From assembly GCA_034717495.1 (NCBI GenBank), contig JAYELL010000068.1:7596-71595 (forward strand): 64,000 bases of DNA, in the 5' to 3' direction. Position 1 is the stretch's first letter. Each line of letters begins with the position of its first letter. A program made the translations under genes and the position numbers. Origin of the DNA: Chloroflexota bacterium. GTDB lineage: Bacteria > Chloroflexota > Anaerolineae > JAAEKA01. Under the pieces are notes generated by a model, which made no database searches, was not told the DNA's origin, and saw only the letters and a list, made by a program, of their open reading frames with translations. Positions 1-64,000 of this stretch are shown here, piece after piece.

Positions 1-310
1 TTCCTTGTCTACTTGTTTCCTTGTCTACTTGTTTCCTTGTCTACTTGTTTCCTTGTCTACTTGTTTCCTTGTCTACTTGTTTCCTTGTCTACTTGTTTCC
101 TTGTCTACTTGTTTCCTTGTCTACTTGTTTCCTTGTCTACTTGCTTCCTTGTCTACTTGTTTCCTTGTCTACTTGTTTCCTTGTCTACTTGTTTCCTTGT
201 TTCCTTGTCTACTTGTTTCCTTGTCTACTTGTTTCCTTGTCTACTTGTCTACTTGTTTCCTTGTCTACTTGTTTCCTTGTCTACTTGTCTACTTGCTTCC
301 TTGTCTACTT
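1..310. repeat. Octamer tandem repeat array, cut by window edge
   Basis: Two octamers, TTCCTTGT and CTACTTGT, mostly alternate to give a 16-bp period across about 310 bp; in a few places one octamer is repeated or dropped. The period is not a multiple of three, so all three forward frames stay open and encode the same 16-residue Phe/Leu/Cys/Ser pattern, which is an artefact and not a protein. The array ends about 11 bp from the stop codon of the minus-strand PLP enzyme, so on that gene's strand it is the 3' flank. Shorter relatives lie at 4202-4237, 4735-4880 and 5900-5943. Confidence 0.95.
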
Positions 311-320
311 CCCCACTCCC

Positions 321-1796
321 CTACTGATTCCCATTCAACAACCCCGTGCGTGCATTGAACGCCTCGATCAGCTCATCGATCTGGTCCACAGAGCCAGGGA
401 TGCTGGTCCAGTAATCGTCGTCGTACCACTGAGCCTGAATCTCCTCGTAGGTTTTGCCCTGTTGCTCAACCCAGGTGAAGTACTTGAGATTGTGGATGCG
501 CCTGCGGTCTACGTAGGACAGTTCCTGGAGATGATCGACCTCCGCACCCAGCACGTAGCGATGCCAGCGAGCCGCTGCATCCAGTTCGGAGAACTGGCCC
601 TCGCTCTCCCGATACTCGTCGATACGGCTTTCATACATCTCCATGGAGTCGGTAGCGACGGTCAGGATCACGTCGTTCGGCCCCATCTCGTAGTACTTGG
701 CCATCTTGATTGCAGCCTGCATGTTGGCAATGCTGGAGATGCCCAAGAGGGGCAGTTGTTCGACAACATCGGCCGGCACACCCTGGTCCACCAGGTACTC
801 CTGTCCCGTTGGCTCATTGAACAGACGCATAATGCCGATGCTGGCGGCGTCATCGATGCCTACAACCATATCGGTGTTTTTGACATTGTGGATCCAGGGC
901 ACGTGCTTATCACCAATGCCCTCGATGCGATGCGCACCAAAGCCGTTGTAAAGCAAGGTGGGGCACTGAAGGGCTTCGCTGGCAGCGACCTTGCTGGTGG
1001 GGAACTGGGCCTTCATGTAGTCGCCACAGGCCAGTGTGCCGCCGGAGCCGGTGTTCAGAGCAACACCCCGGTAGCGGTCGTCGGGTCCCAGTTGCTGCTC
1101 AAGCACCTCGACCATGGCCGGTCCGGTGATCTCATAGTGCCACAGGTAATTCCCGAACTCGTCGAACTGGTTGAAAATGACCACATCTTCGCCCGACTGG
1201 CGCAGCTCCCAGCACTTGTCGAAGATCTCTTTGACGTTGCTCTCCGAACCCGGCGTTTTGATGGTCTCACCAGCCACGCTGGCCAGCCAGTCGAAGCGCT
1301 CCTGGCTCATCTCTTCGGGCAGGATGGCGATCGATTCACAGGCCAGCAGGTTCGAGTCATAGGCCCCGCCCCGACAATAGTTGCCGGTGGAGGGCCAGAC
1401 AGCCTTCTGGCTCGTCGGATCGAACTGTCCCGTCACCAGGCGGGGCACCAGACAGCCAAAGGCAGCACCGACTTTGTGGGCACCGGTTGGGAACCATTTG
1501 CCGATCAGCGCGATGATGCGGGCGTCGACGCCGGTCAGTTCCGGGGGAAACTCCAGAAAGTTGACGCCGCCAAAGCCGCCGCCGCTGGGCTCGGGCTCAT
1601 TGTGCCAGGTGATGCGAAAGAGGTTAAGCGGATTCAGGTCCCACAGTCCAACATCGGACAGCTGCTTCTGAATAGTCGCCGGCACAGATTGCGGGTTACG
1701 CATCTGCTTGAAAGTGGGGATGATGATGTTGCGCTCGCGGGCGCGCTCAACCGCTCTCGCCAGGGCTTCTTCGTTACGTGTTGCTAGATCAATCAT
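321..1796 (-). CDS. PLP-dependent enzyme, tryptophan-synthase-beta/threonine-synthase fold
   Basis: This 491-residue protein belongs to the fold-type II PLP enzymes. The likely PLP lysine is Lys108 in GAHKVGAAFG. A phosphate/substrate loop of the type STGNYCRGG follows about 30 residues later, and a glycine-rich LNTGSGGTLACGDY segment lies further on. It is longer than diaminopropionate ammonia-lyase (about 400 residues) and carries an extra N-terminal stretch of about 90 residues. It is the last gene of the carbamoyl-transfer island. A lyase or deaminase acting on an amino acid released by the neighbouring carbamoyltransferases is an inference; the substrate cannot be read from the sequence. 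The family is secure, the reaction is not. Confidence 0.85.
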   Translation of the reverse strand: MIDLATRNEEALARAVERARERNIIIPTFKQMRNPQSVPATIQKQLSDVGLWDLNPLNLFRITWHNEPEPSGGGFGGVNFLEFPPELTGVDARIIALIGKWFPTGAHKVGAAFGCLVPRLVTGQFDPTSQKAVWPSTGNYCRGGAYDSNLLACESIAILPEEMSQERFDWLASVAGETIKTPGSESNVKEIFDKCWELRQSGEDVVIFNQFDEFGNYLWHYEITGPAMVEVLEQQLGPDDRYRGVALNTGSGGTLACGDYMKAQFPTSKVAASEALQCPTLLYNGFGAHRIEGIGDKHVPWIHNVKNTDMVVGIDDAASIGIMRLFNEPTGQEYLVDQGVPADVVEQLPLLGISSIANMQAAIKMAKYYEMGPNDVILTVATDSMEMYESRIDEYRESEGQFSELDAAARWHRYVLGAEVDHLQELSYVDRRRIHNLKYFTWVEQQGKTYEEIQAQWYDDDYWTSIPGSVDQIDELIEAFNARTGLLNGNQ

Positions 1797-1830
1797 GGTA
1801 TTTGTCCGTTCATAGCTTAGGTGACTTTCA

Positions 1831-1894
1831 GAAGACCGCAGACGGCGGTCAACGACACGGCGACTCGGCGGTCGGCGGTCCGTGGTCCGCGGTC
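1831..1894. repeat. Heptamer GGTC-type tandem repeat
   Basis: Seven-base units ending in GGTC (GGCGGTC, CGTGGTC, CGCGGTC) occur in tandem between the two PLP enzyme genes. The repeat runs into the 3' end of the threonine-synthase-like gene, so that protein's last dozen or so residues are repeat-encoded. Related units occur at 3181-3206, 13826-13950, 34017-34043 and 40756-40800. Confidence 0.8.
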
Positions 1895-3177
1895 ACAAGT
1901 ACCGCCTTTACTGCGTCCATGGTAGCCTCAACGCGATGCGGCTCTGTACCGACCATTTCCACCGACTTCATAGCGCTCTTGATATCCTTCAGCCCATTTC
2001 CTGTATTGACGACAACAATGCGGTCATTGGGTTGGACCATATCCTGGCCAACAGCCTTGACCAAACCCGCGTACGCTGCAGCTCCGGCCGGCTCGGCGAA
2101 GACGCCAACGCCCCGTGCCAGGGTGGGAATGGCAGTCAGGATCTCATCGTCGCTTACAGTGATGTAGGCGCCACCGGTCTCGCACACAGCGGCCATGGCC
2201 TTGATGCGGTCGCGGGGCAAGCCGGCGCTGATGCTGTCGGCCACGGTGTGGGCGTCGATGGGCGGTTTGGTCAGCACATCTTCGTCGTTTTCCCACGCTT
2301 CAGCCAGGTAGTTGCTGCCGGCAGCCTGCACCCCGTAGATCCTGGGCATATGCGAGATCCAACCAAGGGCCAGTAGATCCTTCAGGCCTTTGTGAACGCC
2401 TCCGATGATACAGCCGTCGCCTACGCTGACGAAGATTGCATCAGGCGCTTCCCAGTGTAGCGGCGAGGCATTGCCCGACGCATCTTCCATCGTTAACTGC
2501 TCGCAGATTTCGTAGCTGACCGTCTTTTTTCCTTCGGTCATATACGGGTTGAAAGCAGTATTTCTGTTGTACCATCCGTAGGCATCGGCGGCCTGCAAAC
2601 AGAGCTCGAAGGCATCGTCATAGGTGCCATCGACCAGCATAACCGTGGAGCCGAAGGCCAGCAATTGGGCGATCTTGGCCGGCGGTGCACTCTCAGGCAC
2701 AAAGATGACGTTCGCCTGCGCGACACTGGCGCAAAGACCACTGAGCGCAGCAGCCGCGTTGCCTGTGCTGGCCGTAGTGATGATCTCGGCGCCCTTTTCC
2801 TGCGCCTTGACGACAGCGACCGCGCTGGCCCGGTCCTTGAACGAGGCTGTGGGCTGGCGACCATCGTCCTTGATCCAGAGGTGCCGCAAGCCCAGCGAGT
2901 CGGCCAGCCGGGGAGCAGTATACAGGGGAGTCCAGCCAACCGCCAGGGGTGGCACCGGCGCATCTGGCTGAACCGGCAGCAGTGGCTTGTACCGCCAGAT
3001 GGTGGTATCAGGATTCTGGCCCAGGGTTTCAGGGCCAATGCGTGTCGCGATCAGGCCATAATCGTAACAGACGTCGACGATACCCTCGTTTCCGTGATCG
3101 GGACAAACGTAGTCGACCTCATCTGGCGCGTATTGTTTTGCGCAGATGAGGCATTGCAGGTGTTTGATGTGGTCCAT
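1849..3177 (-). CDS. Threonine-synthase-like PLP enzyme
   Basis: The protein has about 442 residues and is fold-type II. An N-terminal zinc-ribbon-like segment (CLIC, then CPDHG) precedes the catalytic domain, as in one class of threonine synthases. The PLP lysine lies in PTASFKDR, followed by TASTGNAAAAL and a C-terminal VVVNTGNGLKD. I chose the ATG at 3177; an upstream in-frame ATG at 3216 would add 13 residues encoded by heptamer repeat. The last residues also read into a heptamer repeat. With no homoserine or aspartate-family genes nearby, and carbamate kinase directly upstream, it may act catabolically as a beta-eliminating or deaminating enzyme. True threonine synthase remains possible. 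Confidence 0.85.
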   Translation of the reverse strand: MDHIKHLQCLICAKQYAPDEVDYVCPDHGNEGIVDVCYDYGLIATRIGPETLGQNPDTTIWRYKPLLPVQPDAPVPPLAVGWTPLYTAPRLADSLGLRHLWIKDDGRQPTASFKDRASAVAVVKAQEKGAEIITTASTGNAAAALSGLCASVAQANVIFVPESAPPAKIAQLLAFGSTVMLVDGTYDDAFELCLQAADAYGWYNRNTAFNPYMTEGKKTVSYEICEQLTMEDASGNASPLHWEAPDAIFVSVGDGCIIGGVHKGLKDLLALGWISHMPRIYGVQAAGSNYLAEAWENDEDVLTKPPIDAHTVADSISAGLPRDRIKAMAAVCETGGAYITVSDDEILTAIPTLARGVGVFAEPAGAAAYAGLVKAVGQDMVQPNDRIVVVNTGNGLKDIKSAMKSVEMVGTEPHRVEATMDAVKAVLVTADHGPPTAESPCR

Positions 3178-3180
3178 ATT

Positions 3181-3206
3181 CGGTGGTCCGTGGTCGGCCG
3201 TCAGCG
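3181..3206. repeat. Heptamer GGTC-type repeat between arcC and threonine-synthase-like gene
   Basis: A short run of units such as GGTGGTC, CGTGGTC and GGCCGTC fills most of the 42-bp spacer. Translation in the frame of the downstream gene would give a spurious N-terminal extension containing DHGPP, which is why the later start at 3177 is preferred for that gene. Confidence 0.7.
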
Positions 3207-3219
3207 GGTCAGCCACTGT

Positions 3220-4173
3220 TCACTCCAGGGTAATAACCGTCCCCGTCTCGCCGGCCAGGGCGCGGGCGATGTTCGATGGATCGGTAACGATGGCCTTCTG
3301 ACCGCCATTCTCCAGGTAGTGAATGATGGCCTCGACCTTGGGCTTCATACTGCCGGGGGCAAAATGCCCTTCCGCCAGGTACTGTTTAACCTCCGCCACC
3401 GTCATGTGGTCAAGCCACTGCTCATCGGGTGTATTGAAGTTAATAGCCACCTTTTCCACACCGGTTGAGATCACGAACAGCTCCGCTCCGGCCTCGATGG
3501 CCAGCAGCGCGCTGGCATGGTCCTTGTCGATGACCGAGGGGGGGGCGGCTCTTAACTCACCCTTGGAATTGGAAACCACCGGGATTCCACCACCACCGAC
3601 AGCGATCACGATCCAGCCGATGTCCGCCATCTGTTTTATGGCATCGACCTCGATGATCTCCAATGGTTTCGGACTGGCAATCACGCGGCGATAACCGCGG
3701 CCGGCATCCTCGACCACCTGCCAGCCCATATCCTCAAACCCGGCGGCCTCCTCCTGGGTCATGAAACCGCCAATGGGCTTGCTGGCATTCTGAAAGGCAG
3801 GATCATCGGCATCCACCAGCACCTGGGTAACGATTGTGATTGCCCGGCGGTAGAGGCCGCGACGATGGAACTCGTTGTCCAGGGCCTGTTGGATCATGTA
3901 CCCGATGGAGCCCTGAGTGTCGGCGCCAATAATATCCAATGTCACCGGGTGCACTTCCGGCAGCGCCAGCTCGACCCGACGAAGGATGAAGCCTACCTGA
4001 GGGCCGTTGCCGTGCGTAACGATTGTATTCCAGCCATGTTCGGCCAGCTCGGCGATATGGCTGCAGGTCTCGCGAACCGCGTCCCACTGATGTTCCATCT
4101 GGGGATGGGTCTTATCGGGGATCAGTGAGTTGCCGCCGACAGCGACGACCGCTGTTGGAGATTTCTTTATCAT
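3220..4173 (-). CDS. arcC: Carbamate kinase
   Basis: A 317-residue member of the amino acid kinase family, of the usual length for carbamate kinase. Visible motifs are AVGGNSL at the N-terminus, THGNGPQVG near residue 55, PIGGFMT, AVGGGGIPV and IDKDHASALLA. It converts carbamoyl phosphate and ADP to ATP plus carbamate, which breaks down to ammonia and CO2. An AAGGA ribosome site precedes the ATG. It sits among two carbamoyltransferases and two PLP enzymes, as carbamate kinase does in the E. coli ygeW-yqeA cluster and in arginine deiminase operons, which points to energy recovery rather than carbamoyl phosphate synthesis. No arginine deiminase is present. Confidence 0.95.
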   Translation of the reverse strand: MIKKSPTAVVAVGGNSLIPDKTHPQMEHQWDAVRETCSHIAELAEHGWNTIVTHGNGPQVGFILRRVELALPEVHPVTLDIIGADTQGSIGYMIQQALDNEFHRRGLYRRAITIVTQVLVDADDPAFQNASKPIGGFMTQEEAAGFEDMGWQVVEDAGRGYRRVIASPKPLEIIEVDAIKQMADIGWIVIAVGGGGIPVVSNSKGELRAAPPSVIDKDHASALLAIEAGAELFVISTGVEKVAINFNTPDEQWLDHMTVAEVKQYLAEGHFAPGSMKPKVEAIIHYLENGGQKAIVTDPSNIARALAGETGTVITLE

Positions 4174-4201
4174 TGCAGTGCTTCCTTTGAGTGCTTGTTA
4201 A

Positions 4202-4237
4202 GAGTAGACAGGTACACAAGTAGACAAGTAAACAAGG
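4202..4237. repeat. Octamer repeat between arcC and the four-helix-bundle gene
   Basis: The segment reads as variants of ACAAGTAG and ACAAGTAA on the plus strand, the reverse complement of the left-edge array. It fills most of the gap between the two minus-strand genes. Confidence 0.75.
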
Positions 4238-4240
4238 GCT

Positions 4241-4717
4241 TCAGGAGGTTATCTCGTCCTCTGACAGGGATTCGGCGAGGATGGCATGGTCATTGACCTG
4301 TCGATTTCCGTATTCCGATCGTCCTCGCTGCTGTCTGCGAACGTAACGGATGTAGCCGTTGAGGGTTTGCTCAGCCTCGCGGCCCAGGACGTTCAACTCC
4401 TGAAATCGGGACTCGGTGATATATTGCAGGTCATGCGCAGTGATGATGTGGTTGATGGTCTCGCAAATCGACCCGCGTGCAACGTAGTAGAAGCGCAGAC
4501 AATCGAGGTAATGATAGCGGCCATAACCTTCACTGATATTCGCCATGCTACTCTTTGACGATCTGCGAACCTGTGACGCCAGGTCATAGCGCTCAATCTG
4601 GGGCAGTGTCCTGGCCATCTTATGGCACTCGATCATCAACCGCCGCGCCAATTGCCAACACTTCAAATCCTCAAAGCCTCTTCCAACTCGCTGGCCACCC
4701 ACGGACTGCTTCTTCAC
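4241..4717 (-). CDS. Four-helix-bundle (S23/IVP-type) protein
   Basis: 158 residues. The core matches the family first described from 23S rRNA intervening sequences: FEDLKCWQLARRL near the start, then SQVRRSSKSSMANISEGYGR, then a stretch rich in helix-forming residues. The start is a GTG at 4717 with an AGGTGA site just upstream. The charged tail after about residue 125 is longer than usual. Known members form pentameric bundles and bind nucleic acid or sit beside mobile elements; no enzymatic role is known. It interrupts an otherwise metabolic gene run and has octamer repeats on both sides, so it may have arrived with, or be maintained by, repeat-rich DNA. Confidence 0.85.
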   Translation of the reverse strand: MKKQSVGGQRVGRGFEDLKCWQLARRLMIECHKMARTLPQIERYDLASQVRRSSKSSMANISEGYGRYHYLDCLRFYYVARGSICETINHIITAHDLQYITESRFQELNVLGREAEQTLNGYIRYVRRQQRGRSEYGNRQVNDHAILAESLSEDEITS

Positions 4718-4734
4718 CGATCACCTGCCATGCC

Positions 4735-4880
4735 TTCCTGTTCCCTTCTTCCCTTGTGTACTTGTTTCCTTCTTCCCTTGTTTCCTTGTTTCCCTGTTTC
4801 CCTTGTTTCCCTGTTTCCCTGTGTACTTGTGTACTTGTTTCCTTCTTCCCTTCTTCCCTTCTTCCCTTCTTCCCTTGCCC
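4735..4880. repeat. Degenerate octamer repeat region
   Basis: About 145 bp made of octamers such as TTCCCTTG, TTTCCTTC, TGTACTTG and TTTCCCTG. It is pyrimidine-rich on the plus strand and occupies almost the whole spacer between the four-helix-bundle gene and the knotted carbamoyltransferase gene. On the coding (minus) strand it would give a purine-rich, largely unstructured RNA spacer. Confidence 0.85.
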
Positions 4881-4883
4881 ACT

Positions 4884-5864
4884 TCAATTCATCGTCAGCG
4901 CCATGACCGCCTTTTGGGCGTGCAAACGATTCTCTGCCTCGTCGAAGACCACACTATGTGGCCCGTCCATGACAGAACTAGTGACTTCGACATCCCGATC
5001 GGCCGGCAGAGGGTGCATGTAGATAACATCATCCTTGCCCAGCGCCATTTTGGCGTCGTCGGCAATCCAGTCCTTGTACCGATCCTGAATGCGCTTGCCC
5101 TCGTCCGGATCATGGGTCGTCAGGAGAGGGCCCCACGATTTGGCATAGATGATATCGGCATCTTTACAGGCCTCATCCATGTCATGAACAACCTCGAAAC
5201 CGGTCTGGAATCTGCGGGCCTGGTCCCGGGCCTGGTCCATGATATCGGGCATGAGCTGAAACTCCGGCGGATGGGCCAGTACGACGTCGAGGCCGAAGCG
5301 GGGCATCTGCAGAATCAATGACTGGGGCACCGAGATCGGCTTGAGATAAGACGAGGCGTAAGCCCACGAGACAACCATCTTTTTGCCCCGCAGATCGCGG
5401 CCCTTCTTCTCGATGATGGTCATCAGATCCGCCAGGCACTGATGGGGATGGTAGATCTCGCACTGCATGTTGAGAACAGGTACCCGCGAGGCCTCTGCCA
5501 CCAGGTTGAGATAGCGATTGCCGACTCCCCAGTCGACATGGCGGATCGCAATGCCGTCGAAGTAGCGACCGAAGATCTCGCCCATCTCCCGCTCCGTATC
5601 GCCGTGGGAGATCTGGGTCGTGCGGCTTTCAATGAAAGCCGCGTGGCCGCCCAACTGCGCCATGCCAGCTTCAAAACTACCGCGGGTCCGGGTGCTGGAG
5701 AAGAAGAAAAGCATCGCCAGGACCTTGTCCCGAAGAAGGGCATGAGGTTGCCCCAGGGCGCGCTTGCGCTTCAGGTCCCATGCCACGTCCAGAATCGTTT
5801 CGACCTCTTCCTTGCTGAAGTCCAGGTCGCCAATGAAATCTCGCCCGCGCAATCCAGTTTGCAT
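4884..5864 (-). CDS. Knotted carbamoyltransferase (acetyl/succinylornithine carbamoyltransferase-like)
   Basis: 326 residues. The carbamoyl-phosphate motif is FFSSTRTRGSFE near residue 55. Features shared with N-acetyl- and N-succinylornithine carbamoyltransferases are the DIIYAKSWGPL segment and a C-terminal DEAENRLHAQKAVMA; the active-site segment reads MHPLPADRDVEV. The region around WAYASSYLKPISVPQS corresponds to the proline-containing knot loop of that group. E. coli YgeW is related but about 70 residues longer. Arginine biosynthesis genes are absent nearby, while carbamate kinase is two genes downstream, so the reverse (phosphorolytic) direction on a carbamoylated amino compound is plausible. 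The ATG follows an AGGAG site. Confidence 0.88.
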   Translation of the reverse strand: MQTGLRGRDFIGDLDFSKEEVETILDVAWDLKRKRALGQPHALLRDKVLAMLFFFSSTRTRGSFEAGMAQLGGHAAFIESRTTQISHGDTEREMGEIFGRYFDGIAIRHVDWGVGNRYLNLVAEASRVPVLNMQCEIYHPHQCLADLMTIIEKKGRDLRGKKMVVSWAYASSYLKPISVPQSLILQMPRFGLDVVLAHPPEFQLMPDIMDQARDQARRFQTGFEVVHDMDEACKDADIIYAKSWGPLLTTHDPDEGKRIQDRYKDWIADDAKMALGKDDVIYMHPLPADRDVEVTSSVMDGPHSVVFDEAENRLHAQKAVMALTMN

Positions 5865-5899
5865 TGTGAATTCTCCTGTGAGCGTAACGAACTAAATCT

Positions 5900-5943
5900 T
5901 TACCCTTGTTTACTTTCTACTTGTTTCCGTGTCTACTTCCTCA
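5900..5943. repeat. Degenerate octamer repeat between the two carbamoyltransferase genes
   Basis: Variants of CTACTTGT, TTTCCGTG and TTACCCTTG fill the spacer between the knotted carbamoyltransferase and the aspartate-carbamoyltransferase-like gene. They are the same octamer family as the array at the left edge. Confidence 0.65.
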
Positions 5944-6897
5944 TTATTCCATCGCGCCCAGTACGAGGGCAATCAGGGCCATACGCATAACCACGCCGTA
6001 GAAGGCTTCCTGCCAGTAACGGGACCAGCGGGTGCCGTCGACGTCGGGCGGGATCTCGTCCATGCGCGGCAGGGAATGCAGCAGGATTGCATCTGACTTG
6101 GCCTTGGTCTCCAAAAGCTCGCGGGTGATCTTGTAGTTGGCAGGGGTGAGTCCCACGTCACCGGAGCGTTCGTCGCGTGACTTGGTGTAATCGGGCTGCA
6201 CCACCGGCTCAACCAGAATCACGTCTGCCTCCCCGATCACGTCGGCCACATGGTCAGCTTCCTTGAAATCGAGGCTGCGCTGTTTCCAGGCTTCCTTGTA
6301 CTCCTCGGGCAGAGCCATGTTGGGCGGTGAAACAAAGGTGATCGGGCAATCGAATTGGGTCAGAGCATCGCCCAGCGAGTGCATCGTGCGCATGCGCATA
6401 TCACCAACGGCAACCCAGCGCAGCCCGTCGATGCGACCCTTTTCCCGAACCACCGTCAACAGGTCGGTCAGAATCTGCGTCGGGTGCTGGCCCCAGCCAT
6501 CGCCACCATTGATGATGGGAATGGATGCCCACTTGGCAGCCTCCTGGGGCGCGCCCTGCTGAAAATGGCGCATAACAATCACGTCGCCGTAGTATTCGAG
6601 CATCTTTACGGTGTCCTTGATGGACTCCTGGTAGAAGTCGCCCGCTCTTGTCATTTTGGCGTCAGAGAAACCGGTCACATGACCGCCAAGGCGGTGCATC
6701 GCTGCCTCGTGCGCAAGACGAGTACGAGTGGACGGCTGGTAGAAGGCGGTAACCAGGGTCTTGTGGGCCAGCATATCGCTGTTGCGGCGGCTGCGAGCAA
6801 TCGGCTCTAACTGTCGAGCCACATCAAACACCTGCTCAAATTCGTTGCGCTCGAAATCTGCCAGCGACAGGATGTCGCGTCCGGCGAAACTTTTCAT
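5944..6897 (-). CDS. Aspartate-carbamoyltransferase-like protein
   Basis: 317 residues, the length of an ATCase catalytic chain. It has FYQPSTRTRLAHEAAMHRLGG (residues 53-73), GWGQHPTQILTDLLTV and, near the C-terminus, HSLPRMDEIPPDVD. The loop that in classical ATCase carries Ser-Val-x-Lys-Gly-Glu-Ser reads instead around AKMTRAGDFYQESIKD, and HPLPR is HSLPR. An AAGGAG site precedes the ATG. It is probably the first enzyme gene of the operon after the GntR regulator, and no other pyrimidine genes are present. I infer a divergent ATCase-family enzyme recruited to catabolism; an ordinary pyrB is the alternative. Confidence 0.85.
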   Translation of the reverse strand: MKSFAGRDILSLADFERNEFEQVFDVARQLEPIARSRRNSDMLAHKTLVTAFYQPSTRTRLAHEAAMHRLGGHVTGFSDAKMTRAGDFYQESIKDTVKMLEYYGDVIVMRHFQQGAPQEAAKWASIPIINGGDGWGQHPTQILTDLLTVVREKGRIDGLRWVAVGDMRMRTMHSLGDALTQFDCPITFVSPPNMALPEEYKEAWKQRSLDFKEADHVADVIGEADVILVEPVVQPDYTKSRDERSGDVGLTPANYKITRELLETKAKSDAILLHSLPRMDEIPPDVDGTRWSRYWQEAFYGVVMRMALIALVLGAME

Positions 6898-6951
6898 GGG
6901 GATACTCCTTGAGATGTGGGGTAAAGCATTGGGTTTTTGTGCAAATTGAAA

Positions 6952-7683
6952 TTATTCCCACGCCTGCACCAGGCGCAGGGGAATTAATCTGTCTTGAAAG
7001 TGGCCCAGTGAATGGAAAACTGGTTGGCCGGTCTTGTCGAAAAACACCTGGGCCAAACGAAGTACGGGGGTCGTCCTATCGATATCCAGGATGGTTGAAA
7101 CCTTCTCATCTGGCATGGTGGCTTCGATATCGAAAATGGTATAGGAAATCTCCCGGGTAAGGTAGTTAGGAACAAAATCGCCGAGCGGCAATTCAGCATT
7201 GCACTGCTCGGCAGGTTCTCTCAGTAAGGTTAACGGCACAGCGCTGCGTGCGAGAATAACCGGGTTACCATCCGCACAGAACTCGCGCTCCAGGGAAAGG
7301 ACCTCTTCGCCCGCTGCCAGGCGCAAGGCCTCGGCTTCCCGGGCAGAAGCTGGCCTCACCGACTGATCAAGGACCTGGATCGACGCCTGGTAGCCACTAT
7401 TGCTAATCAGGCGCAGGAAGTCCCAGAATCCCCCGAGGCGAGTTGGAATGTCGTCGATGTGGGCATTGACGTAGGTGCCATCCCCCTGTTTGCGGATCAC
7501 CAGGCCATCCCCCGCCAGGCGCCCCAGGGCGCTGCGAACAGTAGCCCGACTGACTCCCAGTTCCGAAGCAAGTTCGCTTTCCGAGGGAAGCCGGCTCCCG
7601 GACGCATACTGCTCGCTCATGATGCGCTCCGAAAGAATGCTGTTTACCTGGCTGACAATCGACTTGCGACGTTCAATGCGCAT
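6952..7683 (-). CDS. GntR-family regulator with UTRA effector domain
   Basis: About 243 residues. The N-terminal winged helix carries the GntR signature (SGSRLPSESELASELGVSRATVRSAL), followed by RLAGDGLVIRKQGDGTYV. The C-terminal half has the pattern of the HutC/UTRA ligand domain, with LSLEREFCADGNPVI and a final FHSLGHFQDRLIP. I chose the ATG at 7683; a TTG at 7740 behind an AAAGGT site would add 19 residues. It heads the carbamoyl-transfer island, 54 bp from the ATCase-like gene, and is the natural candidate for its substrate-responsive repressor. Confidence 0.9.
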   Translation of the reverse strand: MRIERRKSIVSQVNSILSERIMSEQYASGSRLPSESELASELGVSRATVRSALGRLAGDGLVIRKQGDGTYVNAHIDDIPTRLGGFWDFLRLISNSGYQASIQVLDQSVRPASAREAEALRLAAGEEVLSLEREFCADGNPVILARSAVPLTLLREPAEQCNAELPLGDFVPNYLTREISYTIFDIEATMPDEKVSTILDIDRTTPVLRLAQVFFDKTGQPVFHSLGHFQDRLIPLRLVQAWE

Positions 7684-7756
7684 GGCAGGCCTGGGAATGG
7701 ATAGCGGATACTCGAACCAAGGGTTAAGGTAGGACGGCAATCGTCTGACCTTTCAT

Positions 7757-7785
7757 AGTTTAGCACAGATTTTCACGATTGTCAA
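7757..7785 (-). promoter_or_regulatory. Sigma-70-type promoter for the GntR gene and island
   Basis: On the minus strand TTGACA (plus positions 7780-7785) and TAAACT (7757-7762) are separated by 17 bp. Transcription would begin near 7750, close upstream of the GntR gene, and could extend through the whole island because no clear terminator separates the genes. Confidence 0.65.
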
Positions 7786-7837
7786 TCCCAAAATAAGCGG
7801 CCGTTCCTCTGAATTTCTATGAATTCGATCATAAGAA

Positions 7838-7867
7838 TTGACACACGGCGGATGGATATGCTAGAAT
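7838..7867 (+). promoter_or_regulatory. Sigma-70-type promoter for the SufR-like/moaA operon
   Basis: TTGACA at 7838-7843 and TAGAAT at 7862-7867 with an 18-bp spacer. The predicted start near 7874 leaves a leader of about 50 nt before the GTG at 7926. The promoter is divergent from that of the GntR gene, about 50 bp away. Confidence 0.7.
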
Positions 7868-7925
7868 ACCCGGCAACGGCCTTTTTGGGGCTTTTGTATC
7901 ATTAAGTATTCGTTGAGGTCAGATC

Positions 7926-8576
7926 GTGCAACCTACCCGCTATCGCATCCTGGAGATAATCAAAGAAAACGGCGATGTTACCGTTGCCGAGCTTGCCCGC
8001 CAATTGGGCATGGCGCCAGTATCAGTGCGCCACCACCTGGACGTCCTGCAGGGGGAAAATCTGATCTGGACGCCCCGGGTGCGACGTCCTGGAACGGTTG
8101 GGCGCCCCCGGCAGGTGTATGCCCTGACTGAAGCTGCAAACAGTCATTTTCCCAACAACCACGGCCTGCTTGCGGATTCCATGCTTGTTGAACTGAAACA
8201 GCTTCTGACCCACGAACAGTTGACTGCCATGCTTGAACGCATGGCAGATACCATGGTCGACGCCGGCGGCGTTCCAGCGAAAGATGCCGATATCGGGATT
8301 CGCATCGACCAGGCTGTCGATTACCTGAACGATCGAGGGTATCTGGCTCGACGGGAGGAACGGGAAGGGGAGATTTACATCAACACGCTCAACTGCCCGT
8401 ATAGCGAGGTAGCCAAAAACCACCCCGAGCTTTGCCTTATGGATCTGCGTTTGGTGGAAAACCTGATTGGTGGTAAACTCACCGCCGTCACGCGGCTGTC
8501 ACAGGGTGATTGCCGCTGCGCATACAGGATCGATTGCACTGCGGCCCAAACCATCCAGGCGGATCCGCTGAAATGA
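7926..8576 (+). CDS. SufR-like winged-helix regulator with Fe-S cysteines
   Basis: 216 residues starting at GTG. Residues 5-60 form a DeoR/ArsR-type helix-turn-helix (TVAELARQLGMAPVSVRHHLDVL), followed by GRPRQVYALTEAA. The C-terminal half holds NCPYSEVAKNHPELC and GDCRCAYRIDC, the cysteine pattern of the SufR family, whose known members bind a [4Fe-4S] cluster and repress Fe-S assembly genes. The downstream genes are an Fe-S enzyme (MoaA) and an IscA-type carrier, consistent with control by Fe-S status. The gap to moaA is 13 bp, so they are probably co-transcribed. Confidence 0.85.
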   Translation: MQPTRYRILEIIKENGDVTVAELARQLGMAPVSVRHHLDVLQGENLIWTPRVRRPGTVGRPRQVYALTEAANSHFPNNHGLLADSMLVELKQLLTHEQLTAMLERMADTMVDAGGVPAKDADIGIRIDQAVDYLNDRGYLARREEREGEIYINTLNCPYSEVAKNHPELCLMDLRLVENLIGGKLTAVTRLSQGDCRCAYRIDCTAAQTIQADPLK

Positions 8577-8589
8577 CTCAACGTGCGGC

Positions 8590-9672
8590 ATGGATACTGG
8601 CATGAGCGGTCAAATCCAACACCTTGTCCCATCCGAGGAGCCGGGAAAGGGCGCAAACGGGCTGTCGCCGCAAGCATCCGGGGGCCAGGAACGGTTGTAT
8701 GATAGCTTCGGCCGGGGAATCGACTATCTCAGAATCTCGCTGACCGACGCGTGTAACCTGCGCTGCGTTTACTGCATGCCTGAGGATATGCGTTTCAGGC
8801 ATCGCTGCGAGCTCCTGCAGGACGACGAGATCCTCACGATCGTTCAAACCGCTGCCGCCCTTGGAGTTCGAAAGATCCGGCTCACCGGTGGTGAACCTAC
8901 GGTCAGGCCGGGCGTTATCGATTTGGTGCAGGCCATTTCCTCGGTGCCGGGCATCCAGCAGGTGGCGATGACCACCAACGGTGTGCTCCTGGCCGAATTG
9001 GCTGAGCCACTGGCCAGGGCAGGCCTGCGCGGTCTCAATGTCAGTATCGATACCCTGGATCCAGCCAGGTTTCGTCGCATCACCCGGTGGGGTGAGTTGC
9101 CCCGCGTGTGGGATGGCATTGCCGCGGCAGAGGCTGCCCGGCTGGCTCCCATCAAGCTCAACTGCGTGGTCACCCGTGGTTTCAACGACGACGAGGTTGT
9201 CTCGCTGGCGCGGCTTAGCATTCGAAAAAACTGGCATATCCGTTTTATTGAACTGATGCCGATGGGTAGCGTGGCTGAGTTTCAACAGGAAGCGGTCGTT
9301 CCCAGCAGCGAAAGCCGAGCCAGGATCGAGGCGGAGCTGGGTCCATTGCACCCTGCCTCCGCTGGCGACAGCCGAGACCCTGCCCGCACATTCCGGCTGC
9401 CAGGCGCCAGCGGATTGATTGGCTTTATCAGCACTGTAACAGAACCCTTCTGCGCAGGCTGTAATCGGATTCGTTTGACGGCGGACGGCAAGCTGCGATT
9501 ATGCCTTCTGCGAGATCGGGAAGTGGACTTACTAACACCGATGCGAGAAGGGTGTACAGTAGAGGAACTGACGGAATTGATACGCACGGCGGTTTGGCAC
9601 AAACCCTGGGGACATGGCCTTCCCGAAGGTGAAGTGCCCCAAATCAGGGTGATGTCCCAAATCGGCGGGTAA
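8590..9672 (+). CDS. moaA: GTP 3',8-cyclase MoaA
   Basis: 360 residues. MoaA is a radical SAM enzyme that starts molybdopterin synthesis from GTP. The first cluster motif is CNLRCVYC near residue 55, preceded by RISLTDA; KIRLTGGEPTVR and LNVSIDTLD follow. The second cluster motif is PFCAGCNRIRLTADGKLRLC, and the protein ends in Gly-Gly as MoaA requires. The N-terminus has about 40 extra residues before the conserved core, so a later start is possible. No other moa genes are nearby. The only visible client in the window is the aldehyde:ferredoxin oxidoreductase at the right edge. Confidence 0.95.
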   Translation: MDTGMSGQIQHLVPSEEPGKGANGLSPQASGGQERLYDSFGRGIDYLRISLTDACNLRCVYCMPEDMRFRHRCELLQDDEILTIVQTAAALGVRKIRLTGGEPTVRPGVIDLVQAISSVPGIQQVAMTTNGVLLAELAEPLARAGLRGLNVSIDTLDPARFRRITRWGELPRVWDGIAAAEAARLAPIKLNCVVTRGFNDDEVVSLARLSIRKNWHIRFIELMPMGSVAEFQQEAVVPSSESRARIEAELGPLHPASAGDSRDPARTFRLPGASGLIGFISTVTEPFCAGCNRIRLTADGKLRLCLLRDREVDLLTPMREGCTVEELTELIRTAVWHKPWGHGLPEGEVPQIRVMSQIGG

Positions 9673-9703
9673 TTATCGCAATAGATTTTCAGGAGATTGA
9701 CAC

Positions 9704-10126
9704 ATGTCAACAGCAACGCAGACGGCGGAACAGGAAACTACTACGGTTGAGGGCGTGTTCATTAGCGAGAACGCCGCCGTCAAATTGGGCGACATTCTGA
9801 CTGAGAAGGGCCTGGCCGAAACCCATGGACTGCGCGTCTTTGTTCAGGGTGGTGGTTGTGGCGGCATGCAATACGGCATGAGCTTTGAGGACACCCAGCG
9901 ATCTGGCGATCAGGTTTTTGATCAAAACGGCCTGAAGGTCTATATCGACCCCACCAGCCTTTTCTATATGAACGGCGCCCGCATCGATTATGTCGACAGT
10001 CTGATGGGCGGCGGATTCCATATCGACAACCCCCAGGCAACATCTTCGTGCGGTTGTGGAAGCTCCTTCCGCACCGAGAAAAGCCACACCGGACAGGAGA
10101 TGCCCGACAGCTGCGGCTACAACTAA
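9704..10126 (+). CDS. erpA: IscA/ErpA-type iron-sulfur carrier
   Basis: 140 residues. The HesB/IscA core begins at about residue 18 (VFISENAAVKLGDIL). The three cluster-binding cysteines are visible: one in GGGCGGMQYGM and two in the C-terminal SSCGCGSSFRTE. It passes Fe-S clusters to target enzymes. The gene follows moaA by 31 bp and overlaps the next start by one base (TAATG). The tail after the CGCG motif is about 20 residues longer than in typical A-type carriers. The symbol is a family assignment; IscA and SufA cannot be separated from ErpA here. Confidence 0.88.
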   Translation: MSTATQTAEQETTTVEGVFISENAAVKLGDILTEKGLAETHGLRVFVQGGGCGGMQYGMSFEDTQRSGDQVFDQNGLKVYIDPTSLFYMNGARIDYVDSLMGGGFHIDNPQATSSCGCGSSFRTEKSHTGQEMPDSCGYN

Positions 10127-10509
10127 TGGCTGCCAGGTTCTTCACCGTAGAACAAGCCAACAATCTACTGCCCCGGGTCATCGAACTGGTCGAGGAGATC
10201 AGGCAGGCCCGGCGGGTGATCTCAGCGGCCCGACCCGACATGATGCCGGTGTTGGAAAAATCCATCGGCAATGGTGGAAGTCGCAAGGCTGGAGAACTCC
10301 TGCCTGAGTTCGAAAGAATACAGGCTGCGACACAGTCTCTGGAAGAGCTGGGCGTTTTTCTCAAAGACCCAGACCTTGGTCTGGTTGACTTTCTCCACCG
10401 GCGTCCCGATGGTCGGGAGGTATTTCTCTGCTGGCAATACGGTGAAGACTCTGTTTTATTCTGGCATGACATCCACGCAGGCTTCGCAAGGCGCGAACGC
10501 CTGAGTTGA
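10126..10509 (+). CDS. DUF2203 family protein
   Basis: 127 residues from the ATG at 10126, which overlaps the stop of the Fe-S carrier gene, indicating translational coupling. The sequence opens with FFTVEQANNLLPRV and closes with EVFLCWQYGEDSVLFWHD, both typical of DUF2203 proteins. The middle is helical and ends in GLVDFLHRRPDGREV. No enzymatic motif is known. The coupling to an Fe-S carrier suggests a related housekeeping role, which is inference only. Confidence 0.85.
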   Translation: MAARFFTVEQANNLLPRVIELVEEIRQARRVISAARPDMMPVLEKSIGNGGSRKAGELLPEFERIQAATQSLEELGVFLKDPDLGLVDFLHRRPDGREVFLCWQYGEDSVLFWHDIHAGFARRERLS

Positions 10510-10679
10510 TAACTGGAGTTAGGCAGATCGCGTATCGAGAGTGGCTCAAGGGAATTTCACTCGGGCCATCGCTCACTCAGGGTGATTTTCGACGGATGGG
10601 TTGCGAAGGAAATGCGAACAGGATTGGCGCATCCTGAGCAGATCGAAGGGTGCGGCCTGATACGAATTGCCAGGTGAGT

Positions 10680-10900
10680 ATGACCAGGACTTGGGTATTC
10701 ATCCTTCGATGTTCGGACAGTTCCTACTACACAGGCCGCACGAACAACCTGGAACGCCGTTTAGCGAAACGCCATGCTGGTGACGCAAGTGAATGGACAC
10801 ATTCCGCCGCCGACTACCAGTTGAACTCCTATTCGCACAGGAGTTTTCTGACAGCTTGAGTGCCTATCACGCTGAACATCAGATCAAGGGATCGTCTTCT
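10680..10900 (+). pseudogene. Frameshifted GIY-YIG endonuclease-like gene
   Basis: The first frame, from ATG 10680, gives TWVFILRCSDSSYYTGRTNNLERRLAKRH, the start of a small GIY-YIG (UPF0213/SLX1-like) domain, but stops at 10859 after unrelated residues. Shifting frame at about 10816-10819 restores the family's second half: PVELLFAQEFSDSLSAYHAEHQIKG. Loss of one C in the run before CAGTTG explains the break. The usual last 20 or so residues are replaced by sequence that forms the terminator hairpin at 10901. It may be a true pseudogene or an assembly error, but the missing C-terminus argues for decay. Confidence 0.75.
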
Positions 10901-10934
10901 CCCGGTCGTACCTGGGTACGACCGGGAGTTTTTT
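10901..10934 (+). terminator. Strong intrinsic terminator
   Basis: A perfect 12-bp inverted repeat (CCCGGTCGTACC, two-base loop, GGTACGACCGGG) spans 10901-10926 and is followed by AGTTTTTT. It ends the SufR-like/moaA transcription unit and the decayed GIY-YIG gene, just upstream of the rtcB promoter. Confidence 0.9.
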
Positions 10935-10942
10935 GTGAAACG

Positions 10943-10972
10943 GCGACAGGTTGGCGTTTCTTGTGATATAAT
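10943..10972 (+). promoter_or_regulatory. Extended -10 promoter of rtcB
   Basis: TGATATAAT contains an extended -10 element (TG at 10964-10965, TATAAT at 10967-10972). The upstream GCGACA at 10943-10948 is a partial -35 at 18 bp. The predicted start is about 30 bp before the ATG at 11008. Confidence 0.6.
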
Positions 10973-11007
10973 GAGGGAAACCGGTCGGTGCTCATGGAGA
11001 CACAGCG

Positions 11008-12462
11008 ATGATTGAAGCAAGTGCCATCAGAAAGGTCGGCCCCTATCTCTTTGAAATCCCCAAGTCCTACCGGGAGGATATGCGGGTTCCGGCGCGGATT
11101 TACGCCGACGACCGCTTGCTGCAGCAGATCCTCCAGGACCGATCGCTGGAACAGTTGGTCAACACGGCTACCTTGCCGGGAATCGTAAGATATGCCCTGG
11201 CCATGCCTGATATCCACCAGGGATATGGCTTCAGCATTGGTGGCGTCGTCGCTACCGACCCCCGGCGCGGCGGCGTGGTTTCGCCGGGCGGCGTTGGCTA
11301 CGATATCAACTGTGGCGTGCGTCTTCTGGCATCGGAGCTGGAGGAGGGAGAAGTGCGCCCCTATGTCGATGCCCTGGCATCGGCCATGTACCACTTTGTG
11401 CCCAGCGGGGTAGGCCAGAGTGGCTTTCTCAGGCTGCCAAATCAGGATATGAATGAGGTGCTGAGAACAGGTGCCCGCTGGGCGCTCAAGCGTAGCAAGG
11501 CCCGTCGCGAGGATCTGCAGCACACCGAGGAAGGGGGATCGATGCCCGGCGCCGACCCGGGCAAGGTCAGCAAGAAGGCCAAACTGCGAGGCAGTTCCCA
11601 GATTGGCACGCTGGGATCCGGCAATCATTTCGCCGAGTTGGATGTAGTCGACGCCATTTTCGACCACGAGGCTGCCGATGCCATGGGATTGTTCGAGAAG
11701 CAGGTGGTCGTGCAGATCCACTGTGGCAGTCGCGGCCTGGGCCACCAGGTCTGCACCGATTATGTGCAGATGTTCCAGCGCGTGCTCAAAAAATATGGTA
11801 TCATATTGCCAGACCGGCAGTTAGTATGCGCGCCCGTTGACTCCCCCGAAGGCAAGAGCTACATCGGTGCCATGAATGCCGCGGCCAACTACGCCTGGTG
11901 CAATCGACAGGTGCTGGCCCACCAGATCCGTCAGGCCTTCGAGGAGGTCCTGGCCGGCAAGCTCAAGTCGTGGGATCTTCGGCAGGTATACGATATTGCC
12001 CACAACATGGCCAAACTCGAATTGCACGATGTGGATGGACATCAACTGCGCGTCTGCGTTCACCGCAAGGGGGCGACCAGAGCATTTGGGCCGGGCAGCG
12101 AAGTTCTGCCGGAAGACTATAGGGAAATCGGCCAGCCCGTATTCGTGCCAGGCAGCATGGGCACCGCTTCCTGGATTCTGGTCGGTACCGAGGGCTCCAT
12201 GAGCCAGACCTTCGGCTCTACCTGCCACGGCGCAGGACGGATGATGAGCCGCAAAAAAGCCAAAAAGATGGTCTGGGGCGGCGATTTGAAGGACCGACTG
12301 GAAAGGCAGGGCATCGCCGTGCGTGCGGGCAGCATGGCAGGATTGGCAGAAGAGGCACCCATCGCCTACAAAGATGTCGACAACGTGGTCGATGTGGTGG
12401 ATGGGGCGGGGATTGCGCGGAAAGTAGCTCGCCTCCGCCCGATCGCCGTCGTGAAAGGTTGA
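11008..12462 (+). CDS. rtcB: RNA-splicing ligase RtcB
   Basis: 484 residues, full length. RtcB joins 2',3'-cyclic phosphate or 3'-phosphate RNA ends to 5'-OH ends using GTP and manganese. Family motifs appear in order: [17 protein letters not shown] near residue 67, [14 protein letters not shown] with the metal cysteine, [21 protein letters not shown], and [12 protein letters not shown] followed by a histidine-containing [10 protein letters not shown] that would carry the guanylated histidine. It has its own promoter and is followed by a convergent toxin-antitoxin pair. No archease or RtcA gene is adjacent. Confidence 0.96.
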
Positions 12463-12522
12463 TAATTGCAGGAATGCATATGGAGGGCGATAGAACCCCT
12501 GGCTCGCCTCACAGGTGATTGG

Positions 12523-12942
12523 CTAAACCTTAAGAATAGGAACACCGATTCTTCTGGCAGCTGCCACCAGTTTTCGATCTAGCGTTGCTATTGGAAGTCC
12601 CTGCCTCATAGCAAGATCAAGATAGGAAGCGTCGTAGCTAGACAGATCATTTGCCCTGCCTGAAGCCAACAGATCTTTCATTGATCTTTCGGGCCACGTT
12701 TGTTCAACATCTATGGGGAGTTGGGACAACAGGGAGAGGAAACGAACACTATCTAACTCGCGCATTCTCTTGCGCCGTTCTGCCACCAACAATACATTGA
12801 CGACCTCGAGCGGCCAGATAGTGGGCACGACAGCTTTAGCTTGCGATAAGTTTTCTAATACTGCGTCAGCATACTGATTGGCCTCATCTATGAAGCACCA
12901 GGTCATCACAATCGAATTGTCGATCACAAAACGCTCGGCCAT
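12523..12942 (-). CDS. vapC: PIN-domain toxin (VapC-like)
   Basis: 139 residues. The PIN fold acidic residues are visible: FVIDNSIVMTW at the N-terminus (first Asp), PLEVVNVL (Glu), and the later SSYDASYLDLA and IATLDRKLVAAA (Asp). VapC toxins are Mg-dependent RNases that cut tRNA or rRNA. The start codon abuts the antitoxin stop with no gap. The third Asp motif, usually x-D-A-x-Y, is intact, so the toxin looks active. Confidence 0.9.
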   Translation of the reverse strand: MAERFVIDNSIVMTWCFIDEANQYADAVLENLSQAKAVVPTIWPLEVVNVLLVAERRKRMRELDSVRFLSLLSQLPIDVEQTWPERSMKDLLASGRANDLSSYDASYLDLAMRQGLPIATLDRKLVAAARRIGVPILKV

Positions 12943-13182
12943 TTAGCTCCTGCCTTCCTCCACCATTTCACGAATCGATAACCCCGCAAGCGTATTGTTT
13001 TCCCGGAAATCGCGTAGTTGAGCAATGACATTGCCAACATCAACACCTTTCCCGGGATCATAGGGCTGTAAAACAGCCACGGGAACGCCGTGTTTTGTAA
13101 TGGCTACGCGGTGTCCTTGAGCTACATGCTCAAGCAACTTCGATAGATGTGTCTTCGCCTCATAGGCGCCAACGCTTTCCAT
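12943..13182 (-). CDS. Phd/YefM-type antitoxin
   Basis: 79 residues. The N-terminus (VGAYEAKTHLSKLLEHVAQGHRVAITKHGVPVAVL) is the classic Phd/YefM DNA-binding fold, and the C-terminal 30 residues would wrap the toxin. It is co-transcribed with the PIN toxin gene immediately downstream. A Phd-type antitoxin paired with a PIN toxin is a common VapBC-like arrangement. A promoter and palindrome lie 50-100 bp upstream and suit autoregulation by the pair. Confidence 0.88.
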   Translation of the reverse strand: MESVGAYEAKTHLSKLLEHVAQGHRVAITKHGVPVAVLQPYDPGKGVDVGNVIAQLRDFRENNTLAGLSIREMVEEGRS

Positions 13183-13231
13183 GCTGCTTTTCCTTTCGCA
13201 AGTGGAGAAGATGACATCAGGTCCAAATCAT

Positions 13232-13268
13232 CACTTGTTAGACTGGTATAAGACTAGTCTAACAAGTG
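13232..13268. promoter_or_regulatory. Palindromic operator candidate upstream of the antitoxin
   Basis: A perfect 13-bp inverted repeat, CACTTGTTAGACT at 13232-13244 and AGTCTAACAAGTG at 13256-13268, with an 11-bp centre. It overlaps the predicted -10 element of the minus-strand antitoxin promoter. Binding of the antitoxin-toxin complex here would block transcription; this is inferred from position and symmetry. Confidence 0.6.
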
Positions 13269-13284
13269 AACAGAATTTTGTCAA
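13256..13284 (-). promoter_or_regulatory. Toxin-antitoxin promoter
   Basis: Minus strand: TTGACA (plus 13279-13284), 17-bp spacer, TAGACT (13256-13261). The -10 element lies within the right arm of the palindrome. The predicted leader to the antitoxin start at 13182 is about 65 nt. Confidence 0.65.
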
Positions 13285-13477
13285 ATATCGTCGCCACGAT
13301 GGCTCCGGCACCCCACAACCCAACATGATCCCTCTTGCCCGGGCCCAAGCCAGCTTAGGCCTCTCCTCTCATCGGATCATCAGTTCAAGACAGGTGTTGC
13401 AGACTTGGAATCACCGGCAAGGCACTTTGCCGTTTTGCCTTGGCGGGCACAATCTGTTACAATGACGTGCCAAGGGT

Positions 13478-13607
13478 CTGTTTGAAAAGCCTTGTTCATT
13501 GGCTTTCGAAGCTTTCAAGGCACGCTTCAGGGCGTCGGAACAACGGTTTTCAGGCCGATTGCGCAGTTTCCAGGAATCCTGCGGGCTTCCCATACCTTTT
13601 CAAACAG
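13478..13607. repeat. 130-bp element bounded by 12-bp inverted repeats
   Basis: CTGTTTGAAAAG (13478-13489) and CTTTTCAAACAG (13596-13607) are perfect inverted repeats enclosing 106 bp without a credible gene. Size and ends suit a miniature inverted-repeat element, but no target-site duplication is obvious. The rest of the 13285-13700 interval shows no gene. Confidence 0.45.
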
Positions 13608-13700
13608 CTACATGGTTTCGATCCGTGGTGTGAGCAATGCAGGTATCGCACCACGGATTACGCGTCATGAGTTAATTTTTATGAGAACTGTCATATAAAT

Positions 13701-13728
13701 TTGACAAACCCATTCCCGTGGCTATAAT
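13701..13728 (+). promoter_or_regulatory. Full-consensus promoter of the radical SAM operon
   Basis: TTGACA (13701-13706) and TATAAT (13723-13728) both match the sigma-70 consensus exactly, with a 16-bp spacer. It is the best promoter in the window. The predicted leader to the first gene at 14003 is about 270 nt and contains hairpins and heptamer repeats. Confidence 0.85.
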
Positions 13729-13787
13729 CGAACCATGGGTGAGGTTCACAAGGTCGGCGGAATGTCGGATTTGGGGGCCTCATCTCT

Positions 13788-13813
13788 TGTTCCGGTGGCA
13801 GATGCCCGGAACA
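13788..13813 (+). other. Leader hairpin in the radical SAM operon 5' region
   Basis: An 8-bp inverted repeat, TGTTCCGG (13788-13795) and CCGGAACA (13806-13813), with a 10-base loop. It lies about 50 nt into the predicted transcript, ahead of the heptamer repeats. There is no U-tract, so it is not a standard terminator; a role in RNA stability or regulation is open. Confidence 0.45.
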
Positions 13814-13825
13814 GTTGCGTCTTAG

Positions 13826-13950
13826 AACCACGGACGGCAGACCACGATCTGTGGTCGCTTACAGGCGGTCAGCGGTCCGCGGTCATCGGTCTTCCGACGG
13901 CAGACCGCTTCCAAAAAAAGGTGATCGGCGGTCGCTGGTCGGTAGAACTG
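13826..13950. repeat. Heptamer GGTC-type repeat within the operon leader
   Basis: Runs such as GGTCAGC, GGTCCGC, GGTCATC and GGTCTTC, together with inverse copies (GACGGCA, GACCAC). Because both orientations are present, short hairpins form, for example GACCAC/GTGGTC and CGGTCT/AGACCG. It is the longest member of this family in the window. Confidence 0.75.
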
Positions 13951-14002
13951 CGCAATATCAGTTTTTGATTGGAAATAAAGGTAGCGGAGGCGAAACCTCA
14001 GC

Positions 14003-15451
14003 ATGCGTGTTCTGTTTATTGAAAAGCAGATTGATTACGAACCCCAGGGAATCATGCAGCTTTCTGCTGTATTGAAGGAGGCCGGGCATGAGACCCACCT
14101 GGCGATTGGGGCCCAGGAAAATCCCGCCGATGTTGCCAAATTGATCGAGCCGGATGTTGTGGCCTACAGTGTAATGACTGGCTCTCACCAATGGTACTTC
14201 GACATGAATCGAAAAGTCAAGGCTGCCCTGGGTGACAAACAGCCATTTTCCATTTTTGGAGGCCCCCATCCAACTTTCTTCCCCGAGATGATCTCCGAAC
14301 CAGGTATCGATGGTATCTGTGTGGGTGAAGGGGAAAAAGCCATCGTTGAATTGACCGACTCGCTGGCCAACGGCGGTCTGAAACCCGACTTGCCCAACTG
14401 GTGGCTTAAGCTGGAGGATGAGATCATCCGCAATCCGGTTGGCCCGTTGATCAAGGACCTTGGGGAATTGCCAAGGCCCGATCGGGACCTGGTCTATGAT
14501 AAACACGAGTATAGCCGCATCACCCCCATCAAACACTTCATGGGGTCGCGGGGATGCCCTTACAATTGCACCTACTGCTTCAATCACGCCTACTACCAGA
14601 TCTACAGCCGCGAGCGACGAGGCAACCAGCGCCCAGTGGACGCCATCATCGACGAGGCAAACTGGGTGCGTTCCCGCTGGCCTCTGCAGCAGGTCGTTTT
14701 CATCGATGATCTGTTCATCATCTACGACGACTGGCTGGAAGAATTCGCCGACAAGTGGCCAAAACAGGTCGGCTTACCCTTCTTCTGCAATGTGCGGGCA
14801 AACCTGATCGTCAAGGGTTCCCGCAAGGCCGACCTGCTGAAAAAGGCTGGCTGTGGCACCGTCAGCATGGGTATTGAAACTGCCAACGATCGAATCCGCT
14901 TGCAATTGCTTAAGCGTCGCATGACCCAGGAAGACATGGTCCAGGCCGGCAACATCATCCGTGACGCCGACATCCACATTACCAGCACCAACATCCTCGG
15001 CTTGCCCAGCAGTACCCTGGAAGATGATCTGAACACCATGCGACTAAACGCCGCTGCCAGGATCAGCTACGCCCATGCCTTTCTCTTCCAACCCTACCCG
15101 GGCACCGAACTTGGCCAGTTTGCCCAGGAGGAGAACTACATGGTCGGCTCCTTTGACGATATCAGCGAAATCGCCTGGGAACGCTCGATCATGGTTTATG
15201 AGGACGAAGATGAAAAACGGCAGGTTGAACATCTTCAGCGATTGTTCGCATTTGGCGTAGAATGGCCCTGGCTTGAACCGGCCATTCTACGGCTGATCAA
15301 AGCACCCCACAACTGGCTAATCGATTCAGTCTATTGGTGGGCACATAAACTGTTCAAGGGCTGGATGATCAAACGACGAATCCATCCCGTGAAGATGAGT
15401 GTCCAGGAGCTATTCACGGCAGCCCGGCAGCTGATGTCCATTCGGTCATAA
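14003..15451 (+). CDS. B12-binding-domain radical SAM enzyme 1
   Basis: 482 residues, first gene of the operon, with a GGAGG site about 14 bp before the ATG. Residues 1-130 form a Rossmann-type cobalamin-binding domain ([31 protein letters not shown]) without the DxHxxG motif, as in many BchE-like members. The radical SAM cluster motif CPYNCTYC lies near residue 185, followed by a TIM-barrel segment ending in [13 protein letters not shown]. The C-terminal 100 residues are helical and resemble those of the other copies. Known relatives methylate or rearrange unactivated carbons. The substrate is unknown. Confidence 0.9.
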
Positions 15452-15560
15452 CGGACCCGTCTGCCTCGCAGCCACATCACAACCCATTTATGACGCAGGT
15501 CTACAGCCCGCGGCTCCGGCAACAGCAAGCCCGCAGCCTGGCAAATAAGGAGAAAAACAC

Positions 15561-16001
15561 ATGGTGCGAAGAACAGCTCGTCGGGGAGTTCGCCGAACAA
15601 CCCGCCGAAGGACAGTGCGGCGTCGCAGGCGACGACGAAGACGAATATTGGTCGGCGGTGCCGTGCTGATCGGCGGCGGTGCCCTGGCCTATAAACTGAC
15701 CAAAAAGGATGCCGACAAGATCGAGCAATCCACCGGCGTTCCACCGGAGGAACTCGAGGACGAAGACCTGACAAAAGCCATGCAGGAGCTGGGCATTCAA
15801 GCCCAGCCATTGACGGAGGAAGACAAGGCCGCTCTCGCCAAAGCTGACGCCACCGAGGCAGCACAGCCGGCGTCCCAGGCGTCACCAGCTGATGCGCCAG
15901 ATTACATGGAACAGCTCGAACAGCTGGGCGCGTTGCATGAGCAGGGAATCATCACGGACGAGGAATTCGAGGCCAAGAAAAAGCAACTACTGGGCCTTTA
16001 G
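15561..16001 (+). CDS. Arg-rich membrane-anchored SHOCT-domain protein
   Basis: 146 residues. The first 30 residues are more than half arginine, followed by one hydrophobic segment (ILVGGAVLIGGGALAYKL, about residues 29-46). An acidic, Ala/Pro-rich linker leads to a C-terminal SHOCT motif (DYMEQLEQLGALHEQGIITDEEF, about residues 117-139). SHOCT segments often end small membrane or oligomerising proteins. The arginine cluster could bind phospholipid or nucleic acid. It lies 109 bp after the first radical SAM gene and in the same direction, so it may be part of the operon; its role there is unknown. Confidence 0.75.
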   Translation: MVRRTARRGVRRTTRRRTVRRRRRRRRRILVGGAVLIGGGALAYKLTKKDADKIEQSTGVPPEELEDEDLTKAMQELGIQAQPLTEEDKAALAKADATEAAQPASQASPADAPDYMEQLEQLGALHEQGIITDEEFEAKKKQLLGL

Positions 16002-16092
16002 GCTCAGTCATCGACCAACCCTCCCGCCGGTGTTACCGTGTGGCTGCGGCAGTCACCGATCCGCTGGCGGGTTTGTAGCGAGTTGGACTCCT

Positions 16093-16980
16093 GTGAAAAC
16101 CTGGACGCCTGCGGATATCCGGCAACGGGTTGCCGAGGTCCCATATTGGCACTATGCATTTGATCTGGGCGATGGCATCGTCACCGTGCCCCGGCATGGC
16201 GACGCCCGCCGCCAGTTTCAACGCCTGGACCACATCATGCCTCCCTTGCTGCATCTTTGCGGCGGCAGCTTGCACGGCCTTAGCGTACTCGATGTAGGCT
16301 GTAACCAGGGTTTCTGGAGCATGGAAGCTGCCAGGGCAGGCGCCGATGCTGTTCTTGGCATCGAGGGACGCCGCGAGCATGTGGCGACCGCTCGATTCGT
16401 CGCCGATGTGCGAAAGTTTGACAACGTCAGATTTGAAACGCAAGATGCCCTTGACGGGTCCCTTGCCCGGCACGAGCCCTTTGATGTCGTGTTGTGCCTG
16501 GGCTTGCTATACCATGTAGACCGCCCGCTGGAATTATTGGATCAGCTTTTCAGATTGACCAGGCGCTATCTGGTGGTGGATACATCGGTCATCGATGTGG
16601 CAGCACCAGTCCTGCAGCTGTTGTTCGAGGACCCTGAGGATCCCCGCAACGCCGTGGGAGATGGCCTGGTAGCGGTTCCAAGCAGGTCAGCGGTGGAGCG
16701 TATGCTCTGGCACGTGGGCTTCCCACAAGTGTGGTCCCTGCCGCAGCGGACCAATGAGTTACCACCGGCCTATCTGCAGGGACGGCGGGCGACCTGGATC
16801 GCAAGCCGGACCCAAAACGATAAGCCATCCATAGTCGATTCGTCGCTGCTGGTGGCCGTACCCGACAACGACCAGATCCGTTCCGCACCAGAGCTGTTGA
16901 ATCCCCTTTCAGCAGAACCGGTCGGACGTTTCCTATATGAAAAACTTCGGCAGTTCAAGTTCAGAAATAGACAGAAGTAA
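16093..16980 (+). CDS. SAM-dependent methyltransferase
   Basis: About 295 residues from a GTG at 16093; upstream in-frame starts extend back to 15892, overlapping the previous gene, and are less likely. Motif I is VLDVGCNQGFWSMEAA and the acidic residue after the second strand is in LGIEGRREHV; VVLCLGLLYHVDRP is the post-I region. The layout resembles CmoB/DUF1698-type class I methyltransferases, including the N-terminal WYHxFD-like WHYAFDL. It is placed among radical SAM genes, 37 bp before the next one, and probably acts in the same pathway. Confidence 0.82.
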   Translation: MKTWTPADIRQRVAEVPYWHYAFDLGDGIVTVPRHGDARRQFQRLDHIMPPLLHLCGGSLHGLSVLDVGCNQGFWSMEAARAGADAVLGIEGRREHVATARFVADVRKFDNVRFETQDALDGSLARHEPFDVVLCLGLLYHVDRPLELLDQLFRLTRRYLVVDTSVIDVAAPVLQLLFEDPEDPRNAVGDGLVAVPSRSAVERMLWHVGFPQVWSLPQRTNELPPAYLQGRRATWIASRTQNDKPSIVDSSLLVAVPDNDQIRSAPELLNPLSAEPVGRFLYEKLRQFKFRNRQK

Positions 16981-17017
16981 AAAGCAGCCTTAACCAACTG
17001 TTGTCTGGAGATTTTCC

Positions 17018-18520
17018 ATGCGCGTTGCCCTGATCAATCCGCTTTTTCGCCTACCAATCGATACCCGGACCACGCCTCACCTGGGATTGGCCTATCTGGG
17101 CTCAGTCTCCCAGCAACGTGGCGATACAGTTCGCATATTCGATTCCGATGTCGAGGATCAATCAATCACAGAGTTCGTTCGGGAGTTTCAGCCAGATCTG
17201 GTTGGAATCACAGCAAACACGCCTCAGGTCAAACAAGCGTGGCGAACGGCAAAGGCGATCAAAGCAGTCACCGATGTGCCCATTGTACTGGGTGGCCCTC
17301 ACCCCAGCGTGACGGTCGAGGACCTTGACTTCGAGTCGGTCGAGAGACCCTATGTGGACATGGTCGTGCGAGGTGAAGGCGAAGCGACCTGGATTGCAAT
17401 CTCTGAGCGTATCGAGGAATTCAAGCGCGATCAGGAAGACACTTCCTGTGCCAACCTCTTCGCGCCGGGAAAACAACTGTGGACCGACCTGCCGGGCATT
17501 TCTTACCAGACGACCGACGGCGAAATGTACCGTAACATGGATGCGACTACCATCGCCGATCTGGACAGCTTGCCCTGGCCGGCCTATGATCTCTTCAAGA
17601 TGGAGAACTATACCAACCTGCAGCCCGCGACCGATGATGTCGATGGCGCGCGCAGTTTCAGTATCCTGACCAGTCGCGGTTGTCCCTACCGCTGCACATT
17701 CTGCTCCCAATCGATCATGCCCATCAAGTGGCGAGCCAGAACCCCGGAAAACGTGATCGAGGAATGGCGCCACCTGGTCCGCGACCTGGGCGCCGAGGAA
17801 ATCGGCGTCCTGGACGACAGCGCCAACATTCGTCGCGATCGTCTTTACACCATCGCAGAAATGCTGATCGAGGACGAATTGAACCACGTACCATGGATCT
17901 TCGTCAACGGAATCCGCGCCAATATGGCAGAAAAACCTTTGATGGCAAAGCTCAAGCAAGCCGGCCTCAAACGCACAGCTTTCGGGGTCGAAACCGGCAA
18001 CGCCGACATTCTCAAGACTATCGATAAGCGCGTCGACCACGATACAATCCGGCAAGCCTTCAAGAATTGCAAGGAAGTGGGTCTGGAGACCATCGGTTTT
18101 TTCATTATCGGTCTACCGGGAGATACCCGGGAAACCATGCAGGATACCATCGATTTTGCCATCGAACTGGACCCGCTGATCGCCAACTTCAGCATGATGA
18201 CCCCCTATCCGGGCACGGTGGTCTACGAAACCGTGAAGCAGCAGGGAAACCTGCTGGTCACCGATTGGGAGGACTACGTCTTTTTCGAGCAGAAGGCCCG
18301 CTTTGAGATGGGTGATATGACGGCAGAACTGGTGGAGGAAATGTACCGCAAGGCCTACCGCCAGTACTACCTGCGCCCGGGCCCAATCTCGCGTCGGATG
18401 AAAAGCAAGGATTTCTGGGTAAACCTGCCGCGCAACCTGCGTATCGCCCGCCGAACGTTCCTGAAGAAAGACGAGAAAACGGAACTCCGTCGGGCCATCG
18501 AAGCGCAGGGATCTGTCTGA
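17018..18520 (+). CDS. B12-binding-domain radical SAM enzyme 2
   Basis: 500 residues. The N-terminal B12-type domain shows MRVALINPLFRLP, HLGLAYLGS, VGITANTPQV and LGGPHPSVTVEDL. CPYRCTFC lies near residue 222. The barrel contains FGVETGNADIL and IGFFIIGLPGDTRE, and ends with MMTPYPGTVVYE. About 80 C-terminal residues include EEMYRKAYRQYYLRP, a pattern repeated in enzyme 5, which suggests the two are closest paralogues. A GGAG site precedes the ATG. Confidence 0.92.
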   Translation: MRVALINPLFRLPIDTRTTPHLGLAYLGSVSQQRGDTVRIFDSDVEDQSITEFVREFQPDLVGITANTPQVKQAWRTAKAIKAVTDVPIVLGGPHPSVTVEDLDFESVERPYVDMVVRGEGEATWIAISERIEEFKRDQEDTSCANLFAPGKQLWTDLPGISYQTTDGEMYRNMDATTIADLDSLPWPAYDLFKMENYTNLQPATDDVDGARSFSILTSRGCPYRCTFCSQSIMPIKWRARTPENVIEEWRHLVRDLGAEEIGVLDDSANIRRDRLYTIAEMLIEDELNHVPWIFVNGIRANMAEKPLMAKLKQAGLKRTAFGVETGNADILKTIDKRVDHDTIRQAFKNCKEVGLETIGFFIIGLPGDTRETMQDTIDFAIELDPLIANFSMMTPYPGTVVYETVKQQGNLLVTDWEDYVFFEQKARFEMGDMTAELVEEMYRKAYRQYYLRPGPISRRMKSKDFWVNLPRNLRIARRTFLKKDEKTELRRAIEAQGSV

Positions 18521-18556
18521 TTTCACCAACTGCACCCTTTATACCGGAGAATATCG

Positions 18557-20026
18557 ATGAGAATCTCCCTCATTGGTCCAAAATGGAATGAGATGATCAA
18601 TAGCTACCCGCCGCTGGGTCTGGGCTACCTGGCAGCGGTTGCCGAGCAGGAAGGCCACGAGGTTCGGATTCACGATTTTGGGCTTTTTCCCTTTCGCCCT
18701 ATCGAACAGGATGCCCAGGAGGTAATTGATTTCAGGCCCGATCTGATCGCCCTGACTTCGATGACAACCTCGTTTCATTATGTCGAGCGATTGTTGGCGC
18801 AGCTCAAAAAACAGCTGGCGATCCCGGTGATTATCGGAGGACCCCACGCAACCTCCCTGCCCGACGGCACCCTGTCGAATCCCCACATCGATTACCTGAT
18901 CTACGGCGAAGGCGAATATATCTGGCAGGACTTTTTGCGCGCCCTGCATTCGGGAGACGAGCGCTGGGATCAGATCCAGGGCCTCTGGTACAAGGATGGG
19001 GACAAGATCATCCCCGGCGGCGGCCGCAAGCCGATTGAAGATCTGGATGCCCTGCCCTTTCCCTCCCGCCACCTTTTCGACCTGAACAAATATCCTCTCT
19101 ACGCGCCCAACGGGGAGCCCATGCTCACCATTTTGAGCAGCCGCGGTTGTCCCTACAACTGCTCCTTTTGCTTCAAGGGTATCGTAGGCCGCTCCTACCA
19201 CCAGCGAAGCCCGGAGAACATTGTGGCGGAACTGCGGGAGGTTCACGACACCTACGGAGTCCGCAACTTTTACTTCATCGACGATCTCTTCACCATCGAC
19301 GTGCGCCGCCTGGAGGAAATCCTCGATCGTTTCATCGAGGAAGACCTTGATTTTCGCTGGCGCTGCCTCGCCCGGGTGGATCGGGTCAACCCTGAGCTGT
19401 TACAGAAGATGTACAGGGCTGGCTGTCGCCAGATCCACTTCGGCATCGAAAGCGGCAACGAGGATGTGCTGAAGCGGACGGCAAAACACATCAACCTGAA
19501 TCAGGTGCGCGATGCCGTACGTTGGACCGAGGATGCAGGCATTCGCTCCAAAGGCTACTTCATCCTTGGCCTTCCGGGCGACAATGAAGAGACCATGCAG
19601 GAGACCATCGAGTTTGCCGCCAGCCTGGATCTGACCGAAGCCATGTTCTCCATTGCCACGCCATTCCCAGGTACCGCATTATGGAACGAGTTGGTGGAAC
19701 GCAATCCGGGCACGGTCTACAACGCCGATTTCACCAAGACCTACTACTACAACAACTATACCGCCGAGATCGCGCCTTTCATGAACGTTTCGGAAGTGGG
19801 TGACATGGAACTCAGCGGACTGGCAATGCAAGCCCGCGAGCGCTTCCAGGCAGTAAAGGAACAACGAAAATTCGTCAAGTACTTTGGGCCCGATTGGGGC
19901 AAGCGAGTCTGGCGTGTTTCCAGGGTCAAGCCTGTAAACACCACGGCCAAGGTACTTCTGGATGCGGGTCTCTTCCCGCGCTTCCGAAAGCTCCAACCCA
20001 GAGAAGGATCCAAATCCTGGGCCTAG
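18557..20026 (+). CDS. B12-binding-domain radical SAM enzyme 3
   Basis: 489 residues. The B12-type domain ([55 protein letters not shown]) is followed by the cluster motif CPYNCSFC near residue 198. The barrel shows FIDDLFTIDVRRLEEI and FGIESGNEDVLKRT, with a typical ATPFPGTALWNEL segment. The start follows a CGGAGAA site. The acid-rich IDD motif before the cluster face matches that of enzyme 1. As for the others, the fold is clear and the substrate is not. Confidence 0.92.
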   Translation: MRISLIGPKWNEMINSYPPLGLGYLAAVAEQEGHEVRIHDFGLFPFRPIEQDAQEVIDFRPDLIALTSMTTSFHYVERLLAQLKKQLAIPVIIGGPHATSLPDGTLSNPHIDYLIYGEGEYIWQDFLRALHSGDERWDQIQGLWYKDGDKIIPGGGRKPIEDLDALPFPSRHLFDLNKYPLYAPNGEPMLTILSSRGCPYNCSFCFKGIVGRSYHQRSPENIVAELREVHDTYGVRNFYFIDDLFTIDVRRLEEILDRFIEEDLDFRWRCLARVDRVNPELLQKMYRAGCRQIHFGIESGNEDVLKRTAKHINLNQVRDAVRWTEDAGIRSKGYFILGLPGDNEETMQETIEFAASLDLTEAMFSIATPFPGTALWNELVERNPGTVYNADFTKTYYYNNYTAEIAPFMNVSEVGDMELSGLAMQARERFQAVKEQRKFVKYFGPDWGKRVWRVSRVKPVNTTAKVLLDAGLFPRFRKLQPREGSKSWA

Positions 20027-20031
20027 CCCGG

Positions 20032-21249
20032 ATGCTTATGTCTTCAGAAACAAGCACCGACCAGACAGAGAGCACTGAGATCGAACTGATAGCTGATACA
20101 GAGGGCCGCAACAACGGTCGCAAACGACCGGAACAGCCACTGTTTAGTGAATCGCCGGAGCTGGATCGCTCCAACGGTGCCAGGGCGCGTCGACGCGTTC
20201 GTCACGAGATGAAACAGCTTCGGAATGCTGTTCTGGGTCCTATGAAATGGGCAGCCTATCAGACAGGCCAGACGCGCTATGTTCCTCCTCCCGACCGGAT
20301 GTATATCGAGTCGACCAATTTGTGCAATCTGGGCTGCGTGATGTGTCCAACCGGGTTGAAGCAGATCACCCGACCCGGCGGCTACATGGATTTTGATCTG
20401 TTCACTGCGATCGTGGACGAGATGGCGCCCTACGTCAAGGCAACGACCCTCCATATTTGGGGTGAGCCCTTGATGCACAAACGCATCTTCGACATGATTG
20501 CCTACACCAGGAAAAAGGGGCTGCGCTCTGAGATCAGTACCAACGCCACCCTTCTCGACGAACGTCGCGCCAGGGGCCTGCTGGACGCCGGACTCAGCGG
20601 TATCTACCTGTGCCTGGATGGTTTCAGACCGGAAACCTACGAGGCAATTCGTGTCAAAGCTGACTATCAACGCACCAATGAAAACATCCTGCGTTTTCTC
20701 GACTTGAAGGCAGAGGGTGGCTACGAAAACCCATACGTGAACCTGCAGATTATCCAGATGGAACAGACCATGCCGGAAATCGAGGAATTCATAGAAGCAT
20801 GGAGTCTGCCCGGCATCGACAACATCAATGTGAAGCCTTTTGACTCATGGGGCGGACAGGTTGAGGCCATCAATGATCTGCGGGCCGACGACCCTGCCCA
20901 CTTCATGCCAGATGCACGCTACGCATGCCCCAACCTGTGGTATCACGTCCACATCTATTGGGATGGTCGTATCGCCATGTGTGACAGGGACTTCAACTTG
21001 AACTACGATCTGGGCAGCGTGATCAGCCCCGATGGTGAAGTCGAGGTGATGAAGAACTGGAACGGCCCCAAAATGCAGGGGTTACGCCAAATCCATGTCG
21101 ACGGCGAAGCAAATTCGGTCTCACCGTGTGACTCGTGTGTCGAGTGGGCCTGGTGGCGGCCGCGTCTTTTTGGTGGGTACGGTAACTATAACGCGGTTGT
21201 CATGGAAGAGCAACAGCAACGAGACAGCGGAATCGGCAGCAGTCAGTAG
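20032..21249 (+). CDS. Radical SAM/SPASM protein without B12 domain
   Basis: About 405 residues from ATG 20032 (or 20038), 5 bp after the previous stop. There is no cobalamin domain: about 80 polar residues precede YIESTNLCNLGCVMCPTG, which carries the CxxxCxxC motif near residue 98. LHIWGEPLMHK and LCLDGFRPETYEAI are typical of the MoaA/SPASM branch. C-terminal cysteines (CPNLW, MCDRDF, CDSCVEW) would bind auxiliary clusters. SPASM enzymes commonly modify peptides (for example PqqE, AlbA, anSME), though some act on other substrates. It is the main reason to ask whether this operon acts on a peptide. Confidence 0.88.
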   Translation: MLMSSETSTDQTESTEIELIADTEGRNNGRKRPEQPLFSESPELDRSNGARARRRVRHEMKQLRNAVLGPMKWAAYQTGQTRYVPPPDRMYIESTNLCNLGCVMCPTGLKQITRPGGYMDFDLFTAIVDEMAPYVKATTLHIWGEPLMHKRIFDMIAYTRKKGLRSEISTNATLLDERRARGLLDAGLSGIYLCLDGFRPETYEAIRVKADYQRTNENILRFLDLKAEGGYENPYVNLQIIQMEQTMPEIEEFIEAWSLPGIDNINVKPFDSWGGQVEAINDLRADDPAHFMPDARYACPNLWYHVHIYWDGRIAMCDRDFNLNYDLGSVISPDGEVEVMKNWNGPKMQGLRQIHVDGEANSVSPCDSCVEWAWWRPRLFGGYGNYNAVVMEEQQQRDSGIGSSQ

Positions 21250-21273
21250 CTGCCCAACACACACTCACAGTTT

Positions 21274-22686
21274 ATGGCAATAAAAAAAGCCTATCTTGTA
21301 CAACCTGGCCGCGACGGGACATTCCTGAAGCGGGGCACTATGGCACCCTACACCTTGATGCGCCTTGCCTCTCTGGTTCCCGACGAAGTTGATGTCGAGA
21401 TCATCGACGAGGACCTTCGGCCCGTTCCGTTCGACCAATTAGGTCCCAACGATCTGGTTGGCATAACAGCAAAAACCCTTCAGGTCGACCGGGCTCGCTG
21501 GATCGCCGAGCGGGTTCAGGCCCGCGGCGCCAAAGTGGTCATCGGCGGTACCCACCCAACCCTGGCGCCGGACGAGGTCGCACAGTGGGCGGATAGCATC
21601 GCGGTGGGCGAAGCCTATCGCACCTGGCCCCAGATGATCACCGATTTCGACCGCGGCGATCTGAAACCTCGCTACGTTGACGAGGAGTGGGCCAACCTGG
21701 ACTATCTGCCACCGTTGACCGACCGGGTCCTCCAGCAGGTGGATGAGACCCGCAATTATTGGACACCCTACCTGGAGATCACGCGGGGCTGTCCGCGCAA
21801 CTGCACCTTTTGCACCGCCATCCGGGTCTCGGGGCGCGTGATGCGTTTGCGCCCGGTGGAGCAGGTGGTCGAGGAGATCCAGCGGCGCAAGATCAAACGG
21901 TTTTTCCTGACAGACGACAACTTTGGCCTCAATTTCAGGCTGCACCCGGAATATATGGAAGAGCTGTTCAAGGCGTTGCGCAAGCTTCCGCTGCAGGGAT
22001 GGACCAGCCAGGCGGAGCAGTTGGTTGCCGATTATCCCGACCTGCTCAAGCTGGCCAGGGAAGCCCATCTTGACAAGTTCTTCATCGGCTTTGAGAGCAC
22101 CAATCCGGACAATCGCGGGGAGTTGGGCGGCAAGGCCAAGGGCAACATCGAACGTTACCGCCAGGTCATCGACCGAATCCACCAGGCCGGTATCGGCGTC
22201 GTCGGGCTTTTCGTATTCGGATTCGATGGCGATCCGCCGGCCATTTTCCAGGATACCTACGATTTCATGCGCACCAGCGAGCTGGACGGTATCAGCATCA
22301 CGATCCTGACACCCTATGTGGGCACACCTCAGAGGGACACCTGGATCGAGGAAAATCGTTTGATCCCTGGCGTCCCCTGGTCGTTATATGATACCAACCA
22401 TGTTACCTATTACCCCGCCCAGATGGGCCCGGAGCAGCTTGCCCAGGGCTACGACTGGTTGGCAGCCAGGCTCTACGGCTGGCGTGGTATCGCATCGAGA
22501 GGGACACACCAGCTGTTGCGCCAACCGCTGCGTGACTGGCCCCGTCGGGCATTCAGCAGCTTCAGCACCGACTTCGGATACCGGTTGGAATGCAGCCACC
22601 GCAACTGGGTACATTCCGATGACGGCATCGGCTACCCGGTGCGGGACGCGGCACGACGCGGTATTGTGCCCGCCCTGCAATACTGA
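21274..22686 (+). CDS. B12-binding-domain radical SAM enzyme 4, HpnP-like layout
   Basis: 470 residues. The N-terminal B12-type domain has VGITAKTLQVDRAR and VVIGGTHPTLAPDEV. The cluster motif CPRNCTFC is near residue 173, followed by GRVMRLRPVEQVVEEI and FFLTDDNFGLN. The order TDDNF, then a WTSQAEQLVADYPDLL segment, then FFIGFEST resembles hopanoid methylase HpnP/HpnR and DUF4070-type proteins, which methylate carbon centres of lipids. The C-terminus contains YDTNHVTYYPAQM, as in that group. A lipid or isoprenoid substrate is therefore a candidate, though only by resemblance. Confidence 0.9.
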   Translation: MAIKKAYLVQPGRDGTFLKRGTMAPYTLMRLASLVPDEVDVEIIDEDLRPVPFDQLGPNDLVGITAKTLQVDRARWIAERVQARGAKVVIGGTHPTLAPDEVAQWADSIAVGEAYRTWPQMITDFDRGDLKPRYVDEEWANLDYLPPLTDRVLQQVDETRNYWTPYLEITRGCPRNCTFCTAIRVSGRVMRLRPVEQVVEEIQRRKIKRFFLTDDNFGLNFRLHPEYMEELFKALRKLPLQGWTSQAEQLVADYPDLLKLAREAHLDKFFIGFESTNPDNRGELGGKAKGNIERYRQVIDRIHQAGIGVVGLFVFGFDGDPPAIFQDTYDFMRTSELDGISITILTPYVGTPQRDTWIEENRLIPGVPWSLYDTNHVTYYPAQMGPEQLAQGYDWLAARLYGWRGIASRGTHQLLRQPLRDWPRRAFSSFSTDFGYRLECSHRNWVHSDDGIGYPVRDAARRGIVPALQY

Positions 22687-22701
22687 GAGAAGGAACTACC
22701 C

Positions 22702-24153
22702 ATGCGAGTCATTCTTGCCAGCCCAGAGGCAAAAACCTGGTCCTCCAGGAAACACATCCCGTTGGGATTGGGCTATCTGGCGGCCACGCTGCGGGAAGGC
22801 GGTCACGAACCGCTGATCTACGATGCTGCCATCGAGCAGTTCCCGGTTGAGCACTACATAGAACGGGCGGAATCGCAGGGCCGGCCCTTTAAGGCCATCG
22901 GCATTAGCGCCACAACGCCCCTGATTGCCGACGCCTGGGAGATGGCCAGGACCACCAAAAAGCTCGGCCTGACCACCATACTGGGCGGCCCGCATTTGAC
23001 CATCATGCCCAGGGAAAGCCTGACGGACGAGCATCCCTGCGTTGATTATGTCTTCAAAGGGGAGGCAGAACATTCCTTCCTGGAACTGATCGATACCCTG
23101 GATGCCGGACGGCAGCCCGACTTACTGCCGGGCATGCATACGCGGCGCAACGGTGAAATCGTATCCGACTTCAGCTCGCCCATGATCGAAGATCTGGATG
23201 GCCTGCCCTTTCCGGCCCATGATCTGTTCAAGATCGACCAATATACGAACCTTCAGCCGCTGACCGATGGGCTTGATCCCGATGCCCGCTCCTTTACCAT
23301 CCTGACCAGCCGGGGTTGTCCTTACAAGTGCACCTTCTGCTCCAAACCGGTGACGGGCGATACCTGGCGCGGCCGCAGCGTGGAGAACGTCGTCTCGGAA
23401 TGGCGCTGGCTGGTCAAAGACCTGGGCGCAACGGAGATCGGCGTCACAGATGATATCTGGAACCTCAAGCTGCCCCGGGCAAAAGAGCTGTGCAGGCGAT
23501 TGGTCGAGGAAGGATTGAACACAGTGCCATGGACTACCGTTCACGGCATGAAGGTCAACCATGTGGACCTGGAGCTCTTCCAGTTGATGAAGGCAGCAGG
23601 CGCCAGGCGGGTTGGCTTCGGCGTGGAGAATGGTGACCCATACATGCTGCGCAACGTCATTCGCAAGGGACAGACCCTGGACCAGGTACGCGATGCCTTC
23701 AAATATTCGAAGCAAGCCAGGCTTCAGACCATGGGCTTCTTCATTTTTGGCATGCCTTATGAGACCGAAGAAACCATGGAAGCAACGATCCAGCTTGCAC
23801 TGGAATTGGATCCAGACCTGGCCAATTTCATGTTGGCAGCGCCCTTCCCTGGCACCAGGATGTGGGACATGATCCAGGAGGGTGGCGAGGTGTTTGCCAA
23901 TGAATGGCCTGACTTCGCTATTCACGACCAGAAGGCACGTTTCACCATGAACGATGGCCAATACGATCCTGACCTGGTAGTGCGCAAGTGGCGAGAGGCC
24001 TATCGCCGCTTTTATCTCTACCGCCCCAAACGTGTTTGGGAAAAGGTATCACAAAAGAGCTTTTGGACACAGTTGCCTGCAACGGTCGACAACGCACGTC
24101 GCTTTTTCGTGGGAGGCAACGATCGACTGGCGCCAGGCAAAAAAGCAGCCTGA
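22702..24153 (+). CDS. B12-binding-domain radical SAM enzyme 5
   Basis: 483 residues, 15 bp after the previous stop with a GAAGGA site. The B12-type domain shows [27 protein letters not shown] and [13 protein letters not shown]; the cluster motif CPYKCTFC is near residue 206. Shared blocks with enzyme 2 include [19 protein letters not shown] before the motif and [17 protein letters not shown] at the C-terminus, so the two probably arose by duplication. [11 protein letters not shown] and [15 protein letters not shown] are barrel landmarks. Confidence 0.92.
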
Positions 24154-24175
24154 AAAACAACCGGAGGCGATTGAA

Positions 24176-25576
24176 GTGGCAACTTCATGGCCTTGGCAGA
24201 AAAAAGAAAAGTCGAATATCCTTTGGGTTGATCTGGGTGATCTGGGTGATCTGGTCCATCCTGGCGGACCTCACGAGCAATGGCAGGATCATGGCCTGGG
24301 TCTGCTGCGAACGATCCTACACCAGAATGGCATCCAGACCGATCTGGCCTCCACCCGGGCGGTAACTTCCTGGGATCAACTCAAACCCCAGCTTGCCGGC
24401 TACGACATCCTATTGATGAACGTTCGTAGCTACACCTACCCTGTTGCCTTGAAAACGGCCCGGCTCTTCAAGGAGTTGAACCCCACCGGCCTGGTCCTGA
24501 CTGGTGGCATGCACGCGACCGTAGCGCCCGATGAAATGGAGGCTGTCGAAGCCTTCGATAAGATATGCATGGGCCCGGGCGAGAAAACCATCGTCGATCT
24601 CGTCAGGGATCCAGAGGCCTTTCCCCGGGTCTTTCCTGGCGAAGGAGCTCGCTCCATGGGTGACTGGCCCATGATCGACCGCACCCTATGGCCCAGGCCG
24701 GTCGGCTGGCGTACAAAGCGCAGGTGGAAGTGGCGCTGGCCCCTGGAACCTGAATGTGGTTGGGGGCCAGGTCCGGTAGCGACAATCCTGACCAGCCGGG
24801 TATGCCCCTGGCAGTGTGTCTTCTGCAACGAAAACTCCTTTATCCCGAATATGGGCCGCAAACCGGTCGATCAGGTCATCGACGAACTTAACTATCTGGA
24901 CCGCACCTACGGCGTGGGCTCGGTGGTGATCCACGATTCGATGTTTTTCCAGAATCCTCGCTGGCTTCAGGAATGGATCGAAAAATACCCGCGCCAGACC
25001 AAGGGCTGGACCTATTGGGCAGCTGGCCGGGCAGATACAGTCAGGCAATGGCCAGATCTGTTTGAGGCGCTGGTCAAGGAAACCAACTGGCGGACCATTT
25101 CCATCGGCTTCGAATCGGGCAGCGATCGCATTCTCAAGCTGCTCAACAAGGAGTGCACCGAAGAGGACAATTATTTCACCATCGAGCTTGTGAACCGGAT
25201 TGGAGACGAGTTGCAGGCCAGGGGTGAACAGCCCCCGGTGTTCTGGTCCAACATTATGCTGGGCATTCCAGGCGAGGAGCCGGAGGATGCCTTCAAGACC
25301 ATGCGTATGTTAAAGGGCATGAAACGAGTCATGCCCTCGATCGCCTTCTACGCACCCTACCCTGGCTCAGCCCTGGGGTTCCAGCTGATCGCCGAGGGCA
25401 AAAGCCTGATGTCCGAGGACAACTACCACCGTTTTCCCGATGATGAAAAAGTCAAGGGAATCGATTACCAATTCTACCGTGACCTGTTGGCGGGTCAATA
25501 CGACGACGAGATCAATCGCGGCTTGATCGGGGCTGGCAGATCCGATCTTTATCAGGACGCGCTGGTGAAAGCATGA
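24176..25576 (+). CDS. B12-binding-domain radical SAM enzyme 6, divergent
   Basis: About 467 residues from a GTG at 24176 with a perfect GGAGG at 24163-24167; starts further upstream would overlap enzyme 5. The B12-type domain is recognisable from LLMNVRSYTYPVALKTA and LTGGMHATVAPDEM but is shortened at its N-terminus. The cluster motif is CPWQCVFC near residue 210, in VCPWQ instead of the usual RGCPY. FGIE is replaced by IGFESGSDRIL, and YAPYPGSALG closes the barrel. It overlaps the next small gene by four bases (ATGA), a sign of translational coupling. Confidence 0.88.
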   Translation: MATSWPWQKKEKSNILWVDLGDLGDLVHPGGPHEQWQDHGLGLLRTILHQNGIQTDLASTRAVTSWDQLKPQLAGYDILLMNVRSYTYPVALKTARLFKELNPTGLVLTGGMHATVAPDEMEAVEAFDKICMGPGEKTIVDLVRDPEAFPRVFPGEGARSMGDWPMIDRTLWPRPVGWRTKRRWKWRWPLEPECGWGPGPVATILTSRVCPWQCVFCNENSFIPNMGRKPVDQVIDELNYLDRTYGVGSVVIHDSMFFQNPRWLQEWIEKYPRQTKGWTYWAAGRADTVRQWPDLFEALVKETNWRTISIGFESGSDRILKLLNKECTEEDNYFTIELVNRIGDELQARGEQPPVFWSNIMLGIPGEEPEDAFKTMRMLKGMKRVMPSIAFYAPYPGSALGFQLIAEGKSLMSEDNYHRFPDDEKVKGIDYQFYRDLLAGQYDDEINRGLIGAGRSDLYQDALVKA

Positions 25577-25779
25577 GTAGTTTCAGCAATCCCCACTACA
25601 TGTATCTCTTCGATATGTCCAGTGGAAAAAAGAAGCTTGCCTACGGCGAGTCGCCCGAAGACGCGCTGGAAATCCTCGCTATTCGACTCTCCGACAAGGA
25701 AATGGCCCGGATCGATCGCGACAGTTTCATCAAGATCAACCAGCGCGAGCTGCAGCAGTACGTCAAGGATCTCGGCTGA
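25573..25779 (+). CDS. Orphan 68-residue protein coupled to radical SAM genes
   Basis: A 68-residue protein whose ATG overlaps the stop of radical SAM enzyme 6 (ATGA) and which ends 15 bp before the next radical SAM gene. The sequence opens MSSFSNPHYMYLFDMSSGKK, has no cysteine and no signal peptide, and carries a helical acidic middle (ESPEDALEILAIRLSDKEM). It ends in QRELQQYVKDLG. I do not recognise a family. It could be a small partner protein or a peptide-recognition subunit; a peptide substrate is possible because it contains four tyrosines and has a plausible leader, but no core motif is evident. Coding status is supported by position, coupling and lack of competing frames. Confidence 0.7.
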   Translation: MSSFSNPHYMYLFDMSSGKKKLAYGESPEDALEILAIRLSDKEMARIDRDSFIKINQRELQQYVKDLG

Positions 25780-25794
25780 AATCGCGACTCCCTC

Positions 25795-26871
25795 ATGCTT
25801 GAACTGATCCCCAAACTTCCCCTTTACCAATCCTTCAGACGTTTCGGTTGGCCTCGCATGTACCCATTTAGCGTGGTCATCAGCATTAGCTACCGCTGTA
25901 ATTCTCGCTGCCGGACTTGCGACGTGTGGCAAAAGCCCAACGACGACCTGACTCTGGAGGAATGGGACCAGGTTTTTCGCAAGCTGGGTCGCTCGCCTGT
26001 CTATCTGACCTTCACCGGCGGCGAACCCTTTTTGCGCCAGGATCTGGACCAGATGGTGATCAGCGGCTACCTGCACACCAGGCCCGGATATATCACCATC
26101 CCCACCAATGGCTTGCTTACCGATCGGATCCTGGCCCAGACGGAAAACATCTGCCGGCAGTGCAGCAATGCCCAGATCGGTCTCAACCTTAGCCTCGATG
26201 CCATCGGCGATATGCACGATGACATCCGCGGCGTACCCGGCAACTGGCAGCGGTCCATGGAGACCTGGCAGCGATTAAAGGCGCTTCAGGAACGATTCTC
26301 CAATCTGGTGTTGACGGTGCACACCGTGGTCAGCCGCTTCAACATCCATCTGTTCGAGGAGATCTACGACGGGTTGCAGAAACTTGACCCGGATAGTTAT
26401 ATCACCGAGGTTGCCGAGGAACGGGTAGAATTGGATACGGTGGGTTGGGGCATTACCCCCATGGCGCAACAATACGCGCCCGTCGCCGACTTCCTGAGTG
26501 AAAAGGCGCGCCAGGCGCCGGCCCGCGGAATCGCTCGATTTACCCAGGCCTTCCGGGCCCAGTACTACCAGCTGGCAAAACAGACGCTGTTGCAGCAAAC
26601 CCAGGTCATCGACTGTTACGCCGGCTGGGCCTCCTGCCAGATTGCGCCCGACGGCGATGTGTGGTCCTGCTGCATCCGGGCCGAGGGGGTCGGCAATCTG
26701 AGGGAGACCGAGTACGATATCGCTCCCATCTGGTTCGGTGAGGAAATGGCTGCCATGCGCCGCTCTATTGCCAACAAGGAATGCTCATGTCCCATGGCCA
26801 ACGCCAGCTATGCCAACATGCTGTTGCACCCACCGACCCTGGCCCAGATAGCGCTGGATGTTGCGCGTTGA
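25795..26871 (+). CDS. Radical SAM protein with C-terminal Fe-S cysteines
   Basis: 358 residues, last gene of the operon. The cluster motif [13 protein letters not shown] is near residue 34 with no B12 domain before it. The barrel shows [26 protein letters not shown] and [17 protein letters not shown], as in the MoaA/SPASM-type branch. The C-terminal half carries [20 protein letters not shown] and [10 protein letters not shown], likely auxiliary-cluster ligands. The N-terminus ([20 protein letters not shown]) is typical of radical SAM proteins that act on lipid-linked or peptide substrates. It follows the 68-residue orphan gene directly. Confidence 0.88.
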
Positions 26872-26899
26872 TTAGCCCTGGTTGCCACCCACTTCAGAC

Positions 26900-26931
26900 C
26901 GGGATGTTCCTCGAGGAACATCCCGTCTTTT
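26900..26931 (+). terminator. Terminator of the radical SAM operon
   Basis: A perfect 13-bp palindrome, CGGGATGTTCCTC followed directly by GAGGAACATCCCG (26900-26925), and then a T-rich TCTTTT. It lies 28 bp after the last radical SAM gene. With the promoter at 13701 it delimits the transcription unit. Confidence 0.85.
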
Positions 26932-27061
26932 GTGGATGAATTGGGCATCTCCCCCACTTCCGTCATACAACCGTATCGATCAAGGCATTTCCTGGCACGC
27001 GCTTCTCAGTATGCTTCATTTCAATTCATCAGGAATTATCGCCATTATTTCATATTGCCTA

Positions 27062-27090
27062 TTGACATTGCACGTTAATCGTGATAGAGT
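27062..27090 (+). promoter_or_regulatory. Promoter of the secreted protein gene
   Basis: TTGACA at 27062-27067 and TAGAGT at 27085-27090 with a 17-bp spacer. The predicted start near 27097 gives a leader of about 88 nt to the GTG at 27185. Apart from this, the interval 26932-27184 shows nothing else. Confidence 0.65.
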
Positions 27091-27184
27091 CGTAGTGTGA
27101 TTGCATTCTATTCGCTCAGTGATGCAATTGCGGGAGATCTCCAAATTACAACCCCCTATTCTATTGCTCAAAGGAGGCAATAAA

Positions 27185-27748
27185 GTGACGTACAAGTTTG
27201 CGAAGCGAAGTCGGATTGTATTGTTTGCTGTTCTGGTTGGAGTGTTGGTCCTCGCAAGCGCCCTTCCTGCATTCGCCAGCGATCGCGGTCCGCTGAACGG
27301 TGTCAATGGTGTCGAGGGTATCACCAAGGCTTCTGTTGATCAGCGCATGCCCTCCGGGGCCGATATCGAAAGACGAATCAGTGAAGTCGTCCCGGCGTTC
27401 GACGAACGTGCCCCCAGCGCGGTTAGCTGTGACGTCAGAGACTCGACCGGCACCTCTGTCACTACCATTCCCGTATCACACGTTGGCGACCCCTCCAACT
27501 GGTTTTACTACGGCTCCGGTGGCGCTGCCTCCAACACGGTGAACTTCTATGCGTTCCCCTACTCTCCCCCCGGCGTCCTGACGACCCTGTTTCAGGCTTT
27601 TGATGTATCGGCCACTCCAACCACCTCTATCGTAACACCCTTTGGTATCCCCTTCTGGGGCGGCGATCTGACCAGTGGTGTCTGGATACTGGTGACCTAC
27701 AACGATGTCGGCGGCGGCAACTACTGCGTATTCAACGTGGTTCCGTAG
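27185..27748 (+). CDS. Secreted protein with signal peptide, function unknown
   Basis: 187 residues from the GTG at 27185, chosen because AAAGGAGG ends 7 bp upstream. A signal peptide is clear: TYKFAKRSRIVLF is the charged start, the hydrophobic core runs to LVLASALPAFA, and cleavage would follow AFA. The mature part is rich in Ser, Thr, Gly, Val and aromatic residues and has two cysteines (SCDVRD and NYCVFNV) that could form a disulfide. The sequence looks beta-rich. I recognise no family. It is not lipid-modified, as there is no lipobox. Confidence 0.8.
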   Translation: MTYKFAKRSRIVLFAVLVGVLVLASALPAFASDRGPLNGVNGVEGITKASVDQRMPSGADIERRISEVVPAFDERAPSAVSCDVRDSTGTSVTTIPVSHVGDPSNWFYYGSGGAASNTVNFYAFPYSPPGVLTTLFQAFDVSATPTTSIVTPFGIPFWGGDLTSGVWILVTYNDVGGGNYCVFNVVP

Positions 27749-27778
27749 ACCTCAGCAGTAACAGACCGAGAATCTGAA

Positions 27779-27810
27779 CGAGGCAGGGTCAAGTGATTGG
27801 CTCTGCCTCG
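27779..27810 (+). terminator. Possible terminator after the secreted protein gene
   Basis: CGAGGCAG (27779-27786) and CTGCCTCG (27803-27810) form a perfect 8-bp stem with a 16-base loop, 31 bp after the stop of the secreted protein gene and between convergent genes. It has no U-tract, so it is only a candidate. Confidence 0.4.
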
Positions 27811-27856
27811 CTGTGATTCTGCAAGCCCTCCCGCGTTTCTACTTCGTTCCAGAGGT

Positions 27857-29368
27857 TCAAATTTCAATGATCTCCCCGGGAGGCACCAGGTTATCGTCGC
27901 CCGATGGGGTCGGGTTGGAGCGCACGTAATACCCATACGGCGCCTGAACCCCATGATGACCCGGAATCTCCAGAATGCCACTCTTCAGCAGGCGTCCTGC
28001 CTCCCCTGCCGACAGCCGGTGTCCCGTGTCCAGATTCAGGAAACCCACCGATTTACCGCGCGCACCCGGGATCGTGAAGCTGTCGTGCTCCACCGATACG
28101 ATCTGTGCCCTGTTGTACCCGGCAAGGGCAATAAAGGTGTAGGCATAGTGACCATTGAGGATCCAGGCGTCGTGCCCGAACAGCATCATGGGTGCTTCGT
28201 CGCTATCGGCCAGCCCGCCAACATTCTCCAGCATGGCCTCGAAGGCGTCCTGCACATCGCTGCTGAAGGCGTCCTGCACCAGATCGGGCGCCTCATCCAC
28301 GCCGTCCAACTGCGGCTCCAGCACCAGGCTGTCCAACAACCATCCGATGGGTCCCAGGAAGAAAAATAGCACCCGCAGCAAGGTTACATACCAGGGCAAA
28401 TCGACGTCCACATCGATGCCGCTGGCGAAGATGTCAACGAACCCCCCATAGCTGCGTACGGCGCCCGTCCTTACGCTGACAAAGAACTTGCGGAAGAAGA
28501 GCAGCAAGACCCCGTCCCAGTTGATATCAGCGCCCGACTTTTCCGCATTGCCGTGGATATCGATGCCCAGATCGTGCATCTGCATGGTCAGAGATTGAAT
28601 GGTCGCTCCTTCGATATCCGTGCCGATTTTCGCTTGAGCACTGGCCGCCAGCAACGTATCGAGCGCCGTGCGCGAGATCAGGATCTGCATGCCTGTGATC
28701 GCGGGAACGATGGAGGGATTGCCCGGAATATCCGGGTTCTCGCTTGGCAGTGCCAGTGTGGCCACCAGAGCAGGTTCCGTTTCCTGAGAATCGACACTAT
28801 TCACATGAGGCTGGTCCGGCTGACCGGGCGGAAAGCCGACGTGAACCCGATCGATCTGGCTGCTTTCTCCGAGCCTGAACGCCGTCGCCCATTGGTCGCG
28901 TGGTGGTGGCGTCGCGCCGAAGTTAGCTATCTCCAGGGCACCGATCAGACCATCGAACAGGGGAATCTCCAGCTCAGCAAGAAAACCGGTTAGTAATTCG
29001 TCGGTGATCTGGTCGAAAAAGGGTGCAATGATCGGTGGACTCAGATCTTCTGCTGCATCAACCTCCAGAGCAGCCACCGGCGCTTTCCCTGGTTCACTTC
29101 GGGTCACAGGCCGCAGGCGAACCCAGGCGTCAAAGGGCGTATCGGCACCGCCGGATGCAGAGAATGAGCCCTGCAAATGCAGGCCGATTCGGGGATTCGT
29201 GTCGGGATCCCGGATTTCGATCCGGGGTTCAGCTAATTCAACGTCGATTGAGCCAGCGGCTGCCGCAAAACTTGGCGGAATCGTACCGTTGCGATAGAGA
29301 AAGCGAATGATGCCATCAAACAAGCGCGGGTCCAATCCGATGGCGATCTGTACCTGTCCAAGATTCAT
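27857..29368 (-). CDS. Unrecognised 503-residue protein
   Basis: The start ATG follows an AAGGAG site. There is no signal peptide. The sequence alternates short hydrophobic and polar stretches, as in long beta-barrels or elongated lipid-binding (TULIP-like) folds. Near residues 315-350 a hydrophobic patch (LPWYVTLLRVLFFFLGPIGWLLD) could be a membrane-associated hairpin. The C-terminal 120 residues contain FGHDAWILNGHYAYTFIALAG and a GHRLSAGEAGRLLKSGILEIPGHHG block. I cannot name a family; TULIP similarity is a guess. It lies downstream of two modular proteins on the same strand, separated by 312 bp that contain a hairpin. Confidence 0.7.
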   Translation of the reverse strand: MNLGQVQIAIGLDPRLFDGIIRFLYRNGTIPPSFAAAAGSIDVELAEPRIEIRDPDTNPRIGLHLQGSFSASGGADTPFDAWVRLRPVTRSEPGKAPVAALEVDAAEDLSPPIIAPFFDQITDELLTGFLAELEIPLFDGLIGALEIANFGATPPPRDQWATAFRLGESSQIDRVHVGFPPGQPDQPHVNSVDSQETEPALVATLALPSENPDIPGNPSIVPAITGMQILISRTALDTLLAASAQAKIGTDIEGATIQSLTMQMHDLGIDIHGNAEKSGADINWDGVLLLFFRKFFVSVRTGAVRSYGGFVDIFASGIDVDVDLPWYVTLLRVLFFFLGPIGWLLDSLVLEPQLDGVDEAPDLVQDAFSSDVQDAFEAMLENVGGLADSDEAPMMLFGHDAWILNGHYAYTFIALAGYNRAQIVSVEHDSFTIPGARGKSVGFLNLDTGHRLSAGEAGRLLKSGILEIPGHHGVQAPYGYYVRSNPTPSGDDNLVPPGEIIEI

Positions 29369-29643
29369 GGTTTTTGTCTCCTTGTAACTAGCAGTCTGAA
29401 AAACAGCATTGATCGACGGGGCTGGCGTCGGAGAACCAGCGCCTGATCTGTCTATACCTCGATAAACGAGAGGAGGACCGGCTTTTCAAGCAGTATTGGG
29501 ATATCGGGCGAGCAGCGAAGAAGTCAGATGAGACAATTGTGGAAGGGTTGAGATGGGTGGGGAACTGAGAGAGGGAAGGGAGGCCGGGTCTGTTGACAAG
29601 TTTGTTTTGTTGGTGCTACCCGGCCCGCCCCTTGTATCATAGT

Positions 29644-29666
29644 AAACGCCAATGGCGGCGTTTTTC
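29644..29666. terminator. Possible bidirectional terminator hairpin
   Basis: AAACGCC (29644-29650) and GGCGTTT (29657-29663) form a 7-bp stem with a six-base loop and flanking A and T tracts. It sits 15-35 bp past the stop of the minus-strand gene ending at 29681. The rest of the interval 29369-29680 holds nothing I can identify. Confidence 0.5.
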
Positions 29667-29680
29667 AATCACTTCACCGT

Positions 29681-30841
29681 TTAGCCTTGGCCAAGATCGG
29701 CAAGCGCCGCCAGGATCTCTTCCGCTGACCCCTCGATTCTGTGCACCTGACAACCGGCTGCCAGCAAGCCCTCTTCGACAGTCAGGGCAATGTCCCTTTC
29801 GTCCCCAATCAGCACAACCTCCTGCGCACGTTGGGCTTCCTCCGGCAGGAAACCAAAGCAGGCCCGGTTTTGGATCAGGGAATTGCGGGCAATCGCCAGG
29901 TATACCGGTGTGCGGGGAGACGCCATAGAACCGAACAGGTAATAGCGCTCGATCACCTTGCCGGCAAGATCCTCCGGCACCTCCAGATCGACGGTCGCCA
30001 CATCGGTTCCATCGACATCGATTGGATTGGAATAGATACCAGTTCCGGACACTGCCAGCACGTAGCTGCCTTCGCCGAGATCGGCGAAGCGAAACCTTGC
30101 TTCCGATCCCAGTACGGTACTTGCCACCACCTGCCCGTCGAGAGTCAGCAGCAGCGTGTAACCGGCGCCGTTTTTCACCTGCCCCTCAATGACGCTGCTG
30201 AGGGACACAAGAGGTTCTCCTTTGATCGTACGACGGAAATCGATATGAAAGGAATGGTGGAACAGGGTATTGCCAAGACCGGGTGGTTCATCAGGGTGAG
30301 CCGTGTGGAGGTGAAAAACCCGGTCGCCAGGCAGATCCACCATGCTTACGTCGCAAATTTGCCACTTCCACATGGGAAAATTGGTCCCCGCTTCGTTCAG
30401 GGGCTTATCGATGACAACGGTTTTCACGCCACCAACCCACGACACTTCGGCCTGTGCACCATAAACACGAGCGCCACCTTCATCCAGCGCATCGAGATAG
30501 ATATGGTGATTGCCATGGTTTTCGGCTGGCGTCAGGTGATGGACGCGAACCGCCTGCCAGTATTCAGTACCAGGTGTCACATCTGCCCTCTCTACGGTTA
30601 CACCATACCTGACAGCATCGTTGATCGGTTCACTGCTATTCTCAGGCTGGGCGCGGGGCTCTGCCGGCGGGCTATCGGTCGGCTGCAACGGGAGTTCATC
30701 GTCCGGCGTCTCCTGCACGGGAGGGCGGGACGAGTCGATCTGAGTTATCCTGGCTGTTTCTTCGCCGGGATCATTCGCGTCTGCGGGAGCGCCACTTATC
30801 CAAACCAGAAAGCGTTTCACATTGTCTGACACGTCGTTCAT
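29681..30841 (-). CDS. Modular protein with CnaB-like and cell-wall-binding-like domain
   Basis: 386 residues. After a Pro/Glu-rich stretch (about residues 20-70) comes a beta-rich module (VRVHHLTPAENHGNHHIYLDAL onwards) that also occurs in the larger neighbour. A CnaB or carboxypeptidase-regulatory-like repeat follows (GQVKNGAGYTLLLTLDGQVV, FRFADLGEGSYVLAV). The C-terminal 85 residues contain EVVLIGDERDIALTVEEGLLAAGC, again shared with the neighbour and reminiscent of half of a CWB2 cell-wall-binding repeat. There is no signal peptide. The start overlaps the upstream gene's stop by four bases (ATGA), so the two are translated together. Confidence 0.75.
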   Translation of the reverse strand: MNDVSDNVKRFLVWISGAPADANDPGEETARITQIDSSRPPVQETPDDELPLQPTDSPPAEPRAQPENSSEPINDAVRYGVTVERADVTPGTEYWQAVRVHHLTPAENHGNHHIYLDALDEGGARVYGAQAEVSWVGGVKTVVIDKPLNEAGTNFPMWKWQICDVSMVDLPGDRVFHLHTAHPDEPPGLGNTLFHHSFHIDFRRTIKGEPLVSLSSVIEGQVKNGAGYTLLLTLDGQVVASTVLGSEARFRFADLGEGSYVLAVSGTGIYSNPIDVDGTDVATVDLEVPEDLAGKVIERYYLFGSMASPRTPVYLAIARNSLIQNRACFGFLPEEAQRAQEVVLIGDERDIALTVEEGLLAAGCQVHRIEGSAEEILAALADLGQG

Positions 30842-33800
30842 CGGTCAAGCACCTCCACCAGTGCAAAGGGATCATTGGGCAGCCGCCGCACCTGACAGCC
30901 GGCATCCACGAGCATCTGCTGCTCAGTTTCGCTCACCACCTCTTCACCACCGACGATGACCACGGTCCTCGCCTGGATGGCTTCATCGATGCGGAAGCCT
31001 GCATTCAGGTCGTTAGCTCCAAGATGGATCTGCATGAGTTCCAACAGCAACACAGCGTCGTCGCGGTCACCAAACAGCACGTAGGTCGCCAACGGCCTTT
31101 CCTGGGAAACTACAGGCGAGAGATCATCATAAGTGACCGTAACGTCGGTCTCGCCATCCAACGCCAGCGAGTCCTCGAGCACTACGGTGCCTTCCTGCGG
31201 GTGGTCGACCGTCAGTTGATAGCTACCAGCCTCCACACCGTTGAAGGTGAAACTTCCATCGTCCTCCGTTTGGGTTGCCCGATTGCTTCCCTGCGAAGTA
31301 CTCAGCGATACAAGAAGCCCCGCGGCTGGCTGCCCATCAGCGTACAGCAGCATGCCGGCGAGGGTGCCGCCGGTGGCTACAGGTGGCAACGTCAGGGTCA
31401 GTGTCACCGTCTCGCCGGACGGAACCATGATATTTTCGGCGATCGTACCCACATCCCCGACGTCGACCCGATAGCTTCCTGGCACCAGGTCCTCAAAATA
31501 AAACTGACCGGTGCCATCCACCGTGTGTTCGGTTACGTAAACACCCTGACGATAGATCAATATGCGCTGGCCCACGGCCGGGTCGCCATCATGGGTGGAC
31601 AAGGTGCCTGTAAGACTTCCCGCTTCTGGTCCCACAGGCTCGACTTCGTAGTTCACAGTTTCCGAAGCTCCCTCCGCCAGTTCGACCTCTTCGAGGACAC
31701 CCTGCCCCTCCAACTCAATCGTATAGATACCGACCGGCAGATTTGAGAAGGCATAGCTGCCGTCCCCGGGAAGAATGACCGCCCAACTCCTGCGCGTGCT
31801 GCGACCGCCTGCCTGCAGCCAAAGGGTTAACCCAAGGCCGGCCCCATTGGTGATGACGCCGGAGATGGCCCCGGATCCAAATTCGCCACCCACCGGCATT
31901 ATTTGGAAGTTGATTTCGTAACTTATCGGATCCCCTTCCCGCCCGGGCACGTTGGCCGTTTCCAGCCCAGTCGCTTCGTCACTGGGCCAATCCCCTTCAA
32001 CCACACGTACCAGAAACAGACCCGGACTATGCAGAAAGTCGAAATTACCGGCGGGTTTCAGTCGATCCCGGGGAGTGATCTGGCGAGGAAAGTCGGTGCC
32101 GGCCGAAGCACTCCAGGCCATCTCAACTTCAATGCCATTGACACCCTCGCCCTGCTCATTCAACACTCGACCAAAAAACACCCGGTTGTTGCCAGTCTCT
32201 TCGGGCGAGAGCAATCGTTTGGTGATCACCCTATATCGATAGCCTTCAGCCTGCGGCACGGTGAGGTTGACGGTCTCAGTGTTCCAGCCACCGAGCTTAA
32301 TGCCTGCAACCGCCGCGCTGGCATCATCGGTCGTGACCCAATAGGAGCCAGGAGAAAGCCCCTCGAAGCGATACCGTCCATCGCTGGTAGTGCGCCTCGT
32401 TTCCAGTTGATCTGGACCCATACCAACGATCACCATCATACCTCGCTGGGGATCGCCGGCTGCGTCCATGACGACTCCTTCGATGATGCTCTGCTCTCCT
32501 TGAGCCACGGTGATGTCCACCTGCTTCTCAGCGCCGTCGGTCAGGTTGATATTGTCTGCCAGTACAATATCTCGCGTGAGGATCTCATAGCTGCCTCCCG
32601 CCAGTCCATCAAAGCGAAACTCGCCGAACTCATCTGTGGTCCTTGGAATATCACGATCGGCGCCCACTAACCTTAGCGCCAGGCCTCTCACCTGATCTCC
32701 GCCTGTTCCTCGAACAACGCCATGCACCAAACCGTCGCCCATCTTCAAATCGGAACGAATGATCGACGGCTCATCCTTCAACGCCTGCACGATAGGCAAC
32801 TCACCGCTCAGGCCAAACTGCTGATCCCAGGAATGGGTATACCAGGACATCTGCTCCCAGGTGGGATCGATGACGCTGAGGGGCCGGGATGCCAACAACC
32901 AGGTACAGCACGAGAAGTACCAGGCGGCCGCCCGACTCTGCATAAAGCGAACGATGTCAAGCTGCCAATCCAGCTGCATGGCCGGATTTGCCTTGGCGTA
33001 GCGGTTGTCATCCCCCCAACCCACCACTGGCCCCCCTTCGGTGCTGATCACCGGCACATAAAAACCCAGCGCATCGTAGATCATCTTGCCGGCCGCTTCC
33101 CATCCCCGGAAACAGTTAGGATCGTCGAGAACCGTGTCGCCCGGATTCTTGTTGGCCGCTCGAAGCTCATTCAACATCTCCTTGGTGCGACCATCCCAGG
33201 CCCATCGTTGATACTTGTCGTAGTCGCTCCGGGTTAGCGAAATCCCCTGGGCCACAATTTCATCATAGCTCAGATCGCTGTATTGCCAACGGGCGTAATA
33301 GTCATACTCCTCCTGAGTGAGAGGCCTGCCATGCTGGTTGACCTCATCGTCCGGATAGTCGAGAGGATGGTTGAGCGTATAATTGTGAATCGCCACCCAA
33401 CAGCCCCGCTCGAAGAGATCCTTGCGTCCCTTCTCCACAACGATCTCGATTGGATTGATCTTGGAACCGGGCCCCATGGCAGGCAGTGCGAGATAACCGC
33501 CCCGATCGATGACCCGCTCCGCGTCACGAATGAAATTGTCAATGACCACCTCCTTCCAGTTGGGCGGTCGGGGACGACTCCATTCTGCCGGCAGATCAGG
33601 TTCGTTGTTGCTCTCGAAGTAGAAAACCCCCTCGTCCACAAGGCGTGAAACGGTTTCAAGCTCGCGCAGGCCCAGCGTGCTGGGATTGAGCTCGTCCAGG
33701 TAGATACGGACGATCGGCATCATATCTGCCGCAACCAGCTTGCGACAGAGCTGCAAAGCCGACCCTCCCCCATCGTCCAGCACCTTTACCCATTTGATCT

Positions 33801-33930
33801 TCATGGCCTGGAGCTGGTCAATCCAGTAGTCCAGGCTGGGCGTCACTGCGTGGTGATAAAGGTTTGTTGACCAGTGGACCCCGCGGCCGTTGTCGCTTTT
33901 AGGTCGAGGATAGTCTGCGATGTTCATCAT
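30838..33930 (-). CDS. Glycosidase-like barrel with CnaB-type repeats
   Basis: 1030 residues. Residues 1-380 look like a clan GH-A TIM barrel: FESNNEPDLP holds an NEP motif with a candidate acid glutamate, and VISTEGGPVVGWG a candidate nucleophile. Then follow about five CnaB/carboxypeptidase-regulatory-like repeats, each with a form of F.F..L..G.Y, for example GEFRFDGLAGGSYEIL and GQFYFEDLVPGSYRV. The last 90 residues share the CWB2-like segment (TVVIVGGEEVVSETEQQMLVDAGC) with the next gene. No signal peptide is visible at MMNIADYPRPKS, which is odd for such an architecture. The GAGGAG site supports the start. Confidence 0.78.
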   Translation of the reverse strand: MMNIADYPRPKSDNGRGVHWSTNLYHHAVTPSLDYWIDQLQAMKIKWVKVLDDGGGSALQLCRKLVAADMMPIVRIYLDELNPSTLGLRELETVSRLVDEGVFYFESNNEPDLPAEWSRPRPPNWKEVVIDNFIRDAERVIDRGGYLALPAMGPGSKINPIEIVVEKGRKDLFERGCWVAIHNYTLNHPLDYPDDEVNQHGRPLTQEEYDYYARWQYSDLSYDEIVAQGISLTRSDYDKYQRWAWDGRTKEMLNELRAANKNPGDTVLDDPNCFRGWEAAGKMIYDALGFYVPVISTEGGPVVGWGDDNRYAKANPAMQLDWQLDIVRFMQSRAAAWYFSCCTWLLASRPLSVIDPTWEQMSWYTHSWDQQFGLSGELPIVQALKDEPSIIRSDLKMGDGLVHGVVRGTGGDQVRGLALRLVGADRDIPRTTDEFGEFRFDGLAGGSYEILTRDIVLADNINLTDGAEKQVDITVAQGEQSIIEGVVMDAAGDPQRGMMVIVGMGPDQLETRRTTSDGRYRFEGLSPGSYWVTTDDASAAVAGIKLGGWNTETVNLTVPQAEGYRYRVITKRLLSPEETGNNRVFFGRVLNEQGEGVNGIEVEMAWSASAGTDFPRQITPRDRLKPAGNFDFLHSPGLFLVRVVEGDWPSDEATGLETANVPGREGDPISYEINFQIMPVGGEFGSGAISGVITNGAGLGLTLWLQAGGRSTRRSWAVILPGDGSYAFSNLPVGIYTIELEGQGVLEEVELAEGASETVNYEVEPVGPEAGSLTGTLSTHDGDPAVGQRILIYRQGVYVTEHTVDGTGQFYFEDLVPGSYRVDVGDVGTIAENIMVPSGETVTLTLTLPPVATGGTLAGMLLYADGQPAAGLLVSLSTSQGSNRATQTEDDGSFTFNGVEAGSYQLTVDHPQEGTVVLEDSLALDGETDVTVTYDDLSPVVSQERPLATYVLFGDRDDAVLLLELMQIHLGANDLNAGFRIDEAIQARTVVIVGGEEVVSETEQQMLVDAGCQVRRLPNDPFALVEVLDR

Positions 33931-34016
33931 TGGCGCTCCTCTGTTGTGTGATTACTCGGTTATCGTCAGCCGGGAATGACTGTCATCTCTTAAAGATTGA
34001 TGTCACGCAGTTCTGT

Positions 34017-34043
34017 GGACCGCCGTCTGCGGTCCGCCATCCT
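34017..34043. repeat. Heptamer hairpin upstream of the glycosidase-like gene
   Basis: GGACCGC (34017-34023) and GCGGTCC (34029-34035) form a perfect 7-bp stem with a five-base loop, made from the same GGTC heptamer family found at 1831, 3181, 13826 and 40756. It lies in the 143-bp gap between the DUF4956 gene and the glycosidase-like gene. Confidence 0.65.
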
Positions 34044-34073
34044 CTGAGCACATTGTTATCTGCGCAACATCAG

Positions 34074-34775
34074 TTAAAGATCCACCTCGTACATCCCGGA
34101 AATAAGGGTAACCTTATTGTTGTCGTTCAATTGTCGAAGTTCACTGATAAACGCCTGTTGATCAGCCTTTTTTTTCATTTCTACGCCAAACACCAACTCG
34201 TGTAAAGTACCTGCCTTCACCGTCTCCACTGCAATCAGGTTATGGTGATCCACGTATTTGTTGAAGGTATCTTCAAAGAGATTGTCGTAGGGAATATCGG
34301 CCGGGAGCCGTATCTTCAGGATCTGTTCGCTGGCATCCTTGGAAAACATATCCAGGAGAACCATTACCCAGATCAAGGCACAGATGATCAAGGTGGAAAT
34401 GATGGCCAGCCCGTAAGACCGAGTGCCGCAAGCCATGCCGATAGCCATCGCGAAAAAGATAAATCCTACATCCCGTGTCTCCTTGACCGCGTTGCGGAAA
34501 CGAATGATCGAGAGCGCGCCGAGCAGGGTGAAGGCCCGGGCAATGTTCGAACCGACGATGAGCATGACGATTCCTACCACCATCGACACAATAACCAGGG
34601 TTTGAACAAAAGTTTGGCTGTAGGAGGTACCGTGGTGGGTACCCCGATAGGTCCAGGCAATAATCAGGGAAAGCACGAAGCTCAGAATGATGGTAAAGAC
34701 AACATCCTTGGCGGTGAACGTCTGTGTAACATCCTGAAATGCGTTGATGAACTGTTCTATCGCAGTTGTATCCAT
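34074..34775 (-). CDS. DUF4956 membrane protein
   Basis: About 233 residues from ATG 34775 with an AAGG site; an upstream TTG at 34802 would add nine. Three or four membrane segments are visible between residues 25 and 155, including VVFTIILSFVLSLIIAWTY and LIICALIWVMVLLDMF. The family hallmark LLGALSIIRFRNAVKETRDVGFIFFAMAIGMACGT lies in the middle. The C-terminal 80 residues form a soluble ferredoxin-like domain. Family members often pair with VTC-type polyphosphate polymerases or CotH kinases; neither is present here. Function unknown. Confidence 0.85.
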   Translation of the reverse strand: MDTTAIEQFINAFQDVTQTFTAKDVVFTIILSFVLSLIIAWTYRGTHHGTSYSQTFVQTLVIVSMVVGIVMLIVGSNIARAFTLLGALSIIRFRNAVKETRDVGFIFFAMAIGMACGTRSYGLAIISTLIICALIWVMVLLDMFSKDASEQILKIRLPADIPYDNLFEDTFNKYVDHHNLIAVETVKAGTLHELVFGVEMKKKADQQAFISELRQLNDNNKVTLISGMYEVDL

Positions 34776-35129
34776 CACAGACCTTGTCGCATCACACGAC
34801 AATCTTTCGCTGACAAAGCAGCCCCTTCACACCGGTATCGAAAGTGACCCACAGTCCCGGATCGCAATCTGTTCCGGGTAACGCCAGACGGCTATAGTTT
34901 ACCACAGCCGCGGGCTGAAGTTGAAGTGCACTGTAACTGCCTGCGCCTGGTCATGACCCAGCACCTGCTTCAGTTCGAAACGGATCGTCGTTTTTACCCT
35001 TAGCGACATTCGATTCGCCCTTCAGACTACCACCATGCTAACATCATATTATATCCTCTGCCAGGCATCGACCCAAATCAAGCGCGTTCGGTAACTGCTC
35101 AGGCACGATCTCTGGATCACGAAACAGCC

Positions 35130-35232
35130 AAGTCGCACGATGGCGCGAAGCACGAAGACCACCAACAAGCTGTCCCCTTTTCGCTCTCTTCGCGCTTCGT
35201 GGTCTTCGCGGGCCTTCGTGCCTTCATGGTCC
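35130..35232. repeat. CTTCGTGG/GAAGACC octamer-like repeat region
   Basis: Runs such as CTTCGCG, CTTCGTGG, TCTTCGCGG and GCCTTCGTG, with an inverted copy (CGAAGCACGAAGACC) about 30 bp away. It is part of a 660-bp interval (34776-35436) without a credible gene. Translating it in reverse gives a DHEGTKAREDHE-type peptide of the kind widely annotated from such repeats, which is not a protein. Confidence 0.6.
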
Positions 35233-35436
35233 AAACGCCGCACACTTCGCAAAGCTAACAGCTTGAGCAGTAACCGCGTTCGAAAGTGCTTTTACCAGAG
35301 ACCCATCGAACCTAATTCGTGTAACCGGTGTAATAATTGCTGCATCGACACATCTTAGTGAACAGGTAATCCGTTTCACTCTGCCTTCGCCAGAAAGCGC
35401 GAATCCGACATAGCCATCGACATCCAGAGAAAAGCT

Positions 35437-36201
35437 GTGATAAACCAAATAGACCAATCCGAAAAATCCCAGGTGAGCATATCGATCTGTATGCCGGCCT
35501 ACAACGAAGAAGAGAATCTGCCCGGCATGATTGCGGATGTGGTTGCCGTAATGTCGCCCCGCTTCGATGACTTTGAGATTGTCGTCACCAACGATGGCAG
35601 CAAGGACAAAACCTGGCAGGTCCTTCAGGAACTGGCCCTGCAATACCCGCAGTTGAAGCCGGTCAATCATGAGGTCAATCAAGGTTACGGCGCTGCCGTG
35701 TTTACCGCCCTTAGCGGCGCCGGCAAAGACGTTATCTTTTTCACCGACTCCGATCGGCAGTTCAAGCTCGAAGAGATCGACCGTCTGTTGCCCCACCTGG
35801 CCGAAGCCGATATGATCGTCGGCTACCGGGCGCCCCGCCGCGACCCATTCCACCGGGTGCTCTTCGGACACGGCTGGAGTTCCCTCGTGACGCTGCTTTT
35901 CGGCTACACGGCCCGGGATATCGATTGTGCCTTCAAACTCTTTCGGCGCCCCTCTTTCGAACAAGTCGCTCCCCATATCCTCTCCCGGGGCGCTACCTTC
36001 AGTGCCGAATGGCTCGTGCTCTCCAAACGGGCGGGCAGCCGCTTTTTCGAGGTACCCGTTAGCCACCTGCCACGTCCAGCCGGCGCCCAGACCGGTGCGC
36101 GTAGCGATGTCATTCTGCGGGCCTTCGGCGAACTCTGGCGCTTCAGGGTGCGCATGTGGAAAGACTCACCCAGCCTGACGGCGCCTGCGTTGCAGCCATA
36201 G
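35437..36201 (+). CDS. Family 2 glycosyltransferase (dolichyl/polyprenyl-phosphate sugar synthase-like)
   Basis: 254 residues from GTG 35437. PAYNEEENLPGMIADVV begins the nucleotide-sugar-binding fold near residue 19, followed by VVTNDGSKDKT, a DxD-like FTDSDRQF and GYGAAVFTAL. DIDCAFKLFRR and GATFSAEWLVLSKR are typical of the DPM1-like branch, which transfers a sugar to a polyprenyl phosphate. No membrane segment follows, so it is the short, peripheral type. It opens the polysaccharide locus. Confidence 0.9.
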   Translation: MINQIDQSEKSQVSISICMPAYNEEENLPGMIADVVAVMSPRFDDFEIVVTNDGSKDKTWQVLQELALQYPQLKPVNHEVNQGYGAAVFTALSGAGKDVIFFTDSDRQFKLEEIDRLLPHLAEADMIVGYRAPRRDPFHRVLFGHGWSSLVTLLFGYTARDIDCAFKLFRRPSFEQVAPHILSRGATFSAEWLVLSKRAGSRFFEVPVSHLPRPAGAQTGARSDVILRAFGELWRFRVRMWKDSPSLTAPALQP

Positions 36202-36283
36202 ACAGCGGGAGAACGCCAGGGATGCTGGGGACTTCTTCTCGTCAGGGGCGGGCCCGGCCTGCTCTCTGCTGGGCCTGGTAGTA

Positions 36284-37567
36284 ATGGATCAGGGGAGCGT
36301 TTCATGGCGCCTCGATAGGCCCCTGCGAATTCTTGTCATTGCACCAACAGGCTTCTTCGCCGATTACGGTTGTCACGTTCGGATTCGGGGGCAGATGGCC
36401 GCCCTGGCTGATCTTGGGCACACGATTCGGATCGTCACTTACCCCAGCGGGCGGGAGGTTGATGGCTTGAAAACCATCCGACCGCCGCTGTGGCCTCAGG
36501 CCCGCACCATGCCGGTCGGTTCATCCTATCGCAAGCTGTTTTTCGATGCACTTCTATTGCCGACTGCCTTGGCAGCCGCTCAACGCTTCCCAGGCGGAAA
36601 GCCTGACATCATCCATGCCTATCTGCACGAAGGCGCTCTGATTGGCTCGATCCTTGCCAGGCATCTCCGGCGCCCCCTGGTTTTTGATTTTCAAGGCAGC
36701 CTGACGGCAGAGATGTTGGACCATCGCTTCATTTCCCCGACCTCCTCCCTGCTTCCCCCCTTGTGCCGCCTCGAAGGGTGGATCGACCACCAGCCGCAGC
36801 GCATCATGGCCAGCTCTTCCCACGCGGCCGGTCTGTTGGTAGACCGCTACCGGGTCGCACCTGGCAGAGTGGTGGGGCTTCCCGACAGCGTCGAACCCAG
36901 GGATTTCCGTCCATCCCACCAGTTTCCTGCCGCGCTACTGGATGGGCTGCGCCGTCGATTGGGACTGTCCCCGAACCGGCCGGTGATCGTATATCTCGGG
37001 CTGCTGGCAACCTATCAAGGTATCGACAGACTGCTCGATGCCTTGAGCCGTCTGCGGGACCAACAGCACCGCCCCTTCTGCCTGATCATGGGATTTCCAA
37101 ACGTGCAGCACTATCAACGCCAGGCTGAACAGCTGGGGCTTGCCGATCATGTCCTGTTTACCGGCGCTATCCCCTACGAAACGGCGCCAACCTACCTTGC
37201 CCTGGGCGATCTGGCAGTTGCACCCAAGCTGTCAGACACGGAAGGCAGCGGCAAGTTGTTGACCTACATGGCCGCCGCTCTGCCTGTCGTCGCCTTTGAC
37301 ACCCCCGTACAGCGAGAGTACCTGGGGGACCTTGGGTTCTATGCCGCTGCTGGCGACTCCGGTGCGCTGGCGACGGCCATTGTACAGGCTATCAAGGACC
37401 CGAATACAGCGAATCGGCGCGCCAGTCTACTGCGCGCCAAAACGATTCAGCAGTACACCTGGCACCATGCAGCCCGGCAGATCGAACATGTGTACCGGCA
37501 GCTCCTGAATCGATGGCAGATGGAACCAATGGGCCGATCGGAGAGTCACAGAAATAAGGGGAGATGA
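36284..37567 (+). CDS. Family 4 glycosyltransferase
   Basis: 427 residues. It has the two-domain GT-B fold: N-terminal IRGQMAALADLGHTI with the GxG-like start ILVIAPTGFFADYG, PDIIHAYLHEGALIG and FDFQGSLTAEMLD; C-terminal RPVIVYLGLLATYQGIDRLL and, near residue 320, APKLSDTEGSGKLLTYMAAALPVVAFDT, the retaining-GT nucleotide-sugar segment. It probably adds one sugar to a lipid-linked or surface glycan. An ATG with a weak site is used; a later start is possible. Confidence 0.9.
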   Translation: MDQGSVSWRLDRPLRILVIAPTGFFADYGCHVRIRGQMAALADLGHTIRIVTYPSGREVDGLKTIRPPLWPQARTMPVGSSYRKLFFDALLLPTALAAAQRFPGGKPDIIHAYLHEGALIGSILARHLRRPLVFDFQGSLTAEMLDHRFISPTSSLLPPLCRLEGWIDHQPQRIMASSSHAAGLLVDRYRVAPGRVVGLPDSVEPRDFRPSHQFPAALLDGLRRRLGLSPNRPVIVYLGLLATYQGIDRLLDALSRLRDQQHRPFCLIMGFPNVQHYQRQAEQLGLADHVLFTGAIPYETAPTYLALGDLAVAPKLSDTEGSGKLLTYMAAALPVVAFDTPVQREYLGDLGFYAAAGDSGALATAIVQAIKDPNTANRRASLLRAKTIQQYTWHHAARQIEHVYRQLLNRWQMEPMGRSESHRNKGR

Positions 37568-37597
37568 TTGGCTCAGCCAGTCCCCGTGTGCTATAAT
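37568..37597 (+). promoter_or_regulatory. Promoter ahead of the Wzz-like gene
   Basis: TTGGCT (37568-37573) and a perfect TATAAT (37592-37597) with an 18-bp spacer. It starts within the 3' end of the GT4 gene region and would allow separate expression of the Wzz-to-flippase block; the -35 is only a 4/6 match. Confidence 0.5.
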
Positions 37598-37643
37598 GCC
37601 GGGCACGTCGAGACACGATATACCCCACCCTGGATACCGACTT

Positions 37644-38864
37644 ATGTCTGATGAGATCGATCTGCAACTGTATATCAACGCTGTTCTGAAACGATGGTGG
37701 CTGGTTCTCCTCTCGGTGATCATCGCTCTGGTCATCGCCTTTCTCCTGGGCCGGATGCAGCCGAAAACCTACGTCACGGACGCCCGGCTGACCGTCGAGA
37801 CACCTCGTTACCAGTGGCGATTCGACCCGAGCATTCAGAACCAGACCGGCGTGCGCAGGGAATTGCAGACCAGGTTCATGGACATCGGCAACAACGAGGA
37901 AACAGCCGATCGGGCAGGTGAGATTCTGTCAGCGTCGTGGCAGTCGGTGCCACCGGCAGAGGAGTTGCTGGACTCGGTGCGGGTCACCACAGGGGACGCC
38001 GGCAAGGTTATCGTCGTAGCGACATCGGACTCGCCGGAAAAGGCAGCTGAACTGACCAATGCGTGGGCCGCCGGCCTGATCGAGATCGTACAGGAGCGCT
38101 TCGGGCCGGCTGCTGATCTGGCCAGCTTCCAATCGGAAATGGCATCGGCCCGGGAGCAAGTCTCGCAAACCGAGGACATAGTGCTCCAGGTGCGCGGGGA
38201 AACTGGCCTGTTCGCGGCTGGCGAATCGCCCGACGAGCGCGAGGATTTTAATATTCATCAGCGTCAGGCAGCTTTGAAAAACCAGCGGCTGGCCGAATAT
38301 CTCAACGACCTTGACAGCCTGCGCTATCTATCCAGCCTGCTGGCAGCAAGTAGCTCCGGCGAGGACATCTCGGCGCTGCCCTGGGAATTGCTCTCCGGAC
38401 CGGTATTGAGCGAGCGGGGAATCATTACGCCGGAGATAACAAAAACCCTGGTGGCAGATCCGGAAGCACTGGCGGCGCTGCTTGGCCGGGAAGAGGCTTC
38501 TCTGAAGGCTACGGCGGACCAGCTTGCCGCGGAAGCCCGGGCAGCCCAGCTGCAACTCGCCGAGGACTGGCGAGCCTATGCCAACGCGTTGCGACCCTAT
38601 AACGTGGCTCGCAACACCTTTTTCCACCTTGCCAACAAGGCCGACGAGGCTGACGTTCAGGCGCGATTGGATCCCGGGCAGTTGGTCCTTACCCAGGCGG
38701 CTATTGCACCCGAAACGGCCACCGCAACCCGCCAGCTGGCGCAATATGCCCTGGCTGCCGTTTTGGGCTTCATTGTGGGTGTGTTGCTGGCCCTCTGGCT
38801 GGAATTCCGCGGCAGCGCCAGGAAATCCACCGAACAACGAGATCAACCGGCTGCCACTGCCTAG
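37644..38864 (+). CDS. Wzz-like polysaccharide chain-length/copolymerase protein
   Basis: About 406 residues from ATG 37644. Two membrane segments flank a large periplasm-facing region: WWLVLLSVIIALVIAFLLG near residue 20 and YALAAVLGFIVGVLLALWLEF near the C-terminus. Between them is a long helical, coiled-coil-like region rich in Ala, Glu and Gln. This is the Wzz/PCP layout, which sets polymer length during export of O-antigen-like or exopolysaccharide chains. No tyrosine kinase domain is fused or adjacent. Confidence 0.82.
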   Translation: MSDEIDLQLYINAVLKRWWLVLLSVIIALVIAFLLGRMQPKTYVTDARLTVETPRYQWRFDPSIQNQTGVRRELQTRFMDIGNNEETADRAGEILSASWQSVPPAEELLDSVRVTTGDAGKVIVVATSDSPEKAAELTNAWAAGLIEIVQERFGPAADLASFQSEMASAREQVSQTEDIVLQVRGETGLFAAGESPDEREDFNIHQRQAALKNQRLAEYLNDLDSLRYLSSLLAASSSGEDISALPWELLSGPVLSERGIITPEITKTLVADPEALAALLGREEASLKATADQLAAEARAAQLQLAEDWRAYANALRPYNVARNTFFHLANKADEADVQARLDPGQLVLTQAAIAPETATATRQLAQYALAAVLGFIVGVLLALWLEFRGSARKSTEQRDQPAATA

Positions 38865-38879
38865 ATCACTGACCAACCC

Positions 38880-40718
38880 ATGGGGTGGTCCATCGACAGA
38901 CTCCGTCACCATTGGCTGCTATTTGTCTTCACCATAGGCCTCCTCCACGCCAGTGCCTACGCGTTGCTGGTGCCCGTATGGCAGGCACCAGACGAGCCGG
39001 GCCACATCGAGTATGCCTGCCTCCTTGCCTCCCAAAATCGCCCGCCAACCGCACAGGAACGAACTCTGGCTCTGGAAACAGCCATCCTCCAGAGCCTGGA
39101 TCGCCAGCACTTCTGGCAGCACGTCGGGGCAACGACCCCTGATCCCTTGCCGGAACACCTGCAGGACGATCCCTTTCTCTTCCGCTCCGGCCGTCAGGTT
39201 GGCGATGAACCGCCGCTCTACTACGTAGTTCCAGCACTGATCTGCCGGACCAGGCTTTCACTGGAAGCCCAGGTTCGGCTGATTCGGCTTTGGAGCGCCT
39301 CTCTTTTTGGTCTGACCGGTGCAATCGCGGCCTGGGGCTTCGCCGCAATTACCGCGTGGCCGGGAACCCGCCAACGTCTGGGGTCTCTGCTGCTGGTACT
39401 GCTGCCCATGCCTGCCTTTATGGCTGGATCGGTTAATAACGATGTCCTTGCTACCCTGACAGCCACTGCAGTATTCGCGGCATCCCTGCAAATCCTCTGG
39501 CTCGGCTGGCGTCCGCTGCGTGGCCTTGGCCTGTTAATCTTGTTGGCCCTTGCTGTCGCCAGTAAAAAAACCAACAGCTATCTGGTGGTGTGGCTGGCGA
39601 TCCTCGGCCTTGCTGCACTCTCAAAGGAGATACGCTGTCGATTGGCAGCCGAATCCCGGTCAAGACGCCGGGCATTGTCACTGGCGATCGTTGCTGTTCT
39701 CAGCCTCTCGATCATAGCCCTTCTTTTGCCATCAAAGGCGCCCGCCGCCTGGCGCGGCAGGAACCAGCCTGTTGGCACCGGACAGGTCAGTATTTCCGAT
39801 GACGACAAGGATGGCTGGGCAGTCCAGGTAGTTGATCGATCGCCTGGCAAATTCGGGCGGCTCTTTCAAAGCGTGACCGGTCCACCGGCTGAATCCCTGC
39901 GTGGCAGGGTCGTTGTTGCCCGAGCGCTGGTACGCAGCCCGGGCAACGGACTCCAGCCCGGTCGATTGACCGTGCGGGATGCCGCCGGCTATTCCCAGGT
40001 CACCTTTACTGCCACCGAAGCCTGGCAAGCAGTGGCACTCAGCCATACCGTTTCCCTGGCGGCGACTTATGTCAAGGTGGCGTTGGCACCGGGTGAAGGA
40101 AAATCGATTACAGAGACTGGCCAACTCCTGGCCGACTATGTAACTTTGCATCCTGTTGGTCATGATAACACGGGTTCCTCTGATAGCCTTTTACCTAACG
40201 GTGATTTTGGCCGCACCGCCCGGTGGGGCGAACTATTACTCTTGACTCCATTTGCGCCCAGGCTGGCTGGTGGCAAAGCCTTGACGGCCGATGCTCTGCA
40301 GCGTTATGGACTATACGGTGCCCTGACATTCGCCGGATTCTGGGGTAATTTCGGTTGGCTGCAACGGCCATTCCCTATCTGGCTCTACGGCCTCCTGGCC
40401 CTGGTTTGCCTGATTGCAGCAGCAGGCGTGTTCAGGGCACTCGGGCGAGGGGATTCTGGAGAACGATGGACTGTTGCCATCTGGGTGCTGGCCCTGATAC
40501 TGCTCGCCGTTCAAACCTTCGCGCCCATGATTGGACGCGACTGGCAACCCCAGGGGCGCTATCTTTTTTCCGCACTGCTGCCATTCACAGGCCTGCTGAT
40601 CCTCGGCCTGGACAGCTGGTTCCGTTTTTCCGAGGATCAACACCGGATCTGGATTCTGGTCGGATTGCTTCTGGCGTTGGATCTTTTCAGTCTTCTTCTG
40701 GCTTCCCAGAGGATCTGA
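38880..40718 (+). CDS. Multi-pass DUF2142-like membrane glycosyltransferase
   Basis: 612 residues. The N-terminus has WQAPDEPGHIEYACLLA after the first membrane segment, then DEPPLYYVVPAL, the two hallmarks of DUF2142-type membrane proteins related to GT-C glycosyltransferases. About ten membrane segments are visible. Between residues 290 and 430 lies a soluble beta-rich insert (RGRVVVARALVRSP, QPGRLTVRDAAGYSQVTF, LLPNGDFGRT) that resembles a carbohydrate-binding module. A lipid-linked sugar donor is likely. It is 15 bp after the Wzz-like gene. Confidence 0.78.
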   Translation: MGWSIDRLRHHWLLFVFTIGLLHASAYALLVPVWQAPDEPGHIEYACLLASQNRPPTAQERTLALETAILQSLDRQHFWQHVGATTPDPLPEHLQDDPFLFRSGRQVGDEPPLYYVVPALICRTRLSLEAQVRLIRLWSASLFGLTGAIAAWGFAAITAWPGTRQRLGSLLLVLLPMPAFMAGSVNNDVLATLTATAVFAASLQILWLGWRPLRGLGLLILLALAVASKKTNSYLVVWLAILGLAALSKEIRCRLAAESRSRRRALSLAIVAVLSLSIIALLLPSKAPAAWRGRNQPVGTGQVSISDDDKDGWAVQVVDRSPGKFGRLFQSVTGPPAESLRGRVVVARALVRSPGNGLQPGRLTVRDAAGYSQVTFTATEAWQAVALSHTVSLAATYVKVALAPGEGKSITETGQLLADYVTLHPVGHDNTGSSDSLLPNGDFGRTARWGELLLLTPFAPRLAGGKALTADALQRYGLYGALTFAGFWGNFGWLQRPFPIWLYGLLALVCLIAAAGVFRALGRGDSGERWTVAIWVLALILLAVQTFAPMIGRDWQPQGRYLFSALLPFTGLLILGLDSWFRFSEDQHRIWILVGLLLALDLFSLLLASQRI

Positions 40719-40755
40719 TGCAACAGGAGTTAAGCAGTTCACCGAATGCTCAGAA

Positions 40756-40800
40756 GACGACAGACCGCGGACGGCAGACGGCGATCGGTGGTCGGCAGGG
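40756..40800. repeat. Heptamer GGTC-type repeat
   Basis: Units GACGACA, GACCGCG, GACGGCA, GACGGCG, ATCGGTG and GTCGGCA lie between the DUF2142-like gene and the small coupled fragment. Same family as at 1831, 3181, 13826 and 34017. Confidence 0.7.
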
Positions 40801-40809
40801 GGCGTCCGG

Positions 40810-41019
40810 TTGGTCAGGGATGGCAATCAGGAGTATTATGTGTCTCGTCACAGCTTCGAGGTGCCAACAGACCTGCCTGATGGTCCCTGCAACCCGCTGG
40901 CGGGCGTTGCCTTCTTCGACGCTGGTCAGCCAGTCGACGTGGGAACCCTGTTGCTGGATGACTTCATAGTTGTGGCCCGCCAGATAAATCGACTCATCCT
41001 GAACCCTGCAATTCGATGA
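40810..41019 (+). pseudogene. Probable C-terminal fragment of a beta-rich module
   Basis: An open frame of 69 codons (TTG or a later GTG as start) ends in a TGA that overlaps the flippase start (ATGA). The peptide contains SFEVPTDLPDG and PVDVGTLLLDDFIVVARQI. It resembles the end of the beta-rich insert in the preceding DUF2142-like protein. It begins directly behind a heptamer repeat. Either it is the remnant of a gene truncated at that repeat, or a small real gene; the start is weak, so I treat it as a fragment. Confidence 0.45.
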
Positions 41020-42716
41020 CAACCCCGGCTCAAATTAGCGCAGATTCCCCGAAGAATGGCGATGGCCCGGCCGGCCGGCCGGAACGACGGATAGCCATCA
41101 ACTCGGGACTTCTTTTACTGGCCTACGGCTTCCAGGCAGCGGTCAGCCTGGTCATCCTGGGAGTAATCGCGCGCTACCTGGGCCAGGCCGGGTTGGGCCG
41201 CTATGCCCTCGTCATTAGTTTCATAGAGCTGTTCATTGCCTTCATCGACCTGGGCATGAACCGCATCCTGGTGCGCGAGATTTCCAAAGATCTGGAGCAC
41301 GCCGATCGTTATACCAGTGTCATCTGGACCATGCGGTTGTTGCTGTCGGCGGCAATGTTGGTGATCGTTGCCATCGCCGCCTCCAGCACCGGCGACAACC
41401 AACTCTGGCTGGCGATCATGGTGTATTACATCGCCCAAACCCTCTTCCTCCTGGGCGATGTCTTCAATTCGGTCTTCCATGGCTTCCAGCGGATGGAATA
41501 CCAGTTCTGGGGCGTGCTATTGAGCCAGGCGGCGTTGCTCGTTTTCACCGTCGCGGTCGTCCTGTTGGACCTGGGATTGGTTGCCCTCTTCGGCGCCCGA
41601 CTGCTTGCCAATGGCCTGAAACTGATAATCGTTTGGATCATCAGTAACCGCCGCTTTGCGCAGGCTCACCTGCTGTGGGGCATTATCCCGGGATTCTGGG
41701 TAACGATAACGAACTTGCCCGGCACCCTCAGAAGATGGCGTTTAGAGGGGCGCGAAGAGGCGCGCGCCTGGCTGGACAGCCAGGGTCAGGCCCTGGGGCA
41801 GCACTGGCAGGATACGACCCTGGCATGGCGAATGCTGGTGGAATCGCTGCCGGTTGGCATTAGCCTGATTCTACGCAGCTACATCTGGCGCGGGGGAATT
41901 GTGCTGACAGTCTTGTGGCTGGGACAACAGCAGGGAGATCTGGTAAACGGTCTTCTTTATGGTCCGTTACGCGTCGTGCAGCAGATGCGAATCATCCCTG
42001 CCGCCTTCGCCGCAGCCATGCTGCCGGTGTTCAGCAACCGTGCTGAGGGGCGTATGGAAGAGTTCGATTCTGCCTTCGCCAAAAGCATCAAACTCTTCGC
42101 CGCCATCAGCCTGCTCATCGCCCTTGCCTTTACCTTTCTGGCCGATCCTATTGTGACCTTTCTGTTGGGCAGCGATATTGATCTGGCCGGCGCAGCCCAG
42201 GTGTTAGCTTTCCTCGGTTGGGTTGTAGTGCTCTACTTCCCCAGCTGGCTCTATGGCGTTGCCCTGGTTGCCCTGGGACGCCAGCATCTTGAAACCATTG
42301 GCCTTGCATTGGGTCTCCTGGTTGGGTTTCTCATCGCAAATTGGACGATTCCGGCCTACGGCGCCCTGGGCGTCAGCCTGTCGATCATCGCCGCCGAAGC
42401 AGTACTGTTCGCGGTTGGAACCGCCGCCATGTGGCAACATTTTCACTGGCGGGAATTGGCGCCCGGTCTTGCCAGAATCATCGCCGCCTGCGTTGCTACC
42501 GGCCTGGTCTTCGCCCTGGGAGATCGTTTTTGGCAGCAGCAGATTGCGCCGGCATTACCTTTAGGCGATACGCTCACCGCCCTGCTCGAATTGCTCCTGC
42601 TGGGAGGACTTGGATTGGCGGTTTTCGTCGGTGGGCTGTGGCTCTTGCGCGCCTTCGATGAGGACGAACAGGATGCCGTCCGCGCCATGCTTCGCCTCCC
42701 CAGAGGTGGATCATGA
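41016..42716 (+). CDS. Polysaccharide flippase (Wzx-like, MOP superfamily)
   Basis: 566 residues with 12 or more membrane segments. The N-terminus after about 28 polar residues shows LLLLAYGFQAAVSLVILGVIARYLGQAGLGRY and later DLGMNRILVREISKD, the typical beginning of Wzx/RfbX-type flippases. A soluble insert near residues 240-270 (WRLEGREEARAWLDSQGQALG) is unusual. It moves lipid-linked oligosaccharides across the membrane. The start overlaps the stop of the small upstream frame, and the last four bases overlap the next gene. Confidence 0.9.
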   Translation: MTTPAQISADSPKNGDGPAGRPERRIAINSGLLLLAYGFQAAVSLVILGVIARYLGQAGLGRYALVISFIELFIAFIDLGMNRILVREISKDLEHADRYTSVIWTMRLLLSAAMLVIVAIAASSTGDNQLWLAIMVYYIAQTLFLLGDVFNSVFHGFQRMEYQFWGVLLSQAALLVFTVAVVLLDLGLVALFGARLLANGLKLIIVWIISNRRFAQAHLLWGIIPGFWVTITNLPGTLRRWRLEGREEARAWLDSQGQALGQHWQDTTLAWRMLVESLPVGISLILRSYIWRGGIVLTVLWLGQQQGDLVNGLLYGPLRVVQQMRIIPAAFAAAMLPVFSNRAEGRMEEFDSAFAKSIKLFAAISLLIALAFTFLADPIVTFLLGSDIDLAGAAQVLAFLGWVVVLYFPSWLYGVALVALGRQHLETIGLALGLLVGFLIANWTIPAYGALGVSLSIIAAEAVLFAVGTAAMWQHFHWRELAPGLARIIAACVATGLVFALGDRFWQQQIAPALPLGDTLTALLELLLLGGLGLAVFVGGLWLLRAFDEDEQDAVRAMLRLPRGGS

Positions 42717-44365
42717 GCGGGCCAGATCGATCTCTCAAGGCGCTGGTTATCGGGCTGGATGGTGCCACCTTCGATCTTTTACAACCCATGGTAGCCTTGG
42801 GATGGCTACCAAACATTGAACGGGTATTGGGAGATGGCGCCCATGGCATCCTGAAGTCTACCATTCCACCGCTGACGGCCCCAGCCTGGTCCAGCTTCCT
42901 GACCGGCGTGACTCCGGGAGAGCACGGTGTGTTCTCATTTCAGCGCCGCCTGGACCACTCACTGGAACGCGCCTTCGTCGACAGCACTGCCATTCGGGCG
43001 CCGCAACTCTGGCACTGGCTGGCACAACAGGGACTGACCATAGGCGCGATAAACGTGCCCATGACCTGGCCGCCCCCGCCCATGCCCCCGGGCAGCTACC
43101 TGGTTAGCGGCATGCTGACGCCCGGCACGGAGCATCATTTCACTAACCCAGCTTCACTGGCGGAGCCTTTACGCAGCATGGGCTATGTCTGCGACCTCCG
43201 CGTAAAACTGAATGAGCTGGACTATCAATCGACCGCGGGAGTCACATCTATCACCCGGCAACTGCTGCAGGTGTTGAAAACCCGCGAACAGGCTATCTTC
43301 TGGCTTCTTGGCGAACATCCCACCGACCTGCTCGCCGCGGTTTTTGAAACGCCCGATCGTTTGCAGCACTGGGCCTGGCAATCCATTGAAGAACAGTTGA
43401 CCAACGACGGGGGTCTGTCGCGCACGGCTCTGCACGACGGTGTTGAACGTTGCTATCGCGAGCTGGACCGGGTCGTAGGACGCCTCCTGGAAGAAGCCGC
43501 AACCCCGGACACACGCGTCTATTTCCTCTCAGACCACGGCTTCGGTCCCCTGCAACGGCGCCTGCATGTCGATCAGTGGCTGGCAGAAAAGGGTTGGCTG
43601 TCCTACGCAGGCAGCAAAGCCATCCTGCGCCGTCGTCTGAGGATGCCCATTCGTCATCTGCGAAGGATGCTGCCAAAAAACTGGGTTCGTCGGGGACGAA
43701 AGGCTCTGGCAGTCAGCCGCATTGTCGATTGGCAGCATACCGTGGCCTATTCGGGCCGCACCATGGAACATGCCATCTATATCAACCTGCAGGGCCGCGA
43801 GCCCTACGGCATCGTGCCCGCCAGCCAGTTCGATTCCCTTCGCCAGGAAATCGCCGCGGCGTTGCGGGAGTTGCGCGATCCGACGACCGGTGCGCCAACT
43901 GTCCAGGAGGTGGCGCTACGGGAGGAACTCTATCGTGGCCCATATGTCGACCAGGCGCCCGATATCCTGTTCACCCTGGCGCCGGGATACGAACCGACCT
44001 CTGAGCTGGGACCTCGGGGAATCACCAGCAATGCGCTGGCTGAAGGAGCCGGAATTCACCAATCCGGCGGAGTTTTCATGGCTGTCGGGCCAGGCATCAG
44101 AACGGGCACCGAGATCACAGCCCACAATATCGAGGATGTCCTGCCCACCATTCTCTATGGGCTGGAACTGCCAATCCCAACGGCGTTACAGGGTCAAGTC
44201 ATCGAGAACGTTTTTGAAGAGAACTTTCTCCAGGAGCATCCCATCAGGGTTTCCAATCTCCCGCTGGATAGCGAGTTGGCCAGAGAGGCAGCGTTCGCAG
44301 CCCGTTCGCCCGAAGATACCGAGGAATTGAAGCGGCGTCTCGAAGCTCTCGGATACCTCCGATAA
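42713..44365 (+). CDS. Alkaline-phosphatase-superfamily phosphodiesterase 1
   Basis: 550 residues. The metal and nucleophile motifs of the type I phosphodiesterase/nucleotide pyrophosphatase group are present: IGLDGATFDLL near residue 12, TAPAWSSFLTG with the nucleophile Thr/Ser, YFLSDHGFGPL (metal-binding Asp-His) and IHQSGGVFMA near the C-terminus (metal-binding His). There is no signal peptide, so the enzyme is probably cytosolic. It overlaps the flippase gene by four bases. A 571-residue paralogue lies at 45777. In this context it may cleave a phospho-glycan or lipid-linked intermediate, which is inference. Confidence 0.88.
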   Translation: MSGPDRSLKALVIGLDGATFDLLQPMVALGWLPNIERVLGDGAHGILKSTIPPLTAPAWSSFLTGVTPGEHGVFSFQRRLDHSLERAFVDSTAIRAPQLWHWLAQQGLTIGAINVPMTWPPPPMPPGSYLVSGMLTPGTEHHFTNPASLAEPLRSMGYVCDLRVKLNELDYQSTAGVTSITRQLLQVLKTREQAIFWLLGEHPTDLLAAVFETPDRLQHWAWQSIEEQLTNDGGLSRTALHDGVERCYRELDRVVGRLLEEAATPDTRVYFLSDHGFGPLQRRLHVDQWLAEKGWLSYAGSKAILRRRLRMPIRHLRRMLPKNWVRRGRKALAVSRIVDWQHTVAYSGRTMEHAIYINLQGREPYGIVPASQFDSLRQEIAAALRELRDPTTGAPTVQEVALREELYRGPYVDQAPDILFTLAPGYEPTSELGPRGITSNALAEGAGIHQSGGVFMAVGPGIRTGTEITAHNIEDVLPTILYGLELPIPTALQGQVIENVFEENFLQEHPIRVSNLPLDSELAREAAFAARSPEDTEELKRRLEALGYLR

Positions 44366-44415
44366 ACTGGCTTCTGTCGTTGGCTATTTCATCATTGGCA
44401 CATTCGCACCAACCT

Positions 44416-44444
44416 TTGGCAAAATAACCGCCATCGTGTATAGT
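44416..44444 (+). promoter_or_regulatory. Promoter of the acetyltransferase gene
   Basis: TTGGCA at 44416-44421 and TATAGT at 44439-44444 with a 17-bp spacer. The predicted start is around 44451, within a few bases of the GTG at 44454, so the message may be leaderless. Confidence 0.55.
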
Positions 44445-44453
44445 TTAGCAGTT

Positions 44454-44918
44454 GTGAACATCGTGCGAGCCACACCTGACATTGCATCAATCCTGAGCGA
44501 CGTGGCTCTGGCGGCAAAGGCTTTCTGGGGTTATCCTCGACGCTGGCTCATTCACTGGCGAGATGATCTGACGCTAACGCCCGATTTCATACGCAAGCAT
44601 CCGGTATATGCCGCCATGACTTCAGGTGAAGTCGCCGGTTTCTATGCCATCGCCGGGCAAGATACCCGCTGGGCGCTGGAACATTTTTGGGTACGGCCAC
44701 AGTCTATGGGTCAGGGTATTGGACCGGCCCTGTTCGACCACGCAGTCTGGCAACTCCGTACCATGCAGGCAGAGTTGCTTTTGATCGAGTCGGATCCCAA
44801 CGCGGAAGGCTTCTACCGTCATATGGGTGCCAGGCAGATCGGGTTGGTGATTCACCGGCTGGAAGGACAGCCCAGGATGCTGCCGCTGCTGATCTTTGAT
44901 GTCCAGCAAAGCGAATAG
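44454..44918 (+). CDS. GNAT-family N-acetyltransferase
   Basis: About 154 residues from GTG 44454 (a GTG at 44436 would add six, but it overlaps the predicted -10 element). The acetyl-CoA-binding region is HFWVRPQSMGQGIGPALFDHA, a GNAT motif A. ESDPNAEGFYRHMGARQIG near the C-terminus is motif B. The fold and length are typical. The substrate is not evident. It overlaps the next gene by 20 bases. Confidence 0.85.
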   Translation: MNIVRATPDIASILSDVALAAKAFWGYPRRWLIHWRDDLTLTPDFIRKHPVYAAMTSGEVAGFYAIAGQDTRWALEHFWVRPQSMGQGIGPALFDHAVWQLRTMQAELLLIESDPNAEGFYRHMGARQIGLVIHRLEGQPRMLPLLIFDVQQSE

Positions 44919-45762
44919 GCCAGGAGAGAGCTTGCTGGCGGTCGACCGAGGCCAGCAGCTCAGCCGCCCTCTTCCGGCGCCGCTTCGGGCCATCGCACTG
45001 CGTTATTCCGATTGGAACTGGAGTTGGCGAGCCGATATTGCGCTGCGTTACGTGCCTGTGGAGGCAGCATTGCAGGACGCCGGTTTCCTGCGCGGCACGG
45101 TTGGTGACACAACAACAGGCCTCTCAGCCTCCCGGGTGCCCCGCATCCTGGATGTGGGCTGTGGCAGCAAGGGAGGTGTGACCTCCTACCTGCCGGTGCA
45201 AACCATAGGCGTGGACCTGGCTTTCAATATCGGACGCATTCGACGGCATACCGAGGTCACACCGATAGTCGGCAACGGGTTGGCGTTGCCACTCAGGGAT
45301 GGCAGCTTCGACGTCGTACTTTGCATGGACACGCTGGAACATCTCTCGGCAACGGAGCGAATCGGCCTCACGACCGAGCTGTTCAGAGTCGCGGCAGACG
45401 ATAGCCTGCTAATCGTCGGAGCACCTGCAGGCGCCGGGACCAGAGCCGCTGAACAAAGCGTGAACGATCTGTTCCGAGAGCGCACGGGAGAGGATCATCC
45501 CTGGTTAGCCGAACATCTGGCGGCCGAACCGCTGGAGACCGAAACCCTGCGAGAGCTCATGGCATCCGCTGCCTCTCGCAGATTCAAAGAATTCGATCTG
45601 AAGCTGGTACCCAACACGACTCTCGCGCTTTGGCAATCACTTCAGCAGGAAGGCCGATTACGGCACGTCCACCGCTTGCTGTACCAACCGCTTTGGACGT
45701 TGTTTCGAGACCGCCACGACCCACCTGTCTACCGGCAGGTTTGCGTGGTGAACGGCCGTTGA
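44899..45762 (+). CDS. Class I SAM-dependent methyltransferase
   Basis: 287 residues from ATG 44899; a TTG one codon earlier is equally possible. Motif I is ILDVGCGSKGGVTSYL, with a following acidic residue in GVDLAFNIG. VVLCMDTLEHLSATER is motif IV/post-I of ubiE/COQ5-type methyltransferases. The C-terminus has a 90-residue extension. It overlaps the end of the acetyltransferase gene and lies 14 bp before the second phosphodiesterase, within the polysaccharide locus; it may methylate a surface sugar or lipid. Confidence 0.85.
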   Translation: MSSKANRPGESLLAVDRGQQLSRPLPAPLRAIALRYSDWNWSWRADIALRYVPVEAALQDAGFLRGTVGDTTTGLSASRVPRILDVGCGSKGGVTSYLPVQTIGVDLAFNIGRIRRHTEVTPIVGNGLALPLRDGSFDVVLCMDTLEHLSATERIGLTTELFRVAADDSLLIVGAPAGAGTRAAEQSVNDLFRERTGEDHPWLAEHLAAEPLETETLRELMASAASRRFKEFDLKLVPNTTLALWQSLQQEGRLRHVHRLLYQPLWTLFRDRHDPPVYRQVCVVNGR

Positions 45763-45776
45763 ATAGTGTTTGATCT

Positions 45777-47492
45777 ATGACAGCAAAAACCAATCGTCTG
45801 GTCATCATCGGCCTGGACGGCGCCACGTTCGACTTGATTGAACCCTGGGTGGCAGCCGGCGAGTTGCCCTACCTGAAAAAACTCATGCAGGAGGGAGCCT
45901 GGGGTCCGCTTCGCTCGGTGATCCACCCCTTCACTGCACAGGCCTGGACCTCCATGGTCACCGGAACCCAACAGGGTAAGCACCGGGTGTTCGACTTCTG
46001 GGAGCGCGATTTCAGCACCTATGGCTTTCGCCTGCTCAACGCCAGCCATCGTGCTATGCCGGCCCTCTGGGATTATCTCGGCAGGGACGGCAAGAACGTC
46101 ATCATTGTCAATCTGCCACAGACCTTTCCACCGGAACCGGTGCGCGGTGTCATGGTCAGCGGCCGGGACACGCCAGGCCTGGGAGCAACCTACACCTATC
46201 CGCCGGATTTGAAGGACGAGCTGGATGACGCCGCAGGTCAACCCTATGTGATCGTACCTGATGATTGGCTGTGGATGCAACGAAAGCGCCCCGACCGTGC
46301 CCGTGCCGAGCTGTTGCGCGAGATCGACGTCCGCTTCGACGCCGTGACCCATCTCATGGAAACCCGGCCCTGGGACATGACATTTTTCGTCGTGAGTGCC
46401 ACAGATGGCGCAGCCCACTTCTTCTGGAAGTACCACGATCGCTCTCATCCCTTGCACGACCCGCAAGAGGCTGCCCGTTATGGTGATACCCTGCTGGAGG
46501 TTCACCGGCAATGTGACCGGCGAATCGGTCAAATGATCGAGAGCCTGGATGACGATACCAATGTGCTGGTCGTTTCCGACCATGGACAGGGTCCGCTCGG
46601 TCCCCAGGCCATTCATCTGAACATCTGGCTGGAGGAGCAGGAACTCCTCCAGTTCAGGAGCCAGGAAAGCAGGCGTGGTGTGCGAGAGTACACTACAGTC
46701 TGGGCTTCCCGAGCCGTCCAGCGGGGCAAACGTTCCCTCTATGGCCGTATTCGTTTTCAAACCCTTACCAAGCTCCGCCGCCTGTGGCCCGACAGCCTGC
46801 GGATCCGCCTGGGCGCGGAAGCCTTCTTTCCAGATGTCGATTGGAGCAAAACCCTGGCCTACAGCGAGGAACTGCGGGGAAATATCTGGATCAACCTGCG
46901 CGGCCGCGATCCCCAGGGAATCGTGGAGCCAGGCCAGGCGTATGAAGCCCTGCGGGATAACATTATCTCCACATTGCCTCAGTTGACCGATCCCCAATCC
47001 GGAGCTCGCCTGATCCGCCATGTCTGGCGCAGGGAAGAACTTTATGACGGTCCATACCTGGAGCATCTTCCCGATCTGATCGTGGAGGCAGACTATCCAG
47101 ATATGTTCAAGCCGCACGCGGCCTATCGGGGTTGGGCGGCGGCTCGCCAGCTCTCGCCGGAAGAGATGGCTCAACGGGCCATCACCGGCTGCCATCGGAT
47201 GAATGGCGTCTTCATTGCCTGGGGACCCGACGTTCAATCCGCCAGCCAGTTAGGGCAGGCATCGCTGATCGACATTGCCCCAACAGCGCTTCACCTCCTG
47301 GGCCAGCCAGTGCCGGTCGAGATGGACGGCCGCGTGTTGAGCGAAGTCCTCGCAGATGCCGACAGCGCAAGAGTCTCTACCGCAACCCTGGAGGAATTAG
47401 GCTTGGATGGCACTGGAATCGAACGGGGCTATAGCGACGAGGAAGCGGACTATGTGCGCGAACGACTGGCCGGTCTGGGCTATCTTGGTTGA
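45777..47492 (+). CDS. Alkaline-phosphatase-superfamily phosphodiesterase 2
   Basis: 571 residues. Paralogous to the enzyme at 42713. It has IGLDGATFDLIEPWVAAG at the start, TAQAWTSMVTGTQ with the nucleophile region, LVVSDHGQGPLG (metal-binding Asp-His) and, near residue 470, CHRMNGVFIAWGP with the last metal-binding His. No signal peptide. Compared with the first copy it is about 20 residues longer in the cap region. It is separated from it by an acetyltransferase and a methyltransferase gene. The pair may hydrolyse related phosphodiesters of the polysaccharide pathway; the substrate is not known. Confidence 0.88.
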   Translation: MTAKTNRLVIIGLDGATFDLIEPWVAAGELPYLKKLMQEGAWGPLRSVIHPFTAQAWTSMVTGTQQGKHRVFDFWERDFSTYGFRLLNASHRAMPALWDYLGRDGKNVIIVNLPQTFPPEPVRGVMVSGRDTPGLGATYTYPPDLKDELDDAAGQPYVIVPDDWLWMQRKRPDRARAELLREIDVRFDAVTHLMETRPWDMTFFVVSATDGAAHFFWKYHDRSHPLHDPQEAARYGDTLLEVHRQCDRRIGQMIESLDDDTNVLVVSDHGQGPLGPQAIHLNIWLEEQELLQFRSQESRRGVREYTTVWASRAVQRGKRSLYGRIRFQTLTKLRRLWPDSLRIRLGAEAFFPDVDWSKTLAYSEELRGNIWINLRGRDPQGIVEPGQAYEALRDNIISTLPQLTDPQSGARLIRHVWRREELYDGPYLEHLPDLIVEADYPDMFKPHAAYRGWAAARQLSPEEMAQRAITGCHRMNGVFIAWGPDVQSASQLGQASLIDIAPTALHLLGQPVPVEMDGRVLSEVLADADSARVSTATLEELGLDGTGIERGYSDEEADYVRERLAGLGYLG

Positions 47493-47504
47493 GCCAGGTG
47501 AAAC

Positions 47505-47810
47505 ATGATCGATTGGTACAGCGTATTGACTAATGGACTGTGGATCCTGGGCCTGGCAGTGATACTGGCCGCTTTCAGCTACACCGATTGGCGCCGCGGC
47601 CTGAATTCGCCCAAAACCAGCTTGCGTCAGGCTCTGGCATCCTCCCGATTTCTGGCAGTTTTCAGCCTGGGCATGGTGCTTTTCTGCGCCGGTCTCGCCC
47701 TCACCAGCGGTCGATGGTGGGAAATCGCTGCCTGGGCCCTGCTGTCCGTCGTGTTTGCCTGGCAGGGAATTTCCTCGTGGCAAGCCTGGAAAAAGACCGA
47801 CGACGCATGA
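47505..47810 (+). CDS. Small membrane protein
   Basis: 101 residues with three predicted membrane segments: LWILGLAVILAAFSYTDW, LAVFSLGMVLFCAGLALT and EIAAWALLSVVFAWQGI. Its stop overlaps the start of the next gene (ATGA). It follows phosphodiesterase 2 by 12 bp, so it may belong to the same transcript. No family recognised; resembles small integral proteins near phosphodiesterases only by layout. Confidence 0.7.
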   Translation: MIDWYSVLTNGLWILGLAVILAAFSYTDWRRGLNSPKTSLRQALASSRFLAVFSLGMVLFCAGLALTSGRWWEIAAWALLSVVFAWQGISSWQAWKKTDDA

Positions 47811-49261
47811 AACTCACCCTCTTACATACTAACGACATCCACGGTCACTTCGATGAACTGGCGCGCCTGGTTACCATGGCGCGGCGAATTAGAGCCGAGG
47901 TCGAGTCAGAGGGCGGCCACTGCCTCCTGATCGATTGCGGCGATGCGGAGGACCGTACCGTTCTCGAGGTCGCGGTGACCAGAGGCAACGCAGCTATGGC
48001 CTACCTGCGAGCCGCGGGCTACGACCTGGCAGCCGTGGGAAATGGTGCGGCTCTTTCCTTTGGGCCCCAGGTCATCCCAGCCATGGCAGAGGCGGCTGGC
48101 TTTCCCTTCATGGCAGCAAATCTTCTGGACGAGTCGGGGAACCTCACCACCGGTTGCACAGCCTCGGTGATCAGAGAAATCGGCGGTATCCGCCTTGGCT
48201 TCATCGGCATGGCACCCCGCTGGCATTTCTGGCGGCTTTTTGGCATTGAGACCCCGGAGTCGGCCCCGATCGTCATCGAGGAGATCGAGAAACTCAGAGC
48301 TGACGGGGCCCAGCAGATCGTGTTGTTGTCTCACCTCGGTTTGGCAGCAGACCTTCAGATGATCCTGTCAATTCGGGATATCGCGCTGATCCTTGGCGGG
48401 CATAGCCACACCACCATATTCAACGGCCTGATTCAGTTCGATACTCTGATCGCCCAGGCTGGAGATTACGGGCGGTTTCTGGGCCGGGTTGACCTGCACA
48501 TGGACGATGCCACGGGCGAAATCCTGAGTCGCTCAGCCACGCTGATCCCCCTGGATCCGGCCATCGATCCCAATCCGGCTGTGATGGCAAGAATAGCCAC
48601 ACAAAAGGCCCACGTGGCCCAACTCTTGCAGCAACCGGTCGGTCAGCTGAGCGAGGCACTCAGCTTCGACCCCATCGAAGAAAGCCGCGCGACCAACCTG
48701 CTGGCCGATGCGATCAGAGAGCGCACCGGAGCCAACGTGGCAATCTGTTTTCCGGCAAACTTGCTGGATTCCATCGATCGGGGCACCGTGATCCTGGGCG
48801 ATGTTTACCGGGCGTGCAAGTCGCCGGCCAATCCAACCTGGCGCATATTGACAGGCTCGCAACTGCTGGAAATGCTCGAAGTCGCTTGCGATCCAAAACG
48901 GGCCGAGCGTATCCCGTTCTGGACCCGGGGACGCCCCCATGGCCTCATTGCCGTCTCCGGTATGACCGCAAGATTCGACCCTGCTGCCCCGCCCGGGACA
49001 CGAGTCACATCGGTGACGGTGGGAGATGAGCCGCTTGTCCCGGACCGTCATTACCGGGTCTCGGGCGGGGCAGCCGAGATGACCAATTTAGGATGGCAGG
49101 ATCAGCGCCGCCGCCACGAATTGAGTTTTGAGCTGAACGACGAGGATGCAAATTACGAGGTGCCCACAACCCTGCGCGATGCCCTCGAGGAATATCTTCG
49201 CAAACACACACCGGTCACGTCGCCGGAGACAGGACGCATTGGAAGGGAGAACCGACCTTGA
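47807..49261 (+). CDS. 5'-nucleotidase/metallophosphatase-like protein with altered active site
   Basis: 484 residues from ATG 47807. The UshA/CpdB-type architecture is clear: LLHTNDIHGHFDEL at the start (metal-binding Asp and His), LIDCGDAED, SHLGLAAD and GGHSHTTIF in the N-terminal metallophosphatase domain, then a C-terminal 5'-nucleotidase domain (from about residue 300) with YRVSGG. The expected GNHE motif reads VGNGAALS, so the catalytic His is absent. It has no signal peptide, although relatives are usually secreted. It may be a binding protein or a cytosolic enzyme with changed activity. Confidence 0.8.
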   Translation: MKLTLLHTNDIHGHFDELARLVTMARRIRAEVESEGGHCLLIDCGDAEDRTVLEVAVTRGNAAMAYLRAAGYDLAAVGNGAALSFGPQVIPAMAEAAGFPFMAANLLDESGNLTTGCTASVIREIGGIRLGFIGMAPRWHFWRLFGIETPESAPIVIEEIEKLRADGAQQIVLLSHLGLAADLQMILSIRDIALILGGHSHTTIFNGLIQFDTLIAQAGDYGRFLGRVDLHMDDATGEILSRSATLIPLDPAIDPNPAVMARIATQKAHVAQLLQQPVGQLSEALSFDPIEESRATNLLADAIRERTGANVAICFPANLLDSIDRGTVILGDVYRACKSPANPTWRILTGSQLLEMLEVACDPKRAERIPFWTRGRPHGLIAVSGMTARFDPAAPPGTRVTSVTVGDEPLVPDRHYRVSGGAAEMTNLGWQDQRRRHELSFELNDEDANYEVPTTLRDALEEYLRKHTPVTSPETGRIGRENRP

Positions 49262-50115
49262 CGCGCACTCGTACCGCCTTGCTGTGGGGACTAATTCTGC
49301 TCATCGTTGGGACCGGCTTTCTCCTGTGGAATTTCGGCGTATTTGCCGACTACCAGGAACCGGCGCTGTGGGTCATTGTTATCTTTTTCGCCCTGGTCGG
49401 TTTGGCATTCCTGATCAGTTTTTTCATGTCGCGCCAGGACTGGTGGAAAGTAATTCCCGGTTTCACCTTACTGGCCGTAGCTGCCGTCATCTTCCTGAGC
49501 AGCAGGGATGTGCGTGCCGAATGGATCGGGATTCTGCTCTTTCTCGGCTTAGCCCTGGCCTTCGCTGTCATTTTCTTCAGCAACCGCAAGGAAAACTGGT
49601 GGGCCCTTATCCCCTTTGGTTCAATGGTCGTGATGATAGCCCTTGTGTTGTTGGCCGATCTGGACCTTTCCGAACACATGTTGGGCGCCATCCTCTTCGG
49701 TGGCATGGGGCTGGTTTTTCTGGCGGTCTACCTGCTGGCCTACGATCGTTCCCAGTTCCATTGGACACTGATCCCCGCGGCCGTGTTGTTCATCATGAGT
49801 CTGGTCTCGGTAACAGCAGGCGTGGCCAAGTCCAATCCAAACCTGGCCGATCCCATTCGTCTCTGGCCGGTGCTTCTGGTCGTCGCCGGTGTCGCTCTGA
49901 TCGTTTTTGCTCTTGCCCGCCGCGGAAAACCGGTCGTCGAGCCGGTGGAACTGCCGGCCGAACCCTCCCCTTCGGAAGCTCAATCAGTGCCCGGCACCTC
50001 GGTCATCGAGGTACCGGAGGACTATTCCAGACCTCAACCCGCTCCCCTCGAAGAAGAACCCCTCCCCATGGAAAGCGCGGCCACGGCCAGCAGTGTTGAC
50101 CTGGAGAACAGCTAA
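49258..50115 (+). CDS. Multi-pass membrane protein, unknown function
   Basis: 285 residues from a TTG at 49258 that overlaps the previous stop (TTGA) behind a GGGAGA site. About eight short membrane segments are visible, starting with ALLWGLILLIVGTGFLLWNF. The C-terminal 60 residues are acidic and Pro-rich (SVPGTSVIEVPEDYSRPQPA). The pattern resembles small putative membrane proteins of Chloroflexota with several LiaI-like or DUF5668-like segments (WGLILLIVGTGFLLWNFGV). Function unknown. Confidence 0.75.
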   Translation: MTRTRTALLWGLILLIVGTGFLLWNFGVFADYQEPALWVIVIFFALVGLAFLISFFMSRQDWWKVIPGFTLLAVAAVIFLSSRDVRAEWIGILLFLGLALAFAVIFFSNRKENWWALIPFGSMVVMIALVLLADLDLSEHMLGAILFGGMGLVFLAVYLLAYDRSQFHWTLIPAAVLFIMSLVSVTAGVAKSNPNLADPIRLWPVLLVVAGVALIVFALARRGKPVVEPVELPAEPSPSEAQSVPGTSVIEVPEDYSRPQPAPLEEEPLPMESAATASSVDLENS

Positions 50116-50122
50116 CGTTTAT

Positions 50123-50158
50123 CGCAGCATTTCCGCTCGTCAACTGCGCTTTTTTTTT
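50123..50158 (+). terminator. Terminator between convergent genes
   Basis: CGCAG (50123-50127) and CTGCG (50144-50148) form a short stem followed by a run of nine T (50150-50158). It ends the block that began at 47505, and the T-run abuts the stop of the convergent glycosyltransferase gene. Confidence 0.6.
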
Positions 50159-51285
50159 CAAAACATCAATTCACTGAGCGCCGAGGCGATATCCAGCGAA
50201 GCCCGGGGTCTCGCCAATGCTTGAGCCCGTTGTCGCATGGTCGCCAGCGACGAATTGCCGGGTGTTAGCCATCGACTAACCGTTTCGCCGATTTCCCTCG
50301 GATCCCTGCTGAAAACCCCCACCCCATTCTCCACCACGAAGTCCACGTTGCCCGTTTCCTGGCCGGGAATAAAATCACTGAGGACCATGGGAAGGCCACT
50401 GACCAGGGCCTCGGCGATTGAGCCCGGTCCAGCCTTGGTCACCAGGCAGTCGGCAGCCATCATCCATGTGGCCATGTTATCGACGAAGCCATGCACGGTC
50501 ACCGTTCCAGGCCAGGAACACCCTGTCAGATGCCGGCGGAGCGACGCGTTGCGACCGCAGATGATGGCCAGTTGACCCTCACGCTCCGCCAACGACATCG
50601 ACAGAGCCCTGGCCGTGTCGGCCATCTTCCCCATGCCTTCGCCGCCGCCCAGTAACAACACTGTGGGGCGATGATCCAATCCCAATACTCTGCGAGCTTT
50701 TTTGGCATCGCCAGAAGGCTCCAGAAACTCCAGGCCCACCGGTAGGCCCATAAGATGCACCTTGTCTCTCGGCACGCCGGCCGATATGGCGGCGCGCTGC
50801 ACCTCCGGACAGGAAGCACACAACAAATCAACATCGGGATCGTACCAGACGGGATGGGCACTGGAGAGATCGGTAACAACGGTGGCAAAGGGAATGCCCG
50901 GAATAAAACGCCGCAGCCCTTGCCGGGGAAGCTGGTTGAAGAGCGGGTGCACGGAAACGACCAGGTCTGCCCTATGGCTGCTGAAGAAGGCCGCTATGCG
51001 CCCTCGATGGGTGAGTTGGACCAGCCGGTTGGCCAGCCGCCAGATCGTGGGCTGTTCCCCTGCCCACCACAACGTTCGCCACAGCCAGAGGTGATCTTCA
51101 ACCAGCGGGCGGTAGGTACGCGGCACCTGGTTTAGGGGCCACCCACCATAATCGACCAGCAAATCAACCATCTCGCAGGACACTTGATCTCCATGCAGGT
51201 GATGCAATCCCTGACTCAGCGCATGGGCCGCCGCTCGATGGCCGCCGCCAGTATCTGACATCAGGAAAAGTACCCGTTTCGTCAT
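50158..51285 (-). CDS. MGDG-synthase-like glycosyltransferase (GT28-type)
   Basis: 375 residues. The N-terminal domain starts VLFLMSDTGGGHRAAAHAL, the glycine-rich acceptor motif of monogalactosyldiacylglycerol synthase and MurG relatives, followed by VSVHPLFNQLPRQGL. The C-terminal domain carries LLLGGGEGMGKM and the donor segment VTKAGPGSIAEALVSGLPMVLSDFIPGQE. Such enzymes transfer a hexose to diacylglycerol. There is no membrane segment; it would act as a peripheral protein at the inner membrane. It has its own transcript or follows the ArsA gene after a hairpin. Confidence 0.88.
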   Translation of the reverse strand: MTKRVLFLMSDTGGGHRAAAHALSQGLHHLHGDQVSCEMVDLLVDYGGWPLNQVPRTYRPLVEDHLWLWRTLWWAGEQPTIWRLANRLVQLTHRGRIAAFFSSHRADLVVSVHPLFNQLPRQGLRRFIPGIPFATVVTDLSSAHPVWYDPDVDLLCASCPEVQRAAISAGVPRDKVHLMGLPVGLEFLEPSGDAKKARRVLGLDHRPTVLLLGGGEGMGKMADTARALSMSLAEREGQLAIICGRNASLRRHLTGCSWPGTVTVHGFVDNMATWMMAADCLVTKAGPGSIAEALVSGLPMVLSDFIPGQETGNVDFVVENGVGVFSRDPREIGETVSRWLTPGNSSLATMRQRAQALARPRASLDIASALSELMF

Positions 51286-51308
51286 TGTCTGTCACTTGAT
51301 AAAGAACA

Positions 51309-51332
51309 CTCCTGCCGAAAGCCTGGCAGGAG
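51309..51332 (-). terminator. Hairpin between the ArsA-type and glycosyltransferase genes
   Basis: CTCCTGCC and GGCAGGAG form a perfect 8-bp stem with an 8-base loop. On the minus strand a partly T-rich TGTTCTTTAT follows, so it may be an attenuating or weak terminator downstream of the ArsA-type gene. Confidence 0.5.
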
Positions 51333-51394
51333 AGGGAATGTGTTGCGAAAACGGGCTCAGGCTGGCGTCGCCCGGTTGAACCATGATGTCATGC

Positions 51395-52582
51395 TCAGAC
51401 ATCGGCCACACCATCAGAATCTCCGAAAAAGACGACCAGGGATTTCCCTTCGTAGCGGGCACCCTTTACCGGCAGTCCCGCCAACACGCGCGGCAGCGCA
51501 ATGTTGCGTTTCCAGTTTGCGATGTGAACGATCAACTCATCATGCATGGAACGGGTGAGTTTGATGTCCGACTTCTCGACAAAGGGCAGGGAGAGTTGTA
51601 GCTCGTAGATCCCATCAACCTTGCGCACCTCCTGGGAAACCCCGCTGAAAAACACCTCGGTGGGATCGACGTTGTTATAGAGCGCGGCGCCCATGTAGCG
51701 TAGCATGTCCACGCCCACTACCTCTTCGTCGAACCAAGGCACGTCGAAGATGGGCAGCGGCGTGAAGGCCTCCTCCACATACTGGTGGTACTTGGCCTGA
51801 ATTTCTTTCCACCGGGAAAAATAGCCATTGCTGACCGTGTCAGGGATCATCCGATTGCACACGACCATATCGGTGGGATAGCCGTACAAACTGAGGTAAG
51901 TCAAGGCCCGTTGGGCCTCCTTGACGACCATCTTTTCTGGATTCAAGACCAGCCGCATGGAGGCAACATCGGGGTCGCTCAGCAACTCGCTCATGCCGCC
52001 TAACTGACGGATAAGCTCTTCCACGCTATCAAACAACTGCTCTTCGGGCAATGGAAAATCGGCCATGTGTTTTAACATGGGCCCGGCAACCTTCATTACG
52101 GCCCGCTCGAAGGGTAAGATCTTATCCAGATACCAGCGCGCCATATCGGGAAAGGCCAATAGCTGGAGCGTGGCGCCGGTTGGTGCGCAGTCCACCACGA
52201 TAAGGTCGTACCTCCCCTCTTGAGCCAGATTGTTGATCTGCATCAGGCTCGCCAGCTCCTCCATACCAGGCAGCACGCTGGTTTCCTCGGCAATCAGATC
52301 GTCCATGCCGCGCCACATAAAGAGTGCCGATAGATACTCCTGCACCTGCCCCCAGTGTTTTTCCATCTGGTGCAACAGGTCGATCTCTTGACCCCACAGC
52401 TTCGGGGCCAGCTGGGTTGGCTCATTGCCGATCCGCATGTCAAAGGAATCGGCCAGGCTGTGGGCAATATCTGTACTCAGAACCACCGTCCGATAGCCCA
52501 TGTCGGCCGCCCGCAGTGCAGTTGCTGCGGAGACGCTGGTCTTGCCAACGCCTCCCTTGCCGGTAAACATCAATACGCGCAT
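51395..52582 (-). CDS. ArsA/Get3-type ATPase with HSP20-like tail
   Basis: 395 residues from ATG 52582. The P-loop is FTGKGGVGKTSVSAATAL at residues 5-20, followed by VVLSTDIAHSLADSF (the Get3/ArsA switch I region) and VVDCAPTGATLQLL (switch II). Residues 320-390 form an HSP20-like domain (YELQLSLPFVEKSDIKLTR, VHIANWKRNIALPR). This is the single-copy ArsA form found in Chloroflexi and actinobacteria. It may target membrane proteins or act in redox or metal handling; arsenite transport is not indicated by the neighbours. It is transcribed divergently from a RodZ-like gene. Confidence 0.9.
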   Translation of the reverse strand: MRVLMFTGKGGVGKTSVSAATALRAADMGYRTVVLSTDIAHSLADSFDMRIGNEPTQLAPKLWGQEIDLLHQMEKHWGQVQEYLSALFMWRGMDDLIAEETSVLPGMEELASLMQINNLAQEGRYDLIVVDCAPTGATLQLLAFPDMARWYLDKILPFERAVMKVAGPMLKHMADFPLPEEQLFDSVEELIRQLGGMSELLSDPDVASMRLVLNPEKMVVKEAQRALTYLSLYGYPTDMVVCNRMIPDTVSNGYFSRWKEIQAKYHQYVEEAFTPLPIFDVPWFDEEVVGVDMLRYMGAALYNNVDPTEVFFSGVSQEVRKVDGIYELQLSLPFVEKSDIKLTRSMHDELIVHIANWKRNIALPRVLAGLPVKGARYEGKSLVVFFGDSDGVADV

Positions 52583-52675
52583 ATCGATCCCTTTCCCTGT
52601 CAAATCCTGCGCAAAGTGCACAGAGTATAGCACGGCGCAGAACGAAAAACTCCCGGAGTATGACGCCGAATTGGA

Positions 52676-52703
52676 ATTATACCATCGGCTACAGAGCCCG
52701 CAA
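52676..52703 (-). promoter_or_regulatory. Promoter of the ArsA-type gene
   Basis: Minus strand: a perfect TATAAT at plus 52676-52681 and a weak TTGCGG at 52698-52703 with 16-bp spacing. Transcription would begin near 52669, leaving a leader of about 87 nt. Confidence 0.5.
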
Positions 52704-52734
52704 ATCTGCAATTGCATCCCACTCCCAATTTTAG

Positions 52735-52755
52735 GGTAGGTTTGACAAACCTACC
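52735..52755. promoter_or_regulatory. 9-bp palindrome over the -35 element
   Basis: GGTAGGTTT (52735-52743) and AAACCTACC (52747-52755) are perfect inverted repeats three bases apart. They cover the -35 box (52742-52747) of the plus-strand promoter, the classic position for a repressor site. The regulator is unknown. Confidence 0.55.
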
Positions 52756-52770
52756 GCTCGCGGGTATAGT
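52742..52770 (+). promoter_or_regulatory. Promoter of the RodZ-like gene
   Basis: TTGACA at 52742-52747 and TATAGT at 52765-52770 with an ideal 17-bp spacer. It leaves a leader of about 70 nt before ATG 52846. Confidence 0.75.
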
Positions 52771-52845
52771 ATTTGCCATGTCACAACTTAACACGACCCC
52801 CCCCCTCCTGTCGTGGATTTGTCGCGTACGGAGGATCGCATCCCA

Positions 52846-53856
52846 ATGAACGAGCTCGGTTCATGGCTTCGCGAGACCCGTGAAGCTCAGAATTTCTCTC
52901 TCGCCGAGGTAGAGGATCGCACTCGTATCCGGCAAAAGTTCCTGGCGGCCATGGAAGCCGAGGAGTGGAGTCTGCTCCCTGGCGACGTCACGACCCGGGG
53001 GTTTTTGCGAAAATATGCCGCATTCCTGGGCATGGATCCCGACGAGGTTATCGAGCTTTACCAGCAACGAGGGTTGCCGCCTGACGAGGTTGCAGTCCTC
53101 TCCGAGCCCCTCGAGGAACGTCCATTAGACTATCGCCCCATCGAGATGGAACTGGCCGAACAGGACAGAGAACCTCTGCCGTGGCGCTGGATCGGATTGG
53201 CAGCCCTGGCAGCACTCATGGCAATCGGGGCCCTCTACGTTCTGACCTTCCAGCGGAACTGGATACCAAACGTAGCTGCCACGTTGCCCGATGGTTCCTC
53301 TGGTACCGGGATTGTGATCACGGAGGAAGAGACAGCCGAAGCTACGGCGACGCGTATCGTACTCCGGGTTACGGCGACGCCTACCGACACACCGACTGAC
53401 GCACCCAAGACAACGCCAACGGACGTACCCAAGGCGACGCCGGCGCCGGAGACAGGCAACGCAGTCACCACGGGCAACAATCCGACGGCAGAGCCTGAAG
53501 AAACCGTTGCCGGGGAAACACCGACGCCCCCTGGTGAGGCGATCGAATTGTCTGGAGATGGCCTGACCCTGGCGGTTGAGGCAACGCAGCGCTCCTGGAT
53601 ACGGGTAATTACAGACGGCACGATTCGCTATGAAGGCATCCTGGAAAAGGGTGACCAGAACTCGTGGCAAGGACAGGAGACTATTGTCCTGCGGACCGGA
53701 AACGCTGCAGGCTTAATGGCGACCCTGAATGAACGACTATTGGACCGGTTGGGCGGTCGCGGCGAAGTTGTACAGATGCAATGGAGTATCGACGGCAAAC
53801 AAATCGCCGAAACAACGCCGACTCCGACCGCCACGCAGCCTGCTGAGACAGGTTAG
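52846..53856 (+). CDS. RodZ-like membrane protein with helix-turn-helix
   Basis: 336 residues from ATG 52846 behind a GGAGG site; a GTG at 52813 would add 11. Residues 1-75 form an HTH_25-like domain (GSWLRETREAQNFSLAEVEDRTRIRQ, TRGFLRKYAAFLGMD). A membrane segment (WIGLAALAALMAIGALYVLTF) lies near residue 115, followed by a Thr/Pro-rich linker with TPTDTPTDAPKTTP. The C-terminal domain is DUF4115 (TQRSWIRVITDGTIRYEGIL), as in RodZ. It is probably a scaffold for cell shape or envelope organisation, inferred from the family. Confidence 0.88.
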   Translation: MNELGSWLRETREAQNFSLAEVEDRTRIRQKFLAAMEAEEWSLLPGDVTTRGFLRKYAAFLGMDPDEVIELYQQRGLPPDEVAVLSEPLEERPLDYRPIEMELAEQDREPLPWRWIGLAALAALMAIGALYVLTFQRNWIPNVAATLPDGSSGTGIVITEEETAEATATRIVLRVTATPTDTPTDAPKTTPTDVPKATPAPETGNAVTTGNNPTAEPEETVAGETPTPPGEAIELSGDGLTLAVEATQRSWIRVITDGTIRYEGILEKGDQNSWQGQETIVLRTGNAAGLMATLNERLLDRLGGRGEVVQMQWSIDGKQIAETTPTPTATQPAETG

Positions 53857-53993
53857 CCCGGCAATTAGGAAACCTCGCCGGGAGCTTGACGGGCTGCGCC
53901 AATGTGGCTGAGCAGCCGCTCGTCTGCTAATGGCTATCATGGCGCGGAGAGGTGCTATCCAAAAGCCCTTTCCGCCCATTTTTTTTGTGATCC

Positions 53994-55454
53994 ATGACAA
54001 AAAAGAGTAAACCGAAACCGCAATCGACCTATTATCTTTTGACCCTGGGCTGTCCCAAGAACACGGTTGACAGTGAGGCAATGGCCATGCTGCTGCAGCG
54101 CGATGGCTACGACGCCACTGCTGATCCATCAGCCGCAGATGTTTTGATCGTCAACACCTGCGGCTTCCTGGAGATAGCCAAAGAGGAGTCCATTGCGACT
54201 CTTCAGGAACTCGCCAACGGCAAGAGTCGCCGGCAGAAATTGATCGCCGCCGGTTGTCTGGCCCAACGCAACGGCGAGGAGATCGTGGCCCGGGTGCCCG
54301 AGGTTGACGCACTGTTGGGCACCCGTCGCTGGATGGAAATCGTGCCGCTGGCGGAAATACTGCGCCGTGAGCGCCACGGCCAGCGTTACGCGCTGTTGGG
54401 TGACCCCGAGCAGAAGCCCGATGGGTCTGTCCTTCGCCCCTCAGTGCCCACAGGCAGTGCCTATCTCAAGATCAGCGACGGGTGCAACGCGCCCTGCGCG
54501 TTCTGTTCCATTCCTTCCATCAAGGGAAAGCTACGCAGCCGGCCCTTGCCTGCCATCATCGACGAAGCCGCAGCGCTGGTGGCCGGTGGCGCTCAAGAAC
54601 TGGTCGTCGTTGCCCAGGACAGCACCGATTACGGCCGCGATTTCGGTGAGCCAGACTCGATCCCCCGACTTCTCTCAGCCATCTGCCACCGCCTGCCGGA
54701 GTTGCGGTGGCTGCGGCTGATGTACGCTTATCCGGGCCACGTCAGTGATCGCCTCATCGAGGTTATGGCTTCTGAGGAACAGATTGTCCACTATCTCGAT
54801 ATCCCACTCCAGCATGGACATCCCGACACATTGCGTCGCATGCACCGGCCCAGCAACATCCAGTGGGTGTACAATACGGTTGAACAGTTGCGGACTGCCA
54901 TGCCTGATATCGCGCTGAGAAGCACCTTCATCGTCGGTTTCCCCGGCGAAACAGAACAGGAATTTGCCGGGCTGCTTGATTTCATCCAAGCCATTCAGTT
55001 TGACAAGGTTGGAGCCTTTCCCTTCAGCACAGAACCGGGCACGCCCGCGGCCGATCACCCCAATCAGATAGCTGAATCGGTCAAAGAAGATCGCTGGAAT
55101 CAAATCATGGCGCTGCAACAATCGATTTCCCTGGCACGGAACCAGGCACAGATCGGCAGAACGCTGGACCTGCTTGTTGAGGGGCTGGGAGAGATTGACG
55201 CTGTCAATGGCGAAGGCAGTGACGGCCTGATGCTGAGCAACGGCGCGATCGTCAACCTCGCTCGCTCCTATCGGGAGGCACCTGAGGTCGATGGGCTGGT
55301 GTTGGTTCCGGGAGAGGCGCTGCCACCGGGCCAGATGTTAACCGCTCGTATTGAAGGAGCCATGGCTTACGATCTGATCGCCGAACCTGTGCTGGACGCG
55401 CAAGCAGCCAGTGTATCGTTCACACCGGCTGCTGATCTGACGCTGTTTCAATAG
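53994..55454 (+). CDS. rimO: Ribosomal protein S12 methylthiotransferase RimO
   Basis: 486 residues. The UPF0004 domain has LTLGCPKNTVDSE, IVNTCGFLEIAKEES and AAGCLAQR, each with a cluster cysteine. The radical SAM motif is DGCNAPCAFCSIPSIKG near residue 165, and the C-terminus ends in a TRAM domain (from about residue 380). The pattern GCPKN distinguishes RimO from MiaB. It methylthiolates an aspartate of ribosomal protein S12. The start is the ATG at 53994, after a T-rich stretch with no strong ribosome site. Confidence 0.95.
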   Translation: MTKKSKPKPQSTYYLLTLGCPKNTVDSEAMAMLLQRDGYDATADPSAADVLIVNTCGFLEIAKEESIATLQELANGKSRRQKLIAAGCLAQRNGEEIVARVPEVDALLGTRRWMEIVPLAEILRRERHGQRYALLGDPEQKPDGSVLRPSVPTGSAYLKISDGCNAPCAFCSIPSIKGKLRSRPLPAIIDEAAALVAGGAQELVVVAQDSTDYGRDFGEPDSIPRLLSAICHRLPELRWLRLMYAYPGHVSDRLIEVMASEEQIVHYLDIPLQHGHPDTLRRMHRPSNIQWVYNTVEQLRTAMPDIALRSTFIVGFPGETEQEFAGLLDFIQAIQFDKVGAFPFSTEPGTPAADHPNQIAESVKEDRWNQIMALQQSISLARNQAQIGRTLDLLVEGLGEIDAVNGEGSDGLMLSNGAIVNLARSYREAPEVDGLVLVPGEALPPGQMLTARIEGAMAYDLIAEPVLDAQAASVSFTPAADLTLFQ

Positions 55455-55485
55455 GTCTGGCGGTTGTATGAAGCTCTTCCTCCCG

Positions 55486-56343
55486 CTAGCCACCGATCAG
55501 CCGGGACCAGAAACTACGTTTCTCTCCAGGCTGCTGGTAGGGTGATTGCTGGCCATACCCGGTCGATTGCTCATAGGGCGACGACTGGGACGGCGGAGTC
55601 TGAGGGGACTGTACCGCCGTCGGAGCTTGACGGGCCATCAAATTGGCAACGGCATCTTCCAGGACCCTGACGCGGGTTTCCATACGTTCCCGATAATCTG
55701 CGTGGTGCCGGCGAACTTCCGCCAGGTCACGCTCCAGGCTTAACATGCGCTCCCGCACACTGGTATTCTCGTCCTTAAGATTCAGATTATCCTGAATCAT
55801 CACACCCAACATGTCCCGGCTGGCCAGCTGGCTATTCAAAATGATCTGCTGCGTATCATGAATCGATGAGACCGCATCGCGCAGGAATTGGGCTGCCGGC
55901 ACCATGGGCTCACTGGGCAACAGGGGACCGCCATCGTCATCTGATGTTATCGCCGGCCCTTCGCCGTTCGCCGATGGCGCCTCCGATACCGACGGTGTGG
56001 ACTCTTCGTCCAGCTCATCCGGCTCTGTTTCGACAGAATCGAACCCGGCTTCCGCTGGAGACACCGGGCCCTCAGCCAGGCGCTCAGCCACCTGCTCGTA
56101 GGTCCAGCCCTGGTTCAGATAGGCCTTGACCTGGCGTAGAATCGCGACATCTTCGCCGGTGTAACGACGATGGCTGCGCTCATCCTGGCCAGCATTGCCC
56201 AGGTGAAGATAGTCTTCAAAACGCCGTGACCAGCGACGAAGGGTGGCCGCGCTGACGCCAAGCATTCCCGCAACCTGGGAAGGGCGATAGAGCTCGGTCG
56301 GTGAAGGCCCAGATTCAGTGGTGTTGGCAGCAGGCATAGGCAA
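55486..56343 (-). CDS. MerR-family regulator with coiled-coil tail
   Basis: 285 residues. The HTH (YRPSQVAGMLGVSAATLRRWSRRFEDYL, about residues 19-46) is of the MerR/BldC-like type and is followed by RSHRRYTGEDVAILRQVKAYL. No metal-binding cysteines are present. The middle is acidic and Pro-rich; a coiled coil covers about residues 180-250 (NLKDENTSVRERMLSLERDLAEVRRHHA). The C-terminus is Gln/Pro/Ser-rich. It lies two bases from the DUF1232 gene, so the two are probably co-transcribed. The tail may mediate oligomerisation; target genes are unknown. Confidence 0.85.
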   Translation of the reverse strand: MPMPAANTTESGPSPTELYRPSQVAGMLGVSAATLRRWSRRFEDYLHLGNAGQDERSHRRYTGEDVAILRQVKAYLNQGWTYEQVAERLAEGPVSPAEAGFDSVETEPDELDEESTPSVSEAPSANGEGPAITSDDDGGPLLPSEPMVPAAQFLRDAVSSIHDTQQIILNSQLASRDMLGVMIQDNLNLKDENTSVRERMLSLERDLAEVRRHHADYRERMETRVRVLEDAVANLMARQAPTAVQSPQTPPSQSSPYEQSTGYGQQSPYQQPGEKRSFWSRLIGG

Positions 56344-56344
56344 T

Positions 56345-56728
56345 CTAATCCTCGTCTACGACACGGAAGTCGGCGTCCACGAAATCATCCTGGTTCGACC
56401 CGGCACTGCCGGTCGATCCTGTTGACTGATAACTGTCGGCGGAGGGTTCAGCACCCGCAGTTTTTTTGGAGCCCGAGCGGTATTCGTCGACAACCGCCTG
56501 CGGGGCCATGTTGATCAAGAGTCGGGTCAAAAGTATCAGTACGGCAACATCGTCGAGCTGGCCGAGCACCGGAATCACGTCGGGTACTAAATCGATCGGG
56601 AATAGAAAGTAACCGATTCCCAGAATCGGCACCAGCGCCTTTAGCATGGTCGAAACGCGTGGGTCCAGCATCAAACGCCAGCTAAGCTGGAAGCCTTCCA
56701 ACAACTCTTCGATTACATTTGTTTTCAT
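56345..56728 (-). CDS. DUF1232 small membrane protein
   Basis: About 127 residues from ATG 56728 with a GGAG site; the longer frame to 56788 lacks one. The family core is VPILGIGYFLFPIDLVPDVIPVLGQLDDVAVLILLTRLLI near residues 35-75, with one or two membrane segments. DUF1232 is widespread and uncharacterised. The tail is Ser/Gly-rich and acidic. It lies upstream of the MerR-type regulator. Confidence 0.85.
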   Translation of the reverse strand: MKTNVIEELLEGFQLSWRLMLDPRVSTMLKALVPILGIGYFLFPIDLVPDVIPVLGQLDDVAVLILLTRLLINMAPQAVVDEYRSGSKKTAGAEPSADSYQSTGSTGSAGSNQDDFVDADFRVVDED

Positions 56729-56956
56729 TAGTCTGATCTCCGTTGAGCGATGAAATATCCGCTTCTTGATAAAGCTCCCGGGACACACCGGTGACGGTTT
56801 GCCTCACCTCTCTGTCCGTTGTGAGCGATTCCATTATTGTGGCCCAGCCATGAACGGTTTTCATCGCGTGAGCGTATTATACAATCCCATGATCGATTCC
56901 GCAAACCGCTCATGGCAAACCGTAACGCATTCGATACCAGCCAGGGATCGTCACCA

Positions 56957-58510
56957 ATGTACTCTTTGAGCCAGAGCCTGAACAACCATTCCCTCTCCCT
57001 GTTGCGCGCTATCGCCGAGCTCAACGGCCTGACGCTGCGCAGCAACAAGGTCCGAACTGCCGTGGCGCAGATTGAAAAAGCCCTGCTGAACGGCGATCAC
57101 CTGGCGATCCTTCTCGCGTCGTGCCCGGTTTCGGCGATAGCTGCCCTCGCATCCCTTCAAAGTTCAGAGGGACGGTCGCCCTCTGCTCCGTTTGAGCGCG
57201 AGTTCGGAAGAATCCGAACCTTTGGCCCTGGCAGGCTCGAGCGGGAGAAACCTTATCGAGAACCACTGAGTGCTGCGGAGGAACTCTGGTACCGGGGGCT
57301 TATCCACCGCGCATTCGCGCAGGGGCCGAATGGCATGGTAGAGTTCCTTTACGTGCCCGACGACCTGCTGGCTCTGCTGCCGTCGCCACGATCGATAGAC
57401 ATGCAGTTTAACCTCGCGGCTTCCCTTGCGCCTCGGACACCTATCCCCGCCACCAATGCGCTTCTGCAGGATGCCTGCACACTTCTCTGCCTGGTCAACC
57501 AGGGCGATGTGCGCCTGACCCGGACCAATGATCCACTGGCATGGCGTGCCACTAGTCTATACGATCTAAACCGCCAGATGTTGCAGCCTCTGGACGAGCC
57601 CGCTCAGGCAATCGACCCTGAAGCTCCCGGCTCACCCCTGGCGCTCTTATTGTCCCTGGCGGCCCACCTCGATTGGCTCAAACCTGACGGTTACCGGCTC
57701 GCCTTGACTGGTCCAACCGTTGCATCCTGGCTGGAAGCGGACCGCGCTATGCAACGTCGGATCCTGATGGGCGCCTGGAACCGCGCGACAACCTGGAACG
57801 ACCTTTGTCGAGCCCCTGCTTTGTGTTGCGAGCAGACCGGCAGTTGGTCCAACGACCCGGTCGCGACACGTAACCGCCTGCGCAACCTGCTGGCGTTGCT
57901 GGACTCCTCCGAATGGTACGGTATCGATGATTTTGTCGCTGCAGTGAAAGCCCACCAGCCCGATTTTCAGCGTCCCGCCGGCAACTATGACACGTGGTAT
58001 GTTCGGCAACGGAATGCCCAGACCTTTCTGCGTGGTTTCGAGAATTGGCAGGCGGTCGAGGGAGAACTGCTTCGTTTCATCGTTTCCGGTCCTCTCCATT
58101 GGCTTGGAATCACCGATTTGGCAGCAACAGATTCCCAACCTGCACCACCAGCCTTCTTCCATTTCACTCGGGATGGCGCGAGTTGGATCGTGGATGACCG
58201 GCCACCGTCGGAGCCGGAGAGCAACGGCAGGATAACCGTAGAACCTGATTTTTCCCTGAGCGTTTCTGGTGACAGTCCTCTCAAAGATCGTTTTCAGGTA
58301 TCAAGATTCACGGTCTGGGAGGCGGCCCCCGAACGGAGTGAGCCCTCTCCTGTGTTCCGCTATCGTATCACGCAGACGGCCCTTCGCGACGCGGCAGCGC
58401 GGGGAATCACCGCCGATCGGGTCCTGTCGTTTCTCCAGAGTCGAACATCCGACGATCTGCCTGCCAACGTCGTTGCAGCCCTGAAACGCTGGCACGAGAA
58501 GGAATCGTAG
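56957..58510 (+). CDS. Protein with XPB-helicase-associated C-terminal domain
   Basis: About 517 residues from ATG 56957; an ATG at 56912 is possible. The C-terminal 90 residues match the domain that sits beside XPB-type helicases: ITVEPDFSLSV, then FRYRITQTALRDAAARGITADRVLSFL and DDLPANVVAALKRW. No helicase P-loop or DEAH motif is present. The rest is helical and unrecognised, with ELWYRGLIHRAFA near residue 110. Stand-alone proteins of this sort occur near helicase genes in Chloroflexi and actinobacteria; none is close here. A role in DNA repair is inference. Confidence 0.75.
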   Translation: MYSLSQSLNNHSLSLLRAIAELNGLTLRSNKVRTAVAQIEKALLNGDHLAILLASCPVSAIAALASLQSSEGRSPSAPFEREFGRIRTFGPGRLEREKPYREPLSAAEELWYRGLIHRAFAQGPNGMVEFLYVPDDLLALLPSPRSIDMQFNLAASLAPRTPIPATNALLQDACTLLCLVNQGDVRLTRTNDPLAWRATSLYDLNRQMLQPLDEPAQAIDPEAPGSPLALLLSLAAHLDWLKPDGYRLALTGPTVASWLEADRAMQRRILMGAWNRATTWNDLCRAPALCCEQTGSWSNDPVATRNRLRNLLALLDSSEWYGIDDFVAAVKAHQPDFQRPAGNYDTWYVRQRNAQTFLRGFENWQAVEGELLRFIVSGPLHWLGITDLAATDSQPAPPAFFHFTRDGASWIVDDRPPSEPESNGRITVEPDFSLSVSGDSPLKDRFQVSRFTVWEAAPERSEPSPVFRYRITQTALRDAAARGITADRVLSFLQSRTSDDLPANVVAALKRWHEKES

Positions 58511-58518
58511 GCTATAAT
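58489..58518 (+). promoter_or_regulatory. Promoter of the CPBP protease gene
   Basis: A perfect TATAAT at 58513-58518 with a weak CTGGCA at 58489-58494 (18-bp spacer). It lies at the end of the preceding gene and about 50 bp ahead of the protease start. Confidence 0.5.
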
Positions 58519-58576
58519 GGGCCATTGTCTCCCGGACCCTGCGTTCCCAACTCGTTCTGAAAGGGACTGACATCTT

Positions 58577-59551
58577 ATGGAAACTGGCGCAACCTTGCTG
58601 CCTTTTGTCATTCTGGCCATCATCATGGTCCTTGCCAACCTGGAGACCTACAACCAGGCATTTCGCTGGATCACATACATCGCAATCATCCTGCTAAACC
58701 TGTCTCTTCTGCTTTTCGGCCTTCTGGGCATAGCCGCACCATCGTTGTCGGTGCCGGGCATGAACGAGACGACGTTAGCCGCCTTCGTAGTATTTGCACG
58801 AGCAATGGGTATCGCCAGCGTCGTTGCGTTTTTCCCTCTGCTGAGGCCAGTCCGAAGTCTCCTTGCCCGCTTCATACCCATTGATCCCGATTCCACCGTT
58901 CACACGACGGCTCTGGTTTTCGCTGTTTACCTGTTGGGCATGGGCCTGGGACAGATCCCTTTGATGAGTGATCCAGCGGCCCTGGAAGGATTCGGTCCCA
59001 TCGGCGTCACCACAGCCTTGATTTGGGCACAAGCCGTTGGGATGATCCTGTTGACCTTCGCCGGGATTGGGACCCTTATCCGCCGCGACTGGCGCGAGAG
59101 CATGGAGCGTCTGGCAATCAAGCCCGTTGACCTCCGCCAATTGGGCATCGCAATGGGGGCAATCCTGCTGCTGCTTGCTGTCCAGTTCGCACTGAGTTAC
59201 GGCTGGCAGGCCATTGATCCCGAGGGTTTCCAGCAGATCGAGGATGCAGGCAACCTGCTTCTGGGTGATGTCAACGGCCTGTTCGGTGCGATTACCATCG
59301 GTCTGGCTGCCGCCCTGGGTGAGGAGTTGATCTTCCGAGGTGCCCTTCAACCAAAGTTTGGTCTGATCCTGACGGCTATCCTGTTCACTGTACTCCACAG
59401 CCAGTACGGCATCTCGCCCGCAACAGTGTTGATCCTGGCCATTGCACTGCTGCTCGGCGTCATGCGCACCCGCACCAACTTGACCGTCTGCATCCTGATC
59501 CACTTCGGCTACAACTTTCTGGGCGTCATGCTGAGTTCACTGGGTCCCTGA
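58577..59551 (+). CDS. CPBP-family intramembrane metalloprotease
   Basis: 324 residues with about eight membrane segments. The catalytic set of the CPBP (Abi/CAAX Rce1-like) family is complete: EELIFRG near residue 255, FTVLHSQYG, and LIHFGYNFLG near the C-terminus, giving the two Glu, the Arg, the two His and the Asn. Members cleave prenylated or membrane proteins, or protect against bacteriocins. The gene is followed after 3 bp by the exonuclease gene, so they form an operon. Confidence 0.9.
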   Translation: METGATLLPFVILAIIMVLANLETYNQAFRWITYIAIILLNLSLLLFGLLGIAAPSLSVPGMNETTLAAFVVFARAMGIASVVAFFPLLRPVRSLLARFIPIDPDSTVHTTALVFAVYLLGMGLGQIPLMSDPAALEGFGPIGVTTALIWAQAVGMILLTFAGIGTLIRRDWRESMERLAIKPVDLRQLGIAMGAILLLLAVQFALSYGWQAIDPEGFQQIEDAGNLLLGDVNGLFGAITIGLAAALGEELIFRGALQPKFGLILTAILFTVLHSQYGISPATVLILAIALLLGVMRTRTNLTVCILIHFGYNFLGVMLSSLGP

Positions 59552-59554
59552 CCT

Positions 59555-60925
59555 ATGTCCCATGAACCTGAGGGCTCCCGGCCGACAGATGATCAGGCTG
59601 GCGAGCGATTACGCCGTCTCCGCCGCCTGGGTGTTCGACGCGGCCGCCAGGGCCTGGCAACCTCCCGGCCATCCGAAAAGCCGCGGGAGAAGAACGGCGA
59701 TCCTTCAGCAGCAATCGAATCCCCCGCTATCCGTTCCTTGAAAGAACTGGCAGGAGCACAGGAGGTCTTCACTCCCCACGGGCCCTGTCTGGTAGCTGAA
59801 ACCGGCTACGATCTTGGCGAAGTGCGAGGAGGTTTACCCCTCGTCACGGCCCTGACAATAAGCGGTGCAGCGGCTGCCGGCTGCGCACGGAATCCCGCTC
59901 TGGCCGATTTCGATTTCCACCACGCAGGCTTCATCGATACTGAAACGACCGGACTTTCCGGGGGCGCCGGCACCTACATCTTCATGATAGGAATTGGCAT
60001 GTTCGAGCCTGCCACCGATCGCTATATCGTTCGCCAGGTCTTCATGAGACATCCGGGCGAGGAACCGGCCCTCTTGCACGTTACGACTTCCATCCTGGCG
60101 CGTTGCCACGGGCTGGTGAGCTTCAACGGACGCGCCTTCGATGTGCCCCTTCTCAATTCTCGCTATGCAATGCACCACCAGCCGTCGCCCCTGGAGGAAA
60201 TGCCACACCTGGACTTGCTCCCCCCATCCCGGCAACGCTGGCGTTTTCGATTGGCCTCTTGCGCTCTGGGCGCGTTGGAACAGGGAATCCTGGATTTTCA
60301 GCGCAATGACGTTGATGTGCCAGGTTGGTTGATACCATCCCTCTACCAGGAATACGCCCGCTCTGGCAATCCAACGGAGATGGTTCGGGTGTTTTACCAT
60401 AACCGGGAGGATATTGTCAGCATGGTGCCTCTGGCAGCCATGCTCTGTGCCCCGTTCGAAGGTGATGGCGATGGCATGATCGAGTCCCCGCACCATCCCG
60501 CCGATTGTGCCAGCCTGGGCCGAAGTTTCGAGGAACTGGGATGGCTGACTGCCGGTGAACGCGCTTATCGCAAAGCTCTCGACGGAGCCCTGTCACCTGA
60601 GATTCGTTCCACTGTGCTCAACCGCTTGGGATGGATGTTGAAACGCCAGGAACGCAGAGACGAGGCCGTCGCCATCTGGAACGGATGGATAACCAGCGTT
60701 CCAGGTCCCGACCCAACCCCTCACATCGAACTCGCAAAACACCATGAATGGCACGGCAACGATCTGGCAGCCGCCCGGAAATGGACGCTATGGGGACTGC
60801 ACACGGCTAAAGAGTTGCCACCCGGTTCCCAGCGCGAGCAGCTACTCTCCGATCTGCAACACAGGCTGGACCGCCTGGATCGCAAGCTATCCGGCACTCT
60901 GCCAACTGAACACAAATCATCCTGA
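59555..60925 (+). CDS. YprB-like DEDDh exonuclease with TPR tail
   Basis: 456 residues. Residues 125-300 form an RNase H-like exonuclease domain: AGFIDTETTGLSGGAGTYIF (Asp and Glu), VSFNGRAFDVPLLNSRY (Asp) and VFYHNREDIVSMV (His and Asp), completing DEDDh. The C-terminal third shows TPR-like helices (YRKALDGALSPEIRSTVLNRL, RDEAVAIWNGW). The first 40 residues are basic and disordered. YprB-like proteins are found in Firmicutes and Chloroflexi; their substrate is probably DNA or RNA ends. Confidence 0.85.
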   Translation: MSHEPEGSRPTDDQAGERLRRLRRLGVRRGRQGLATSRPSEKPREKNGDPSAAIESPAIRSLKELAGAQEVFTPHGPCLVAETGYDLGEVRGGLPLVTALTISGAAAAGCARNPALADFDFHHAGFIDTETTGLSGGAGTYIFMIGIGMFEPATDRYIVRQVFMRHPGEEPALLHVTTSILARCHGLVSFNGRAFDVPLLNSRYAMHHQPSPLEEMPHLDLLPPSRQRWRFRLASCALGALEQGILDFQRNDVDVPGWLIPSLYQEYARSGNPTEMVRVFYHNREDIVSMVPLAAMLCAPFEGDGDGMIESPHHPADCASLGRSFEELGWLTAGERAYRKALDGALSPEIRSTVLNRLGWMLKRQERRDEAVAIWNGWITSVPGPDPTPHIELAKHHEWHGNDLAAARKWTLWGLHTAKELPPGSQREQLLSDLQHRLDRLDRKLSGTLPTEHKSS

Positions 60926-61039
60926 TCGACGTTCAACGCCAACCTCATATTCTTTGCTAGCCCGTGCAAATCATGGTATATTGGCGGCGCCAAGACGCGA
61001 TGCGTCATGAACGTTATCCCAACACCAGGAGTATTCCCT

Positions 61040-61441
61040 ATGACCCTGAAATTTATGTCGGACGAGTGGGCCAAAGGCCTGATGGAAGCCGTCAATGAAA
61101 GCGAAGCCTATCGGGCAGCAGCAGCCGACTGGGAAGGTGATTTTTTTTTCACCTCCGACATGGGCGGCGCTGAAACTGCCACCATCTACATTGACCTCTG
61201 GCATGGCAAGTGCCGGGAGGCCTTCGCCGTCGACGATCAAGGCGAAAAATCGCCCGATTTCCTGGTCAGCGGCAAGGTTTCTGCCTGGGAGAAGGTAATT
61301 GGTAAACAGGTCGATCCAATTCAGGCTCTCATGACACGCCAACTCAAGTTGAAGGGCAACATGTCGAAGATCCTGCGGTCGGTCAAGGCGACTCAGGAAT
61401 TGGTCAACTGCGCCACTCAAGTACCGACCGATTTTTCGTAG
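61040..61441 (+). CDS. SCP2 sterol-carrier-type protein
   Basis: 133 residues from ATG 61040 behind an AGGAG site; the frame opens at 61007 but that start has no such site. It resembles a single SCP2/OleD-type domain: ATIYIDLWHGKCREAF, DFLVSGKVSAWEKVIGK and a C-terminal helix. SCP2 folds bind hydrophobic ligands such as fatty acids or acyl-CoA. It lies 7 bp before the alcohol dehydrogenase gene, suggesting it binds or delivers a lipid-like alcohol or aldehyde. Confidence 0.85.
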   Translation: MTLKFMSDEWAKGLMEAVNESEAYRAAAADWEGDFFFTSDMGGAETATIYIDLWHGKCREAFAVDDQGEKSPDFLVSGKVSAWEKVIGKQVDPIQALMTRQLKLKGNMSKILRSVKATQELVNCATQVPTDFS

Positions 61442-61448
61442 CAGAACC

Positions 61449-62612
61449 ATGTGGTTTTTCAACAGCCCCAAAGTCGTGTTTGGGCAAGATGCCCTTGAAC
61501 ATCTCGAGGAACTTGAGGGACAGCGGGCCTTTTTTGTGACCGATCCCAACATCGCCCGCCTTGGTTTCATCGAAAAAGTTCAACAATACCTTGCCCGTGC
61601 TAACATCGAAAGTGAGGTCTTTTCCGATGTCGAGCCAGAGCCCTCGGTAAAGACCATTCGCCGCTGCGCCCTGCAAATGTCCGATTACCAACCCGACTGG
61701 ATCATCGGGCTGGGCGGCGGATCGTGCATGGATGCCGCCAAGGCAGCCTGGCTGCTTTATGAGAGACCCGATGCCGACCTGGAAACAATCAACCCCATCG
61801 AGACCTACGGCCTGCGGCAGAAAGCGCGCCTGCTCGCCATCCCTACCACCTCGGGCACCGGTTCAGAGGCAACCTGGTTCACCATATTGACCGACCACAG
61901 CCTTGGCATGAAACTGTCCCTGGGGACCCAGGAAGTGCTGCCCGATCTGGCCATCGTCGACCCGAGCCTGGTCATGGGTTTGCCAGCCAGTATCACAGCA
62001 GACACAGGTATCGATGTCCTGGCCCACGCCATCGAGGGATATACGGCCACGATGCGCAACGACTTCAGCGATGGCCTGTGCCTGAAGGCGGCGCAACTGG
62101 TGTTTCGATACCTGCCCTGGGCTTATGCCGACGGCTCAGATGCCGAGGCAAGAGAGCGTATGCACAACGCAGCCACAATCGCGGGACTCGGTTTTGGCAA
62201 TGCCATGGCCGGGCTGGCTCACGCCATGGGGCATTCGCTGGGCGCTGTCTTCCATGTTCCGCATGGGCGCGCTGTGGGACTGTTCCTGCCCTACGTCATC
62301 GAGTTCACGGTCAGCAACGGGGAGACCCGCTATGCCGATATCGCCCGCTTTCTCGATCTGCCGGCAGCCGATGAGGCACAAGGTGCCGCGAGCCTGGTGG
62401 CCGCCATTCGCAAGCTACAGGCAGCTATCGACTTTGCCCCCACACTGAAGGAACTGGGAATCGGCCGAGCCGACTTTCAACAGGCCTTGCCCAAATTGAT
62501 TCAAAACGCTGAAGCTGACAACCAACTTTTTTTCAACGCTCGCTACGCCGACAACCAGGACCTCGAGCGACTCTTCCAATACGCCTTCGACGGCCGTCGT
62601 ATTGATTTCTAA
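61449..62612 (+). CDS. Iron-containing alcohol dehydrogenase
   Basis: 387 residues. This is a group III Fe-ADH: GLGGGSCMDAAKAAWLL near residue 90 (nucleotide binding), TTSGTGSEATWF, and the iron site with Asp in PASITADTGIDVLAHAIEGY and His in GLAHAMGHSLGAVFHVPHGRAVG. It oxidises an alcohol or reduces an aldehyde with NAD(P). It is co-transcribed with the SCP2 protein and precedes an aldehyde:ferredoxin oxidoreductase, so alcohol to aldehyde to acid oxidation is a sensible reading. Confidence 0.93.
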   Translation: MWFFNSPKVVFGQDALEHLEELEGQRAFFVTDPNIARLGFIEKVQQYLARANIESEVFSDVEPEPSVKTIRRCALQMSDYQPDWIIGLGGGSCMDAAKAAWLLYERPDADLETINPIETYGLRQKARLLAIPTTSGTGSEATWFTILTDHSLGMKLSLGTQEVLPDLAIVDPSLVMGLPASITADTGIDVLAHAIEGYTATMRNDFSDGLCLKAAQLVFRYLPWAYADGSDAEARERMHNAATIAGLGFGNAMAGLAHAMGHSLGAVFHVPHGRAVGLFLPYVIEFTVSNGETRYADIARFLDLPAADEAQGAASLVAAIRKLQAAIDFAPTLKELGIGRADFQQALPKLIQNAEADNQLFFNARYADNQDLERLFQYAFDGRRIDF

Positions 62613-62640
62613 CAGTTTCATTTTGCCATTATTCGTATCC

Positions 62641-62684
62641 CGACACGCTGACACTCTGACACGCTGACACTCCGGCACTCCGGC
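62641..62684. repeat. Octamer repeat ahead of the oxidoreductase gene
   Basis: GACACGCT, GACACTCT, GACACGCT, GACACTCC and GGCACTCC follow each other directly, ending at the ATG of the next gene. It is a third short-repeat family with an 8-bp unit. The repeat displaces any normal ribosome site. Confidence 0.75.
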
Positions 62685-64000
62685 ATGATTCCTGGCTATC
62701 TTGGAACACTTCTGCGAGTAGACCTGTCCGACGGTTCGGTCTGGGATGAACCCCTGAATCGAGACTATGCGCGCCAGTTCCTGGGCGGCAGCGGACTCGG
62801 CGCTCGTTACCTGGCTGACAGTATCGACAAGGATACCGATCCCCTGGGACCTGACAATCCATTGATCTTCATGACGGGCCCTCTGGTCGGCACCCAGGTT
62901 CCAGCCGCCGGGCGCTATAGTGTCGTCGCCCGTTCCCCGGCCACAGGCTTGACAGGTGAAGCCAACGGGGGTGGCATGTGGGGACCCGCCCTGCGACGCG
63001 CCGGCTACGATGGCATCATCATCACCGGTCAGGCCGAAAAGCCGGTCACCCTGACAATCGTCGACGGTGTCGCCGGGCTGAGCGATGCCAGCGACCTCTG
63101 GGGTCTCAATAGCTACGATACCCAGGATCGCATCAAGGCCCAGTTTCCCGAGAGACCACGCATCCACGTTGCCTGCATCGGCCCGGCCGGAGAGCGGCTG
63201 GTCAAGTATGCCGCCGTGATGAATGACCACGGCCGGGCAGCGGCGCGCACGGGAATGGGCACCGTCATGGGAAGCAAAAGGCTGAAAGCGATTGCCTGTG
63301 GTGGCAGTGGCCGCATCCCCCTGGCTGATCCTATCGCCTTCAAAAAATACCTGCGAGCTGCCATGCGTTTCGTCAACGAAGACGTCATGGCCGATGGCCT
63401 GCGGATAGCAGGCACCATGATGGGAGCCGATCTCGGTTTCATGTATGGTGATGTGCCCATTCGTTATTTCACCGATGACACCGATGCAAGGATCGAGGAT
63501 TCCATCAGTGTCGGCCCGCTGATAGACGACATGCTTGACCGGGCCGTCGCTTGTTATCGATGCCCGATTGCCTGCGGACGAGAGGTCCACCTGAATGACT
63601 ACGAGGTAGAACGCAGTGTCGTCGCCGGCAGCCAGGTGCCCAGGATCGACGGGCCTGAGTATGAGACGGCCGTCGGTTTCAGTGCATTGATCGGCTCCGA
63701 CGATCTGGAGGGCGCCGCCTACGCCGGACATCTCTGTAACCTGTACGGTTTGGACACCATCTCCACCTCCCACACCATCGGCTTTCTCTATTACCTCTTC
63801 AACCAGGGACTGGTCAACGCCAGCGATGTCGACAGCCTCGACCTGTCATGGGGCGAGGCAAGTCCTGCCATCCAACTGGTCGAAAAGATTGCGCATCGGG
63901 AGGGAATCGGGGACCTGTTAGCTGAGGGCACCGACGCGGTAGCCCATCACTTCGCTGTTCCCGATCTGGCGGTAACTGTCAAGGGGCTGGAAGTGCCCTA
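62685..64000 (+). CDS. Aldehyde:ferredoxin oxidoreductase, truncated by window edge
   Basis: 438 codons from ATG 62685, open to the window end. Members are usually about 600 residues, so about two-thirds is present. The N-terminal domain shows MIPGYLGTLLRVDLSDGSV and GGSGLGARYL, then TGLTGEANGGGMWGPALRRAG and ARTGMGTVMGSKRLKAIA, the tungstopterin-binding segments. CYRCPIACGREV supplies Fe-S cluster cysteines. The enzyme oxidises aldehydes to acids with ferredoxin as acceptor and needs a tungsten or molybdenum bis-pterin cofactor. A short octamer repeat abuts the start, so the ribosome site is unclear. Confidence 0.93.
   Translation, partial: MIPGYLGTLLRVDLSDGSVWDEPLNRDYARQFLGGSGLGARYLADSIDKDTDPLGPDNPLIFMTGPLVGTQVPAAGRYSVVARSPATGLTGEANGGGMWGPALRRAGYDGIIITGQAEKPVTLTIVDGVAGLSDASDLWGLNSYDTQDRIKAQFPERPRIHVACIGPAGERLVKYAAVMNDHGRAAARTGMGTVMGSKRLKAIACGGSGRIPLADPIAFKKYLRAAMRFVNEDVMADGLRIAGTMMGADLGFMYGDVPIRYFTDDTDARIEDSISVGPLIDDMLDRAVACYRCPIACGREVHLNDYEVERSVVAGSQVPRIDGPEYETAVGFSALIGSDDLEGAAYAGHLCNLYGLDTISTSHTIGFLYYLFNQGLVNASDVDSLDLSWGEASPAIQLVEKIAHREGIGDLLAEGTDAVAHHFAVPDLAVTVKGLEVP

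Follow-up and report, generated by a model that had tools for sequence, protein, structure and literature searches.

The 68-codon gene Q, at positions 25573 to 25779 on the forward strand of the window (by which we mean the whole stretch of DNA analysed here, 64,000 nucleotides long), encodes a small and extremely conserved protein whose family has no name. Among 298 evenly drawn genomes of the class Anaerolineae, it was never met without one particular enzyme, the B12-binding/radical SAM enzyme c1 encoded just upstream (24176 to 25576, forward strand, GTG start). Our preferred reading, to which we give a probability of about 0.58, is that Q serves c1 as a dedicated partner subunit without catalytic activity of its own. 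Namely, because Q is absent from sampled Anaerolineae that lack c1, it is probably a dedicated helper of this enzyme. B12 radical SAM enzymes form a large group, mostly uncharacterised, and here a small protein is tied one-to-one to one of them over dozens of genera. That said, co-occurrence alone suits equally well a reading in which Q is the protein substrate of c1, and both readings are weighed below.

Conservation of Q

The start codon of Q overlaps the stop codon of c1 as ATGA (25573-25576, read directly from the letters), and 15 bp separate its end from the ATG at 25795 of the radical SAM/SPASM gene c8. The product, MSSFSNPHYMYLFDMSSGKKKLAYGESPEDALEILAIRLSDKEMARIDRDSFIKINQRELQQYVKDLG, has no cysteine, tyrosines at positions 9, 11, 24 and 63, and a near-neutral charge (10 basic and 11 acidic residues). 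The overlap, the 15 bp gap, the lack of cysteine and the several tyrosines had been pointed out in a first-pass annotation of this DNA, and all were re-read in the sequence. The same annotation called the gene an orphan, which holds in so far as Pfam and NCBIfam searches gave no named family for Q, but not in so far as tblastn finds homologues at 96 places.

These 96 places were confirmed in a single-protein scan of genome contigs, and the 80 relatives kept are 63-79% identical to Q and, with one exception, full length. The resulting alignment, with 78 sequences and 68 columns, has a mean column identity of 80%, columns M1, S2, S3, F4, S5, P7, H8, M10, Y11, F13, L67 and G68 being invariant. 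Codon entropy amounts to 1.2 at position 3, 0.58 at position 1 and 0.34 at position 2, while the median dN/dS is 0.07. Taking homologues, conservation, codon-position pattern and dN/dS together, Q is a genuine gene. Its most conserved parts are the N-terminal MSSFxxPH and the C-terminal LG: mean entropy is 0.19 for residues 1-8 and 0 for residues 67-68, as compared with 1.58 for residues 47-56. Divergent members (51-63% identity), two of which carry a two-residue insertion, retain the S-F-x-x-P-[HT] start and the L-G end. Across 92 gap-free sequences, the constant tail residues are S3, F4, P7 and F13, with L at position 4 in one further, shortened member, and H8, Y9 and Y11 are substituted in some lineages. 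The alignment of Q homologues contains no hypervariable core. In other words, the homologue comparison that had been proposed for telling a precursor from a partner gives uniform conservation, as for a partner, with no variable C-terminus. Of the original question, whether Q is a substrate peptide or a partner, the partner half survives, while the idea of a PqqA-like precursor is left unsupported by this uniformity.

Two irregular cases were seen along the way. Only one record (L066) contains two Q copies, at 8001-8231 and 10114-10317 with about 2 kb between them; in the first copy, which resembles a decaying duplicate, the C-terminal end is altered after residue 63 (LQEYPPQPAMWDEWRSKR). At G276:C2:8780-8983, the Q gene is reported with one in-frame TAG.

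Predicted structure of Q

The AlphaFold2 model of Q, built from 78 sequences, has a pLDDT of 87.7, with block means above 90 from residue 11 on and values below 50 for residues 1-4, invariant though these are. Strands are predicted at 9-15, 20-25 and 47-55 and helices at 28-38, 41-46 and 57-66, which gives residues 9-66 the order strand-strand-helix-helix-strand-helix (bbaaba). A well-folded body with an invariant yet seemingly unstructured tail is, going by the model, what one would expect if the tail took on order only upon binding to a partner.

Searches for fold relatives of Q stayed at background: the best E was 1.4 with Foldseek against the PDB and 0.02 against BFVD, and the best VIA-align Z was 5.3 (eL20/LX), where values below 8 are at background level. 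A profile of the family gave no match to the sequences of solved structures. The missing fold match should not be taken as proof of a new fold. Two outcomes had been named beforehand as counting against a link to the enzymes, a lack of homologues next to radical SAM genes or a fold from an unrelated known family; in fact, homologues adjoin radical SAM genes, and no such fold was matched.

The companion enzyme

The enzyme c1 carries a Radical_SAM Pfam match and a match to the B12-binding family PF02310, which would correspond to an N-terminal cobalamin-binding domain of the Rossmann type; the latter match scores 31.7 bits, just short of the cut-off (32.1). Its cluster motif C-x3-C-x2-C is present, with C210, C214 and C217 invariant in 79 sequences. 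The model from these 79 sequences (pLDDT 80) matches the folds of MtaB/MiaB, MgmA, AprD4, TokK, CysS and OxsB, the top match being 9A6D (MtaB-YvfG, Bacillus subtilis), while the best PDB match by sequence is MgmA (9CCB, E 1.7e-5). A further invariant cysteine, C194, precedes the cluster motif by 16 residues and is part of a C-G-W-G sequence; the sister enzymes lack it, and it is possibly an extra ligand or a catalytic residue.

Downstream of the sister B12 enzymes, which are 28-33% identical to c1, an HMM search with filters off gave no Q-like ORF. In three loci (L200, L204 and L207), where the sister enzyme has about 29-32% identity to c1, another gene follows it, the start of which we take to read like a dTDP-glucose 4,6-dehydratase. 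This gene order suggests that the sister branch takes part in the chemistry of sugars or of the envelope.

Co-occurrence in Anaerolineae and the phylum

In the class sample, Q occurs in 107 of 298 genomes, with one match each, c1 in 116 and the SPASM enzyme c8 in 122. All 107 Q genomes contain c1, at 68-87% identity, and the count of Q without c1 is zero (phi 0.94; Fisher p 5e-71 before kinship correction). Meanwhile, c8 is present in 67 Q genomes and missing from 40 (phi 0.33). The enzyme to which Q belongs is thus c1 (107/107) and not the SPASM enzyme at 25795 (67/107), which is ruled out as an obligate partner by this comparison.

The two genes usually lie side by side, Q being found less than 1 kb downstream of c1 and on the same strand in 99 of the 107 genomes; the median distance is 46 bp, and an ATGA-type overlap occurs in 17 genomes. 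For the eight Q loci with no c1 in reach, c1 was found elsewhere in the genome every time, adjoining the SPASM gene in six of them. As all eight of these unlinked genomes keep both genes, the pairing outlasts gene separation. Conversely, c1 occurs without Q in nine genomes, in seven of which the contig is broken at or near the 3' end of c1. One of the nine, G183, has 1.4 kb of sequence beside c1 with no Q in it and is a real enzyme-only genome, and G004, where the 237 bp beside c1 are filled by a short tandem repeat, is perhaps another. Some observations weigh against a partner: no natural fusion of Q and c1 was seen in 112 pairs, the distances of c1 and Q correlate only moderately (r 0.59), and there is a genus whose Q has 57% identity to that of the window, while its c1 is still 81% identical.

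In a sample of 400 genomes from the phylum, Q was found in ten, all of them Anaerolineae, and a close c1 (72-100%) was found in the same ten, the next-nearest relatives of c1 being only about 28-33% identical. Since Q and a close c1 appear in this sample only there, the pair looks like an innovation within Anaerolineae.

In some Caldilineaceae (L025, L030, L035 and L058), about 2 kb with two genes of 342 and 200 amino acids lie between c1 and Q, both of which are intact; the first inserted gene starts like a ParA-type ATPase.

Genomic setting

In the window, the pair lies within a series of radical SAM genes that share one direction (14003-26871), eight in all, six of the B12 type and two SPASM. 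The six have both Radical_SAM and B12-binding Pfam matches, although two of the latter fall below the 32.1-bit cut-off, namely those of gene 21274 (27.5) and gene 24176, that is, c1 (31.7). SPASM (PF13186) exceeds its Pfam cut-off in 20038-21246 and 25795-26868, in agreement with the two SPASM-type enzymes of the first-pass annotation. Among the matches listed, none of the operon enzymes reaches an NCBIfam cut-off.

All named neighbours lie on the forward strand. The B12/radical SAM enzymes r2 (17018-18520) and r5 (22702-24153) recur beside c1-Q in distant families, the B12/radical SAM enzyme r3 (18557-20026) and the radical SAM/SPASM enzyme sp1 (20038-21249) are recurrent neighbours in some families, and the B12/radical SAM-like enzyme r4 (21274-22686) and c8 (25795-26871) are recurrent neighbours as well, the latter not obligate. 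The pair is found in two settings. In the first, r2, r5 and a SPASM gene recur even at 51-70% identity, with r3, sp1 and r4 in closer families. In the second, the pair stands after genes for a SufR-type regulator, MoaA, an IscA-type protein, DUF2203 and a rhodanese, and a gene of about 107 codons, without a name, lies downstream of it. Next to a radical SAM enzyme, Fe-S supply genes are to be expected and do not name its reaction. These neighbourhoods were taken from tblastn with named representatives, because mechanical ORF picks include antisense ORFs. As far as gene content can tell, the recurring genes point to a multi-step radical SAM pathway in several Anaerolineae families, of which the c1-Q pair would be a marker. 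A literature search on Anaerolineae B12 radical SAM operons gave nothing useful.

Just 3' of the last radical SAM gene, a terminator-like hairpin (26900-26925, forward strand; 11 pairs, then TCTTTT) probably marks the end of the transcription unit; it is the strongest stem of a consensus scan that was, overall, at the level of shuffled sequence. A sigma-70-type promoter-like site ahead of gene 14003 (13701-13728, forward strand), a 12/12 match to the consensus only, is a possible start.

Variation of the tail and enzyme position 213

In one genus, with seven paired loci, the Q tail reads SF[DE]HPT in place of the usual SFSNPH. The only c1 sites changed throughout this genus and more than 95% conserved elsewhere are Q213K, R290V/K, C327V and D331E. 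Judged from secondary structure, all four would lie on segments after barrel strands, that is, on the active-site side, and Q213 is inside the cluster loop C210-P-W-Q-C214-V-F-C217. Position 213 changes on four tree branches, and Q residues 5 and 6 also change on three of these four. In terms of co-variation with the tail, it ranks second of 466 positions, with a nominal p of 0.004 from few events. Since, at this rank, the nominal p is not significant after correction, we treat the signal as a lead and not as proof, and the coincidence of tail changes with rare changes of the c1 cluster loop is suggestive only.

Partner or substrate

If Q is a subunit of c1, its folded body (residues 9-66) would bind the enzyme stoichiometrically, and the tail S2-S3-F4-x-x-P7-H8, probably flexible, would lie on the active-site face of the c1 barrel. 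There, it could complete, shield or gate the pocket, the substrate of which would be supplied by the surrounding multi-radical-SAM pathway. In favor of a partner, Q is single-copy and conserved, c1 is present in every Q genome, and the genes are usually adjacent and in the same direction. Reconstitution of c1 without Q would then probably fail.

A rather unlikely alternative, and the one that survives best, is that Q is instead the protein on which c1 acts. Namely, the tail would enter the active site and one of its residues would be C-methylated or otherwise modified, after which the modified Q would act elsewhere, perhaps as a carrier or a protein-bound cofactor. The strict one-to-one tie of Q with a single dedicated enzyme fits such a role, as does the fact that the tail is both the most conserved part of Q and predicted to be flexible. 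What is more, MgmA, the best PDB sequence match of c1 (E 1.7e-5), methylates a protein glutamine, according to the excerpted text of PMC11796369. However, this match is weak, and the small-molecule enzymes AprD4, TokK and CysS fit the c1 fold about equally well. The candidate residues would be P7, S3 or F13, where no change is seen, and F4 is changed once; tyrosine and histidine chemistry is unlikely, as Y9, Y11 and H8 are substituted in homologues. Finally, neither a protease nor a downstream user of a modified peptide is a constant neighbour. We prefer the subunit because Q appears to be a complete, stable domain, because no such protease or constant user is seen, and because other radical SAM enzymes recur around the pair, which argues for a multi-step pathway acting on some other substrate.

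Obligate pairing and an invariant tail are predicted by the subunit and the substrate readings alike. Tentatively, one can picture an obligate two-component B12 radical SAM system in which the Q tail inserts into the c1 active site, be it as a gate or as a modified segment (a protein-borne cofactor), and which has been kept through much of Anaerolineae; we consider this possible but doubtful. If true, a two-component system with a small protein without known relatives would be of a new kind.

Comparison with known systems

The nearest precedent for a partner is OxsB, a B12 radical SAM enzyme of the oxetanocin pathway that needs its partner OxsA (PMC13331322), the only such case reported in PMC13331322 and PMC13142503, which counts against a partner here; for BchE, the need for a partner was suspected and found not to apply (PMC13142503). 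OxsA/OxsB and Q/c1 are alike in pairing a B12-dependent radical SAM enzyme with a second protein close by. However, OxsA belongs to the HD-domain phosphohydrolases and has an active site itself, while Q has no HD domain (no Pfam match) and a different predicted fold.

PqqD is likewise a small protein beside a radical SAM enzyme, which it binds (PMC10906245), and Q resembles it in being encoded next to such an enzyme. Unlike Q, PqqD is an RRE, and what it presents to the SPASM enzyme PqqE is a separate peptide; the companion of Q is of the B12 type, and there is no separate peptide gene. In RREs, the three helices follow one another in the sequence, and so do the strands of the three-stranded sheet (PMC7470986), whereas the predicted Q order is strand-strand-helix-helix-strand-helix, and none of the 78 Q members gave an RRE or PqqD match in Pfam or NCBIfam at E up to 1. 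The identification of Q as an RRE, or as the PqqD-type recognition protein that had been offered as one option, finds no support on either ground.

As for the enzyme itself, MgmA, the methyl-coenzyme M reductase glutamine methylase, is a B12 radical SAM enzyme acting on a protein (from the excerpted text of PMC11796369). Its structure (9CCB) is the closest solved one to c1 by sequence and among the best by fold, but identity in the structural alignment is about 18%, and the same excerpted text names no accessory protein for MgmA. By its title, the entry 9A6D is a radical SAM enzyme, MtaB, modelled with a second protein, YvfG, much like c1 with Q. YvfG is a small protein. MtaB, however, is a tRNA methylthiotransferase in the wording of NCBIfam, and no relation between YvfG and Q was seen. 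A literature search on the MtaB-YvfG pair returned nothing.

Regulator and precursor readings

We consider it very unlikely that Q is a regulator or an RNA-binding protein linked to c1 only by the common transcription unit. The top structural rows, ribosomal eL20/LX at Z about 5, would suit such a function but are at background (Z below 8; Foldseek best E 1.4), and the near-neutral charge of 10 basic and 11 acidic residues does not favor it. The SufR-type regulator, IscA-type, MoaA, DUF2203 and rhodanese genes near Q in many families could also be read in this way; a plain operon neighbour, however, should occur without c1 in some genomes, and this is so in 0 of 107.

Least probable of all is a RiPP precursor peptide like PqqA, on which the two SPASM enzymes would act before it is cut to yield a small product, a reading invited by a small gene between radical SAM genes in an operon with two SPASM domains but rejected on the conservation pattern and the predicted fold: there is no leader/core split, both ends are invariant, each genome has one copy, the predicted fold is stable, and the SPASM gene, missing from 40 of 107 Q genomes, is not an obligate associate. 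Some Q homologues do show short, weak matches to two leader families, with E 0.0036 for PF14407 and at best 0.017 for NF038399, sharing with NHLP/Franean1_4349-type leaders a short helix motif, P-x-x-A-L ... L-T/S-x-E-E. However, the PF14407 score, seen in one member, is 13.6 of 48 bits, far under the cut-off; against members of that family from the phylum, hhalign gives a probability of 15% over a helix of about 20 of the 68 residues, and Q has no core region, so kinship with these leaders is rejected as well. Genuine PF14407 (Frankia_peptide) RiPP-leader genes do occur elsewhere in the phylum (L167, L168 and L169), unrelated to the Q locus.
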